This document shows positions 1-53,480 of a stretch of DNA of 53,480 bases, one piece after another. The stretch is from the IMG/VR virus record IMGVR_UViG_3300047557_000938, positions 1-53,480 of that record. One strand, given 5' to 3'. Source of the stretch: a virus. A model generated the notes under the pieces. The model was not told the origin of the DNA and made no database searches. It saw nothing but the letters and a program-made list of their open reading frames with translations. Made by a program: the position numbers and the translations under genes. Numbering within the stretch: the first letter of the stretch is position 1; each line of letters begins with the position of its first letter.

Positions 1-7209: not shown

Positions 7210-7242
7210 GAGCCCGAGGGGGGCTCAGAGGGAGGCAGTCAC
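7210..7242 (+). promoter_or_regulatory. Leader hairpin with GAGGG loop plus Shine-Dalgarno
   Basis: GAGCCC (7210-7215) pairs with GGGCTC (7221-7226) around GAGGG. Exactly 16 bases separate the stem from the ATG at 7243 and contain AGAGGGAGG. CTTGTTTCAA lies just 5' of the stem, as in the copies at 25616 and 48591. Confidence 0.65.
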
Positions 7243-8097
7243 ATGAGGACCGACATTCACAGGCCAGCCAGCGAGGCCTTCAACCCCGAGGCCTACGACT
7301 GCCACGGCGTGTTCGACAACCACGAGTTGTGGGGCAACGCCGCGGCGCGCGGGCAGGCGATCCGCTCACTCGTGAACCAGGGCTACAGGTTCGGCCACGG
7401 CAGCAGCGACATGTGCGGTCATTGCGGGGCGCGCATGCGCTACGCGGCACTCATGGTTCACCGCGAGGTCAAGGAGTTCATCTTCGTAGGCGAGACCTGC
7501 CTCGACAATCGGTTCCAACTGGCGAAGGGCGAGTTCGCTCGACTCCGCAAGGCAGGCAAGTTGAACTCGCAGCGGGCCACCCGCGCCGAGGTCGCCGAGC
7601 GCACGTTCGAAGAGAACCCGTGGCTCAACGAGATCGTGGAGCATGAACTCACGGACGGGTTCCTGGCATCGCTCCACGAACAAGCCCGCGAGGGCAAGAT
7701 CCTCTCGGCCCGGCAGATCGAGGCAGGCCAGGCAGCCCTCGTGAAGGCGATCCAGCGGAAGGCTGAGCGTGCAATCGAAGACGCCAACGCAGTCCCCGCA
7801 CCCGAGGGCAAGGTCACCGTTCGGGGAGAGGTGAAGAGCAAGAAGTGGCAGGAGAGCGAGTTCGGGGGCCAGTTGAAGATGCTGGTCCTCGCAGACGAGG
7901 GCTTCAAGGTGTGGAGCACAGTCCCAGCCTCGCTCCTGGGGACCTCGGTCCTAGTGGACGGGGATTGGATCGAGACCCTGGACGTGAATGTGGGCGAGCG
8001 GGTGGAGTTCACCGCCACGCTGACCCGCTCGAGCAACGACGAGACGTTCGCAATCGCGAAGCGTCCGACCAAGGCAATCAACCTAAGCAGGGCATAG
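7243..8097 (+). CDS. Zinc-motif / OB-fold-like nucleic-acid-binding protein
   Basis: A 284-residue protein. Near residue 58 it has MCGHCGARMRYAALM with the later GETCLDNRF, giving three or four Cys for a zinc site. Residues about 188-284 (VTVRGEVKSKKW, KMLVLADEGFKVWSTVP, GERVEFTATLTRS, FAIAKRPTKAIN) have the strand pattern of an OB fold. The middle is helical and charged. Similar proteins occur in many actinophages without a defined function; single-stranded nucleic-acid binding is inferred. It is the first gene after the iteron and leader region. The ATG follows the AGAGGGAGG site at 7227-7235. Confidence 0.7.
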   Translation: MRTDIHRPASEAFNPEAYDCHGVFDNHELWGNAAARGQAIRSLVNQGYRFGHGSSDMCGHCGARMRYAALMVHREVKEFIFVGETCLDNRFQLAKGEFARLRKAGKLNSQRATRAEVAERTFEENPWLNEIVEHELTDGFLASLHEQAREGKILSARQIEAGQAALVKAIQRKAERAIEDANAVPAPEGKVTVRGEVKSKKWQESEFGGQLKMLVLADEGFKVWSTVPASLLGTSVLVDGDWIETLDVNVGERVEFTATLTRSSNDETFAIAKRPTKAINLSRA

Positions 8098-8105
8098 GAG
8101 GGGTG

Positions 8106-8417
8106 ATGAAACTCAACGCAGAGGACTGGAACGGTCACAAGGTCGTGTGGGCCAACGGCTGGGCCTGGACGGAGAAGTACCACGAACTGACCATGAAGAA
8201 CGGCGACTCGTACGACTCGTGCATTCACTGCGGACGCAAGACCAGCAGGAAAGGCAAGTCTCTTGGGGTGCTTGTGAGTGAGGGAGGCGGCGCGTTCATT
8301 CTTGAAGCCGATTACGACAACTACCCTCACGACGGCGGGGGGATGGGTTGGTTCCCGGTCGGTCGCGAGTGCATCAAGGACGTGCCGAGCGCGTACTGGG
8401 TCGAAGACCCGCAGTAG
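8106..8417 (+). CDS. Hypothetical zinc-motif protein, 103 aa
   Basis: GAGGGG precedes the ATG. A CIHCGRKT pair at residue 39-42 and a later GRECIKDV give possible zinc ligands. The middle, GVLVSEGGGAFILEADYD, looks like two beta strands. It resembles the zinc-motif half of the preceding protein (both combine a CxHC/CGHCG pair with a later G-E-C or G-E-T-C), so the two may be distant relatives. Function unknown. Confidence 0.6.
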   Translation: MKLNAEDWNGHKVVWANGWAWTEKYHELTMKNGDSYDSCIHCGRKTSRKGKSLGVLVSEGGGAFILEADYDNYPHDGGGMGWFPVGRECIKDVPSAYWVEDPQ

Positions 8418-8465
8418 ACCGCGCAACGAGTGGCTCCGCATCGAAAGGTGCGGGACTTACTCATG

Positions 8466-8471
8466 TAGACT
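8466..8471 (+). promoter_or_regulatory. TAGACT -10 box before tail genes
   Basis: TAGACT lies in the 140-bp gap before the tail operon. Here the first gene is 87 bases downstream and has its own AAGGAG, so the transcript would be leadered. TAGACTT recurs at 41728 and 52574. A -35 box is not evident. Confidence 0.4.
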
Positions 8472-8557
8472 TGCACTAGCAACGTGTCCACGTGACCCCG
8501 CTCCGTTCGTGGGCTCGTCCCCTTGGGAGGCCGGGGTTGCCGTGCCTAAGGAGCGGG

Positions 8558-8740
8558 ATGACGAAATACAAGACCCTCATAGGGATGAACTATGAGGGCA
8601 AGAGGGTTGAGGCAGACACGATCATCGAAGACCTTCCCAGCAAGAGCCTCCCGTGGCTTGTGGAGCAGGGACTCGTAGAGAAAGTTGAAGGAGAATCCAG
8701 CAAACGTGAGCCCAAGTCTCCGAGCGAAGGGGACGAGTAA
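8558..8740 (+). CDS. Hypothetical protein upstream of tail tube, 60 aa
   Basis: ATG with AAGGAG five bases before it. The product begins MTKYKTLIGMNYEGKRVEAD, contains LPWLVEQGLVEKV and ends in an acidic Ser/Lys/Glu-rich tail. Short proteins with this layout are common next to the major tail gene of actinophages; a structural or assembly role is inferred from position only. The stop overlaps the next start (TAATG). Confidence 0.6.
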   Translation: MTKYKTLIGMNYEGKRVEADTIIEDLPSKSLPWLVEQGLVEKVEGESSKREPKSPSEGDE

Positions 8741-9462
8741 TGCCTACGTTCCGTCATGGCAAGAAGACAGTCGTACTGTTCAATGGCACCGACATGAGCC
8801 CGTTCTTGAACGAGGCGACCGAGACCACTGAGATCGAGACCGCCGAGACCACAGCGTTCGGTGACGGCGATAAGACGTACATCGTCGGCCTCGCCGACGG
8901 CACTATCAGCACTAGCGGCATGTTCGATTCATCGGCTGGCGCAAGTGACCCGGTGCTGCGAGGCATGATCGGTGAGGATGACAACACGTTCACGGTCCTG
9001 CCGGAAGGCGCAACCTCTGGCTCGCGGAGCATCATCGCGAATGGACAACTGACCTCTTACGAGGTGTCAAGTCCCGTGAGTGACGTTGTGGCAATCAGCG
9101 CGGAGATTCAAGCCGACGGTGGCTTGCTGCACGGTGTGGCACTCAACGGGCTCACAAACACCGGGTCCGCATCAGCCACCACCACAGGAGTGAACAACGG
9201 GTCAGCCACAAGTAACGGCGCGCTGTTCAACCTACATGTCACAAGCAACACCCGCAACGGGTCCGCCAGTGTTGTTGTGCAGCACTCCGCTGACAACAGC
9301 ACCTACACGGACCTAGTGGCCTTCACCGCTGTCTCCGCGTCCACCACGGTCGGGGAGTCAATCACCAGCACAGGAACTGTGAACCAGTACCTGCGCACTA
9401 GGAGCACCCTCGCCGGTGCGTCCGGCTCAATCACCTACCACGTATCGGCAGCAAGGAGATAA
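8740..9462 (+). CDS. Major tail tube protein A, with extra C-terminal domain
   Basis: A 240-residue protein. Residues 1-about 132 share the core EIETAETTAFG-GDK-YI-GLAD-TIS-SGMFD and the strand ITSYEVSSPV-DVV with the next gene, so both are tail-tube proteins. Residues about 133-240 (TSNTRNGSASVVVQHSADNS, VNQYLRTRSTLAG) form an added Ser/Thr-rich beta domain like the surface-exposed domains seen on other tail tubes. The gene position before the frameshifted tail chaperone and tape measure is the standard one. Which paralogue is the main tube subunit is not known. Confidence 0.8.
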   Translation: MPTFRHGKKTVVLFNGTDMSPFLNEATETTEIETAETTAFGDGDKTYIVGLADGTISTSGMFDSSAGASDPVLRGMIGEDDNTFTVLPEGATSGSRSIIANGQLTSYEVSSPVSDVVAISAEIQADGGLLHGVALNGLTNTGSASATTTGVNNGSATSNGALFNLHVTSNTRNGSASVVVQHSADNSTYTDLVAFTAVSASTTVGESITSTGTVNQYLRTRSTLAGASGSITYHVSAARR

Positions 9463-9465
9463 CAA

Positions 9466-9894
9466 ATGCCAACATTCAAGCATGGCAAGAACGCCTACTT
9501 CGCGCTCGACGGCACCGCAGCGTCCCTCGTGAACATCTCAGATGTTCTCAATGAGATCAGCATGCCCCGTGAGATCGAAACGGCTGAGACGACCGCGTTC
9601 GGTTCGGGCGACAAGTCCTACATCAGCGGTCTGGCTGACGCAACCATCTCCCTCTCGGGAATGTTCGACGCCACCACCAACACCCTCATCTCGGGTGACA
9701 TTACCAACCTGAAGACCGGCTCGGTTGCTTCGCTGTCGTTCGAGTACGGGCCGTCAGGCTCTGTCGCGACTAGCCCGAAGTTCACGGGTGAGGCAATCAT
9801 CACGTCCTACGAGGTTTCGAGCCCCGTGGGTGATGTGGTGACGTTCTCGCTCGAGTTGCAGGTTACGGGCGGCGTCACCGCTACAACGTTCTAG
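9466..9894 (+). CDS. Major tail tube protein B, short paralogue
   Basis: A 142-residue paralogue of the preceding protein: both start MPTF-x-HGK and share the conserved tube core, but this one stops where the extra domain of the other begins. AGGAGATAACA lies just upstream of the ATG. It could be the main tube subunit with the longer form interspersed, or be specialised for one end of the tail. A hairpin after the stop may limit transcription or stabilise the mRNA. Confidence 0.8.
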   Translation: MPTFKHGKNAYFALDGTAASLVNISDVLNEISMPREIETAETTAFGSGDKSYISGLADATISLSGMFDATTNTLISGDITNLKTGSVASLSFEYGPSGSVATSPKFTGEAIITSYEVSSPVGDVVTFSLELQVTGGVTATTF

Positions 9895-9908
9895 TAGATG
9901 CACGATCA

Positions 9909-9932
9909 CCCGGCTCCAATACGGGGGCCGGG
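9909..9932 (+). terminator. Hairpin after tail tube genes
   Basis: CCCGGCTCC pairs with GGGGCCGGG (nine pairs, one T-G) around a short loop. No T-run follows, so it may be an attenuator or mRNA-stabilising stem rather than a strong intrinsic terminator. Confidence 0.5.
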
Positions 9933-9967
9933 TCCACGTCCCCTAGTGGGCCAATCAAAGGAAACTG

Positions 9968-10354
9968 ATGAACCTTAGAGACAAGATCCTCGCGGCGAAG
10001 GACATTCCTTCCGAGAAGTTGCATGTCAAGGAGTGGGGCGTTGATCTGTTAGTGAAAGGCATGAGTGCTGGTGAGCGAATCTCACTCATGCAAGCCGCCT
10101 ACGATCAGAAGACAGGGCAAGTGAATATGGCTGCCGTGTATCCCGATGTTGTGGTGTCGTGCACCTACGACCCCACCTCGGACGAGCCTGTCTTCACAGA
10201 CGCTGACAAAGAAGCCCTCATGGGCAAGTCTTCTGCCGCGATTGAAGCAATCGCAGCGGTTGGACTTCGCCTCTCAGGTATCGGTCAGGAAGAGGAAGAA
10301 GCAGCGGGAAAAGATTCCTCGTCCACCCCGAGCGGCGATTTGTCTTCGAGTTAG
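9968..10354 (+). CDS. Tail assembly chaperone, short (G-like) form
   Basis: A 128-residue protein: MNLRDKILAAKDIPSEKLHV, VDLLVKGMSAGERISLM, then an acidic Gln/Glu/Ser tail. This layout and its place between tail-tube and tape-measure genes fit the lambda gpG-type chaperone that coats the tape measure during tail assembly. The frame carries a slippery heptamer at 10306, leading to the longer product described separately. Confidence 0.8.
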   Translation: MNLRDKILAAKDIPSEKLHVKEWGVDLLVKGMSAGERISLMQAAYDQKTGQVNMAAVYPDVVVSCTYDPTSDEPVFTDADKEALMGKSSAAIEAIAAVGLRLSGIGQEEEEAAGKDSSSTPSGDLSSS

Positions 10355-10506
10355 CGCAACGGCTTGGGAGGACGGTGGCTGAACTCCTGTACGGGTCGGG
10401 CGGTCACCGTCCACTCTCGTCAGACGAAATGACGGAGTGGATCGCACTAGAAAGACTGCGCGTGTGGGAGCACGAGCAGGAGGCGAAGAAGACGAAGCGG
10501 AGGTGA
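9968..10506 (+). CDS. Tail assembly chaperone, frameshifted (GT-like) form
   Basis: Join of 9968-10312 and 10312-10506 by -1 slippage on GGGAAAA (10306-10312), read G GGA AAA in the zero frame, which is a canonical X-XXY-YYZ site. The -1 frame then reads through to a stop at 10504-10506 and adds FVFELAQRLGRTVAELLYG, EMTEWIALERLRVWEHEQEA and a basic end. The total is 179 residues. The extension has the helical, Trp-containing character of gpT-type domains that recruit the tail tube protein. The zero frame stops at 10354. In lambda the short and long forms are made in a fixed ratio. Confidence 0.78.
10306..10312 (+). other. -1 ribosomal slippery site GGGAAAA
   Basis: The heptamer is in the correct phase, G GGA AAA, in the chaperone frame. 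After slippage the next codon is AGA at 10312. The lambda G-T site is GGGAAAG, differing only in the last base. Confidence 0.8.
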
Positions 10507-10510
10507 GCCC

Positions 10511-13500
10511 ATGGCTGACATGGATGTGACTGCCAAGTTCACCGCTGACATTTCGGACATGAAGTCCAAGATGGACGCTATTGCTAAGGGCATGGACTCC
10601 ATCCGGCGTAACGCCGACAGCACGGGCAAGGGCTTCACGGTTCTTCGCGGCACTATCGCGACCGCGTTCGGTACTGCACTCACGGGCAGCATCACCGCCG
10701 CTACTGGCGCGCTGACGGGCTTCCTTTCGGGCACTATCAGTGCCGCGTCTGAGGCCGCACTCGCGGATCGCCGTATGACTCAAATCGCGTCCTCCATGGG
10801 CATTCTGGAATCGGTGCTGGGTGGCTCCACTCAACGCCTGTCGGACTTCGCGCAGGAAATGCAAGACACGACGGGTGTCTCTGACGAGGTAATCAAACAG
10901 GGTCAGGCCCTTCTCTTGACGTTTGCGAACGTTGCGTCGTCGGCGGGTCAAGTGGGTGGCATGTTTGATAGGGCCACGCAGGCGTCGGTCGATCTGGCGG
11001 CTGCGGGGTTCGGTTCCGTGGACTCCAACGCGAAACAACTGGGTAAAGCCCTGCAAGACCCCATCAAGGGCATCACGGCTCTCACGCGTTCAGGTGTGAC
11101 CTTCACGGCTGCCGAGAAAGAAAAAATCAAGACTCTTGTGGAGTCGGGTAAGACTCTGGAAGCGCAAGAGATGATTATGAAGGCCGTTGAAATGCAGGTG
11201 GGGGGAACGGCGGCTGCTACTGCGACAGGCGCGCAGAAGATGAAGGCCGCGATGGATGACCTTCAAGAGGCTATTGGTACGGCGATCTTCCCCGTCGTGG
11301 ACACAATGGCGAATCAGTTGATTCCCGTTATTCAATCTTTGCAAGCACCCCTGGCAACCGTGGCAGCCGCCGTGGGTGGAGCCATGACGCAAGCCTTCAA
11401 CGCTCTCGCGCCCGTGCTGCCAGTGCTGGCGACCGCTATCGGACAGATCGTTCAAGTTATCGCGGGTGCTTTAGGTCCAGCGATAGCCGCGCTGGCGCCC
11501 GCGTTCATCCCCATCATTGAAGCCTTCCAATACATCGCGGCACAGGTGGGACCACTACTCACGACACTACTCGGAAAGGTGGCGCAAGTTCTCTCGCGGG
11601 TGCTGGGTGCCCTTACACCTTTGTTGAAGCCGCTGACAGATATTTTCATGGGCATCCTGGATGCCGCGTGGCCCATCATCGAGGTTGTTGCGGACACGCT
11701 CCTTATTCTTGTGGATGCATTGACACCTCTGTTGGACGCGGTGATGGTTCTATTGAAGCCCCTAGGCCAACTGATTCAAGTTGTTCTCGCGGCGATCCTG
11801 CCCGTCATCAAACCACTGATGCCTGTCATCGCTGCACTCGCCAACGTGCTTGGCGTGGTGCTTATGAAGGCCGTGGGCCTCATCATGGCGGGGCTCGGCG
11901 GGCTAATCGTGGCCTTGTCTAAGATCGCACCGTTCGTGTTGAAGAACGTCACGAAGCCCGTAGTGAGTGCGTTCTTGAATATGGCAAAGAATGTTGTTGG
12001 TGCTGCCTCCAACATGCTTGGATGGGTGCCAGGTCTTGGTGACTCGTTGAAGACGGCAGAGGCCGCGATCAGCGAGTTCGCAGTCCAGACGGAACGAAGC
12101 ATCGGGCAGGCGGCTGACACCATCGCCACCGAGGGCTCTCGTATCGGCAACGAAATGATCACGCAGGGAACGAACGCGTTGAACGCGGCTGGTCCAAGCC
12201 TCGGCGCGGCTGCAAGCAATCTTGGTAAGTCCGTGGGTGCTCAATACACGGACGCTGTTTCTCGCGCCATGGCTCAAGCACCCGTCGGCCCCCCCGTGCC
12301 AAGCGTGCCGACACCCACACCCGCACCGACACCTTCAGGTACAGGGTCGGGTTCGAAGGAAGCCTCGAAGCAAGAGGAAGAACGACTCAAGAAGATTGAG
12401 AAGTTCGTGGACGGATACAAGAAGGCACTCGAGCGCATGAAGGAAGGCCGCGACGCACTCATGGCCTCGGTCAAGAAGTCCCCGTTCGCTGAAATGCTCG
12501 ACGATCTTGAGCAGTCTGAAATCCAACAGGCGTTTGGGAAGGACGGTGCAGTCGGCACCGTTATCGCATCCTACGATCAACTGTCGAAGGCGATTGACGA
12601 CTTCTATCAGCCTCTGCAGAACGTAAAGCGATTCGGGAAAGAGGCTGCGGCGTCGGCGAGACGGAGTGCCACCGATGCAAAGAACATGCTCTTCGCTGCG
12701 GCACAGACGGCGGCGTCGTTGATGAAGCAACGCGAACTGAACAAGCAGGCGTTGGAGCGTTTGGAGTCTGACTATTCAAGTGCCGTGGATGGGATCAACC
12801 GAACCTACGATGAGTTGGATCGTGCCGCCGCCGCTAACCTGAAGGCCGTTGAAGACAAATGGGCCGCGACGATCCCGGTGCTCGAGCGAGCCTTGGAGAC
12901 AGCCACGGCAGCGTTTGAGAAGGAGAACGACACTCTCCAATCCCTTATCAAGGAACGCGACTCTTACTTGAATCGTGTCGCCGAAGGGTTCCGTTCTTTC
13001 GTGAACGATCTGCGGATCGAGAAGGGCGCGGACCCTGGCGCGGCAAGCCTTCGGGAGGCGCTCGACACTCGCCTGGAAGCGGTGCGGGCTTTCGCCACGA
13101 ACATTCGTGCTCTCGCGGCGCGCGGCTTGGACCCGACCCTTCTGCGCGACTTCGTTTCGGCGGGTGTGTCTACTGCCGGGGACGTTGTCTCTCAACTGGC
13201 CGTGGCATCCGAGGAAGAGATTGCTGGCATCAACGCGGCACAGACGGCGCTCGCCTCAGAGATCGCCTCGTTCCAGTCGTACGCAACTCAACAATGGTTC
13301 GCTGCCGGCATCGCTCAACAGGAGGCGATTGTTGCCCCTCTGGCGGCTGCGAGGGATCAGGCGCAGGCCGCATTGACCTCCGCGAATGTTGCCCGCGCTG
13401 CTGAGATTGCTGCCGCGACGGCTCACGCGGAGGCCTTGCGGGTTCAACGGCAAGCCGCTCTCGATCAGGCGAAGGCGCAATACGAGGCGCAGAAGGCAGC

Positions 13501-14071
13501 CCTCGTGCAGCAGGGCGTGGAGATTGAAACTGCCCTCACGGAGAACGCGAACATGCTGCACGCCGGGATAGCGAATCTGCAGAACACGGTGCCACCTGAG
13601 ATGTTCAAGGCCGGCAAGAAGTCTGTGCGCGAGATGCTCAAGGGCTTCAAGGAGAAGTTCCCCGGCATGTCGGCTGAACTGAATAGGATGATGGACGGCC
13701 TCGCTGCGTCCATGAATCGAACAGCCACCATCACTGTTCGGACGGTCTATGAGGCAGCCAACCTCCCAGGGAGGGCTCTAGGCGGCCCCGTATCCGCGAA
13801 CAAGGCTTATCTCGTGGGCGAACGAGGCCCAGAAGTCTTCGTGCCAGGTTTCGCAGGGAACATCATTCCCAACAATCAACTTGGCACACTCGGCACGATC
13901 CCCGACATGCGTAGCCGTAACGCGATGACCACGGAGCAGGCAGTGAACATCGCCGCAGGCGCCGTACAGATCACCATCAACGGCAGTATGGATGCACGCA
14001 GCAAGGACGAGATCGAAGCGGTCGTGGATGAGGCCCTGTTGAGGCTGGCTCGGGAAATCAGGAGGTCCTAG
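10511..14071 (+). CDS. Tape measure protein
   Basis: At 1186 residues this is the longest protein in the genome. The N-terminus is helical (FTADISDMKSKMDAIAKGMD), followed by a hydrophobic Ala/Gly/Val/Leu-rich central region (about residues 260-510), a Pro/Thr linker near 600 and a long Ala/Glu/Lys coiled-coil region to about 1080. The C-terminal motif AYLVGERGPEVFVPG near 1100 is typical of actinophage tape measures. It sets tail length and helps DNA delivery. By the usual rule of about 0.15 nm per residue it would give a tail near 180 nm. AGGTGAG precedes the ATG. Confidence 0.93.
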   Translation: MADMDVTAKFTADISDMKSKMDAIAKGMDSIRRNADSTGKGFTVLRGTIATAFGTALTGSITAATGALTGFLSGTISAASEAALADRRMTQIASSMGILESVLGGSTQRLSDFAQEMQDTTGVSDEVIKQGQALLLTFANVASSAGQVGGMFDRATQASVDLAAAGFGSVDSNAKQLGKALQDPIKGITALTRSGVTFTAAEKEKIKTLVESGKTLEAQEMIMKAVEMQVGGTAAATATGAQKMKAAMDDLQEAIGTAIFPVVDTMANQLIPVIQSLQAPLATVAAAVGGAMTQAFNALAPVLPVLATAIGQIVQVIAGALGPAIAALAPAFIPIIEAFQYIAAQVGPLLTTLLGKVAQVLSRVLGALTPLLKPLTDIFMGILDAAWPIIEVVADTLLILVDALTPLLDAVMVLLKPLGQLIQVVLAAILPVIKPLMPVIAALANVLGVVLMKAVGLIMAGLGGLIVALSKIAPFVLKNVTKPVVSAFLNMAKNVVGAASNMLGWVPGLGDSLKTAEAAISEFAVQTERSIGQAADTIATEGSRIGNEMITQGTNALNAAGPSLGAAASNLGKSVGAQYTDAVSRAMAQAPVGPPVPSVPTPTPAPTPSGTGSGSKEASKQEEERLKKIEKFVDGYKKALERMKEGRDALMASVKKSPFAEMLDDLEQSEIQQAFGKDGAVGTVIASYDQLSKAIDDFYQPLQNVKRFGKEAAASARRSATDAKNMLFAAAQTAASLMKQRELNKQALERLESDYSSAVDGINRTYDELDRAAAANLKAVEDKWAATIPVLERALETATAAFEKENDTLQSLIKERDSYLNRVAEGFRSFVNDLRIEKGADPGAASLREALDTRLEAVRAFATNIRALAARGLDPTLLRDFVSAGVSTAGDVVSQLAVASEEEIAGINAAQTALASEIASFQSYATQQWFAAGIAQQEAIVAPLAAARDQAQAALTSANVARAAEIAAATAHAEALRVQRQAALDQAKAQYEAQKAALVQQGVEIETALTENANMLHAGIANLQNTVPPEMFKAGKKSVREMLKGFKEKFPGMSAELNRMMDGLAASMNRTATITVRTVYEAANLPGRALGGPVSANKAYLVGERGPEVFVPGFAGNIIPNNQLGTLGTIPDMRSRNAMTTEQAVNIAAGAVQITINGSMDARSKDEIEAVVDEALLRLAREIRRS

Positions 14072-14074
14072 ATC

Positions 14075-15583
14075 ATGGCAGTCGTCACCGTACGCCCAGA
14101 CTCCACACCCACGGGTGCGGCGAACTTCACGATCTTCGGTGGCGCGGCCTCCATCAACGCGGCTCTTTCAGACAACAACGTTGCAACATATGTGAAGAAA
14201 GGCGTCACGGGTAATGGTGCCGTCATTGTGGGTTTCGCAACCACGACCATTTCCGACAACGTGCGCGTGAAACAAGTTCGCATCAGATCCGAGGTTGCTT
14301 GCCCCACGGCCTCGTCTCGACTACGCGTCACTCCGATTGTGCGGATCAACGGTAGGAACTATGTCGGGTCGGCGCAAGTGTTCAATGGTGTGTTTGCCTT
14401 CGACGAATACGAGGGAGCATATTTCAGTACCGCACCGGACGGGCAAGCATGGGATCAAGATCGTATTGACGGCTTGCGGGCACAGATTCAAGACCTGGCC
14501 TCTGGCTCCGACTTGTCGAGCATCTACGAGTTGTTCTTCGACATTGATACCACTACTCAACCGACAGTCTCGGTTGCATCACCCACGGGAACTATTACAA
14601 CAAACTCGCGACCCGAGGTCTCGTGGACGTACTCAGACACGGACGGCACGGAGCAGGACTTCTATCGGATCAAGGTCTACACGCAGAGTCAATACTCGCA
14701 AGGAGGATTCGATCCCTCTTCAACGACCCCCTATTGGGATTCGGGAGTAGTTGCGTCGTCAGACAACACGGCGACGATTGAGGAGTATCTAACTGACGGT
14801 ACATTCCGCGCGTATGTGACTGTCGCCAAGACAGTTTCAGGTGTCCCCTTCTATTCGGCGTACGCGTACTCACAGTTCACAATAAACACAACACCTCCTG
14901 CGACACCGACCATGACGGGCACGTTCGATTCTGTCGACAATCTTGTTCTTATTCAGATCACGGGAACAACCGTTTCGGGTTCATTCGACAGTCAAGTGTT
15001 TCAAGTGCAGCGTTCGGACAACTCCGGCTCCACCTGGGCGGATGTGACGGGCGGTAGTGAGTTAGTTCCATCCGGCACAATCGCGGCCACATTGAACGAC
15101 TACGCGGCTCCCAGGGGCGCGACAGCCTTGTATCGGGTGCGTTCCATTGGCACGCTAGGTGAGAACGAGGTCGCCTCCACTTGGTCCAGCAACGTGAGTG
15201 TTGGGGTGACTAATGACGCCACATGGTGGTTGAAGCCTGTCACGGCTCCCACATTGAATATCGGGGGAGTGAAAGTCCAAGGCGGCTTCGATGTGTCCGT
15301 GGATGAACAGATCGGAGTGTTCCGACCTATTGGGCGGCAGAACGCCGTCACGGTTACTGCGGGCATCCAAGGACAAGACGGCACATTCACCATCGCTACT
15401 ACGGGAGTGTCGGCATTCAACACAACATGGAACACGATCATGCATGAGGGCGTGGTGCTAGTTCAGATTCCAGACGGCACGCAGCGATACATACGAATCA
15501 CGGAGCGCGGCTATCAACGTGGCGGCACGGGAAGTAACCCGTTGAACATAATCCGCGTCTCATATGTTGAGGTGGATGGCTGA
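14075..15583 (+). CDS. Minor (distal) tail protein with Fn3-like domains
   Basis: A 502-residue protein directly after the tape measure, the position of the distal tail protein. Residues about 158-390 contain two fibronectin-III-like units: SRPEVSWTYSDTDGTEQDFY with YTQSQYSQGGFD, and NLVLIQITGTTVSGSFDSQV with ATALYRVRSIGT. The N-terminal 155 residues form a beta-rich domain and the last 110 (TVTAGIQGQDGTFTIATTG) another. Fn3-like domains in tail proteins often bind carbohydrate weakly. AGGAGG precedes the ATG. The stop overlaps the next start (TGATG). Confidence 0.8.
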   Translation: MAVVTVRPDSTPTGAANFTIFGGAASINAALSDNNVATYVKKGVTGNGAVIVGFATTTISDNVRVKQVRIRSEVACPTASSRLRVTPIVRINGRNYVGSAQVFNGVFAFDEYEGAYFSTAPDGQAWDQDRIDGLRAQIQDLASGSDLSSIYELFFDIDTTTQPTVSVASPTGTITTNSRPEVSWTYSDTDGTEQDFYRIKVYTQSQYSQGGFDPSSTTPYWDSGVVASSDNTATIEEYLTDGTFRAYVTVAKTVSGVPFYSAYAYSQFTINTTPPATPTMTGTFDSVDNLVLIQITGTTVSGSFDSQVFQVQRSDNSGSTWADVTGGSELVPSGTIAATLNDYAAPRGATALYRVRSIGTLGENEVASTWSSNVSVGVTNDATWWLKPVTAPTLNIGGVKVQGGFDVSVDEQIGVFRPIGRQNAVTVTAGIQGQDGTFTIATTGVSAFNTTWNTIMHEGVVLVQIPDGTQRYIRITERGYQRGGTGSNPLNIIRVSYVEVDG

Positions 15584-16221
15584 TGTACGCGGTTACGCCG
15601 GAGTTCAAGGCTAAAGTTAGACAGCCGCATGCCGCGAGCGTGCGCGCCGAGATTTGGCGCTCTGGGGTGTTCCTTCGTGCGTTAGATGTGATCGACGGGA
15701 GCGTAGATATTGACTCTCGCAGGTCGCAGCGACGCACATGCAGCCTCACGGTGCCAGCAACGAAACCCACGGTGCGTCTACTCCCAGAGTTCCTGACTTA
15801 TCAAGCAATCAGGGGCGCGATTGTTACTTGGGATGCTTCCACCCCAACCTGGGACACAGTAGGCGTCTTCACATGGGATCAGGGCAATAGTGTCGCCAGC
15901 ACCCTTGACGTGCCCACATTTCCAACGTATGCGGATCTTTCTACGGGGTACGAATCGTATGGCGCGATTAGGGAGATCACGGGCTACACGGAAGAGACAG
16001 TGGATGACGGGTTGATCCCGACGAGTCCCTTTTCGGACGTTTCACCTTTCGGCAACGAACTTCGCTTGTGGCGAGGCGTCGAGGTTGAGCGGCCTCTATT
16101 CCGAACCTACGAGTCGATCGCGGGTATCCGAATGACCTGGGATCTTGTTTCAGCATCACTTACTTGGGCCACGGTAGACTCGTTACTAACGTGGGCCGAC
16201 GGCAACGACGTGCCTATCTAG
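15583..16221 (+). CDS. Tail protein, N-terminal part of a split DUF5047-like gene
   Basis: A 212-residue protein beginning MYAVTPEFKAKVRQPHAASV, with RRTCSLTV near residue 51 and FGNELRLWRGVEVE near 156, which are hallmarks of the first half of actinophage tail-tip proteins (DUF5047-like). The next expected segment, EEVPLGVFVMTEVNV, is missing here and appears 1.7 kb downstream in the 17905 gene. Residues 70-99 and 173-206 repeat one module (F-x-TY-x2-I, then three spaced TW), and 113-130 is a TY-x-DL/SYG module. The two parts probably assemble into one functional tail subunit. Confidence 0.75.
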   Translation: MYAVTPEFKAKVRQPHAASVRAEIWRSGVFLRALDVIDGSVDIDSRRSQRRTCSLTVPATKPTVRLLPEFLTYQAIRGAIVTWDASTPTWDTVGVFTWDQGNSVASTLDVPTFPTYADLSTGYESYGAIREITGYTEETVDDGLIPTSPFSDVSPFGNELRLWRGVEVERPLFRTYESIAGIRMTWDLVSASLTWATVDSLLTWADGNDVPI

Positions 16222-16231
16222 GAGGACACGA

Positions 16232-16396
16232 ATGGCAACGACCGCACAAGGGACGCCCTATGTCACGGGCTCTGACACGATCACGTCCTACCCGACCACG
16301 TCACTCGCGCTCGCGAACCGGGTCGATGACGTGGAGGACATAGCACTCGCCGCCTCTGAGCAAGTCATCAACGGTTTCTTCCTGATTGGAGCATGA
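16232..16396 (+). CDS. Fibre cassette 1, small protein (54 aa)
   Basis: AGGAGG precedes the ATG. The product MATTAQGTPYVTGSDTITSY and so on, ending FFLIGA, is 54 residues, exactly the length of the protein at 19124, which ends FLLMGA. Both begin with a short motif of Thr and Pro then an acidic V-D-D/V-A-G-D helix, as in the N-terminal virion-binding segment of actinophage minor tail proteins. It is the first gene of a duplicated four-gene set and probably anchors the fibre components to the tail tip. Confidence 0.7.
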   Translation: MATTAQGTPYVTGSDTITSYPTTSLALANRVDDVEDIALAASEQVINGFFLIGA

Positions 16397-16399
16397 CGC

Positions 16400-16732
16400 A
16401 TGGCAATCGCATACAAAGAGTCTCAAATCCAAGGGTCCGCATCCGTCGGTACGTATGTCACGCTCTACAACACCCCGGCATCGGCAACTGCGGTCGTATC
16501 CACCATCACGATCTGCAACACGGCATCCACAGCGGCGACCTACCGGATGGGTATCGCGGGTTCGGCGTCCACCCCGGGCGACGGGAACTGGATCGCTTAC
16601 GGCTCCACGGTGGGAGCAAACGACACGATTGCTCTCACGCTTGGCATGTCGCTGGCGGCGAGCCGTTTCATTCGGGTGAGCAGTAGCGCATCCACAGTGG
16701 CGTTCTCCGCGTTTGTGAGCGAGATCTCGTAA
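16400..16732 (+). CDS. Fibre cassette 1, beta-sandwich protein (110 aa)
   Basis: The product is Ser/Thr/Ala-rich with regular beta strands (GTYVTLYNTPASATAVVST, DTIALTLGMSLAASRFIRV). It is a paralogue of the 19290 product: CNTASTAATYR is identical, and VGANDT and VSSSASTV-FSAF are shared. It starts three bases after the preceding stop and overlaps the next start (TAATG), so the cassette is translated as a unit. A trimeric baseplate or fibre-base role is inferred. Confidence 0.7.
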   Translation: MAIAYKESQIQGSASVGTYVTLYNTPASATAVVSTITICNTASTAATYRMGIAGSASTPGDGNWIAYGSTVGANDTIALTLGMSLAASRFIRVSSSASTVAFSAFVSEIS

Positions 16733-17628
16733 TGCTCACTCATTTCGCTGATCAGACTCTTACGAATCCCCAAAGAGGAAGGTCGTTCACTGCTATCGGA
16801 ACGACAAATGTGCAAGTTGAATATCTTGTGATCGCTGGTGGCGGTGGAGGCGGTGGAGGAGACGGCGGATCTTATGCTGGCGGCGGCGGCGGTGCCGGTG
16901 GTTACCGTTGTAGTGTCGCGGGAGAAACCTCGGGTGGAGGCGTGCCCGCAGAAAACACATTCAGCGCCATAGTTGGTCAAGAATACGCTGTTGTTGTTGG
17001 CGCTGGGGGCGCAGCGGGAAGCGTAAACAACTCTGGCAGCAACGGTGCCTCATCTATCTTCGCAAGCATCACCTCCAAAGGTGGAGGCGGTGGAGGTTCG
17101 CGCGGTTCCAGCGCGACTGCTGCGGCAAAGTCAGGTGGATCTGGTGGCGGAGGAACCGAGATTTACAACACAGGAGGTTCAGGGACATCCGCGCAAGGGT
17201 TTAGTGGTGGAAATGGAACCGCAACAGGTGGCGGCGGCGGTGGAGGAGCAAGCGCGGTAGGCGCTAACGACAACGGCGGAGTCGATGCTGGGGCTAACGG
17301 CGGTGCGGGGCTCAGTTCTTCAATAACTGGGTCGAGTGTTGCTCGAGGCGGCGGCGGAGGAGGGGCTGGATACAGTGCTTATTCAACAGGAGGCACTGGG
17401 GGCGGAGGTAGGGGCGGTTTCAACACAACGGCTGGGGACCCCGGCTCAGCGAACACAGGCGGAGGCGCTGGAGGAAGCCCTCAGGCCACGGCTCAGGCTG
17501 GTGGAAGTGGTGTCGTGATCGTACGTTCTAGGCAGGCAGCAACCGCAACGACGGGCTCTCCAACTACAACAACAAGCGGTGTTTGGACTATTTACACGTT
17601 TACAGGTTCCGGCTCTATCACATGGTAG
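16732..17628 (+). CDS. Fibre cassette 1, glycine-rich tail fibre/adhesin (298 aa)
   Basis: After an N-terminal segment ending VEYLVIAGGGG the protein is dominated by Gly/Ser/Ala runs such as GGGGGGGASAVG and ends with YTFTGSGSITW. This pattern occurs in glycine-rich domains of phage fibres and, in adhesins such as that of phage S16, folds as bundles of polyglycine-II helices that bind receptors. SSSITGSSV-RGGGGG is shared with the 19628 product. It is likely a receptor-binding protein; runs of GGN codons also make the DNA repetitive and recombination-prone. Confidence 0.75.
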   Translation: MLTHFADQTLTNPQRGRSFTAIGTTNVQVEYLVIAGGGGGGGGDGGSYAGGGGGAGGYRCSVAGETSGGGVPAENTFSAIVGQEYAVVVGAGGAAGSVNNSGSNGASSIFASITSKGGGGGGSRGSSATAAAKSGGSGGGGTEIYNTGGSGTSAQGFSGGNGTATGGGGGGGASAVGANDNGGVDAGANGGAGLSSSITGSSVARGGGGGGAGYSAYSTGGTGGGGRGGFNTTAGDPGSANTGGGAGGSPQATAQAGGSGVVIVRSRQAATATTGSPTTTTSGVWTIYTFTGSGSITW

Positions 17629-17637
17629 GGAAATAAC

Positions 17638-17904
17638 ATGGCTCATTTTGCACAGTTAGGTTCAGACGGTAAGACTGTCATGCAGGTGATCGTCGTCAAC
17701 AATGATGCTATTGCTGGCGGCGAATATCCCGAATCTGAGCCAGTTGGTCAAGAGTTCATAGCACGTCTTGGTCTGCATGGAATATGGCTTCAATGTTCAT
17801 ATTCAGGCAGTTTCAGATCGCGATTCCCGGGAGAGGGTTTTTCGTACGACGCTGATCTTGACGAGTTCGTCGCTCCTGTTGTGGAGTCTGAGCCGGAGGC
17901 GTAG
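17638..17904 (+). CDS. Fibre cassette 1, fibre-associated protein (88 aa)
   Basis: Begins MAHFAQLGSDGKTVMQVIVV and contains GIWLQCSYSGSFRSRFPGEG then YDADLDEFVAPV. This is a small family common near fibre genes of environmental phages, whose sequence ends with an asparagine- or aspartate-rich F-x-P segment. The 20494 product is a paralogue (W-L-x-CSY-x-GS-R-x-RxPGxG and LDEFV-PV). It may be a fibre cap or chaperone. ATG of the next gene follows its stop directly. Confidence 0.65.
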   Translation: MAHFAQLGSDGKTVMQVIVVNNDAIAGGEYPESEPVGQEFIARLGLHGIWLQCSYSGSFRSRFPGEGFSYDADLDEFVAPVVESEPEA

Positions 17905-18855
17905 ATGGCGCTTCCCGATAATCCTGACTACTCCGATTTGACAGCGGAGTTTGACACCTACGGTGCGTTGAAGCAGTCCCTTGGCACCGAGCCATTCATT
18001 GAAGAAGTCCCGCTTGGTGTGTTCGTTATGACCGAAGTGAATGTGCAAGACTCCATCAACGGTGCCACGATGGAGATACAAGGCGTTGATCGGTCCATTC
18101 GCATCGCCAAGTCCCTATGGGTAGACCCGTACCCGATCTCTGCCTCCACGAATCTCGCCACGGCTATCAGCCTGCTCTTGTCGGACAGATGGGCCGAAGT
18201 GGAGACCGATCTGCAAGACACCACACAGACAGTCCCAGCAATCGTGTTGGGTTTACAGTCTGGTGGTTCAGGGCAGGACCCGTGGCAAGATGCATCGAAG
18301 TTGGCTCAAGCGGGCGGATTTGATTTGTATTTTGACGGTGACGGGATCGCCGTTCTTGTGCCTACACCTGACCCGTCCGACCAGTCCCCTGTTGAGGTGT
18401 ACGAGGAAGGCTCCGAGGCGATGGTGCTTGATGTGCGCCGTCGCATCAACACGGATCAAACATTCAACGGTGTCGTGGTGTCTGGTGAGGGAACCAACGT
18501 GACCACTCTTGTACGGGTCGTACAGTTCGATGAGGACCCCGCCTCCCCCACGTACCGTTACGGGGCTTTCGGTGAACGGCCCACGTTTATTAGTAGCCCC
18601 CTGGTCACTACGGAGGCTGATGCGGTCGCGGTGGCTACCGCTCAGTTGTCTAAGTTGAAGGGCGCGGAGGAGAACGTCGAGTGGAATCAAATCTGCGACC
18701 CGTCCCTGGACGCCGGAGATGTTGTTCAAATCTCCAACACGGGCACGCGCCTGGACAAGATTGTTGTTCTGGATAAGGTGACGATTCCTCTTTCACCCGC
18801 GGGAGCGATGAAGGCGACTGCCCGCACGGTCAGGGTTTTGCAGGAGTCGGCATGA
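17905..18855 (+). CDS. Tail protein, C-terminal part of the split DUF5047-like gene
   Basis: A 316-residue protein whose N-terminus carries a PDYSDLTAEFDTYGALK module, followed by EEVPLGVFVMTEVNVQDS and QGVDRSIRIAKS, the segments that in the family directly follow GNELRLWRG of the N-terminal half. The rest (LVDPYPIS-type, WQDASKLAQAGGFDLYFD, VDLRRRINTDQTFNGVVVSG-like, TRLDKIVVLDKVTIPLSP) is the normal C-terminal part of these tail-tip hub proteins. The break from the 15583 gene coincides with a boundary between repeat modules. Both parts have their own starts and no decay, so they are probably functional as two chains. Confidence 0.75.
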   Translation: MALPDNPDYSDLTAEFDTYGALKQSLGTEPFIEEVPLGVFVMTEVNVQDSINGATMEIQGVDRSIRIAKSLWVDPYPISASTNLATAISLLLSDRWAEVETDLQDTTQTVPAIVLGLQSGGSGQDPWQDASKLAQAGGFDLYFDGDGIAVLVPTPDPSDQSPVEVYEEGSEAMVLDVRRRINTDQTFNGVVVSGEGTNVTTLVRVVQFDEDPASPTYRYGAFGERPTFISSPLVTTEADAVAVATAQLSKLKGAEENVEWNQICDPSLDAGDVVQISNTGTRLDKIVVLDKVTIPLSPAGAMKATARTVRVLQESA

Positions 18856-19091
18856 TCGGGCTTGATCTGCAGCGCATCGTCGGTGATTTCAAGACGCCCC
18901 CGGCGACTCTGCGTTTACGGTTCGGTGAGGTTGTGTCGGTTCAGTCAGGGTCAATCACAATCACGGTGGCTGGCTCGAGCGTGGAGATTAGCGGCGTCCG
19001 TTACCTCGACTCATACACACCCACCACCTCGGATGTGGTGGCTCTTCTCACGGATGGCCTGGACTTGCTTGTGCTTGGCGCGATCGCGTGA
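18852..19091 (+). CDS. Small tail-tip beta-barrel protein, 79 aa
   Basis: Begins in an ATGA overlap with the tail hub gene. The segments LRLRFGEVVSVQSGSITITV, VEISGVRYLDSY and DVVALLTDGLDLLVLGAIA form the strand order of an OB-like barrel, as in gp45-type baseplate proteins of actinophages, where it is placed right after the DUF5047-like gene. It likely plugs or extends the hub. Confidence 0.65.
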   Translation: MIGLDLQRIVGDFKTPPATLRLRFGEVVSVQSGSITITVAGSSVEISGVRYLDSYTPTTSDVVALLTDGLDLLVLGAIA

Positions 19092-19094
19092 CGG

Positions 19095-19105
19095 TAGACT
19101 AGACT
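19095..19105 (+). promoter_or_regulatory. Overlapping TAGACTAGACT -10 boxes
   Basis: Two overlapping TAGACT hexamers lie 19-29 bases before the ATG at 19124, which has its own AGGAGG. This would allow separate transcription of fibre cassette 2. The first cassette has no comparable box. Confidence 0.35.
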
Positions 19106-19123
19106 CACGATTAGGAGGAACCC

Positions 19124-19288
19124 ATGCCTGTAACCCCTACATACAGTCTGCCGTATCCGCAGGATTCTGATCCCGTGGATGTGGCGGGGGATATTGAGGC
19201 CCTAGCGTTGGCCGTGGACACGGCTATCGCTACGGGCGGCGGCGGCTCGGGTGGCCTCCAGAACACTTTTCTTCTGATGGGAGCATGA
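19124..19288 (+). CDS. Fibre cassette 2, small protein (54 aa)
   Basis: AGGAGG precedes the ATG. The product MPVTPTYSLPYPQDSDPVDV, then an Ala-rich helix, a GGGGSGG linker and FLLMGA, matches the N-terminal virion-binding part of many actinophage minor tail proteins, here as a stand-alone protein. It equals the 16232 product in length and in its last residues, marking the start of the second copy of the cassette. Confidence 0.7.
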   Translation: MPVTPTYSLPYPQDSDPVDVAGDIEALALAVDTAIATGGGGSGGLQNTFLLMGA

Positions 19289-19289
19289 C

Positions 19290-19628
19290 GTGGCTGAAAC
19301 TGTGAAGGTTCTTGGGCAGATCTCTGGGGGTGCTGCCGCGTCTACATATTCCGTGCTTTACGCCTGCCCGACCGCGACGACTGCGGTTGTGTCCACTCTC
19401 GCGGTGTGCAATACGGCCTCGACGGCGGCGACGTATCGTGTAGCGATCTCGACGGCTTCAGCAGCCCCAGCGGTGAAGGAGTTTCTCGTATTTGGGGCGA
19501 CCGTCGGCGCCAACGACACCGTTTTTCTCACGCTTGGCGCGACACTCACAGCGACTGAGAAGTTCCTGAACGTGTCCTCGTCTGCATCGACTGTTTCGTT
19601 CTCAGCGTTCGGAGTGGAGATCGCGTAG
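19290..19628 (+). CDS. Fibre cassette 2, beta-sandwich protein (112 aa)
   Basis: Starts with GTG one base after the preceding stop. It is a paralogue of the 16400 product, with the identical core CNTASTAATYR and the shared VGANDT and NVSSSASTVSFSAF. The N-terminal 25 residues differ more, as expected for a part that fits a different neighbour. Its stop overlaps the next GTG (TAGTG). Confidence 0.7.
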   Translation: MAETVKVLGQISGGAAASTYSVLYACPTATTAVVSTLAVCNTASTAATYRVAISTASAAPAVKEFLVFGATVGANDTVFLTLGATLTATEKFLNVSSSASTVSFSAFGVEIA

Positions 19629-20494
19629 TGGCGATCAAAGATGCAACAGAACTTGGGCTGACTTCTATTATCGCGCCCCGTTCTTTGTTGAGGGCGAGCA
19701 CAAATCCCCCCGCCGTAGTCTCGAACGCTTTCACCGGAACGTACACGGATGCGAATGGCGTGCGGTGGGGATACGTGGAGTTCACGTCAAGTTCGACCCT
19801 GACAGTCACGACGGCGGGTGTATGTGACTACATCGTGGTAGGCGGTGGAGGCGGCGGTGGTGCCGGTTTGCTTGGCTCTAACTCCGGTGGCGGCGGTGCT
19901 GGCGGTGGTGCTCACGTAGCAGTGACATCTGGCTATTTGGATGCAGGTACGTACACGGTGACGATTGGCGCTGGCGGCACTGCTGGGAACGGGCAGAACC
20001 CCGGCAGCATACCGACACGCGGGAATCCGACTCGCCTTGGGCAGGTCGTCGCTATCGGTGGAGGACGCGGGGGTGTCAACCTAGCGGTAACCGGTGGTGA
20101 CGGCGGCGGCGGCGGCGGCGGATATTCAGTCAACCTGAGTGTGAACGCTGGCGGATCGTCATTGTCTTTCGGTGGGGATGGTGCCTCATCTGGTGGCGTA
20201 GATTCACCCGGCGGTGGTGGCGGTGGTAGTTCTGCCAGCGCGTCTGTTCGTAACGGCGGAGCAGGAAACAGTTCTTCAATCACCGGGTCTTCTGTTGGGC
20301 GAGGTGGCGGCGGGGGCGCAGGCTGCATAGGAGGCTCAGCAGGAACAGCAACGGATGGTGGCGGTGCGGGAGGTTTGGGAGCGGCGGGGACGGCGGGGAC
20401 CGCAAACCGTGGTGGTGGTGGCGGTGGCTCTGGTGGTGGTAACGCTGGTGGCAACGGCGGGTCTGGCGTAGTAGTCATCCGAGTGAGGATCTAA
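19628..20494 (+). CDS. Fibre cassette 2, glycine-rich tail fibre/adhesin (288 aa)
   Basis: The first 80 residues (FTGTYTDANGVRWGYVEFTS, LTVTTAGVCDYIVVGGGG) form a beta-rich attachment domain; the rest is Gly-rich with runs such as GGGGGGGYSVNL and ends SGVVVIRVRI. SSSITGSSVGRGGGGG matches the 16732 product. It probably binds a receptor. Divergence outside the shared motif suggests that the two fibres recognise different targets or act at different steps. Confidence 0.75.
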   Translation: MAIKDATELGLTSIIAPRSLLRASTNPPAVVSNAFTGTYTDANGVRWGYVEFTSSSTLTVTTAGVCDYIVVGGGGGGGAGLLGSNSGGGGAGGGAHVAVTSGYLDAGTYTVTIGAGGTAGNGQNPGSIPTRGNPTRLGQVVAIGGGRGGVNLAVTGGDGGGGGGGYSVNLSVNAGGSSLSFGGDGASSGGVDSPGGGGGGSSASASVRNGGAGNSSSITGSSVGRGGGGGAGCIGGSAGTATDGGGAGGLGAAGTAGTANRGGGGGGSGGGNAGGNGGSGVVVIRVRI

Positions 20495-20742
20495 TGACTT
20501 ATCACAATGCACACGCGGCCCGCGTCGAGGACGGCGTGGTCATGGAAGTGATCGTGATTCCCTTCATGGACGACGATGATGCGAAGGTCACCGAATACTG
20601 CAACGCTATCGGCCTGCCGGGAACGTGGCTGGACTGCTCCTACTTGGGTTCGAGAAGGGGCCGCTATCCGGGCGTGGGAGACCGCTACGACACGGAACTA
20701 GACGAGTTTGTTTCACCGGTATTAGTGGAGCCGACAGAGTAA
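20494..20742 (+). CDS. Fibre cassette 2, fibre-associated protein (82 aa)
   Basis: Starts at a TAATG overlap. MTYHNAHAARVEDGVVMEVI, then TWLDCSYLGSRRGRYPGVG and YDTELDEFVSPV; the second half matches the 17638 product. Its TAA stop forms the first bases of a TAAGGT -10-like box serving the next gene. Confidence 0.65.
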   Translation: MTYHNAHAARVEDGVVMEVIVIPFMDDDDAKVTEYCNAIGLPGTWLDCSYLGSRRGRYPGVGDRYDTELDEFVSPVLVEPTE

Positions 20743-20745
20743 GGT
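20740..20745 (+). promoter_or_regulatory. TAAGGT -10 box, leaderless start at 20752
   Basis: TAAGGT starts with the stop codon of the fibre-associated gene. The GTG of the next gene begins six bases after it, so the mRNA would be leaderless. Confidence 0.5.
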
Positions 20746-20751
20746 TCCCTT

Positions 20752-21414
20752 GTGAGGGTTGCTCTTATCACCGCGTGTTACGGGTCTTACGATCCTGTTC
20801 GGGAACTGCCTGAGGGCGTGGGCTTCGACGAGGCGATCTGTGTCACGGATGATGCGAGTCTAGTAACAGAGTCTTGGCGGGTCGTGGTGGAGCCCCGTGA
20901 CGAGCATCCGAGGTTGGCGGCGAAGCGTCCGAAGATGATGCCGTGGTTGTTCACGGACTGCGATGCGGCGATATGGTTGGATGCCTCGTTTGAAGTGACG
21001 TCTCGGCAGTTCGGTGTGTGGGCGCGCGGGCATCTGGAGCGGAACGATTTCATTGTGTGGACTCACCCTGAGGGTAGATTCGGGATCGAGCAGGAAGCGC
21101 CTGTCTGCTGGGATTGGCCCAAGTACAAGGACTTCGATATGCGGGGGCAACTAGCGGCGTACATGGCTGATGGGATGCCGGAGCGTTGGGGACTGTTCGC
21201 GTGCGGCATGATCGGATGGGTATTCAACGATGCCACGAGGGCTCTTGGTGAGGCTTGGTATCGGGAGAATGTTGAGTGGAGTATCCAGGATCAGATAAGT
21301 CTGCCTTATCTCTTGTGGCGGGAGGGTAAGAAGTTCGGGGTGTGGACCGCGAACGAGTATCAGAACCCGTATCTGCGGCTTAGATGGGATGAGCGACCGA
21401 ATCCTCAGTTGTAG
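20752..21414 (+). CDS. DUF616/TOD1-like glycosyltransferase
   Basis: A 220-residue protein: MRVALITACYGSYD at the start, AICVTDD, KMMPWLFTDCDAAIWLDASF with a D-x-D-like IWLDAS, and WSIQDQISLPYLLW near the end. These are the features of GT-A type enzymes of the TOD1/MUCI70 (DUF616) group. It likely transfers a sugar to a surface glycan or virion protein. It starts with GTG six bases after a -10 box with no Shine-Dalgarno. It faces the minus-strand glycan genes tail to tail; the two 3' ends overlap by 10 bp (21405-21414). Confidence 0.72.
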   Translation: MRVALITACYGSYDPVRELPEGVGFDEAICVTDDASLVTESWRVVVEPRDEHPRLAAKRPKMMPWLFTDCDAAIWLDASFEVTSRQFGVWARGHLERNDFIVWTHPEGRFGIEQEAPVCWDWPKYKDFDMRGQLAAYMADGMPERWGLFACGMIGWVFNDATRALGEAWYRENVEWSIQDQISLPYLLWREGKKFGVWTANEYQNPYLRLRWDERPNPQL

Positions 21415-22097
21415 CGTTGCGCTCCTTCTTGTCGACCAAGATTAGGCCATAGTTCCTCGTCCCGCATGGCGTGACCCCAGAAATGTGCCGCGACCGTTTC
21501 CTCGAAAATAACAGGTTGTTGGTTGGGCATGAACGGGTTGCAGTAGCGGGACGTCCACACTTCGACGTGATCAAACTGTTCTTTCTTGACTGCGGTGAGT
21601 AGTTTCGGGCCGGTCACCCAGTCCATGCTTCGCCCCTCGGCGCGATGTACCGACTCTGGGATTGCTTCAATAACAGCGGTCATGAGTGGGTGTTGAGGGA
21701 CCGCTGCCATGAAGGCGTTGGAGATTAGCCACCCATCTACTTCGTAGGCCAGGAGGGCTTCGCGGTCACAGAAGTCGGTCGGCAGGGCGCGTATCGGTTT
21801 CATGTCGCAGTTGAGGTAGAGGCCGCCTTCGTTGTAAAGGATCTCGTAGGCTGCGATGTCGGCTTGCGTGACTTGGATCATGGTCGCTTCCTTAGCGTCA
21901 CCTCGCGCCGGTGTCCATGTGACCCCACAGGAATCGAACTCGGCTTGATTCTGCAGAGGCGGAAGATCTTCGTATCCCCAGTCGCGTAGTTCCCAGCCCG
22001 GGTTGAGGGCTATCCATTCCTCACCGAACCGCCGATACAAGTCCGGCATGGGTCGGGGGCCGAACCAGATGCGGTGCATCAGTTTGGGGATCGCCAC
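21405..22097 (-). CDS. Glycosyltransferase with DXD motif (OCH1/sug-binding type)
   Basis: A 230-residue protein beginning with GTG, AAGGAG five bases upstream. IPKLMHRIWFGPRPMPD at the start, YEILYNEGGLYLNCDMKPIR (the D-x-D-type sugar-nucleotide site is NCD-M) and HFWGHAMRDEELW near the end are typical of the glycosyltransferase sugar-binding DXD family (Gly_transf_sug). It belongs to a four-gene minus-strand operon with an epimerase and another glycosyltransferase, all overlapping, and so takes part in building a modified glycan. Confidence 0.8.
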   Translation of the reverse strand: MAIPKLMHRIWFGPRPMPDLYRRFGEEWIALNPGWELRDWGYEDLPPLQNQAEFDSCGVTWTPARGDAKEATMIQVTQADIAAYEILYNEGGLYLNCDMKPIRALPTDFCDREALLAYEVDGWLISNAFMAAVPQHPLMTAVIEAIPESVHRAEGRSMDWVTGPKLLTAVKKEQFDHVEVWTSRYCNPFMPNQQPVIFEETVAAHFWGHAMRDEELWPNLGRQEGAQRYN

Positions 22098-23092
22098 GTC
22101 ACTCCTTCGTTGTCCTTGAACCACTGGACCGTTTCGCTGATTCCTTGGTCGAGGGGCGTGAAACTGTTCGGATCGATGCCGATCACTTTTAGGGTGCTTG
22201 TGTCGGCTGACACGACGGTGCCGAGTTGCTTGACGGTGCGCCTGACGTCGATGGGCCGGAGTTCTGGGGCGGCGGATAGTACGGCCTTGACAACGGCGTC
22301 GACGGCTTGTGGGGTGGCGAGTGGGCCTCCCTCGGGTTCGCCGGGGCGCATCGGGACGGCTTCGATGATTGCCCCACCGACGGCGCTAGACACGGCTTGT
22401 GCGACTTCGAGGACCGTGTGTGGCATGGGGTTGCCTACGTCAATGGGGTAGTCGGGAATGATGCCTTGATTGGCGGCTTCGAGTGCGGCGACGAAGCAGC
22501 GAGCCACGTCTCGAACGTGGACGGAGTCGCTGTATTGAACACCGCCGCCGTAGAGCCTCATGGGATCTCCTGAGAGGGCTGAGCAGACAAACGATGGAAC
22601 GATTTTGCGGACCTTAGAGGGCCCGTAGGGGGCCGGGGCTGACTGGCGTGGCCCGTAGGCGTTCATGGGCCGTACGGCCACGATTCGGGCTCCTCGGTCC
22701 TCCCTGTACATGCCGACGAACTGCTCCCCCGTCGTTTTCGTTATGCAGTAGGTGCCTCGGCCGATACCTGAGTTCCCTACGGCGGCGAACACGCAGGGCA
22801 GGTCGTAGCGGGCTGCCGCCTCGAACACGTTGAGGGTGCCGACGATGTTGGTTTCTGCTGCGGGGCCGGGGTTGTCGATGGTCTCGGCGGTCCCGAGGAC
22901 TGCCGCGAGGTGGATGATGCCGTCGACGTGTGCGGCGAGTTCTTGCACGATTGTGGTGTCCCGTACGTCTCCGTAGAGGCCCCAGCCTTTACCGCGATGG
23001 TCGAGGACGAGTGCCTCGTGGCCTTTGGCTTCGAGTTCCGCTAGTACCCACGATCCGATGAAGCCGTGTCCACCGGTTACGCCAATCTTCAT
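22079..23092 (-). CDS. NAD-dependent sugar epimerase/dehydratase (extended SDR)
   Basis: A 337-residue protein with ATG in an ATGA overlap and GAGGAG upstream. MKIGVTGGHGFIGSWVLAEL is the NAD-binding Rossmann motif, GIIHLAAVLGT follows, and GTYCITKTTGEQFV holds the catalytic Tyr-x3-Lys. RPMNAYGPRQS is the usual substrate-loop sequence of UDP-glucose-4-epimerase and GDP-mannose-dehydratase relatives. It makes an activated sugar for the two adjacent glycosyltransferases. Which nucleotide sugar cannot be read. Confidence 0.85.
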   Translation of the reverse strand: MKIGVTGGHGFIGSWVLAELEAKGHEALVLDHRGKGWGLYGDVRDTTIVQELAAHVDGIIHLAAVLGTAETIDNPGPAAETNIVGTLNVFEAAARYDLPCVFAAVGNSGIGRGTYCITKTTGEQFVGMYREDRGARIVAVRPMNAYGPRQSAPAPYGPSKVRKIVPSFVCSALSGDPMRLYGGGVQYSDSVHVRDVARCFVAALEAANQGIIPDYPIDVGNPMPHTVLEVAQAVSSAVGGAIIEAVPMRPGEPEGGPLATPQAVDAVVKAVLSAAPELRPIDVRRTVKQLGTVVSADTSTLKVIGIDPNSFTPLDQGISETVQWFKDNEGVTWRSPN

Positions 23093-23733
23093 TTGAGACT
23101 CCTCACGACTGCTCGCCAATATCCTTCATCAACGCCCAGGCTTATGTTGTGATCGGCGAGACGATAAATGTAGTCGGCTTGCTGACTCGCTGTGAAGCGG
23201 GCTTGTTGTTTGGCGCAGCCGATCCAGAACGCCCAGTCCTCGAAGAGCATGTCGCGGAAGGGGTTCCCGTGCCAGAGCCACTTGCGAAATGGGGAGCCAG
23301 AGAAGACAAGATTGTTCTCCACATCAAGAACGTCTTGATGCCTGAAGTCGGAGGGCAGAAGGTTGTAGGCGCCTTGCGGGCTATTGACTTGGATGCCGAA
23401 CATGAGTATGTCGGCGTCTTCGGGTAGATGATTGAAGGCGTGGGGTAGAAGTAGATCGTCCACGTCCATCTTGCATATCCACTCGGTGTCGCAGGCTTGG
23501 ATAGCCTCATTGACGAGAACTTGCGGGTGATGGCTGAACGTTGTGGTGGAGCGGATTACGGTTCCGCTGCACGGCATGTCTTTCACCATACTAAGAAGGT
23601 CACTTGTTATCAGTTCGGTGACTATCCCATAACAGTCGGGTGCGGTTTCAAGCCGAGCGGCGGCCTCGATCCATTCCGGCAGAAAGGCTCTGTATGTGTC
23701 GCCGTGGACGACGGTGACGAGCCCGATGCTCAC
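23089..23733 (-). CDS. GT-A (family 2-like) glycosyltransferase
   Basis: A 214-residue protein starting with GTG in a GTGA overlap. MSIGLVTVVHGDTYRAFLPE, then CDTEWICKMDVDDLLLPHAF (metal-binding D-x-DD) and FEDWAFWIGCA in the acceptor region identify a GT-A fold enzyme. It is coupled to the epimerase gene downstream and the peptidoglycan-binding gene upstream, an unusual mix that suggests action on a cell-wall or virion glycan. Confidence 0.78.
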   Translation of the reverse strand: MSIGLVTVVHGDTYRAFLPEWIEAAARLETAPDCYGIVTELITSDLLSMVKDMPCSGTVIRSTTTFSHHPQVLVNEAIQACDTEWICKMDVDDLLLPHAFNHLPEDADILMFGIQVNSPQGAYNLLPSDFRHQDVLDVENNLVFSGSPFRKWLWHGNPFRDMLFEDWAFWIGCAKQQARFTASQQADYIYRLADHNISLGVDEGYWRAVVRSLK

Positions 23734-24008
23734 AATGCGTCCCAGGTCTTTCTGTCAATCACGCCCGTGATCTTCAACCCAGCCTGGTCTTGAAACTTGC
23801 GAACAGCCAGGGTGACTTCACGGTCGTATCGCCCGTCGAGTGGTCCCTCGTAGTGCCCGTGCTTCATGAGTTTCGATTGAGCCCACATAACCAACACTCC
23901 ACGATCACCTGTGTCTAGGGGATGACGGAATGGATAGTGATCTGAAACCGTAGGGGTGCTTGTCTCTTCTTCGACTAGGTTCATTCGTTTACGCGTGCGG
24001 GTCGCCAT
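23730..24008 (-). CDS. Peptidoglycan-binding domain protein, 92 aa
   Basis: Starting at ATG 24008, which lies seven bases from a minus-strand -10 box, so the mRNA is probably leaderless. Residues about 30-92 (GDRGVLVMWAQSKLMKHGHY, LDGRYDREVTLAVRKFQDQA, ITGVIDRKTWDAL) are a complete PG_binding_1 repeat. There is no catalytic domain or signal peptide. It could be the detached cell-wall-binding part of the endolysin encoded on the other strand 0.6 kb away, which lacks such a domain. It is the first gene of the minus-strand operon. Confidence 0.8.
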   Translation of the reverse strand: MATRTRKRMNLVEEETSTPTVSDHYPFRHPLDTGDRGVLVMWAQSKLMKHGHYEGPLDGRYDREVTLAVRKFQDQAGLKITGVIDRKTWDAL

Positions 24009-24014
24009 GCTTGC

Positions 24015-24021
24015 TATCCTA
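24015..24021. promoter_or_regulatory. Bidirectional promoter with overlapping -10 boxes
   Basis: TATCCT (24015-24020) on the plus strand and TAGGAT (24021-24016) on the minus strand are both TANNNT hexamers sharing five bases. Minus: seven bases to the ATG at 24008 (leaderless). Plus: start about 24027, then AGGAGG and ATG at 24041. No -35 box is clear on either side. Confidence 0.55.
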
Positions 24022-24040
24022 GGACACAAGGAGGCTCCCC

Positions 24041-24253
24041 ATGGATAACAAATGGCTCGTTGTTGCTAAGTCCTACTTGAAAGTCTTTCTAGCAGTCATC
24101 CTGGGATTGTTCCTGGCTGACGGCGCGGATGTGTTCGCCGTAGATGCTACGGATCTTCGCACCTGGTTAGCGGCGGGCCTAGCCTCCGTTCTGCCGCTAG
24201 TCATCACGGCCCTCGATCCGAGTGATCGCCGTTTCGGGACGAATAGCGAGTGA
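24041..24253 (+). CDS. Holin-like protein, two membrane spans (70 aa)
   Basis: AAGGAGG precedes the ATG. Residues 9-26 (AKSYLKVFLAVILGLFLADG) and 41-59 (LRTWLAAGLASVLPLVITAL) are two membrane spans joined by a short loop with VDATD, and the C-terminus is charged. This resembles small class II type holins of actinophages. It lies directly upstream of a second membrane protein and the amidase, completing a lysis cassette. Its stop overlaps the next GTG. Confidence 0.75.
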   Translation: MDNKWLVVAKSYLKVFLAVILGLFLADGADVFAVDATDLRTWLAAGLASVLPLVITALDPSDRRFGTNSE

Positions 24254-24570
24254 ACCCGGCTGATTGGTTGCTCCTAGCGGGCGGCATCGCCGCAGCCGTA
24301 ACGGGGGTCGGCATTTTCTTTCACCGTATTTACAAGATCGCCAAGAGGATCGACTCGGCTCTTGGGGTGGATAAGGAAGGCAGAACTATCTCGGAGCGTC
24401 TGCAAAGGGTGGAGCATCAACTGTTCCCAAACGGGGGAACTAGTCTTACAGATAAGATCAACAGGATCGAGCAAGATCAGCGGGAGATGAAAGGCCAAAT
24501 GGCTGCCTTTGAACGCATCTTGAACATGCTACTCAGGAGGGAAAGTGACGGAGCCGGAAGAGCATCCTGA
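24250..24570 (+). CDS. Holin-like / DUF2746-like membrane protein (106 aa)
   Basis: GTG in a GTGA overlap. One membrane span, WLLLAGGIAAAVTGVGIFFH, then a long amphipathic coiled-coil region (RTISERLQRVEHQLFPNG, INRIEQDQREMKGQMAAFER). This is the layout of the second holin gene seen in many mycobacteriophages (DUF2746-like). It may form the lesion with the first holin or regulate timing. Confidence 0.7.
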   Translation: MNPADWLLLAGGIAAAVTGVGIFFHRIYKIAKRIDSALGVDKEGRTISERLQRVEHQLFPNGGTSLTDKINRIEQDQREMKGQMAAFERILNMLLRRESDGAGRAS

Positions 24571-24622
24571 CTTTGAGGGTGATCCCGCTGTCGGGGTCTT
24601 TGAGATTGAGGATGAGTCGTGA
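24545..24622 (+). CDS. Acidic 25-residue peptide in lysis cassette
   Basis: GTG with AGGAGG five bases upstream opens MTEPEEHPDFEGDPAVGVFE followed by IEDES. Ten of 25 residues are Asp or Glu. It overlaps the holin-like gene's end in another frame and its stop overlaps the GTG of the amidase gene (GTGA), so it may serve mainly to couple translation of the endolysin. Confidence 0.45.
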   Translation: MTEPEEHPDFEGDPAVGVFEIEDES

Positions 24623-25224
24623 GTTACGCCGACGATTTGAAGGCCGCCCTGGCAGAGTGGGCTCCCAATCGGGTCGTGTATGTCAAGGGCTGGCGCACTA
24701 GGAACACGGGCGAGTGGCGGTCAAAGCGTCCTCGCATGACCATCATGCATCACACGGCTGGCGCAGCAACCGAGTCCACGAACCCCACGAACAAGGGCAA
24801 TCGGAAGGGCGCTAACGCTGGCGTCGTGACCTACTGTGTTGCGAAGCACAACTCGGTGCCGTACTGCAACGCCGTCGTGGATCGGGACGGAACGATTTAC
24901 ATCTTGGCTGCTGGTCCCGTGTGGCACGCTGGTGTCGGGTCTTTCAAGGGCACACGATGGGTTTTGTGGAGGATTCCCGACAACAGTGCGAACGGATACA
25001 CATTCGGAGTCGAAGTCGTCAGCAAAGGCAGAAAGCCTGACTTCACGGCGAAACAAATAGAGTCGATCGACTTGTTGAACTGCGCTGTGAAGAAGGCATC
25101 CAAGTGGATCGGTTTCAAGTATCGGATCGCTAACCACAAGGACTGGACGACGAGGAAGATCGACACTCGTTACCCCTGGGAGACGTTTGTTGAGGGAGCC
25201 AAGGCAGCGTGGCGTCAAAAGTGA
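24619..25224 (+). CDS. Endolysin, N-acetylmuramoyl-L-alanine amidase (PGRP-type)
   Basis: A 201-residue amidase_2/PGRP-type protein. IMHHTAGA (His44, His45), GPVWHAGVGS (His103) and NHKDWTTRKIDTRYPW (His173, Lys180, Asp182) supply zinc ligands and catalytic residues. DRDGTIYIL and FGVEVVS are conserved strands. It cleaves the bond between muramic acid and the peptide stem. No cell-wall-binding domain follows the catalytic domain and there is no signal peptide, so it relies on holin for release. The stand-alone PG-binding protein at 23730 may supply binding. Confidence 0.9.
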   Translation: MSYADDLKAALAEWAPNRVVYVKGWRTRNTGEWRSKRPRMTIMHHTAGAATESTNPTNKGNRKGANAGVVTYCVAKHNSVPYCNAVVDRDGTIYILAAGPVWHAGVGSFKGTRWVLWRIPDNSANGYTFGVEVVSKGRKPDFTAKQIESIDLLNCAVKKASKWIGFKYRIANHKDWTTRKIDTRYPWETFVEGAKAAWRQK

Positions 25225-25457
25225 CGCTGGCTGATGCCCTTGCCAGCGTGCAGCCAACTCACATCGGCGTGAAGTGTTACACCTGTTCCGCGGTGTCATC
25301 TATGACTAAGGAAGATAGGGAAGTCTTCGAGGAAGCCTTGACGCGGCGGGACATTACGAACCCCATGATGGTGCGCGCGTTGAAGGCTGCAGGCTATGAG
25401 GTGTCGAAAGGTTCTCTCGCGCGTCATCGGCGCGGGGAGTGCATGCCGCTAGAATAG
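25221..25457 (+). CDS. Small Cys/HTH-like protein after endolysin (78 aa)
   Basis: GTG in a GTGA overlap is preferred to the in-frame GTG at 25209. GVKCYTCSAVSSMTKEDREV gives a CxxC pair, followed by NPMMVRALKAAGYEVSKGSL and RHRRGEC, a helix-turn-helix-like end. Actinophage proteins with C-x-VC, ED-R and S-x-x-RHR motifs in this order are usually annotated as HTH proteins or small-terminase-like. DNA binding is inferred. A strong hairpin follows. Confidence 0.6.
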   Translation: MTLADALASVQPTHIGVKCYTCSAVSSMTKEDREVFEEALTRRDITNPMMVRALKAAGYEVSKGSLARHRRGECMPLE

Positions 25458-25482
25458 GGGCGGGTCGAGCCTTGCTCCCCAC

Positions 25483-25520
25483 GGCCCCGGCGGGAACCCC
25501 TCACCTGCCGGGGCCGCCCA
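25483..25520 (+). terminator. Strong GC hairpin ending the late lysis region
   Basis: GGCCCCGGC (25483-25491) pairs perfectly with GCCGGGGCC (25507-25515) around a 15-base loop, followed by GCCCATTTCT. The T-run is weak, but the nine-pair GC stem at the end of the lysis operon suits a terminator. Confidence 0.6.
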
Positions 25521-25615
25521 TTTCTCCCCCAAGAACTAGGGGCAAATCGGGCATTTCGGGCCAATGTTGTGAATGTTGTTGCCAAGTCCGAGCGGCAGCC
25601 GTGACCCTTGTTCTA

Positions 25616-25650
25616 TGAGGCCGAGGGGGCCTCAGGAAGCGAGGGGCAAC
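25616..25650 (+). promoter_or_regulatory. Leader hairpin with GAGGG loop plus Shine-Dalgarno
   Basis: TGAGGCC (25616-25622) pairs with GGCCTCA (25628-25634) around GAGGG. Exactly 16 bases, including GCGAGGGG, lead to the ATG at 25651. Upstream are AAATCGGGC (25544), TTGTTGCCAAG and CCTTGTTCTA, parallel to the 7210 and 48591 copies. Confidence 0.65.
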
Positions 25651-25878
25651 ATGAAGTGGACCAAGCCTACGCAGTACGTGAACGGGCGCATCAAGGCTGA
25701 TCGGTCAAATGTGGCTGATCGTGGCGACGGCACCTACTTCGTCATCAACTGGGTTGATCGCGGAAAGCGCGCGTACCAACTCATCATCAAGACCTACGGC
25801 GACCCAGGTTTCGAAGAACTCGGTCGCTTCCCATCAGTCCGTGACGCTAAGGCATTCGCAGAAGGGTACGCATCATGA
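25651..25878 (+). CDS. Accessory protein, 75 aa
   Basis: Starts 16 bases after a leader hairpin with GAGGGG as Shine-Dalgarno. The product MKWTKPTQYVNGRIKADRSN, then GDGTYFVINWVDRGKRAYQL and FPSVRDAKAFAEGY, looks like a small beta-beta-alpha fold. I do not recognise a family. It ends in an ATGA overlap with the next gene. Confidence 0.6.
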   Translation: MKWTKPTQYVNGRIKADRSNVADRGDGTYFVINWVDRGKRAYQLIIKTYGDPGFEELGRFPSVRDAKAFAEGYAS

Positions 25879-26087
25879 GGGAGTTCATCACCACCGAGTT
25901 CGAGTTCAGTCACGGCAAGAAGCCACGGGGGCTCGGCTACTGGTACTTCAAGCCAGCAGATAACGCATGGCCCGGCGATTCGATGCCCACCGGCGGATTC
26001 TTCTGGCACTTCGGCACCTACGCCGAGGCCAAGAAGGCAGTCAGCGCGGCGTGGCCCGCAGTCACCTACTGGAAGGTCCTTCCGTAG
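25875..26087 (+). CDS. Accessory protein, 70 aa
   Basis: ATG in an ATGA overlap. MREFITTEFEFSHGKKPRGL, then GYWYFKP, FFWHFGTYAEAKKAVSAAWP and a short end. The strand-helix pattern FGTYAEAKKAV resembles FPSVRDAKAFA of the preceding protein, so the pair may share a fold. Function unknown. Two hairpins follow the stop. Confidence 0.6.
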   Translation: MREFITTEFEFSHGKKPRGLGYWYFKPADNAWPGDSMPTGGFFWHFGTYAEAKKAVSAAWPAVTYWKVLP

Positions 26088-26092
26088 TCGAA

Positions 26093-26133
26093 ACGAGGCT
26101 TCGGCCTCGTCCAGCGGAACCCGCCACCCGCTG
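26093..26133 (+). terminator. Two adjacent hairpins, one with UUCG tetraloop
   Basis: ACGAGGC-TTCG-GCCTCGT (26093-26110) is a seven-pair stem with the very stable UUCG loop; CAGCGG (26112-26117) and CCGCTG (26128-26133) form a second stem. There is no T-run. They may end or protect the preceding transcript, or control the next gene, whose AGAGGGG lies 20 bases further. Confidence 0.5.
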
Positions 26134-26166
26134 CTGAAGAGACAGGCGACCTAGAGGGGAACGATT

Positions 26167-26385
26167 GTGGACGAGCAGGGCATGACGATGAATGATCTGA
26201 ACGAACTCACTCGCGAGGATCTGATCATGATCGACACGGCGCTGATGATCCTGAGCCGTGCCGAGCACAAGTTCAATGGCACAACGTGGGAGTGCGACAA
26301 GGCGACTCGTGCGTTGAATCGGATCGCAGTACGGCACGGGCTTGTGCCGGTTGATGGTTACGCGGCGCAGTTGGCGGCGTCGTGA
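26167..26385 (+). CDS. Hypothetical helical protein, 72 aa
   Basis: GTG with AGAGGGG about nine bases upstream. MDEQGMTMNDLNELTREDLI and MIDTALMILSRAEH form a long helix, then KATRALNRIAVRHGL a second. No motif is recognised. A later in-frame ATG at 26182 is possible. Confidence 0.55.
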   Translation: MDEQGMTMNDLNELTREDLIMIDTALMILSRAEHKFNGTTWECDKATRALNRIAVRHGLVPVDGYAAQLAAS

Positions 26386-26441
26386 GCCGTCTTGCTCAAC
26401 CCATGGACTTTGTGGCCCATTGGCTCCCGAAAGGGAGACCA

Positions 26442-26708
26442 ATGGTTCACAGTCAAACAATCGAGCAGATTGGACGCTACACGTTCGCTGCAATCTCTGG
26501 GGCTCGTTACGGGACTACTGAGTCAAGCCTCATTATGCCGAGCGGGCAGGGGCACTACGTAACGGTCACGTTAGAGGCAAGCGACACCTACACGGTTCGA
26601 CACCTCTTTGTTCGGGCTGGCAAAGTTACAGTCAAACAAGAGTGGGAGGACGTGTATTGCGATCAGTTGTCCGACGTTGCCTATGAGGCTTCGCTCTGGC
26701 GCATGTAA
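26442..26708 (+). CDS. Actinophage small protein family, 88 aa
   Basis: The ATG at 26442 has GGGAG five bases upstream and fits the family start (TIEQIGRYTFAAISGARYGT). The body has alternating strands (SSLIMPSGQGHYVTVTLEAS, DTYTVRHLFVRAGKVTVKQE) and ends with DVYCDQLSDVAYEASLWRM. Similar small proteins occur in many actinophages and are of unknown role. An in-frame GTG at 26382, in a GTGA overlap with the previous gene, would add 20 residues. Confidence 0.6.
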   Translation: MVHSQTIEQIGRYTFAAISGARYGTTESSLIMPSGQGHYVTVTLEASDTYTVRHLFVRAGKVTVKQEWEDVYCDQLSDVAYEASLWRM

Positions 26709-26756
26709 ATGTCCGACCCTGCATGTAACGTGCGGGGCGAGAGAAAGGTGAGGGGA

Positions 26757-26987
26757 ATGGCACAAGCGATTGTGTTTCAGGTGGACGCGGGTCCGGCTGG
26801 AATGTATTGGGATGTGAATCTGTCGGATGGGCAAACATGGGAAGTGTCTGACGACATACGGACCGACATTAGTGACTTGTCGATCTCGGGTTACGAGGTT
26901 GTAGTTCGTTCGTACGAGTGGTACTTGAAGAACGCTTGTTCTGAATGTGGCTGCGAAGAACCACACACACATAATGAGGTGAGTTGA
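26757..26987 (+). CDS. Hypothetical protein with C-terminal Cys cluster, 76 aa
   Basis: GAGGGG lies immediately upstream of the ATG. The main part (AIVFQVDAGPAGMYWDVNL, YEVVVRSYEWYLK) is beta-rich; the end, ACSECGCEEPHTHN, has three Cys and two His and may bind zinc. Function unknown. The next ATG follows its stop by one base. Confidence 0.55.
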   Translation: MAQAIVFQVDAGPAGMYWDVNLSDGQTWEVSDDIRTDISDLSISGYEVVVRSYEWYLKNACSECGCEEPHTHNEVS

Positions 26988-27167
26988 ATGAACAACTCAA
27001 CTCTCCAAGCAATGATGCAGTTCATGCGACTACTGCCAGACGAATCGTTGAGCCTGGTCGCCGATGCTCGTTACACGTTCGAGCCCCGTGATTACAAAGA
27101 CAAAGTGATCCTGCAACTAGCGGCAGGTGAGTGGGAATGGAGGCAGGAATGTCGGACTATGAAGTGA
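26988..27167 (+). CDS. Hypothetical protein, 59 aa
   Basis: ATG immediately follows the upstream TGA. MNNSTLQAMMQFMRLLPDES, LSLVADARYTFEPRDYKDKV and AAGEWEWRQECRTMK. It overlaps the start of the Gam-like gene by 19 bp in another frame and probably couples to it. No family recognised. Confidence 0.55.
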   Translation: MNNSTLQAMMQFMRLLPDESLSLVADARYTFEPRDYKDKVILQLAAGEWEWRQECRTMK

Positions 27168-27697
27168 CAGACGAGTTCAGGGCCGACACCTTGGAGAAGG
27201 CTAGTTGGGCGATGCGTAAGTATCGACGGCTGGCCCAGAAGAAGGCTCAGTACGAGAGTCTGGCGGCTGCGGAGCGAGTGAGGATTGACTCGTGGCTGGA
27301 ACGCATGATCGCGAGCGTGGAGTCTCAGATGGAGTTCTTTGGGGCTCACTTGGAGGCTTACGCCATGAGCCAGCGAGCGCAGGGAAACAAGAGTGTGGAA
27401 CTGCCGGATGGGACTATCAAGACTCGAGCCACGGGCGCGACGTTCGATGTAGACAAAACTGTGTTTTTGGAATGGGCTCAGGAGCAGAAGAGGGACGACC
27501 TCATGCGGGTGTCGTTCGCACCTGACATGACCGCTATCAAGACAGCGGTGCTTGTCGATGAAGGGATAGTGGTTGATCCTGCCTCCGGCGAGGTCGTTCC
27601 AGGGCTCTCGCCTGTGCCAGAGAAAGTGACCGTGAGCATCGCGCCCGACCTGGATGCGATAGATCTAGAGGGAATCGAGGGAATCGAAGATGAGTGA
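27149..27697 (+). CDS. Gam-like nuclease-inhibitor / DNA-end-binding protein
   Basis: A 182-residue protein: a long coiled coil (EKASWAMRKYRRLAQKKAQY, SWLERMIASVESQMEFFGAH) followed by SVELPDGTIKTRATGATFDV, DKTVFLEWAQEQKRDDLMRV and PEKVTVSIA. This order is that of the Mu Gam-like family, whose dimers bind DNA ends and block RecBCD- or AdnAB-type nucleases. It lies directly upstream of an ERF annealing protein, forming a Gam-annealase recombination pair. GGAGG precedes the ATG. Confidence 0.8.
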   Translation: MSDYEVTDEFRADTLEKASWAMRKYRRLAQKKAQYESLAAAERVRIDSWLERMIASVESQMEFFGAHLEAYAMSQRAQGNKSVELPDGTIKTRATGATFDVDKTVFLEWAQEQKRDDLMRVSFAPDMTAIKTAVLVDEGIVVDPASGEVVPGLSPVPEKVTVSIAPDLDAIDLEGIEGIEDE

Positions 27698-28340
27698 TAA
27701 GCCGCCTGTTCATGAGGCTCTCGCGTCGGTGATGGCTGACGTGAAGGCTGTTCGTAAGGAGGAACGCAACCAGGCTCAAGGGTTCAACTTTCGCGGCATC
27801 GACGCGGTGTTGAACGCTGTTGGGCCAGCGTTGAGGGCTCACGGAGTGATCGTGCTGCCGACGGTGTTGAAGCACACCTACGGGACGGTGACTTCAACGA
27901 AGGGCACCGTTATGGGTCATGTGATTGTGAAGGTGCGCTACGAGTTCATCGGGCCAGCCGGGGACTCCATCACTTGTACGACTGTGGGTGAGTCGATGGA
28001 TACGGGCGACAAGGCGACGTCGAAGGCTATGTCCGTCGCTCTCCGCACGGCCCTATTGCAGTCGTTGGCTCTGCCCACGGACGAGCCTGATCCCGATCTG
28101 GATGTGTACGAGAGGCAGACACCGACCGTGGTGAGCAAGCCGGGTAGGAAGAAGACCTACGCTGATTCGGCTAAGGTGCCGGAGTTGGTGGAGTCTTTCA
28201 CCGGGGTTGAGACGGAGCGAGACTTGGCTGACGTGGCGCAGCAGATTCCGCACCTTGATCTCTCTGATGCCGAGAAGGAACTTCTTCGGAATTCCTACAT
28301 GGCTGCGAAACAAAGATTAGAGGCAAGTGTCGGGGTGTAA
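27690..28340 (+). CDS. ERF-family single-strand annealing protein
   Basis: A 216-residue protein. EALASVMADVKAVRKEERNQ, FNFRGIDAVLNAVGPALRAH and GESMDTGDKATSKAMSVALR then LLQSLALPT are the ERF signature. The C-terminal 70 residues form a helical tail. It would anneal complementary single strands in recombination, genome circularisation or repair. It overlaps the Gam-like gene by 8 bp. The partner exonuclease may be the Cas4-like enzyme at 6316. Confidence 0.9.
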   Translation: MSDKPPVHEALASVMADVKAVRKEERNQAQGFNFRGIDAVLNAVGPALRAHGVIVLPTVLKHTYGTVTSTKGTVMGHVIVKVRYEFIGPAGDSITCTTVGESMDTGDKATSKAMSVALRTALLQSLALPTDEPDPDLDVYERQTPTVVSKPGRKKTYADSAKVPELVESFTGVETERDLADVAQQIPHLDLSDAEKELLRNSYMAAKQRLEASVGV

Positions 28341-28372
28341 CTGAGCACCTTGGTCTGATTGGTCGTGCGACG

Positions 28373-28402
28373 GCCCTAGGAGTTGTATGAGGCTCCTAGG
28401 GC
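28373..28402. repeat. 10-bp perfect inverted repeat before replication initiator
   Basis: GCCCTAGGAG and CTCCTAGGGC flank a 10-base spacer, 24 bases before the ATG of the initiator gene. It can act as a terminator for the ERF operon (no T-run), an operator for initiator autoregulation, or part of the origin. CTCCTAGGGC recurs once, after the terminase gene at about 36624. Confidence 0.6.
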
Positions 28403-28426
28403 TTCGCCATGAGGGAAGGGTCGAAC

Positions 28427-29164
28427 ATGAGTATCCAGAGAGTGCCTGAGGTTCCATTCGCGCAGATCGCGAACAGCGCACTACGAGACACCCGCCTGTC
28501 GTTCAAGGCTCGCGGTGTCCTTGCGCTCGTTCTGTCGAACGTGGGTGAGTGGGAGGCGACCCGAACGTGGCTCATGAGCCAGTCGGAGAAGGATGGTCGC
28601 CACGCCATACAAGAAGCCTTGAATGAACTAACCGCCCTGGGTTACAGGCGAGTAGAGAAAGTGCTGATAAACGGCTCCATCACCTCTGTCGTCGAGTGGA
28701 GGCATGAACCATCGGAGCCGATTTCTCGACGGACAGGAAACCTGACGGTCGGGAAACCTGACGGTCAGGAAACCGGGCCGCTAATAGAACACCATCTTCC
28801 AGAACACCATCAACCGAATACCACTAGAGAGATCGTTCTCAAGCCTGTGGATGTTGTCGCGCTTGAAGGCTTTCTTGAGTTTTGGAGGACATATCCACGC
28901 AAAGAGGGCAAAGGCCACGCACGGCAAGCCTGGATGAAAGCCATACGGAAGCAAGACCCCACCGTTATCATTGAGGGGGCGGCGCGTTACCGCGACGACT
29001 TGAATCGGGTGAAGGAGTTCACGGCGATGCCCGCTACATGGCTAAACGGGGAGAGGTGGGAAGACGAGCCGTTGCCTGGGCGCGTTGAAGACCGACGGCT
29101 GGACGAGGCGCAGCAGATGATCGCTCGAGCGGCGGCGAGGGACGCCGACAGAGAGGGGTTCTAG
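28427..29164 (+). CDS. Replication initiator (winged-helix + DnaD-like C-terminus)
   Basis: A 245-residue protein; ATG 28427 has GAAGGG upstream. N-terminal winged helix: IANSALRDTRLSFKARGVLA, LSNVGEWEATRTWLMSQSE, DGRHAIQEALNELTALGYRR. After a linker, the C-terminal FLEFWRTYPRKEGKGHARQA with MPATWLNGERWEDE is the domain found in phage replication proteins of the DnaD / lambda-O type. The linker DNA (28728-28815) contains tandem iterons. It probably binds these iterons and recruits the host helicase. Confidence 0.8.
   Translation: MSIQRVPEVPFAQIANSALRDTRLSFKARGVLALVLSNVGEWEATRTWLMSQSEKDGRHAIQEALNELTALGYRRVEKVLINGSITSVVEWRHEPSEPISRRTGNLTVGKPDGQETGPLIEHHLPEHHQPNTTREIVLKPVDVVALEGFLEFWRTYPRKEGKGHARQAWMKAIRKQDPTVIIEGAARYRDDLNRVKEFTAMPATWLNGERWEDEPLPGRVEDRRLDEAQQMIARAAARDADREGF
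28728..28775. repeat. Three tandem 16-bp iterons, candidate origin
   Basis: Units at 28728, 28744 and 28760 read GACGGWCRGGAAACCK. The 16-bp period is not a multiple of three, so the same DNA is read in three frames and its conservation points to a DNA function. They lie in the linker-coding part of the initiator gene, the place of the lambda origin in gene O. Confidence 0.78.
28786..28815. repeat. Two tandem 15-bp repeats next to the iterons
   Basis: AGAACACCATCTTCC and AGAACACCATCAACC, then a decayed third copy GAATACCACT. They follow the 16-bp array after 10 bases and encode EHHLP-EHHQP. CGAATACCAC also occurs at the first 19-bp iteron near 7026. Confidence 0.65.
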
Positions 29165-29166
29165 TC

Positions 29167-29490
29167 ATGAAGGAAGCCGACGTTGCAACGCTTCTTGCGC
29201 TGGCGAATGGGCATGATCAACGGCACGGCATGAGCGATGTGAAGGTGCGAGCCTGGTTTGTCCTGTTCGAGCAGGAGGCCGCCGACATGGAACCCGTGTG
29301 GGCCCAGAAGAAGATCAACGAGCACTACGCCCGCACCACAGACATGCTCATGCCCGCGCATCTGGTCACCGCATGGAAACAGCACAAGCGATACGAACGG
29401 AATCGTTTGAGTGTCACGGCTGGACGAGGTGTGCCGATGCCGGACTATGTGAAGGCTGAGATGCAGCGCCTACTATCTAGGCGTGATTGA
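29167..29490 (+). CDS. Replication-module protein, possible helicase loader (107 aa)
   Basis: MKEADVATLLALANGHDQRH, then VKVRAWFVLFEQEAADMEPV, INEHYARTTDMLMPAHLVTA and WKQHKRYERNRLS. Proteins of this build follow initiator genes in actinophages and are rich in helices; they may help load helicase, but I have no motif to show this. Its end overlaps a small zinc-ribbon gene. Confidence 0.6.
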   Translation: MKEADVATLLALANGHDQRHGMSDVKVRAWFVLFEQEAADMEPVWAQKKINEHYARTTDMLMPAHLVTAWKQHKRYERNRLSVTAGRGVPMPDYVKAEMQRLLSRRD

Positions 29491-29590
29491 ATGCGGTTCC
29501 TGCGGTGAACCTTTCTCGCCTGTTGCGAGCAGATGGTTGTGCCCTAACTGCGGCTACAAGGAGTCCTGTTGTGAGGGTGAACCCTTGTGA
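29483..29590 (+). CDS. Tiny zinc-ribbon protein, 35 aa
   Basis: GTG overlaps the previous gene by eight bases. MIECGSCGEPFSPVASRWLC with PNCGYKESCCEGEPL gives a CGSCG and CPNCG pair, a classic zinc ribbon. The stop overlaps the next GTG (GTGA). It forms a chain of three GTGA-coupled genes (29483, 29587, 29673). Confidence 0.6.
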   Translation: MIECGSCGEPFSPVASRWLCPNCGYKESCCEGEPL

Positions 29591-29676
29591 GCACCTGGCG
29601 ATGCTCCGTGTGTGGAGCGACAGGTGATGGTGGAGTGAAAGCCTTCTACGCCCACTACAACAAGGCACACTCGTGA
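29587..29676 (+). CDS. Tiny C2H2-type zinc-finger peptide, 29 aa
   Basis: MSTWRCSVCGATGDGGVKAF then YAHYNKAHS: Cys-x2-Cys and His-x5-His at the spacing of a single C2H2 finger. GTG sits in a GTGA overlap upstream and its stop overlaps the GTG of the HNH gene. A single finger of 29 residues is unusually small for a stand-alone protein. Confidence 0.55.
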   Translation: MSTWRCSVCGATGDGGVKAFYAHYNKAHS

Positions 29677-30011
29677 AGATGCCACCGAAGACCGCCGAAC
29701 TCGTCAAAGCCCGAGCAGGCGGTCGTTGCGAACTATGTAACACCAGCACCTCGTATCGGTGGAGCATCCATCACCGCAAGCCACGCGGCATGGGTGGCAG
29801 CAAAGACCCCGCGATCCACAGCCCCGCCAACTTGATCTACTTGTGCGGCTCCGGCACCGAAGGCTGCCACGGCAAAGTCGAGTCGAATCGCGCCGAAGCG
29901 TTGGAGTTTGGGCTACTGATCTACCGCAACGACGACCCTACATTGACACCTGTGAGCCTATGGCGCGGCACAGTTCTGTTGGATGACGAGGGCGGCTGGC
30001 AAACCTGTTAG
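29673..30011 (+). CDS. HNH endonuclease
   Basis: A 112-residue protein. GGRCELCNTS (Cys19, Cys22) with CGSGTEGC (Cys58, Cys65) form the structural zinc site; SIHHRKPRGMGGSKDPA (His33, His34), PANLIYLCG (Asn53) and CHGKVESN (His66) are the HNH catalytic parts. Phage HNH enzymes of this kind nick DNA for packaging or act as free-standing homing nucleases; here it sits between replication and recombination genes. Starts with GTG. Its TAG stop begins a -10 box. Confidence 0.85.
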   Translation: MKMPPKTAELVKARAGGRCELCNTSTSYRWSIHHRKPRGMGGSKDPAIHSPANLIYLCGSGTEGCHGKVESNRAEALEFGLLIYRNDDPTLTPVSLWRGTVLLDDEGGWQTC

Positions 30012-30014
30012 GGT
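30009..30014 (+). promoter_or_regulatory. TAGGGT -10 box, leaderless start at 30022
   Basis: TAGGGT begins with the stop codon of the HNH gene. Seven bases later lies GTG 30022. The geometry is that of the other leaderless starts listed here. Confidence 0.45.
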
Positions 30015-30021
30015 GTGAAGT

Positions 30022-30384
30022 GTGCACTTCATCCTGTCCTATCCACACAAGCCCCTAACAACCAACGCGGAGCGGGCAGGCAACCGATGGAAGCGCGCAG
30101 ACCACACAAAGGAATGGCGGCAAGCCTTCTATTGGCTGGCTAAGAAAGAACACATACCACCTATGAAGTGGATCAACGTGATCGTTCAACCATTCCAAGC
30201 CAAAGGAAGATTACAAGACACAGCCGCATGCAACCCGTCCGTGAAAGCCGCAATCGACGGACTCGTCGATGCCTCCGTCGTGCCCGACGACACTGGCGAG
30301 TTTGTTCGACAGATAACCTTCCTGCCCTGCGTGAGAGGGGAAGACATGCTGACGCTCATTATTCAAGGAGAACGAAATGCCTAG
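30022..30384 (+). CDS. RusA-like Holliday-junction resolvase
   Basis: A 120-residue protein. SYPHKPLTTNAERAGNRWKR at the N-terminus, WINVIVQPFQAKGRLQDTAA in the central sheet, and CNPSVKAAIDGLVDASVVPD with conserved Asp66, Asp79 and Asp89/90 plus Lys75 are the features of RusA endodeoxyribonucleases. It resolves branched DNA before packaging. The start GTG is likely leaderless. It ends overlapping a small HTH gene. Confidence 0.8.
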   Translation: MHFILSYPHKPLTTNAERAGNRWKRADHTKEWRQAFYWLAKKEHIPPMKWINVIVQPFQAKGRLQDTAACNPSVKAAIDGLVDASVVPDDTGEFVRQITFLPCVRGEDMLTLIIQGERNA

Positions 30385-30610
30385 ACCGTTGAGGGTGCCA
30401 AACGAGTACGAGCGTGCTCAGTTAGACATCGTGAAGGACATAAACGAAACAATCATAAAGAACATTGAACGGAATAAGGCTCTCTCCAAGGATCGCCGCG
30501 AGCGAGTCCTCTCCCTCCTGGCTGAAGGCTGGTCGATGTACGGCATCGCTCTAGAAACAGGCATCACCCCCAACACCGTGAAGAGAATCGTGGAGTCCAA
30601 GCATGAGTGA
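30377..30610 (+). CDS. Small HTH protein, 77 aa
   Basis: AAGGAG lies 7-12 bases before the ATG. The C-terminal segment RVLSLLAEGWSMYGIALETG with ITPNTVKRIVES is a sigma-70-region-4 or resolvase-type helix-turn-helix. The N-terminal half is a charged helix (IVKDINETIIKNIERNKAL). It immediately precedes the DNA-modification operon and overlaps its first gene, so it may regulate it. Confidence 0.65.
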   Translation: MPRPLRVPNEYERAQLDIVKDINETIIKNIERNKALSKDRRERVLSLLAEGWSMYGIALETGITPNTVKRIVESKHE

Positions 30611-31412
30611 CGCACTCGAGATTGAAATGATCCCATTGAAAGACGTTCGACTGGACCCGAAGAATGCACGCTCCCACTCCGAGCGAAACCTAGAGGCGAT
30701 AATGGAGTCGCTGCGCCAGTTCGGTCAGCGCAAGCCCATCGTGGTCACTCACGACGGGATGGTCGTCGCCGGCAACGGGACCGTGGAAGCGGCACAAAAT
30801 CTAGGCTGGACTCAAATCTCCGCCACGCGTATCCCCGACGACTGGTCGCGGCAGCAGATCACCGCCTACGCGATTGCAGACAATCGAACTGCTGAACTCG
30901 CATCATGGGACTCCGAGATCCTCGTTCCAGCACTCGCCGAACTTGAAGCGGCTGGAATGTTGGAGTGGACAGGCTTCACTCAATACGAGTTGCAGAACTG
31001 GGACTCGCTGGCTCTGCGAGGAGGCCTGCCAGGTGGCGACTCCAGGTTAGACAACGACGAAGAGATTGACCCTGACGAGGAGCAAGGATCACTACTCGCA
31101 CTTGCGGATGTGACAGTTGCAGAGCCGAAACATGAAGTAGCGCAGCATGACATATTCATGCTCACTATGCCGAAGCATGATGTGACGCATGTCTTGATCG
31201 TTGCAAACGTGATGAAGGAATGGACCCTCTGGGCTGACTACTTACAAGGCGAAGCGATCTTCGTTCCCTTCCCTGATCCATTCATCACTGGAACGGACGT
31301 GGCTCGCAAACAGCCTCTTGTTTTAGTGCAACCCGATTACTACATGGCGGGTCATGTCCTCGACAAGCACGCCGCCTTCTATGGTGAAGAGCACGTAACG
31401 AGGATGCCGTGA
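30603..31412 (+). CDS. ParB-like protein of the 7-deazaguanine operon
   Basis: A 269-residue protein. Residues 10-70 (IPLKDVRLDPKNARSHSERN, FGQRKPIVVTHDGMVVAGNG, TVEAAQNLGW) form the ParB/Srx N-terminal domain; ADNRTAELASWDSEIL and FTQYELQNW follow. In ParB-methyltransferase fusions this region leads into a methylase; here the C-terminal 120 residues (HDIFMLTMPKHDVTHVLIVA and later DYYMAGHVLDKHAAFYGEEH) keep a vaguely similar layout but I see no SAM-binding FxGxG or DPPY motif. ParB-like proteins often sit next to DpdA in phages. It may bind DNA for the modifier. It ends in a GTGA overlap with dpdA. Confidence 0.75.
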   Translation: MSDALEIEMIPLKDVRLDPKNARSHSERNLEAIMESLRQFGQRKPIVVTHDGMVVAGNGTVEAAQNLGWTQISATRIPDDWSRQQITAYAIADNRTAELASWDSEILVPALAELEAAGMLEWTGFTQYELQNWDSLALRGGLPGGDSRLDNDEEIDPDEEQGSLLALADVTVAEPKHEVAQHDIFMLTMPKHDVTHVLIVANVMKEWTLWADYLQGEAIFVPFPDPFITGTDVARKQPLVLVQPDYYMAGHVLDKHAAFYGEEHVTRMP

Positions 31413-32308
31413 AGAAGAAGAACACAGGAGGCGGGACGTTCGACAAGAACGAGCAACCCGTCTACTTCATCGCGTCCGGCCCCACGCAACTAGAGATCGC
31501 GCAAGAGATCACCGACCATCTGCTTGTTGCCGTAAACGAGTTGGAATCCCCAAAAGCAATCGAACAGTTCGACAAGATGCTCGACACGGGAGCAAAGGTG
31601 TTTCTGGACTCCGGCATCTTCAACTTGACCAACAGGCACATGCGTGCCCACGGCATCACCATGGACGAAGCCCTAGCACTCGCGCCAGACGAGATTGACG
31701 GCTTCGACAAACTGTGGGACAACTACTGCGAGATTGTGACCCGATTCGCCAATCGCGTGTGGGGCTTCATCGAACTTGACCAAGGTGGAGCGATCAACAA
31801 ACGCAAGACTCGAGCGCGTATCGAAAAAGAAACAGGGTTGATTCCTGTTCCCGTCTATCATCCACTCAACGACGGCTGGGACTACTTCAATGAACTCGCA
31901 AAAGAATATGATCGGATCTGTTGCGGCAACGTCGTGCAGGCGAATCAAGCCACACGCAAGCGGTTGATTACAACCTTGTATGAACGGCAAAGACAGGATC
32001 ATCCCGATACTTGGATTCATTTCTTGGGCTTCACTCCGAACGAGTGGGTTCATGCGGCGCCGTTCTACGGCTCTTGCGACTCGTCCTCCTGGCTCGTGAA
32101 TGTCCGATGGTCCAGGGCGCATCGAAGTCAAGGAGCGTGCAAGCGGGTCGGTGGGTTCGTGTACGGCATGAGATACAAGTACGGCAGCGACTACACGGAC
32201 GACAACGGTTACGAGAGGGCTATCCGTTTCGCGGGAGCGCAAGGCGGCTGGTTCTTGGAGAAGTCTTGGAAGGCATACATGAACGAGAGGGAAGAGGTGT
32301 TCGGATGA
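31409..32308 (+). CDS. dpdA: DpdA-like DNA guanine transglycosylase
   Basis: A 299-residue protein of the TGT superfamily. KVFLDSGIFN (Asp67) matches the base-recognition Asp of TGT enzymes; IELDQGG (122-127), IPVPVYHPLNDGWDYFNEL, ICCGNVV and IHFLGFTP follow the barrel order; YGSCDSSSWLV places Asp224 where TGT has its catalytic nucleophile. It lacks the C-terminal zinc domain of tRNA enzymes, as DpdA proteins do. It would exchange guanine in DNA for a 7-deazaguanine, protecting the genome against restriction. The neighbouring QueD, QueE and FolE genes support this role over a tRNA role. Confidence 0.82.
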   Translation: MKKKNTGGGTFDKNEQPVYFIASGPTQLEIAQEITDHLLVAVNELESPKAIEQFDKMLDTGAKVFLDSGIFNLTNRHMRAHGITMDEALALAPDEIDGFDKLWDNYCEIVTRFANRVWGFIELDQGGAINKRKTRARIEKETGLIPVPVYHPLNDGWDYFNELAKEYDRICCGNVVQANQATRKRLITTLYERQRQDHPDTWIHFLGFTPNEWVHAAPFYGSCDSSSWLVNVRWSRAHRSQGACKRVGGFVYGMRYKYGSDYTDDNGYERAIRFAGAQGGWFLEKSWKAYMNEREEVFG

Positions 32309-32649
32309 CGGAAGTGTGGTGCACCTTCGAGAAGGTCGGGTTCCATCATTGGCCCGACGCGGCGGACATTCTTCCCCGTCGAGCGTATCTGTCGGATCGT
32401 CACAGGCATCTGTTCAAGATGCGGATCACCGTGCCCGTACTGCACGACGACCGCGACATTGAGTTTCATGAACTGCGCGACTACGCCGAGGAGTGGTGGC
32501 CCGAAGGCGGCGAGATGGGTTCCATGAGTTGCGAGGCAATAGCGCAATCGCTCGGGGCTCACATCATGGACGGGTTCCACATTCCGTGGGTTGAAGTTGA
32601 AGTGTCAGAAGACGGCGAGTGTGGAGCAAGCGTTAGGATGGAAACATGA
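32305..32649 (+). CDS. QueD-like (T-fold) protein of unknown activity
   Basis: A 114-residue protein coupled by overlaps to dpdA and queD. By eye it follows the T-fold pattern of the QueD encoded next: FHHWPDA (His14/15), DRHRHLFKMRIT (His33-x-His35) aligned with VHGHNYVVKVT, then DIEFHELRDYAEEWW with FLLDYNDLKPFGHWL, SCEAIAQSLGAHI with SAENMAQYFAFMV, and VEVSEDGECGA with VSVSETPKTWA (Glu102 for the pterin-anchoring Glu). The usual catalytic Cys before HxH is missing and a Cys76 occurs elsewhere. It could be a partner subunit or an enzyme that changes the deazapurine further. Confidence 0.65.
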   Translation: MTEVWCTFEKVGFHHWPDAADILPRRAYLSDRHRHLFKMRITVPVLHDDRDIEFHELRDYAEEWWPEGGEMGSMSCEAIAQSLGAHIMDGFHIPWVEVEVSEDGECGASVRMET

Positions 32650-33014
32650 CGTTCAGGATCAGTAAAGAGTTCTCATTCTCGTCATCGCATCAACTCCACG
32701 GGCTTAGAGAAGGCCACCCATGCGGTCGCGTTCACGGTCACAACTACGTCGTGAAGGTCACCCTGTCGGGTGAGAAGTTGAACGGCAGCGGGTTCCTGTT
32801 GGACTACAACGACTTGAAGCCTTTCGGTCACTGGCTGGACGACGAGTTGGATCATCGCCACTTGAACGACGTTCTCAACTTTCAACCCTCAGCCGAGAAC
32901 ATGGCGCAATACTTCGCCTTCATGGTGGAGAACACGGTGAACGTTCCCGAGGGAGTGAACATCAGCGTGTCCGTGTCGGAGACTCCTAAGACCTGGGCGA
33001 CCTGGGAGAACTGA
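32646..33014 (+). CDS. queD: 6-carboxy-5,6,7,8-tetrahydropterin synthase
   Basis: A 122-residue protein with all QueD hallmarks: SSSHQL (His15), PCGRVHGHNY (Cys26 nucleophile, His30 and His32 zinc ligands), LDHRHLND (catalytic His70/72 region) and SETPKTW (Glu112, which holds the pterin). QueD turns 7,8-dihydroneopterin triphosphate into CPH4, the second step towards preQ0. It starts in an ATGA overlap and ends in TGATG with queE. Confidence 0.92.
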   Translation: MTFRISKEFSFSSSHQLHGLREGHPCGRVHGHNYVVKVTLSGEKLNGSGFLLDYNDLKPFGHWLDDELDHRHLNDVLNFQPSAENMAQYFAFMVENTVNVPEGVNISVSVSETPKTWATWEN

Positions 33015-33736
33015 TGAACATGGCGGAAGAGATCGCCGAACTGAAACTCGTTCTAGATGTGAATGAGATATTCGGCCCCACCGTACAAGGCGAAGGCCCA
33101 TCGACGGGTGTTCGCTGCGCGTTCCTTCGACTGTCCGGCTGCAACCTCACTTGCGTATGGTGCGACACCCCGTACACGTGGGACTGGAAAGGTCAAAACG
33201 GCACGCCGTACTCCAAGGAAGCCGAAACGCACCCCATGTCGGTCCACGACGTATGGTTTCAACTAACCGGCTACGGTGTTCCCTTGTATGTCATCTCGGG
33301 CGGTGAACCCATGATGCAGCAGGAGGCTCTAGGAGCGTTGATCCCCCGACTCATGGCTGGCGGCAAACAAGTCGAGGTGGAAACGAATGGAACAATCAAG
33401 CCGAAGATCGAGCCCACCCGATTCAACGTGTCACCGAAACTCACTCACTCGGGAGTGCGCGAGAAGATCAGATTCAAGCCCGAAACGTTGAACGCCTACG
33501 TCGGTCGCTCCATTTTCAAGTTTGTGTGTCAGACAGTGAAAGACCTGGACGAAGTGATGTTCATGGCAGCCGAAGCCGACATACCCGACAGCGCGATTTG
33601 GATCATGCCCGAAGGACGCGACCCCGTAACACTCATGTCTCACGCCGAGGCGATCACGGACGAAGCGATCGCTCGAGGCTGGAACATCACAGGCCGACTT
33701 CACGTGATGACGTGGGGCGCAAGGAGAGGTGTATGA
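33014..33736 (+). CDS. queE: 7-carboxy-7-deazaguanine synthase (radical SAM)
   Basis: A 240-residue protein. [20 protein letters not shown] is the QueE signature, [18 protein letters not shown] carries the Cys43-x3-Cys47-x2-Cys50 cluster motif, and [10 protein letters not shown] the SAM-binding glycines. [11 protein letters not shown] and LQVMPEGRDP-like [12 protein letters not shown] follow. It rearranges CPH4 to CDG, making the deazapurine ring. It ends in an ATGA overlap with the FolE fusion gene. No QueC gene follows. Confidence 0.93.
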
Positions 33737-34605
33737 AACTCACATGGCAAGACATTGAGATCGAAGCCCGCAATCTGGCGAAGCGCTGGGCGGGTCGCTC
33801 CTTCTCAGGTGTCTACGGCGTGCCGCAAGGTGGAGTGCCCGTCGCGTTGATCGTGTCGGACCTTCTTGATCTGCCTATTCTTGACGAGCCAGACATTCAC
33901 GCCTTGATCGTGGATGATCTAGTGGACTCAGGTCGCACCCTCTCTAGATACAACCAGGCGTGCGACGCCCTGTATCGGAAGCCCCATTCACCGAATCATC
34001 TCGCTGTTGGAGCGACCGAGGTGGACGAGTGGTTGATCTTCCCGTGGGAGAAAGACGACGGCGATCCGAACGAGATCGTTGTGCGGCTCCTGGAGTACGT
34101 GGGTGAAGACCCGACTCGGGAAGGACTCTTGGACACACCGAAGCGAGTGTTGAAGGCGTTCCGTGAAATGACAGAGGGGTACAAGAAAGACCCCGGCGAG
34201 ATTCTCTCCACTGTGTTCAACGAGGACTTCGATCAGATGGTGTGCCTTCACAACATCGAGTTCGTGTCCATGTGCGAGCACCACTTGCAGCCGTTCCGTG
34301 GAACAGCCGCCGTCGGCTACATACCCAACGGGCAGGTCGTGGGTCTATCCAAGTTGGCTCGCCTCGTAGACGCCTACGCTCGCCGCCTTCAAGTGCAGGA
34401 ACGCATGACGGAGCAGATCGCTGCTGCAATGAACGAGCATCTTGCGCCCGCAGGAGTCGCCGTCTACATTGAAGCGCATCACTCCTGCATGGGTAACCGT
34501 GGTGTTCGCAAGCATGAAGGCCGCATGGTTACACAGAAACTGACGGGGCTCATGAAGGATGATGCCGCCGCACGCGCCGAGTTCATGGGGCTAGTTCAGA
34601 AATAG
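33733..34605 (+). CDS. folE: Phosphoribosyltransferase-GTP cyclohydrolase I fusion
   Basis: A 290-residue two-domain protein. Residues 1-110: [14 protein letters not shown] and the PRPP motif [14 protein letters not shown] (57-70), then [10 protein letters not shown] (98-106), where the Trp and P-W-E match the base-stacking end of guanine/xanthine phosphoribosyltransferases. Residues 112-290: [24 protein letters not shown] (zinc Cys181, His184), [28 protein letters not shown] and [12 protein letters not shown] (zinc Cys252), a complete type I FolE. FolE makes dihydroneopterin triphosphate from GTP. The fused transferase could recapture guanine released by DpdA as GMP. ATG lies in an ATGA overlap after AGGAGAGG. 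Confidence 0.9.
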
Positions 34606-34613
34606 GAGCATAG

Positions 34614-35084
34614 ATGACTGGCAAGAAGCCAGGGCGCAAGCCGCCGAAGGTCACAGATCAAAAGGTTCAAGACTTGATCAAAGCCTTGGAGTACGGCAAC
34701 TACATGGACGTGGCGTGCAAGATCGCTGGCGTCGGTGTGACGAGCGTGTATCGCTGGCTGAATGAAGGCGCGGAAGAAGCCAACAGGATCGCCGCAGGAC
34801 TGGAACCCGACTCCGATCGCGCCACATACATCGAGGTCATGCAGGCTATCGAGAAGGCTCGGAGCGAGGCCGAGGCTAGAAACGTGGCAATCATTCAACG
34901 CACCGCGCAGGAAGGCACATGGCAGGCGGCTGCCTGGTGGTTGGAGCGCACGCGACCCAACAAGTGGGGCCGTTATGTGCGCACGGAGGCTACGGCTCCC
35001 GAGGACACTAGCGTTGAGATGACAGTGAACGACGACGATTTGGAGTCCCTCGTGAATCGCATCCTGGGCGATGACTCTGATTGA
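34614..35084 (+). CDS. terS: Terminase small subunit
   Basis: A 156-residue protein with a basic N-terminus (KKPGRKPPK), an HTH at 31-52 (MDVACKIAGVGVTSVYRWLN), and IEKARSEAEARNVAIIQRTA then WQAAAWWLERTRPNKWGR, the usual small-terminase order. It binds the packaging site and regulates the large subunit, whose gene overlaps its end by 14 bp. Confidence 0.88.
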   Translation: MTGKKPGRKPPKVTDQKVQDLIKALEYGNYMDVACKIAGVGVTSVYRWLNEGAEEANRIAAGLEPDSDRATYIEVMQAIEKARSEAEARNVAIIQRTAQEGTWQAAAWWLERTRPNKWGRYVRTEATAPEDTSVEMTVNDDDLESLVNRILGDDSD

Positions 35085-36618
35085 CCGTGTTCTCGCCGCT
35101 GACCCAACGAAGCGGAAGGAACTCTACGAGGCCCTAACGCCGCAACGAAAGCAAGAACTTGCCTCGCTCCTGCTTGCTCGAGCGGACGACCGATGGGCGC
35201 GATACGCGAACGATCCCGTGTCCTTCGTTACTGAGGGTCTTGGCGAACAAGTGTGGTCTAAGCAGATACAAATCTTGGAGTCTCTGCGGGATAACAAACG
35301 CACCGCTGTTCCTGCTTGCCACGCTCCAGGGAAGTCGCACATAGCGGCCCGTGCGATTGCTTGGTGGGTGACTGTTCACCCGCCTGAGACTGTCCGTGTG
35401 GTCACGACCGCTACAACCTTCCGGCAAGTGAAGGGCATCTTGTGGCCTCACATTCGACGGCTCCACGCTGCACATGACTTGCCCGGTGAAGTTCACACAA
35501 CGGAGTGGAAGATCGACGACATAATCATCGCCGATGGTTTCTCCCCTGCTGATCATAACGAGGCGGCTGTTCAAGGTATCCACGCAGAAAATCTGCTCAT
35601 TGTTGTGGACGAGGCGGGCGGTATCTCCGACACCATCGGTCAAGCATTAGAAGCACTCATGACAGGTAGACATACACGGCTTCTGCTGCTTGGTAACCCA
35701 CCTACTGATCGCATGGGTTCATGGTTCGAGCGCGCCTGTTCTTCTGGGCTCTACAACGTGATCTCTATTGCAGCCGAAAGCACACCGAACTTCACCGGGG
35801 AGAAGATTGGGCCGTGGTCACGAAACCTTGTTGATCAGACCTGGGTTGATGAAGTCACTCGCACATTCGGGGAGGACTCACCGTTCGTTCAAGCAAGAGT
35901 CCATGCACGATTCCCCAGAACCGTAGCCAACGCGGTGATACCCATCGACTGGATCGAACGCTCACAAGACCTGGAGAGTGAACCCGGTCCCGTGCGTCTA
36001 GGTGTGGACGTTGCCGCCGATGGTGGAGACGAGTTCGTGATCGCCGAGGTGGACGGCTGGACGGCACGGATCGTGCATGCGAGCAGACATAACGCAAGCC
36101 CTGTTGAGGTAGCGGGACGGGTACTAGAAGCAATCAAGAAGGCTGAAGCCAAGCACGCGACCCGAGGCATCAACCAGCCCGTGCGAGTCAAGATCGACTC
36201 GATAGGTGTCGGCTGGGGAGTGGCTGGTCTACTCGAAGAATGGGGCTTGGAAGGTAGACACAACAGTGAAGTGTGGGCTGTGAACGTAGCGCAGGCAGCC
36301 TATGATCGAGATCAGTTCGCCAATCAACGAGCCGAGATGTGGTGGACGGCTCGGGAACTTCTTCAACCCAACGAAGAGGGTGAGCAAGAACTTGCCCTTG
36401 AAGTGGATCATCAGACGGCGGCTCAACTCGCGGCGCCCTCATATCGGTCCAACAGCACAGGCCGGCTGCAGATCGAATCCAAGGACGAGATGCGGAAACG
36501 AGGTGTCGGCTCCCCCGACCGCGCCGAAGCCATTCTTCTAGCCTTGTTTGAGCCACCTAGACACGAGATTCCAGCCGTGGCTCCCCTGAGCATCACCGGG
36601 CAGAACTCGTGGATCTAG
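35071..36618 (+). CDS. terL: Terminase large subunit
   Basis: A 515-residue protein with a P-loop-like ATPase: VPACHAPGKSHIAARAIAWW (residues 81-100), a Walker A of the form found in this phage group; NLLIVVDEAGGI (Asp181-Glu182, Walker B and catalytic Glu); LLLLGNPP (coupling motif). The nuclease domain contains RLGVDVAADGGDE (about 310-322), KIDSIGVGWG and SPDRAEAILLALF with its metal-binding acids. It translocates DNA into the capsid and cuts it. The end chemistry cannot be told from the sequence. Confidence 0.95.
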   Translation: MTLIDRVLAADPTKRKELYEALTPQRKQELASLLLARADDRWARYANDPVSFVTEGLGEQVWSKQIQILESLRDNKRTAVPACHAPGKSHIAARAIAWWVTVHPPETVRVVTTATTFRQVKGILWPHIRRLHAAHDLPGEVHTTEWKIDDIIIADGFSPADHNEAAVQGIHAENLLIVVDEAGGISDTIGQALEALMTGRHTRLLLLGNPPTDRMGSWFERACSSGLYNVISIAAESTPNFTGEKIGPWSRNLVDQTWVDEVTRTFGEDSPFVQARVHARFPRTVANAVIPIDWIERSQDLESEPGPVRLGVDVAADGGDEFVIAEVDGWTARIVHASRHNASPVEVAGRVLEAIKKAEAKHATRGINQPVRVKIDSIGVGWGVAGLLEEWGLEGRHNSEVWAVNVAQAAYDRDQFANQRAEMWWTARELLQPNEEGEQELALEVDHQTAAQLAAPSYRSNSTGRLQIESKDEMRKRGVGSPDRAEAILLALFEPPRHEIPAVAPLSITGQNSWI

Positions 36619-36761
36619 GGCCCTCCTAGGGCTCCAGGGCGCGCCCTCTAGGGCTTGCTCAGCCCAGATTCTAGGGGGGCCAAATCGGGCAAAACGGACA
36701 TTCTGGGAACTTTGTGAAATGGGCTTGTCTGAGCCCGAGCCCTTCAAGACACTTGGGGTAC
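36619..36761. other. Non-coding region after terminase, palindrome-rich
   Basis: No gene is seen. It contains CTCCTAGGGC (also in the initiator inverted repeat), the palindrome AGGGCGCGCCCT at 36636-36647, the tandem 9-mers AAATCGGGC and AAAACGGAC at 36682-36699, and a small hairpin GGGCT-AGCCC at 36721-36736. It ends at a leader hairpin. Confidence 0.5.
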
Positions 36762-36798
36762 GGCAGGGCGAGGGGCCCAGCCAGAGGGGATAGGCAAC
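36762..36798 (+). promoter_or_regulatory. Leader hairpin with GAGGG loop plus Shine-Dalgarno
   Basis: GGCAGGGC (36762-36769) pairs with GCCCAGCC (36775-36782) with one A-A mismatch, around GAGGG. Exactly 16 bases, including AGAGGGG, lead to ATG 36799. Confidence 0.65.
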
Positions 36799-36978
36799 AT
36801 GAGCAAGTGGGTTGAAATCGCAGAGGGAGAGGTAGGCCTCTTCACCTCGACTGGCAAGTTCTTCATGCTGGGCGAGACTGAGTTGGTCAAAGTCCACGAG
36901 GTCAAAGGCGACGAGGTGTACGTCCTCAACGGGGACGTTGTCTTCAAGACCAATCAAGTGAAGTTCGTGGGAGCCTGA
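36799..36978 (+). CDS. Accessory beta-barrel-like protein, 59 aa
   Basis: First gene after the leader. MSKWVEIAEGEVGLFTSTGK, FFMLGETELVKVHEVKGDEV, YVLNGDVVFKTNQVKF; short strands with turns suggest an SH3-like barrel. No family recognised. The next ATG follows its stop by one base. Confidence 0.6.
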   Translation: MSKWVEIAEGEVGLFTSTGKFFMLGETELVKVHEVKGDEVYVLNGDVVFKTNQVKFVGA

Positions 36979-36979
36979 C

Positions 36980-37135
36980 ATGGATGCTCTCTACACGAAG
37001 CGACTCACGATCGATGTGGACGACTTCTACAACATTGTGAACGTCCTCCGCGACGCGTGCGGCTGCGAAGACTGCAAGCGCATCGCAAACGACCTACTTG
37101 ACCAAAATCGCAAGCAACTTCGAGAGGGGAACTGA
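36980..37135 (+). CDS. Small Cys-containing protein, 51 aa
   Basis: MDALYTKRLTIDVDDFYNIV then DACGCEDCKRIANDLLDQNR. The CGCEDC motif between two helices could bind one metal with a partner. The gene ends one base before the ATG of the ArdC-like gene. Function unknown. Confidence 0.55.
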   Translation: MDALYTKRLTIDVDDFYNIVNVLRDACGCEDCKRIANDLLDQNRKQLREGN

Positions 37136-37136
37136 C

Positions 37137-44754: not shown

Positions 44755-44916
44755 ATGGTGAATCCTGAAACATCTAGGCGCCTTGCGATGGCATTCAACA
44801 GACGCCTACTGACCCCCGATGAGCGTAATCGGATCGTGATTGAGGCTGAGAAGGCTGGCTCGTGGGAGAATCTACCCGATTGGGTGAAAGACTTAGTGCT
44901 GGCTACGGAACGGTGA
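44755..44916 (+). CDS. Small head-operon protein, 53 aa
   Basis: MVNPETSRRLAMAFNRRLLT, then PDERNRIVIEAEKAGSWENL and PDWVKDLVLATER. It follows the MuF fusion by three bases with GAGGG upstream. The helical, charged sequence could make it an immunity or chaperone partner of the toxin domain, as such small genes often follow polymorphic toxins, or a structural accessory. This is inference from position. Confidence 0.6.
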   Translation: MVNPETSRRLAMAFNRRLLTPDERNRIVIEAEKAGSWENLPDWVKDLVLATER

Positions 44917-44920
44917 AACA

Positions 44921-46609
44921 ATGGATCTCTTAGACAAGATCAACTCGCTCACGGACGATCAACTGCAAATGATCGCCGAGCGGGATGATGCGTCTGGGGT
45001 CCTGGCTGCCTATCGGTTGTCTGAGATTCGGGGGCTGCCGTATCCCGACCGTTCCACCGTAGTGCTAGGGGAGGGGTATGCAATCGTGGCTCAAGGGGGA
45101 ATGATTAGCCGCATCCCTATTGACGGTGGCGTTAGCAAGATTATCCGCGAAGAGGGCGGCAACTATTGCGTGTACTCAGAGGATGGATCGCGTTCATTTG
45201 GCTGCTATCCAACTCTGGTCGAAGCCGAGAATCGACTTCAACAGATTCACTACTTCGAGATTGAAGACTCCACGGACAAGGCTGAGACGTATTCGCCGCC
45301 GGAAGATGTGCAGGAGGCAGCGCAGCGAGCCGTTGATTGGATCGCGGAAGGCCATGCGGGTTCAGGCTTCACGGATGTGGGTCGCCGTAGAGCGTCGCAA
45401 CTTGCCAACGGTGATGCCGTGTCGGAGGAAACTATTCGCCGCATGAGTTCATACTTCGCTCGTCATGAGGTCGATCAGCAGGCCGAGGGTTGGAATCTAG
45501 GCGAAGAAGGCTTCCCGACCCCTGGACGTGTCGCATGGGACGCGTGGGGTGGCGATCCCGGGAAGCGTTGGGCCGACTCGATCGTGGAGCGACTGGAGCC
45601 TAAGCAGGCGTGTCCTGTCGCCACACAGAACGTGACCGTGAATCTTATGAGGCGGCAGACCGCTATCGACGTGGCGGATTACGGGCCCTTGAACCCTGCC
45701 GAGCCGAACGACGAGTATTGGGAGCACATCGCGGAGTATTTCGAGACCTCTGCTGACGAGGCTCGCAAGAGCACATGCGGGAACTGCGCCGCCTTCGACA
45801 TGACTTCTCACATGCAGGAGTGCATCGCGGGCGGGATCGAAGGGGAAGGCGGAGACTCCGAGGACCCTTGGGATGTTATCGAGGCCGGTGATCTCGGCTA
45901 CTGCCGTGTGTTCAAGTTCAAGTGCGCGGCGGCTCGTACTTGCTCCGCGTGGATCGCTGGCGGCCCCATCACCGACGAGGACATTCAAGAGACGAGGGAA
46001 CTGAGCAAGGCCACGTTTCTTCGTAAGCAAGCCGAGCAACGTTTCACGCTAGGCCCGTTGTATGTGCCGGACTTCATGGATGCTCACGGGGAGTGGACGG
46101 ACTCTCACGAGTTGCAGACGGCTGTGTGGGGCTGGGTGCGTGGAGGCGACCGCCGTATCTTCCTTCAACACGACACGGATGTGGTGGCTGGCGAGTGGGT
46201 TGAGGTCATGACGATGCCTCAGCCGTGGACGGTGAACATGCTTGGTCCTAACGGCGAACCCATTGGTGAAGTCACGTATCCCCCGAACACCGTGTTCCTT
46301 GGAGTGATCTGGAATGAAGAAGCCTGGGAGTTGGTGAAGCGAGGTGAACTTCGCGGCTACTCCATCGGAGGCTTCTCGGACAGAGTGTTCGCTGAACTGC
46401 CAGAGGACGGGATACGCGACGGGGTAGACATGCCACGGAGCGAGCCTGTCGATCTAGCGAAGTCAATCGCGGAGGCTGTTGCGGCTGCCATGAAGACCGC
46501 GCAACCCGTCGTGAACGTTGTTCTGCCAGAATCTAAGGCTACAAAGGTGCGACGGATCGAACGAGACGAGCATGGCAACATCGCTCGCATCATCGAGGAG
46601 GACGAGTAA
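44921..46609 (+). CDS. XkdF-like prohead protease, multidomain (562 aa)
   Basis: Residues about 123-225 contain YSPPEDVQEAAQRAVDWIAE, RMSSYFARHEVDQQAEGWNL and GRVAWDAWGGDPGKRWADSI, a domain often linked to phage proteases. A Cys-rich segment (STCGNCAAFDMTSHMQEC, FKCAAARTCSAW) follows. Residues about 385-490 (ELQTAVWGWVRGGDRRIFLQ, VNMLGPNGEPIGEVTYPPNT, VFLGVIWNEEAWELVKRGEL, GYSIGGFSDRV) match XkdF-type phage serine proteases, which process the scaffold and capsid. TAATG overlap with the next gene. Confidence 0.8.
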   Translation: MDLLDKINSLTDDQLQMIAERDDASGVLAAYRLSEIRGLPYPDRSTVVLGEGYAIVAQGGMISRIPIDGGVSKIIREEGGNYCVYSEDGSRSFGCYPTLVEAENRLQQIHYFEIEDSTDKAETYSPPEDVQEAAQRAVDWIAEGHAGSGFTDVGRRRASQLANGDAVSEETIRRMSSYFARHEVDQQAEGWNLGEEGFPTPGRVAWDAWGGDPGKRWADSIVERLEPKQACPVATQNVTVNLMRRQTAIDVADYGPLNPAEPNDEYWEHIAEYFETSADEARKSTCGNCAAFDMTSHMQECIAGGIEGEGGDSEDPWDVIEAGDLGYCRVFKFKCAAARTCSAWIAGGPITDEDIQETRELSKATFLRKQAEQRFTLGPLYVPDFMDAHGEWTDSHELQTAVWGWVRGGDRRIFLQHDTDVVAGEWVEVMTMPQPWTVNMLGPNGEPIGEVTYPPNTVFLGVIWNEEAWELVKRGELRGYSIGGFSDRVFAELPEDGIRDGVDMPRSEPVDLAKSIAEAVAAAMKTAQPVVNVVLPESKATKVRRIERDEHGNIARIIEEDE

Positions 46610-46965
46610 TGGCGGGTTTAGTAGACGCAGGCGAACACCTGATGCTGAATGGATTAGCGGGCGGTGTCACGTTCGTTTCTCTTCACACGGCTGATCCAAG
46701 CACGGGTGGCTCGAGCGAGGTGAGTGCTTCGCCATACACGCGCGAGGCTGTGTCATGGGCCGCCGCTGCTTCTGGCTCTGTGAAGTCAAACGCTCAGATC
46801 GTCTTCGATGTTCCAGGCTCAACGACGATCACTCATTTGGGTTACTGGTCCGCCAGCACGGCTGGCACCTTCTATGGTTCGCGGGCTTTGGACACTCCGC
46901 AGACTTACGCCACGGTTGGCACCTACACAATCGCTAGTGGGAACATAACCGAAACTGTGTCGTGA
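46609..46965 (+). CDS. Structural beta-sandwich protein, 118 aa
   Basis: MAGLVDAGEHLMLNGLAGGV, TFVSLHTADPSTGGSSEVSA, SPYTREAVSWAAAASGSVKS, ITHLGYWSASTAGTFYGSRA. Proteins with the S-L-H-T-A-D-P pattern are common structural components in actinophages, placed near fibres. It may anchor the repeat protein that follows, with which it overlaps (GTGA-type). Confidence 0.65.
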   Translation: MAGLVDAGEHLMLNGLAGGVTFVSLHTADPSTGGSSEVSASPYTREAVSWAAAASGSVKSNAQIVFDVPGSTTITHLGYWSASTAGTFYGSRALDTPQTYATVGTYTIASGNITETVS

Positions 46966-48266
46966 CGTATTGGGTTGCCCTAGACCCAAGCCTTGAATGG
47001 GGCGAGGGATCTGGCTCATGGGCGTCGCCTTCTCTCACCCCTCGATACAACAAACCTTCTTTCGTTGAGGTCAAGGCTTCCACCACATTCGATTCCACGT
47101 CAGCCTCATGGGTTGTCTCCTGGCCGATACCGTATGGCGTATCGCCGATCTACTCTCAACTGTCGAGCGAGTATTCAACCTACGGTGATCTGAAAGCGGC
47201 AAGCGTCACAAACTACGCGCTCCGTGAAAGCCAGCCGCCCTACTACATCGGGCGCACCTACATAACACTCGCGGGCTTGTACGCCACTTACGGCGACATG
47301 CAAGCACCACTCGTCTACACCGATCTCACTCGCAGCCTGCAAGCCGACGGCATCGTAAACGGCAACGTCACCTCGAGCGGGTCCGTCATCGGCATAAGCC
47401 TTATTCAACTCTCGGGCTCCGTCTCCGGCTCCACTTTGTCCACAGGTTTCATCACGGGACAAGTCGGCTTCAATGGCAGCACCACAGGCAGCGGGGTCTC
47501 GTCGGGCTCACTTGTGGGCACGCCCGGCTATCAAGGCTCAACAAGCGACAGCAGCGTCAGTTCAGGCAGCGTTCTAGGCGAAGTCGGATTCACCGGGTTC
47601 ATCGTTGGAGCAGTCACGTCCACGGGGTCGGTTACTGGTGGTGAAGGCAACACAGGGTTCGTCTCCGGCTCCGTAACCAGCACGGGTGTGGTCATAGGTT
47701 CGCCGCAACTGTCTGGCTCCGTGATAGGTGATTCCACATCACAAGGCTTCACTCAGGGTCAAGCGAACAGGGAAGGCTTCATCTCCGGCTCCGTGTCGAG
47801 CGCGGGAACAGTCGTCGGCGGGGAGGGCAACACAGGCAGCGTCAGCGGCTCCACAACAAACACAGGAGCCGTAACGGGGACGGCGGGCTATCTGGGGAGT
47901 GTTCAAGCCGTTGAGGTCTCCACAGGCCTCATACAAGGAAAGATCAACGTCCTTGGAACCGTAACGGGAACCACTAAGAGCAGCGGCACGGTGATTGGAA
48001 CGGGCGGCGAACCTCCCGCACCGCCGAGCCCCACACCATCAGGTCAAGGCTACGCCTGGTCGTTCAGCGGCGACAGCGTGCCGATCACAGACTTCTTCGG
48101 CTCCATATCAGGGCAAATAACGTCCTCGGGAACCATAATCGGCACGATCGGTGTGATTGGCGGTGCGATTGGAACCACTATCTTGACAGGTGAGATGAAG
48201 GGCGGAACAAAGAGGCTCCGCGAGGACGACGATCTTGAAGTCCTCTCCGCGCTCGGGTTGCTCTAA
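46962..48266 (+). CDS. Head or tail fibre with 20-residue tandem repeats (434 aa)
   Basis: Residues 63-78 and 99-114 are two Y-x2-L-x4-Y-x-TYG-(D/L) modules that also occur in the split tail protein. Residues 151-350 comprise ten exact-length 20-residue units with Gly at positions 2, 6, 12 and 16 (example SGSVSGSTLSTGFITG), a 60-bp DNA period from 47412. A Pro-rich linker (PPAPPSPTPS) leads to GQGYAWSFSGDS and a last repeat near 380. The pattern predicts a trimeric beta-helix shaft. It lies among head genes, so a head fibre is possible. Confidence 0.75.
   Translation: MTYWVALDPSLEWGEGSGSWASPSLTPRYNKPSFVEVKASTTFDSTSASWVVSWPIPYGVSPIYSQLSSEYSTYGDLKAASVTNYALRESQPPYYIGRTYITLAGLYATYGDMQAPLVYTDLTRSLQADGIVNGNVTSSGSVIGISLIQLSGSVSGSTLSTGFITGQVGFNGSTTGSGVSSGSLVGTPGYQGSTSDSSVSSGSVLGEVGFTGFIVGAVTSTGSVTGGEGNTGFVSGSVTSTGVVIGSPQLSGSVIGDSTSQGFTQGQANREGFISGSVSSAGTVVGGEGNTGSVSGSTTNTGAVTGTAGYLGSVQAVEVSTGLIQGKINVLGTVTGTTKSSGTVIGTGGEPPAPPSPTPSGQGYAWSFSGDSVPITDFFGSISGQITSSGTIIGTIGVIGGAIGTTILTGEMKGGTKRLREDDDLEVLSALGLL
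47412..48011 (+). repeat. 60-bp-period coding repeats (ten 20-residue units)
   Basis: Each unit encodes x-G-x3-G-x5-G-x3-G-x4. Codon choice varies between units, so the duplication is old or kept diverse; protein spacing is kept exactly. Confidence 0.8.
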
Positions 48267-48269
48267 ACT
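48264..48269 (+). promoter_or_regulatory. TAAACT -10 box, leaderless start at 48276
   Basis: TAAACT starts with the stop codon of the repeat-fibre gene and lies six bases before ATG 48276, the same arrangement and hexamer as at 4121. Confidence 0.5.
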
Positions 48270-48275
48270 TGGCGC

Positions 48276-48476
48276 ATGACAAAGATTGTGCGAGCCGGGA
48301 CCGCATTGAAGGCGTTGATCGACGGACGTATCAGACACGTCATTGTTCAAACTGTCACGGATCAAAACAACATCAGCGTGAGACTTGGAACGAACGAGTC
48401 AGATAATCCAACCATTGTGAACGCGGATCGCACGGCCTCAACTAAGACTAGAGGCACGCTTTTCGTGGAGGAGTAG
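48276..48476 (+). CDS. Hypothetical protein, 66 aa
   Basis: MTKIVRAGTALKALIDGRIR, HVIVQTVTDQNNISVRLGTN. A short beta-rich protein, basic at the start. Expected from a leaderless mRNA. In other phages a protein of this size after fibre genes may be a cement or fibre-tip subunit; nothing proves it here. Confidence 0.6.
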   Translation: MTKIVRAGTALKALIDGRIRHVIVQTVTDQNNISVRLGTNESDNPTIVNADRTASTKTRGTLFVEE

Positions 48477-48590
48477 GCCCCAACCGAAAACGGGCAAATC
48501 GGGCAGGATCGCCCCCTAGAAATCGGGCTAAATCGGGCATTCCTTGAATGTTGTTGCCTAAGGGCTCCCCAGGCGTGATGCTTGTTTCAA
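48477..48590. promoter_or_regulatory. AAAWCGGGC repeat array upstream of leader
   Basis: AAAACGGGC and AAATCGGGC are in tandem at 48487-48504; AAATCGGGC recurs at 48520 and 48530. TTGTTGCCTAAGGGCT and GCGTGATGCTTGTTTC follow. These conserved blocks match those before 7243 and 25651, but no TANNNT box is present, so the promoter type is unknown. Confidence 0.55.
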
Positions 48591-48622
48591 CGGGTCGAGG
48601 GGCCCGAGAAACGAGGGGCAAG
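48591..48622 (+). promoter_or_regulatory. Leader hairpin with GAGG loop plus Shine-Dalgarno
   Basis: CGGGTC (48591-48596) pairs with GGCCCG (48601-48606, one T-G pair) around GAGG. Exactly 16 bases including GAGGGG lead to ATG 48623. Confidence 0.62.
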
Positions 48623-48772
48623 ATGAAGTACTACGGCAGCAAGGCTGAGGCCTTTCAAGCAGGCCGTGAGAGCGGCGAGACCTTCAAGGTCTACCGCGAG
48701 GTCCGGAACATTCCGGCAAGTGGACACAACAAGCCGTACACCTTGGTTCGCTACTTCGTGAAGGCGGCCTGA
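48623..48772 (+). CDS. Accessory protein, 49 aa
   Basis: First gene after the leader. MKYYGSKAEAFQAGRESGET, FKVYREVRNIPASGHNKPYT, LVRYFVKAA. It is basic and strand-rich at the end. No family is recognised. ATG of the next gene follows one base after its stop. Confidence 0.55.
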   Translation: MKYYGSKAEAFQAGRESGETFKVYREVRNIPASGHNKPYTLVRYFVKAA

Positions 48773-48773
48773 C

Positions 48774-48911
48774 ATGAGCCACCTGATCGAAGCCGACTTC
48801 ACATCCGAGTTAGGTCACCAGATTGTGGTCATCACTTGTGTTGAGCGAGGCGTGAGTGGAATCGCTGACGACCGTGGCCGGTGCATCTACTGCAATCTTG
48901 AGGTGGGATGA
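48774..48911 (+). CDS. Small zinc-motif protein, 45 aa
   Basis: MSHLIEADFTSELGHQIVVI then TCVERGVSGIADDRGRCIYC. CIYC near the end with a single Cys22 may bind metal. Position between two accessory genes with one-base gaps supports it being translated. Confidence 0.5.
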   Translation: MSHLIEADFTSELGHQIVVITCVERGVSGIADDRGRCIYCNLEVG

Positions 48912-48912
48912 C

Positions 48913-49212
48913 ATGAGCGACTTCAAGTGGGCGCAGCGCATCAGCAGCGAGGAAGAGGTCGTTGATCGATTCCTCTACGAGGGCACGGTCAAGCCCGAGC
49001 CAGCCAGCGACGGCGATCTTGAGACTGCTATCGAGTGGCTTGCCCTGTACGGGGCTGGCACCGAAGAGGAGGCTCAGGCTTACGCGAACGTGATCGGGTT
49101 TCTTGAAGGGCAGTTGCAAGCAAGGGCGAAGCGTCGCCGCACTAACGATCTGAAGAGGGCTTACGCCCAATACAACGGGGTCTCATTCAAACAAGTACGA
49201 ATCAAGAAATGA
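48913..49212 (+). CDS. Hypothetical protein, 99 aa
   Basis: MSDFKWAQRISSEEEVVDRF, LETAIEWLALYGAGTEEEAQ and AYANVIGFLEGQLQARAKRR: mostly helical, with a basic C-terminus. No motif recognised. An in-frame upstream ATG at 48856 lies within the previous gene and is less likely. Confidence 0.6.
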   Translation: MSDFKWAQRISSEEEVVDRFLYEGTVKPEPASDGDLETAIEWLALYGAGTEEEAQAYANVIGFLEGQLQARAKRRRTNDLKRAYAQYNGVSFKQVRIKK

Positions 49213-49220
49213 GGGGAATA

Positions 49221-49469
49221 ATGTCAAAGGGTCTGGAAAAAGAAGCAGTTTTGTACGACGTAGTGGTTGCGCAAATAAACAAGCAGGCATTACGGGATCT
49301 CATGCTTCAACTTGCCCACTGCATCACCGAAGAAGAAACCAACTTCATTGTTCGGGTTATCCGCAGCGAAGACGGCACAGCAAGGGCAAATCTAACGTTT
49401 GATGGTGGCATGGGCGTGACTATCCCTGTCACAGATCAGAGAGTCGTGATCGCATGGGAAGAGGTCTGA
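49221..49469 (+). CDS. Hypothetical protein, 82 aa
   Basis: ATG 49221 has AGGGG seven bases before it and is preferred to ATG 49209. MSKGLEKEAVLYDVVVAQIN, LRDLMLQLAHCITEEETNFI, VRVIRSEDGTARANLTFDGG. Its DNA is AT-richer than that of its neighbours, hinting at recent arrival. Function unknown. Confidence 0.6.
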   Translation: MSKGLEKEAVLYDVVVAQINKQALRDLMLQLAHCITEEETNFIVRVIRSEDGTARANLTFDGGMGVTIPVTDQRVVIAWEEV

Positions 49470-49471
49470 CT

Positions 49472-49630
49472 ATGGACATGACCAAGGAAGAGATGTTGAA
49501 GCGATACGAGGTGCTGGGTTTCGCGCTCGGCTACTGCATCGTGCGCGACAAGGCATCAGGGCAAGAGGGAACACTTGAGTTCTACCAGCAAGGCGACACC
49601 CGCTACTACCACCACTTTCAATCGGCCTGA
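49472..49630 (+). CDS. Hypothetical protein, 52 aa
   Basis: MDMTKEEMLKRYEVLGFALG, YCIVRDKASGQEGTLEFYQQ, GDTRYYHHFQSA. A helix followed by two strands. No family recognised. Placed two bases after the preceding stop. Confidence 0.55.
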   Translation: MDMTKEEMLKRYEVLGFALGYCIVRDKASGQEGTLEFYQQGDTRYYHHFQSA

Positions 49631-49641
49631 GGAGGAACATC

Positions 49642-49761
49642 ATGCGTATCGGAACATGGACATTGACCAAGCGTGGCGAGACAGTTCTCGCCTACGCAGC
49701 GACCTTCGTGATGCTGCTTGTACTAGGCTTCGTGGGGTGGCTTGAAAATCTCGGCATGTGA
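49642..49761 (+). CDS. Small single-span membrane protein, 39 aa
   Basis: GGAGGA precedes the ATG. MRIGTWTLTKRGETVLAYAA, then TFVMLLVLGFVGWLENLGM. The LT-(K/R)RGE-x-V start and terminal membrane helix with GWLEN are typical of a small membrane protein family widespread in actinophage accessory regions. Function unknown. Confidence 0.6.
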   Translation: MRIGTWTLTKRGETVLAYAATFVMLLVLGFVGWLENLGM

Positions 49762-49792
49762 AACTCGCAAGCCGAAGCCCTAAGGAGGGGAC

Positions 49793-50110
49793 ATGAAGAA
49801 GATCACGGCACTAGCGGCAGGAGTGGGGATCGCGCTCGCGCTCCTATTCGCTCCACCAGCGCAAGCAGGGGTACGGGAGGACAAACTCTTCTACTCCCTG
49901 GTCACGGGTGATGCTCCCACCTTGAAAGGTGTGAGTCGCCAGCAACTCGTGAAGACGGCGAAGGAGACATGCAAGTTTCTTCGCGCTGGCTTCACCATCA
50001 TGGACGCCTACGACATGATGGACGAGTCAGGGTTTACCAACAAAGAGATCACCGTGTTTCTTGCTGGGGCTGTTGTCTTCTACTGCCCTGACCAGGAAGA
50101 TAACTACTGA
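49793..50110 (+). CDS. Secreted DUF732-like protein (105 aa)
   Basis: AAGGAGGGG precedes the ATG. Signal peptide MKKITALAAGVGIALALLFA with cleavage near AQA, then FYSLVTGDAPTLKG, ETCKFLRAGFTIMDAYDMM and VFLAGAVVFYCPDQ. The conserved two Cys, the aromatic start and the A-x3-YCP end match DUF732, a family of small secreted actinobacterial proteins. It was probably taken from a host. It would act outside the membrane, possibly in envelope alteration or exclusion. Confidence 0.75.
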   Translation: MKKITALAAGVGIALALLFAPPAQAGVREDKLFYSLVTGDAPTLKGVSRQQLVKTAKETCKFLRAGFTIMDAYDMMDESGFTNKEITVFLAGAVVFYCPDQEDNY

Positions 50111-50149
50111 TCCAAACTCCTGGCTCGACCCCCTCGTAGAGTCAGGTCC

Positions 50150-50187
50150 GACCCCCGTCGCTCCCCCCGTGCGGCGGGGGTCTTTCT
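50150..50187 (+). terminator. Intrinsic terminator before capsid operon
   Basis: GACCCCCG (50150-50157) pairs with CGGGGGTC (50175-50182), extended by inner pairs, and is followed by TTTCT. It separates the accessory block from the scaffold-capsid genes. Confidence 0.75.
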
Positions 50188-50216
50188 ATGCCCACGAGCC
50201 CTCTGACACACTCATG

Positions 50217-50222
50217 TATGAT
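50217..50222 (+). promoter_or_regulatory. TATGAT -10 box of the capsid operon
   Basis: TATGAT fits the TANNNT consensus well, lies 30 bases after the terminator, and is followed by GGAGG and GTG 50246, so this mRNA has a short leader. Confidence 0.5.
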
Positions 50223-50245
50223 TGGGGGAAACGTTGGAGGTGCAT

Positions 50246-51094
50246 GTGCCGCGTAAAGCCCCAAAGATGACCAATCTGATCATCGACGAGACAAGCGGCG
50301 TCGATCATCCGGCTCACTTGCATGAGGGCTGGCTCGTGGTCAAGGCATCCAACGCGGCGACCGTGGCAGACGTTCTCAAGACTCTGCCTGAACCGATGGA
50401 GGCAAGCATGAGTGAAGCCACGGAACCCGTGGACGAGCAGGTGAAGGCCATGGACGAGGAAGAGTCCAAGATGGATTCTGAGCCTGAGATGAAGCAGGTG
50501 GAAGAGGAACTCGCGATGGCGCACGCCCGCATCGCGGAACTCGAAGCCCGCATCTCTGAACTTGAAGCAGCAGAGAGCGAAGACGAGATGGAAGACATGG
50601 AGCCCATGGAAGGCATGGACGACATGGAAGAGTCCCTCAAGTCCATCGCGAAGGCTGCACCCGAGCCGCTGCGAAAGGCTCTCGCTGAAATGGCGAAGGC
50701 TAAGGCTGAGGCACAAGAGGCCCTCGTAAAGGAGCGCGAAGAGCGCGCCGATGAGGCCGCAATCGCGAAGGCCCGTGAGACCTTCAAGCATCTTGCTCTT
50801 GACCCCGAGAAGGTCGGCCCGGCTCTTCGTCGCCTCGCGGCGATCGACGCCGATCTGGCTAAGTCCGTGGAGGACGCTCTGACGTCGGCTGACGCGCAGA
50901 ACGAATCCGCTGACATTTTTGTCGAGGTCGGCAAGGGCTTCGCCCTCAAGGGTGACGCCATTAGCAAGATGACTTCCCTCGCCAAGGCAGCGGTGGACGA
51001 GGGCAAGGCGGCAACCATTGAGCAGGCTCTTGCTCAGGTCGCCATGGAGAACCCTGCCCTCTACAACGACTACCTGATCGAGAAAGGAGCCTGA
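50246..51094 (+). CDS. Capsid scaffold-like protein (282 aa)
   Basis: GTG with GGAGG five bases upstream. LIIDETSGVDHPAHLHEGWL at the N-terminus resembles the end of prohead protease/XkdF proteins; the rest is acidic and coiled (ARIAELEARISELEAAESED, MEDMEPMEGMDDMEESLKSI, EALVKEREERADEAAIAKAR) and ends with ATIEQALAQVAMENPALYND. This is the usual composition of scaffolds that are removed by the protease. It directly precedes decoration and capsid genes. Confidence 0.8.
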   Translation: MPRKAPKMTNLIIDETSGVDHPAHLHEGWLVVKASNAATVADVLKTLPEPMEASMSEATEPVDEQVKAMDEEESKMDSEPEMKQVEEELAMAHARIAELEARISELEAAESEDEMEDMEPMEGMDDMEESLKSIAKAAPEPLRKALAEMAKAKAEAQEALVKEREERADEAAIAKARETFKHLALDPEKVGPALRRLAAIDADLAKSVEDALTSADAQNESADIFVEVGKGFALKGDAISKMTSLAKAAVDEGKAATIEQALAQVAMENPALYNDYLIEKGA

Positions 51095-51097
51095 GAC

Positions 51098-51496
51098 ATG
51101 GCTTTCGAGTTCTCAAATGCGGCGGTGAAGACGACCTTCACCGCAGGCGAGGACCTGTCCTCAAAGCAGTACCACTTCGTCGAGATCGACAACGGCAACG
51201 GAACCGTGAAGGCCGTGAACTCGGCTACTGATCGCCCGATTGGTGTGCTGCAGAACGCGCCCACCTCGGGCCAGGCCGCCGAGGTCACCATTGTTGGTGG
51301 CACCAAGGTTGAGTGCGGCGGCTCCGCTTCCGCAGGCCAGGCTCTCTTCGCGTCAGCCTCAGGCACCGCCGTGACTCTGGCATTCGGCACCACCGCGTCG
51401 GCGGCATTCTCCGTCGGCACTTTCATTCAGGCGGCCGCCGCTGGAGACATCGGAACCGCCGTCATCGATTGCGCCAACGCGGCGCGTGGCCTGTAA
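51098..51496 (+). CDS. Capsid decoration protein (DUF2190-like)
   Basis: A 132-residue Gly/Ala-rich beta protein: FVEIDNGNGTVKAVNSATDR, PIGVLQNAPTSGQAAEVTIV, KVECGGSASAGQALFASAS. The pattern R-P-I-G-V-L-x-N-A-P and the G-Q-A-L-F segment match the DUF2190 group of decoration proteins, which trimerise on capsid surfaces. AAAGGAG precedes the ATG. Confidence 0.82.
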   Translation: MAFEFSNAAVKTTFTAGEDLSSKQYHFVEIDNGNGTVKAVNSATDRPIGVLQNAPTSGQAAEVTIVGGTKVECGGSASAGQALFASASGTAVTLAFGTTASAAFSVGTFIQAAAAGDIGTAVIDCANAARGL

Positions 51497-51510
51497 AGGA
51501 GTAGCGCACA

Positions 51511-52488
51511 ATGCCACAGCCCACCCAATCACAGGTGCATGTTGATGCAATCCTGACCAACATCTCGGTTGCGTACATGCAGCGTGCGGAGAACTTCATC
51601 GCGGACAAGGTGTTCCCGGTGGTTCCCGTCGACAAGCAGAGCGACAAGTACTTCACGTACACCAAGAACGATTGGTTGCGTGACGAGGCTCAGGTCCGTA
51701 CAGATGGCACCGAGTCTGTCGGCTCCGGCTACAACATCACGACCGACACGTACTACGCAGATGTGTACGCGATCCACAAGGACATTGGCGATCAGACTCG
51801 TGCAAACGCCGACGCTCCCATCAACGTGGACCGTGAGGCTGCAGAGTTCGTGACCCACCGTCTGCTCATGCGCCGCGAGATTCAGTTCATGAGTGACTTC
51901 ATGACGGCAGGCGTTTGGGGCACTACCGCTTCTGGTGTCGCCTCGGGCGCATCGAGCGGGCAGTTCATTCAGTGGAATGACTACACCAACTCCGATCCCA
52001 TCGAGGACATTGAGGCTGGCAAGGCTGGCATCCTGTCCGTGACCGGCTTCGAGGCCAACACCCTCGTTCTCGGATACGACGTGTTCCGTCAGTTGAAGAA
52101 CCATCCTGATCTGGTGGATCGCATCAAGTACACCTCTTCCCAGACGATCACTGAGGACATGCTTGCTCGCATGTTCGACATTGACCGCGTGCTGGTGTCG
52201 AAGTCCGTGAAGGCCACCAACAAGGAAGGCCAGACCGGGACGTACTCGTTCACCACGGGCAAGACTGCGCTGCTGTGCCACGTCGCTGAGGCTCCTGGCC
52301 TGCTCACCCCGTCGGCTGGTTACACGTTCTCGTGGACCGGTGTGTCGGGTGGTTTGGGTCAGACCATCGGCACGAGCACGTTCCGTCTCGAGTCGCTGAA
52401 GGCTACTCGCGTGGAGGCCGAACTCGCTTTCGACAACAAGGTTGTCGCAACCGATCTCGGTTACTTCTGGAACAACGCGGTCGCCTAA
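51511..52488 (+). CDS. Major capsid protein
   Basis: A 325-residue HK97-fold protein. NISVAYMQRAENFIADKVFP, VDKQSDKYFTYTKNDWLRDE, DTYYADVYAIHKDIGDQTRA, NTLVLGYDVFRQLKNHPDLV and TFRLESLKATRVEAELAFDN. These match the capsid proteins of GPE/gp5-type found in many siphoviruses. AAAGGAG precedes the ATG. No large N-terminal scaffold region is present, consistent with a separate scaffold gene. Strongly expressed genes such as this show preferred C-ending codons, as seen here. Confidence 0.92.
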   Translation: MPQPTQSQVHVDAILTNISVAYMQRAENFIADKVFPVVPVDKQSDKYFTYTKNDWLRDEAQVRTDGTESVGSGYNITTDTYYADVYAIHKDIGDQTRANADAPINVDREAAEFVTHRLLMRREIQFMSDFMTAGVWGTTASGVASGASSGQFIQWNDYTNSDPIEDIEAGKAGILSVTGFEANTLVLGYDVFRQLKNHPDLVDRIKYTSSQTITEDMLARMFDIDRVLVSKSVKATNKEGQTGTYSFTTGKTALLCHVAEAPGLLTPSAGYTFSWTGVSGGLGQTIGTSTFRLESLKATRVEAELAFDNKVVATDLGYFWNNAVA

Positions 52489-52511
52489 GACCACAACTAA
52501 ATAACCCGCTG

Positions 52512-52544
52512 CGGGGGTCACTCACTTGAAATGGGTGGCCCCCG
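52512..52544 (+). terminator. Hairpin after major capsid gene
   Basis: CGGGGGTCAC (52512-52521) pairs with GTGGCCCCCG (52535-52544), ten pairs with one T-G. No T-run follows. It can lower read-through after the abundant capsid transcript. Confidence 0.6.
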
Positions 52545-52573
52545 AAGCATTAGTTAGGCGCGTTCGCGCACGT

Positions 52574-52579
52574 TAGACT
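52574..52579 (+). promoter_or_regulatory. TAGACT -10 box of the connector operon
   Basis: TAGACT with a likely start near 52586, then AAGGAGG and ATG 52598. It follows the hairpin after the capsid gene and restarts transcription of the neck and tail genes. Confidence 0.45.
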
Positions 52580-52597
52580 TGTGCAAGGAGGCGAGTT

Positions 52598-53011
52598 ATG
52601 ACTTTCACGTATTCTGGGAATCCAGGTGCATCTACAAGAGATCTGGTTCGTTTCTTGATCTCTGACACAAACTCTGCTGATGCTTATTTTCAGAACGAAG
52701 AGTTGGATTACCTCATTACGATTTGGGGTAATGGCTACACGGCTGCAATCGAGGCTGTTCGTACCCTTATCGGTCGTGAGGCGAATCTGTCGTCTACAAG
52801 CAAGAAGGTTGGCGATCTATCTCTCACCACCGTGAAGGGTATGTCTGTCACTAAGTGGCTTGAACTTATCAAGCAGTTGGAGACGGCTCGCTGGAATCTG
52901 TACCCGGCTGCGCCGGTGGTGAACCCGAACGCGATCCTGCCGACGGATGAAGGAATCGTGGAAGGGGAGGGCACCGACTTCTATGTGGGCCAGATGGACA
53001 ACAACACCTAA
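52598..53011 (+). CDS. Head-tail connector (adaptor) protein
   Basis: A 137-residue helical protein: TRDLVRFLISDTNSADAYFQ, NEELDYLITIWGNGYTAAIE, AVRTLIGREANLSSTSKKVG, MSVTKWLELIKQLETARWNL. The order and the D-T-x(3-5)-F-x(2)-EEL pattern match gp6/gp15-type adaptors that bind the portal. TAATG overlap with the next gene. Confidence 0.8.
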   Translation: MTFTYSGNPGASTRDLVRFLISDTNSADAYFQNEELDYLITIWGNGYTAAIEAVRTLIGREANLSSTSKKVGDLSLTTVKGMSVTKWLELIKQLETARWNLYPAAPVVNPNAILPTDEGIVEGEGTDFYVGQMDNNT

Positions 53012-53340
53012 TGGCTATCGAATCTGATTACAGGGAACTGTTCTCCGAGACGGTTACTTTGTACCCGTATGCCAGCGTGGACAAGTACGGGAAGAGGTCA
53101 TTCACCGCATCGGCGAGCGTGACGGCGTGCGCGCATCTTGTGTCAGAGGTCTCTCTTGCTCGCGATCAAGACGGTCGCGAGGTGGTTGAGATGGGTCGCG
53201 TGTACTTGTACGGCACATTCCCGGTCACCACGGACTACAAGATTCAACTAGCAGACGGCAGCAGTCCTGTCATCATTGGTGTGGATCAGCCACACGACGA
53301 GAATGGCGCTCATCACACGGTGGTCAGGATCGGCCGATAA
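53011..53340 (+). CDS. Head-closure (stopper) protein
   Basis: A 109-residue beta-rich protein: ETVTLYPYASVDKYGKRSFT, ACAHLVSEVSLARDQDGREV, GRVYLYGTFPVTTDYKIQLA, then PVIIGVDQPHDENGAHHTVV. This is the pattern of SPP1 gp16-type stoppers that close the portal after packaging. The TAATG overlap leads into the neck gene. Confidence 0.8.
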   Translation: MAIESDYRELFSETVTLYPYASVDKYGKRSFTASASVTACAHLVSEVSLARDQDGREVVEMGRVYLYGTFPVTTDYKIQLADGSSPVIIGVDQPHDENGAHHTVVRIGR

Positions 53341-53480
53341 TGAAGGTGAATGTAAAGTTGGAGGGTGCTGACAGACTCGTGCGCCTAGTGAATGGAGCGA
53401 AGAGCCCCGAGCAACAGAAGGCTTTACAACAAGCCGTCTATCACACGGGCGAGGCTGTCCTGAACGACTCTAAGAAACTT
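53340..53480 (+). CDS. HK97 gp10-like neck protein, 5' part (continues at base 128)
   Basis: ATG 53340 overlaps the stopper's TAA. MKVNVKLEGADRLVRLVNGA leads into the frame seen at 2-433. Only 14 bases (53340-53353) are new relative to the left end; the rest is the terminal repeat. The complete gene has 148 codons. Confidence 0.8.
   Translation, partial: MKVNVKLEGADRLVRLVNGAKSPEQQKALQQAVYHTGEAVLNDSKKL
53354..53480. repeat. Terminal direct repeat, right copy
   Basis: Identical to bases 1-127; see the left copy. Removing one copy gives the 53,353-bp circular unit. Confidence 0.93.

What the first reader, a model, noticed from the sequence alone, without database searches (positions are those of the whole stretch)
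30603..34605. 7-deazaguanine DNA-modification operon without QueC
FolE, QueD, QueE and DpdA are all present and translationally coupled, but no PP-loop QueC is visible anywhere in the genome. QueE makes CDG; QueC would convert it to ADG and preQ0. Phages are known to carry dCDG, dADG, dPreQ0 or dPreQ1 in DNA. The base here may therefore be CDG, or the phage may borrow host QueC.
Basis: partly seen in the sequence, partly recalled or inferred. Interest (0 to 1): 0.78.

Follow-up and report, generated by a model that had tools for sequence, protein, structure and literature searches.

The report
QueC swapped for QueD-like protein
This virus makes a modified form of the DNA letter G, and where its relatives keep the usual last enzyme (QueC) it carries a small, unstudied QueD-like protein, so it probably puts a different modified G into its DNA, most likely plain 7-deazaguanine.

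Summary
In detail: FolE, QueD, QueE and DpdA form one overlapping operon (30603-34605), and QueC is absent from this genome, which carries a 127-bp terminal repeat. Between dpdA and queD lies a 114-residue protein, phrog_17812 (here "Tf"). Its predicted fold is that of QueD (pLDDT 94.9; best match E. coli QueD, Z 12.5). It keeps three His and one Glu that by order correspond to QueD's zinc and pterin ligands, but not QueD's catalytic Cys or Asp-His. In a sister phage this slot holds queC. Of 50 records 26 have QueC, 19 have Tf, none both, 5 neither. Tf travels with its own DpdA: flanking genes are 41-86% identical to the sister phage, while ParB C-terminus, DpdA and Tf match another lineage. 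Best explanation: Tf takes QueC's place and acts on CDG, most likely decarboxylating it to 7-deazaguanine, which its matched DpdA puts into DNA. The reaction is inferred, not shown. Borrowing host QueC is unlikely. CDG-derived bases and a CDG decarboxylase (DpdL) are recalled as published, in a paper I could not open.

The parts
30603..31412 (+). ParB_N-like protein with a ~115-aa C-terminal domain (31062-31412), translationally coupled to dpdA (4-base overlap)
   Evidence: phrog_620 E 1.4e-38 over residues 1-160. The C-terminal domain was found in L111, L014, L018 and L013 by phmmer, plus a weak match in L120; all are Tf loci, none a QueC locus.
31409..32308 (+). DpdA, DNA guanine transglycosylase (299 aa, GTG start)
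   Evidence: phrog_887 E 1.5e-23, phrog_7068 E 5.5e-5; Asp67, Asp124, Asp224 conserved in 26 of 26 rows. No stretch in IMG/VR matched its short peptide patterns; loci L111, L014, L018, L013 carry 43-53% identical DpdA.
32305..32649 (+). Tf (phrog_17812): 114-aa QueD-fold protein in the slot that holds queC in sister phages; proposed CDG-processing enzyme, most likely a CDG decarboxylase
   Evidence: phrog_17812 E 6.8e-26; AlphaFold pLDDT 94.9, pTM 0.86; best fold match E. coli QueD, Foldseek E 6.5e-6, Z 12.5, rmsd 2.2, 107 residues; not found with full-length QueC.
32646..33014 (+). QueD (6-carboxytetrahydropterin synthase), canonical HGH, Cys and LDH motifs
   Evidence: PF01242 E 1.1e-31; TIGR03367 92.1 bits, cut-off 89.25; PDB 4ntm E 1.6e-16.
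33014..33736 (+). QueE (radical-SAM 7-carboxy-7-deazaguanine synthase); 1-base overlap with queD
   Evidence: phrog_2076 E 2.5e-59; Bsubt_queE E 5.5e-25, 88.3 bits, below that model's curated cut-off of 206.1.
33733..34062 (+). Shortened 6-oxopurine phosphoribosyltransferase-like domain, N-terminal part of the FolE polypeptide ([10 protein letters not shown] and FPWE motifs kept, flexible-loop region missing)
   Evidence: xanthine phosphoribosyltransferase model NF006613 E 1.4e-9, 37.6 bits, below its cut-off of 138; PDB 4z1o purine PRT E 7.2e-6; same shortening in other fused copies, not in separate XGPRTs.
34063..34605 (+). FolE, GTP cyclohydrolase I domain, fused behind the PRT-like domain
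   Evidence: PF01227 E 3.2e-71; 86% identical to sister phage L105.

Best explanation
A 7-deazaguanine DNA-modification operon in which QueC has been replaced in place by Tf (phrog_17812), a diverged QueD-fold protein. Shown by sequence: FolE, QueD, QueE and DpdA are present; QueC is absent; Tf occupies the queC slot; Tf and DpdA were exchanged together. Inferred: FolE, QueD and QueE turn GTP into 7-carboxy-7-deazaguanine (CDG). Tf holds CDG in a T-fold pocket (Glu102 on the guanine edge; a His14/His33/His35 metal site and Arg50/His47 at the carboxylate) and removes CO2, giving 7-deazaguanine. The co-exchanged DpdA, which has GN instead of GG in its putative substrate-recognition loop, swaps this base for guanine in phage DNA and so protects it from host nucleases. 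The PRT-like domain on FolE may return the guanine released by DpdA to GMP and so to the GTP pool that FolE uses. The general claim (Tf replaces QueC and the final base is CDG-derived, not preQ0) I put at about 0.8; decarboxylation specifically at about 0.5.
For: QueC absent by family profile, by a 28-member phage profile over six frames, and by motif. Closest relatives L104, L105, L107-L109 are DpdA-QueC-QueD-QueE-PRT:FolE; the window, L014 and L111 are DpdA-Tf-QueD-QueE-PRT:FolE. Exclusion: FolE-seeded loci 24 QueC only, 16 Tf only, 0 both, 4 neither of 44; whole records QueC 26, Tf 19, both 0, neither 5 of 50; 40 further Tf records: QueC above cut-off in 0, QueE in 35; 10 named Tf phages: QueE in 10, no full-length QueC. 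Fold: pLDDT 94.9, best match E. coli QueD Z 12.5; His14, His33, His35, His47, Arg50, Glu53, Glu102 identical in 52 of 52 non-redundant members. Mosaic against L105: HTH 69%, ParB N-terminus 49%, then no match in ParB C-terminus, DpdA and Tf, then QueD 62%, QueE 68%, FolE 86%, TermL 71%; the unmatched stretch is 31-53% identical to L111, L014, L018 and L013. The Tf label needs 3 changes on the DpdA tree (0 of 500 shuffles as low) but 8 on FolE (195 of 500) and 7 on QueE (85 of 500). DpdA loop GG in 12 of 13 QueC-type rows against 1 of 11 Tf-type rows. In L111 DpdA and Tf share one reading frame.
Against: No reaction was measured; decarboxylation rests on pathway position, fold and recalled chemistry. 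Tf is not always tied to QueE: Streptomyces sp. NEAU-Y11 has Tf-QueD-FolE-deaminase but no convincing QueE in its genome (best 21 bits), though that Tf has lost Glu102; Aurantimonas sp. has an intact Tf and no convincing QueE (20.8 bits). QueC and Tf do not cover all cases: 5 of 50 records have neither, and in Mycobacterium phage Bipper no QueC was found in the whole record and no Tf in its cluster. One Tf phage, D479, has a partial PF06508 match above the cut-off far from its cluster. Metal binding is inferred from order and topology; no coordinates were inspected. The records include near-copies, so the Fisher p of 1.2e-8 is not corrected for relatedness. The DpdA tree was the quick method, with 4 starred of 20 inner branches and long branches. 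The L111 fusion rests on one metagenomic contig and its DpdA part is short.
Confidence: 0.55

Rival explanations
1. The base in DNA is CDG itself (dCDG). DpdA inserts CDG directly; Tf binds and delivers CDG to DpdA or blocks its use elsewhere, without changing it.
For: QueE's product is CDG and no QueC follows. Hutinet 2019 suggested CDG for Mycobacterium phage Bipper, which lacks QueC (PMC6884629, passages). The DpdA-Tf single reading frame in L111 would suit a delivery protein. dCDG in phage DNA is recalled from Cui et al. 2023, not read.
Against: Tf keeps a complete set of invariant polar residues (His14, His33, His35, His47, Arg50, Glu53, Glu102), more than a binding protein would seem to need. 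Bipper, the precedent for CDG, has no detectable Tf in its cluster.
Confidence: 0.2
2. Tf turns CDG into some other 7-substituted deazaguanine, for example a handle that other phages then glycosylate.
For: A ~350-residue gene with weak glycosyltransferase similarity lies near Tf in 69 of 109 Tf loci and in 0 of 30 QueC loci.
Against: The window lacks that gene, and of seven other DpdA1-type Tf loci asked (L013, L014, L018, L111, L115, L120, L122) only L122 has it. No reductase or activating enzyme is visible in the operon.
Confidence: 0.13
3. The host supplies QueC and the phage DNA carries dPreQ0 or dADG; Tf is an unrelated accessory.
For: Hutinet 2019 discusses phages that could rely on host deazaguanine precursors (passages). 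C. glutamicum, an actinobacterium, is among the controls in which PF06508 rings.
Against: The sister phage keeps its own QueC in the Tf slot. Tf and full-length QueC exclude each other in every record set examined. The DpdA that travels with Tf has an altered loop.
Confidence: 0.07
4. Tf is the real QueD (it keeps the HxH motif) and the annotated QueD has another job.
For: In part of the Tf loci the annotated QueD has HGY instead of HGH.
Against: Here QueD is canonical. HGH or HGY does not follow Tf or QueC: in DpdA1 loci HGH occurs in 11 of 13 QueC loci and in 8 of 11 Tf loci. Tf lacks QueD's catalytic Cys and Asp-His.
Confidence: 0.04

Closest known systems
Phage preQ0 pathway (FolE, QueD, QueE, QueC, DpdA), e.g. 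Rosebush, CAjan (Hutinet et al. 2019, PMC6884629, passages seen)
   Same: FolE, QueD, QueE and a DpdA in one cluster; gene order of L104, L105, L107-L109 identical apart from the QueC slot.
   Different: QueC replaced by Tf; DpdA of another lineage.
Mycobacterium phage Bipper (KU728633), the published QueC-less case
   Same: ParB-like gene, DpdA, a small unknown gene (gp4), QueD, QueE, FolE, terminase in the same order; no QueC.
   Different: A further small gene (gp2) before dpdA; gp4 is not detectably Tf; its model is low confidence (67.5) with only weak T-fold matches, Z about 5.
DpdL, CDG decarboxylase, and dDG/dCDG phages (Cui et al. 2023, NAR gkad657; recalled, paper not held)
   Same: Same predicted step: CDG used without QueC.
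   Different: I could not check whether DpdL and phrog_17812 are the same family.
QueD / PTPS (E. coli QueD, 4ntk)
   Same: Tf has the same fold, Z 12.5 over 107 residues, and three His plus a Glu that correspond by order to QueD's ligands.
   Different: 19% identity; Leu29 where QueD has Cys; no LDH motif; not hit by PF01242.

Membership tests
Phage 7-deazaguanine DNA-modification operon | DpdA transglycosylase with conserved catalytic Asp | tested here: met
   phrog_887 E 1.5e-23; Asp67 and Asp224 conserved in 26 of 26 rows. Their catalytic role is recalled from TGT.
Phage 7-deazaguanine DNA-modification operon | FolE, QueD, QueE for CDG synthesis | tested here: met
preQ0-type (group 2) phage pathway | QueC (PF06508) | tested here: not met
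   0 places in the record; 0 in unfiltered six-frame search
dG+ / dPreQ1-type phage pathway | Gat-QueC, ArcS or QueF | tested here: inconclusive
   Gat-QueC excluded by the QueC search. QueF models match only the FolE domain weakly: PF14489 19.6 bits, cut-off 27.3; TIGR03139 31.5, cut-off 86.9. ArcS and QueF were not searched for in the rest of the genome.
phrog_17812 (Tf) | Profile match and family invariant residues | tested here: met
   E 6.8e-26; all residues invariant in 52 of 52 are present
QueD / PTPS enzyme (for Tf) | T-fold | tested here: met
   Z 12.5 to 4ntk, Foldseek E 6.5e-6
QueD / PTPS enzyme (for Tf) | Catalytic Cys before HxH and Asp-His pair | tested here: not met
   Leu29 at the Cys position in 52 of 52 members; no LDH motif in the aligned members. 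Tf is not filed as QueD.
DpdL (CDG decarboxylase) | Homology to the published DpdL and CDG decarboxylation | not testable with these tools
   Paper not held; no held paper ties DpdL to 7-deazaguanine
XGPRT-type phosphoribosyltransferase (N-terminal domain of FolE) | PRPP loop and 6-oxopurine motifs | tested here: met
   [10 protein letters not shown] and W-x-x-FPWE, aligned; NF006613 E 1.4e-9 but far below its cut-off
XGPRT-type phosphoribosyltransferase (N-terminal domain of FolE) | Flexible catalytic loop between hood and PRPP loop | tested here: not met
   Missing here and in the other aligned fused copies; present in separate XGPRTs L003, L045, L058, L022

The most novel reading that the evidence does not exclude
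phrog_17812 is an unrecognised class of T-fold enzyme, a QueD paralogue turned into a metal-dependent CDG decarboxylase, widespread in phages and prophage-like loci. It is exchanged as a cassette with a DpdA of matching base specificity, and in many phages it feeds a base that is then glycosylated. The shortened PRT fused to FolE recycles the guanine that DpdA releases, closing the GTP budget of genome-wide modification.
Probability: 0.22. Interest if true: 0.8.

Novelty: new variant of a known kind. Interest (0 to 1): 0.6.

Why it matters
It gives a testable answer to what QueC-less phages put in their DNA, names a candidate enzyme for that step in a family still listed as 'unknown function' in PHROGs, and shows that the choice of base (QueC or Tf) and the DNA-inserting enzyme move between phages as one cassette. 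That makes DpdA base specificity and Tf chemistry directly testable with two genes in laboratory E. coli.

Tried and rejected
Tf as a substitute QueD: rejected, the HGH/HGY state of QueD does not follow Tf or QueC. A PP-loop enzyme hidden elsewhere: none. Tf by sequence in the PDB: only chance hits (bacterioferritin, best E 0.18). Bipper gp4 as a diverged Tf: not shown; profile score -1.9 bits, low-confidence model from two sequences, no Foldseek match at E<=0.001, best VIA Z 5.7 with several T-fold proteins among the rows but none at Z 8. DpdA peptide patterns in IMG/VR found nothing. QueE-seeded scans gave few loci: 6, 3, 1. PaMx25's annotated ORF before folE is not in the PRT frame, so it was dropped from the PRT reading. 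Pfam gave no family for the ParB C-terminal domain; its reading as a methyltransferase remnant is by eye only. No host was assigned. A held QueC-family paper (PMC13329287, passages) and one on carboxymethylcytosine (PMC12783734, passages) gave no word on DpdL. I found nothing in print about phrog_17812 or a PRT-FolE fusion in searches, but most subscription papers are not held.

Rows dropped before counts: the conservation count used 52 non-redundant of 91 Tf sequences; the structure alignment used 38 sequences; whole-record searches used 50 of 57 handles first asked for (short contigs, L102 and the window left out); one search used 40 of the 80 Tf-seeded records (those of about 25 kb or more not yet searched; three more of the 80 were); L015, L102 and L001 are the same phage, ACP17.
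Full report
Observation. The six genes from 30603 to 34605 all lie on the + strand and overlap by one or four bases: ParB-like, DpdA, a 114-residue protein, QueD, QueE, and a PRT-FolE fusion. Small and large terminase follow at 34614 and 35071. The window is the whole IMG/VR record and has a 127-base direct terminal repeat. QueC is absent by Pfam profile, by a profile of 28 phage QueCs over six frames, and by motif.

The overlooked gene. The 114-residue protein (32305-32649), called Tf here, matches phrog_17812, listed as unknown function. tblastn found it in 15 phage records; ten distinct phages were fetched, among them ACP17, Xanthomonas X1, Cellulophaga phiST and Sinorhizobium Phosso. Ten of ten have QueE and none has a full-length QueC; D479 has a 69-position partial match above the cut-off far from its cluster and X1 one below the cut-off. 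In IMG/VR at least 598 stretches encode relatives; 80 loci were kept.

What Tf is. In 52 non-redundant members His14, Leu29, His33, His35, Phe37, His47, Arg50, Glu53, Phe54, Ser75, Glu77 and Glu102 are invariant. Profile comparison with phage QueDs gives 86.9% probability. The AlphaFold model (38 sequences, pLDDT 94.9) has the T-fold order of strands and helices, and E. coli QueD is the best solved match (Foldseek E 6.5e-6; Z 12.5, rmsd 2.2, 107 residues). By order along the fold, His14, His33, His35 and Glu102 fall where QueD has its zinc ligands and its pterin-binding Glu (QueD roles recalled). QueD's Cys is Leu29 in Tf and its Asp-His motif is absent. Tf therefore looks like a QueD paralogue that cannot use QueD's mechanism but could hold a guanine-like ring next to a metal.

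Tf takes QueC's place. Loci found with the window's PRT-FolE were chosen without regard to QueC or Tf. Of 44, 24 have QueC only, 16 Tf only, none both, 4 neither, three of these four in loci of under 10 kb. Over whole records, 26 of 50 have QueC, 19 have Tf, none both, 5 neither (L096, L099, L100, L129, L137). In 40 further Tf records QueC above cut-off is found in 0 and QueE in 35; six had weak matches below the cut-off. The closest relatives (L104, L105, L107-L109) have DpdA-QueC-QueD-QueE-PRT:FolE; the window, L014 and L111 have DpdA-Tf-QueD-QueE-PRT:FolE.

The cassette. Against sister phage L105 the window matches before the operon (RusA 60%, HTH 69%, ParB N-terminus 49%) and after Tf (QueD 62%, QueE 68%, PRT 62%, FolE 86%, TermS 41%, TermL 71%), but the ParB C-terminus, DpdA and Tf have no match there; these are 31-53% identical to L111, L014, L018 and L013. 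On trees of the same 26 loci the Tf label needs 3 changes for DpdA (0 of 500 shuffles as low), 8 for FolE (195 of 500) and 7 for QueE (85 of 500). DpdA and Tf thus tend to move together. Where QueC-type DpdAs have a GG pair (12 of 13 rows), Tf-type DpdAs mostly do not (1 of 11 rows), with GN in the window's clade (near-copies included). From TGT knowledge (recalled) this loop contacts the 7-substituent. In L111 DpdA and Tf lie in one frame.

Mechanism. Shown: gene content, replacement, co-exchange, predicted fold. Established for the families: FolE, QueD and QueE make CDG; DpdA exchanges guanine in DNA. Inferred: Tf decarboxylates CDG to 7-deazaguanine, with metal and Arg50 at the carboxylate and His47 as proton donor. 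Decarboxylation is preferred over simple delivery because of the many invariant polar residues and because dDG, dCDG and a predicted CDG decarboxylase DpdL are recalled from Cui et al. 2023 (paper not held). If DpdL is phrog_17812, the enzyme family is known and this is a new arrangement of it.

The PRT domain. The first ~110 residues of the FolE polypeptide are a purine phosphoribosyltransferase-like domain. It is fused to FolE in 14 loci, 3 of Tf and 11 of QueC type, window included; separate XGPRT-like genes occur in many other loci. The aligned fused copies lack the flexible loop, so activity is open. A salvage role for guanine released by DpdA is an inference.

Results against. Streptomyces sp. 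NEAU-Y11 carries Tf with QueD, FolE and a deaminase but no convincing QueE, and that Tf lacks Glu102; Aurantimonas sp. has an intact Tf and no convincing QueE. So the family is not bound to CDG everywhere. Bipper, the published QueC-less phage, has another small gene in the slot (gp4) that could not be tied to Tf. A glycosyltransferase-like gene near Tf in 69 of 109 Tf loci and 0 of 30 QueC loci hints that in other phages the base is modified further; the window lacks that gene.

Verdict. Observation confirmed; interpretation partly supported; a new variant of a known kind of DNA-modification operon, with a clear candidate for the missing step.

Noticed in passing
window 31062-31412: C-terminal domain of the ParB-like protein, found only with Tf-type DpdA (L111, L014, L018, L013, weakly L120). 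By eye it keeps methyltransferase-like start and end motifs without a catalytic DPPY; no Pfam match.
   Followed up: partly
L001, L002, L003, L008, L147, L152, L164 and others, next to Tf: A ~350-residue protein (weak glycosyltransferase similarity) lies near Tf in 69 of 109 Tf loci and 0 of 30 QueC loci.
   Followed up: partly
L148 10001-12108 (Streptomyces sp. NEAU-Y11): Chromosomal Tf-QueD-FolE-deaminase set without QueE and with an altered Tf; may be a natural-product cluster.
   Followed up: partly
L111 5770-6873: DpdA and Tf in one open reading frame on a metagenomic contig, DpdA part shortened.
   Followed up: partly
L174 2047-2472 (Mycobacterium phage Bipper gp4): Unknown 141-residue protein in the QueC/Tf slot of the published QueC-less phage, found only in Bipper-like mycobacteriophages.
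   Followed up: partly
L122 3416-4213, L005 5404-6306: Tf joined to a PIG-L deacetylase-like part and, by eye, to an HNH-like part.
   Followed up: no
L164 10318-11928 and L162: Large protein beside Tf and QueD in Magnetospirillum with only a weak match to archaeal TGT (TIGR00432, E 0.0023); possible DpdA of another type.
   Followed up: no
window 2496-3548 and 22079-23119: Glycosyltransferase (phrog_7162) and, on the - strand, a nucleotide-sugar epimerase, far from the operon.
   Followed up: no
window 37098-37502: Weak match to an anti-restriction protein family (phrog_7245, E 4.9e-5).
   Followed up: no

Follow-up and report, generated by a model that had tools for sequence, protein, structure and literature searches.

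What does a distant relative of QueD contribute to a viral deazaguanine operon that also encodes a canonical QueD? The question is raised by a 114-residue open reading frame between dpdA and queD in the window, i.e., the whole stretch analyzed here, which is a 53,480-base viral sequence record (Table 1). We refer to its product as TF, for QueD-like T-fold protein; the frame lies exactly where the preliminary description had placed it. The genes run in the order ParB-like, dpdA, TF, queD, queE, and PRTase-FolE, with dpdA-TF-queD-queE-(PRTase)folE forming a tightly packed operon in which TF shares ATGA overlaps with dpdA on its upstream side and with queD on its downstream side. Elsewhere, the window carries a WhiB gene, an ERF-type recombinase, an amidase, and a Mu-type portal.

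Two of the neighboring genes have features of their own. The ParB-like gene is short, and its similarity to ParB-methyltransferase phage proteins (phrog_498) covers their N-terminal part. The last gene of the operon places a phosphoribosyltransferase (PRTase)-like domain N-terminal to FolE, and a separate PRTase gene adjoins FolE in related loci. In tubercidin synthesis, passages of PMC6112128 describe TubE as a phosphoribosyltransferase of 7-carboxy-7-deazaguanine (CDG).

Table 1. Position and basis of assignment of the features discussed, in window coordinates
Feature	Position	Strand	Basis
NAD-dependent epimerase	22082..23119	-	PF01370 E 2e-36
ParB-like protein	30603..31412	+	phrog_620 E 1.4e-38; abuts dpdA
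dpdA-like transglycosylase	31409..32308	+	phrog_887 'queuine tRNA-ribosyltransferase' E 1.5e-23
TF, QueD-like T-fold protein, phrog_17812 family, candidate CDG decarboxylase, 114 aa	32305..32649	+	ORF with ATG start; phrog_17812 E 7.7e-26; AlphaFold T-fold; QueD structural match
Codon His14, presumed first metal ligand, end of strand 1	32344..32346	+	72/72; metal role inferred from QueD/PTPS
Codons His33-Arg34-His35 (HxH), presumed metal ligands, start of strand 2	32401..32409	+	H33, H35 72/72; strand 33-44
Codons His47-Glu53 (HDDRDIE), family-specific loop preceding helix 1, with candidate residues for proton donation and carboxylate binding	32443..32463	+	H47, R50, E53 72/72; roles inferred
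Codons Ser75-Cys76-Glu77, counterpart of QueD S-A-E	32527..32535	+	hhalign; S75, E77 72/72
Codon Glu102, presumed anchor of the base's 2-amino-4-oxo-pyrimidine edge	32608..32610	+	aligned to conserved Glu112 of window QueD; 72/72
queD (6-carboxytetrahydropterin synthase)	32646..33014	+	TIGR03367 above cut-off; PF01242 E 1.1e-31; canonical Cys, HxH, Asp-His by alignment
queE (CDG synthase, radical SAM)	33014..33736	+	phrog_2076 E 2.5e-59
Phosphoribosyltransferase-like domain, then FolE (GTP cyclohydrolase I)	33736..34605	+	PF01227 E 3.2e-71; PF00156 E 1.7e-4, below cut-off; phrog_8995 E 4.2e-9

Fold and conserved residues of TF

TF gave no match to Pfam or NCBIfam at E <= 1, PF01242 and TIGR03367 included, and a PHROG search placed it over residues 3-111 in phrog_17812, a family to which no function is assigned. 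The protein is related to QueD, does not match the QueD/PTPS family profile, and is not itself a QueD. The AlphaFold model (pLDDT 93.5, pTM 0.86; 49 aligned relatives as input) features strands at 3-14, 33-44, 95-102, and 106-113 and helices at 54-64 and 76-91, the strand-strand-helix-helix-strand-strand order of T-fold proteins. A Foldseek search of the PDB with this model ranked E. coli QueD first (E 9.7e-6, TM 0.76), and VIA-align likewise placed E. coli QueD ahead of the other solved structures (Z 13.2, with 108 residues superposed at 2.1 A and 19% identity); its other matches included dihydroneopterin aldolase (Z 12.8), urate oxidase (10.9), and the QueF-like structure 5k0p (10.6). The T-fold suspected in the preliminary description, set there against an unrelated fold, is what structure prediction recovers.

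At the level of sequence, the two proteins are far apart. A pairwise BLASTP of TF against the window QueD was not significant (E 1.1), and the TF family profile, run against the sequences of solved structures, met only chance bacterioferritin matches (E 0.064 or worse). Profile-profile comparison by hhalign, with a 14-row QueD profile, reached a probability of 90% and E 1.4e-6 across the C-terminal half, pairing SMSCEAIAQSL of TF with QPSAENMAQYF of QueD and VEVSEDGECGA with VSVSETPKTWA. An alignment to the adjacent QueD had earlier been made by eye; it does not hold up as a plain sequence pair, but its motif pairing reappears between the profiles. Given the structure matches together with this profile-profile similarity, TF is a distant QueD relative.

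Conservation was counted over 72 aligned distinct rows, the window copy included. G12, H14, A19, L29, H33, H35, F37, H47, R50, E53, F54, S75, E77, V100, E102, and D103 are invariant (72/72), while R34 is kept in 71 rows and C76 in 69. In QueD and PTPS, three His bind zinc and a Glu near the C terminus binds the base. H14, H33, and H35 of TF sit as the zinc His of QueD do, both by sequence and by strand order, and the HxH, SCE, and VSEDGE motifs originally picked out by eye are the conserved ones, since H33, H35, S75, E77, and E102 never vary and C76 rarely does. The catalytic Cys of QueD (C26, in HPCGRVHGHNY), reported as missing in the preliminary description, indeed has no counterpart in TF, and neither does the Asp-His pair; the window QueD has both. 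H47, R50, and E53 are invariant in TF and are not QueD features. The TF of phage Roos, outside the 72 rows, has H47 displaced by one position, and those of PA5oct and Ahp1 read HFH instead of HRH.

The residues that never vary among the 72 relatives have the appearance of an active site, and nothing points to the carrier subunit that had been offered as a second option for this protein. The loss of QueD's Cys and Asp-His pair could nevertheless indicate a catalytically dead QueD paralogue, serving as a subunit or carrier, or one that completes a split active site with phage QueD variants lacking metal His; in ACP17, phiST, and other TF loci, QueD has lost two presumed metal His and kept its Cys and Asp-His. 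We regard this explanation as highly improbable. The window QueD is canonical, TF carries invariant polar residues of its own, and the same QueD variant occurs in BcepGomr, where QueC is present and TF absent, so the variant is independent of TF. A split enzyme combining the metal site of TF with the Cys and Asp-His of variant QueD was discarded on the strength of the window and BcepGomr sequences.

The QueD variant takes FRQW and HGY forms, each without two of the three presumed zinc His, and was seen in loci L001, L002, L004, L005, L007, L024, L036, L052, and L157 as well as in BcepGomr.

Genomic partners of TF and near-exclusion with QueC

TF occurs in 27 of 50,697 phage records in a protein search, always annotated as hypothetical or equivalent, and its carriers include Acidovorax phage ACP17, Xanthomonas phage X1, Cellulophaga phage phiST, and the Pseudomonas PA5oct group. 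Viral contigs yielded at least 598 matching stretches, 80 of which were kept, and 84,980 species genomes yielded 7 matches. A survey of gene neighborhoods, as recommended at the outset, shows that the deazapurine partners QueE and transglycosylase recur around TF. Within the fetched flanks of 88 TF loci, many of them truncated, and with profiles built from these same loci, we counted transglycosylase-type genes, divided into four kinds, in 79, a glycosyltransferase-like gene in 63, FolE in 57, QueE in 42, and QueD in 17. Among 46 TF records, several of which are near-duplicates of one another, 39 gave a strong QueE match. All seven without one are fragments, and in one of these the radical-SAM matches were weak throughout.

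QueC, on the other hand, was above cut-off in none of these 46 records, with weak sub-cut-off matches in six. Its profile (PF06508) found nothing in the window record and was positive in 12 of 14 control genomes. Named phages show the same pattern: the 12 that carry TF include 11 with QueE (Roos is the exception) and one with QueC above cut-off, Vibrio phage D479, whose match is partial and weak (32.8 bits, profile positions 133-201 only), while all 17 QueE phages chosen as controls encode QueC and none encodes TF. The near-exclusion has a Fisher p of 3.5e-7, to be read as a guide because the phages are not independent. Controls were taken from named phages since the window QueE, used as a query against viral contigs, gave 6 loci only, too few for the purpose.

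The alternation can be followed around one conserved cluster. Sections of PMC9025141 describe FolE, QueC, a queuine tRNA-ribosyltransferase, and QueE in a single cluster of the Stenotrophomonas Menderavirus phages, kin of ACP17. ACP17 itself encodes FolE, a homologous transglycosylase, a glycosyltransferase-like gene, TF (ASD50405.1; the phiST protein is AGH56765.1), and QueE, with no QueC match above cut-off in its genome. The transglycosylase was found in 16 records of Stenotrophomonas phages, and the TF searches found no TF in phages of this host. QueC and TF thus alternate between Menderavirus and ACP17.

Of 38 TF records, 24 had QueD above cut-off (PF01242); among the 21 longer than 100 kb, 18 did and the remaining three had no QueD match. 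The low QueD count in fetched flanks (17/88) had suggested that TF stands in for QueD, a reading dropped in view of these record-wide figures, since TF cannot simply be a QueD replacement where QueD is so often present.

The transglycosylases are diverse. The commonest kind, of about 511 aa (e.g., L026:5756-7288), lies near TF in 58 of the 88 loci and is without a match in Pfam and PHROG searches. Its structure model (pLDDT 88.8) aligned by VIA-align to T. maritima TGT with Z 20.1, and all 50 rows were TGT; Foldseek returned no match at E <= 0.001 and a list mixing TGT with xylanases. As modeled, this gene type, which in marine viral contigs is found near TF more often than any other, is a predicted and unrecognized type of DpdA, which gives a name to a common transglycosylase unseen by Pfam and PHROGs. 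It may be the DpdA3 reported by Cui et al. 2023. By hhalign, the three other types resemble the window dpdA type weakly (probability 1 to 15%). The type of ACP17 and X1 is identified by the annotation of X1 itself, by its hhalign match to the homologous commonest type (probability 94%), and by 36% identity to a gene from Vibrio phage nt-1, which parts of PMC6884629 give as the phage of DpdA2. For the phiST type, a transglycosylase identity is suggested by motifs (HFLG, DN/DS). As a transglycosylase detector, phrog_887 was positive in 3 of 46 TF records, a figure that we do not count as absence because the profile misses the other types.

Proposed decarboxylation of CDG

In excerpts of PMC6884629 and PMC6112128, QueC converts CDG to preQ0. 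Phages with TF, going by their gene content, appear to encode CDG synthesis and do not encode their own route onward to preQ0. The absence of QueC from the phage is no proof against preQ0, as hosts may supply QueC. Nevertheless, a QueD-like fold with a different active site, present where QueC is missing, suggests that TF probably removes the carboxyl group of CDG. We therefore propose, with a rough probability of 0.6, that TF decarboxylates CDG and that DpdA then inserts 7-deazaguanine into phage DNA; reaction, substrate, product, metal, and residue roles are all predictions. The expectation that TF tailors the deazapurine, made when the gene was first described, is accordingly the most likely reading of this deazapurine DNA-modification operon.

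The scheme would run as follows. FolE, QueD, and QueE would produce CDG, and TF would take the place of QueC, binding the base in the T-fold manner with Glu102 on its guanine-like edge. The 7-carboxylate would be held by a metal, probably zinc, on His14, His33, and His35 together with Arg50, and His47, the candidate proton donor, would protonate C7 as CO2 is lost. The adjacent DpdA would then exchange guanine in phage DNA for the 7-deazaguanine product. With its base-binding Glu, likely metal site, and invariant Arg, TF is well suited to binding CDG through the carboxylate, and decarboxylation is the simplest step that leaves DpdA a usable base, with a second substrate unnecessary. Excerpts of PMC6112128 propose decarboxylation in the tubercidin pathway for TubF, a UbiD-type enzyme, so the T-fold would not be the sole solution to this reaction. 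In parts of PMC6884629, phage Bipper (Hutinet et al. 2019), which lacks QueC only, is suggested to carry CDG itself; Bipper was not among the TF records in our searches.

Several observations do not sit easily with plain decarboxylation. It does not explain the glycosyltransferase-like gene near TF in 63 of the 88 loci (phrog_4356 E 1.5e-4), often with an NAD epimerase nearby. TF might instead add or exchange a group at C7 of CDG other than by removing CO2, yielding another DNA base and possibly an acceptor for the neighboring glycosyltransferase, and the exclusion of QueC would fit equally. We find this quite unlikely, given that the 114 residues of TF include no ATP-binding or transferase domain and that the window and its nearest loci (L004, L005, and L009) show no such glycosyltransferase. 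D479, with both TF and a partial QueC-like match, and the three large TF records without a QueD match also count against decarboxylation.

The glycosyltransferase-like gene (L026:8702-9700 and 62 further loci) and the accompanying NAD epimerase suggest DNA sugar modification in these phages. The window has an NAD-dependent epimerase gene as well (Table 1), distant from the deazaguanine operon.

Chromosomal copies provide a further test case. TF is present in 4 of 392 sampled genomes from the genus of Streptomyces sp. NEAU-Y11, and three copies are intact (L095/L096, L116, and L117). The first lies with QueD, FolE, a deaminase, and an FAD oxidase; the second with QueD and FolE2; and the third with QueD and an ORF resembling FolE2 by eye. 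Neither transglycosylase nor QueE was found near any of the three, and QueE was strong in one of these genomes, elsewhere on the chromosome, and not matched strongly in the other two. The fourth copy (L118), a broken TF overlapping a transglycosylase-like fragment, is the remains of a phage operon. In our tree, the Streptomyces copies fall within the clade of the window, beside phage contig L009 (clade 98/97; long branches, bootstrap not settled), and the anchoring Glu102 is changed in them. One FolE/FolE2-QueD-TF set also neighbors an adenylosuccinate-lyase-like gene.

These sets, with their eroded Glu102 and the lack of a strong QueE match in two of three genomes, weigh against decarboxylation and are compatible with a role on a pterin (e.g., dihydroneopterin triphosphate or 6-carboxytetrahydropterin), in which TF would act upstream of QueE or alongside it, either assisting QueD or producing a separate pterin, with the QueE link and the lack of QueC as side effects of lineage. 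The closest folds to TF are, likewise, pterin enzymes. We judge this alternative unlikely, as the phages retain QueE and miss QueC, the CDG user, and QueD accompanies TF in most records, above all the large ones. Furthermore, the Streptomyces clade is nested within that of the window and has lost Glu102, so its members may have changed function: TF could have been captured and perhaps re-purposed there or, alternatively, it could use a pterin. Possibly, the Streptomyces FolE/FolE2-QueD-TF sets are small natural-product loci derived from actinophages, and these copies are in any case a lead to a possible natural-product pathway.

If decarboxylation is correct, phages would put CDG to two uses, with QueC leading to preQ0-type bases and TF to bare 7-deazaguanine, a base that has no C7 group yet lacks N7 and could thereby stop enzymes that recognize guanine through its N7. 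A pterin-synthase fold would be capable of decarboxylation; a two-gene marker (TF present, QueC absent) would predict the DNA base of many uncultured viruses; and many 'hypothetical' genes of marine and Pseudomonas jumbo phages would be explained. A much bolder extension, which we regard as a long shot, would see in TF a new chemistry on the PTPS scaffold, i.e., metal-dependent decarboxylation of an aromatic acid free of organic cofactors, with the bared C7 glycosylated by the adjacent glycosyltransferase in large phage clades and the Streptomyces FolE-QueD-TF set captured for a QueE-independent pterin or deazapurine metabolite.

Comparison with known systems

TF shares the T-fold, three presumed metal His, the S-x-E motif, and the base-binding Glu with QueD/PTPS (PF01242, TIGR03367), and it differs in lacking the catalytic Cys and Asp-His pair and in its additional invariant H47, R50, and E53. 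QueF and QueF-like enzymes are also T-fold proteins, and QueF acts on a 7-deazaguanine base with a C7 group (preQ0); they rely on a thioimide-forming Cys, whereas TF has no invariant Cys (C76, within the S-x-E motif, is kept in 69/72 rows). TubF, as portrayed in portions of PMC6112128, resembles the role proposed for TF in its own proposed removal of the 7-carboxyl of a CDG-derived compound, but it is unlike TF in size and family, being a 422-aa UbiD-family protein that acts on a nucleotide with prenylated FMN as its proposed cofactor. Dihydroneopterin aldolase (FolB), close to TF in structure (Z 12.8), has the T-fold and a guanine-like substrate; the genomic partners of TF, in contrast, are deazaguanine synthesis genes. 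To our knowledge, the HxH and QueD-like motifs of TF are not expected in FolB.

The literature searched contained no earlier description of the near-exclusion of TF and QueC, of the TGT partner missed by Pfam and PHROGs, or of the capture in Streptomyces. No paper describing DpdL, or 2'-deoxy-7-deazaguanosine (dDG) together with ACP17 or phiST, was found in the open-licence literature searched. Cui et al. 2023 (NAR 51:9214) reportedly detected dDG in the DNA of phages and put forward DpdL as a predicted CDG decarboxylase, and the TF family is probably this DpdL, whose phages presumably overlap those with TF in Cellulophaga phiST and Acidovorax ACP17. The statement that the protein has no assigned role therefore holds for the libraries used here, where phrog_17812 is unnamed, and would probably yield to the reported DpdL prediction. 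The likeness, drawn from a shared expected substrate (CDG) and pathway, is consistent with our own criterion for DpdL-type genomes, in that the TF set combines QueE and transglycosylase with no QueC. Overall, TF is probably a new member of a family whose function has been predicted in earlier literature, and the window copy falls in a separate clade that has a DpdA type of its own and Streptomyces relatives.
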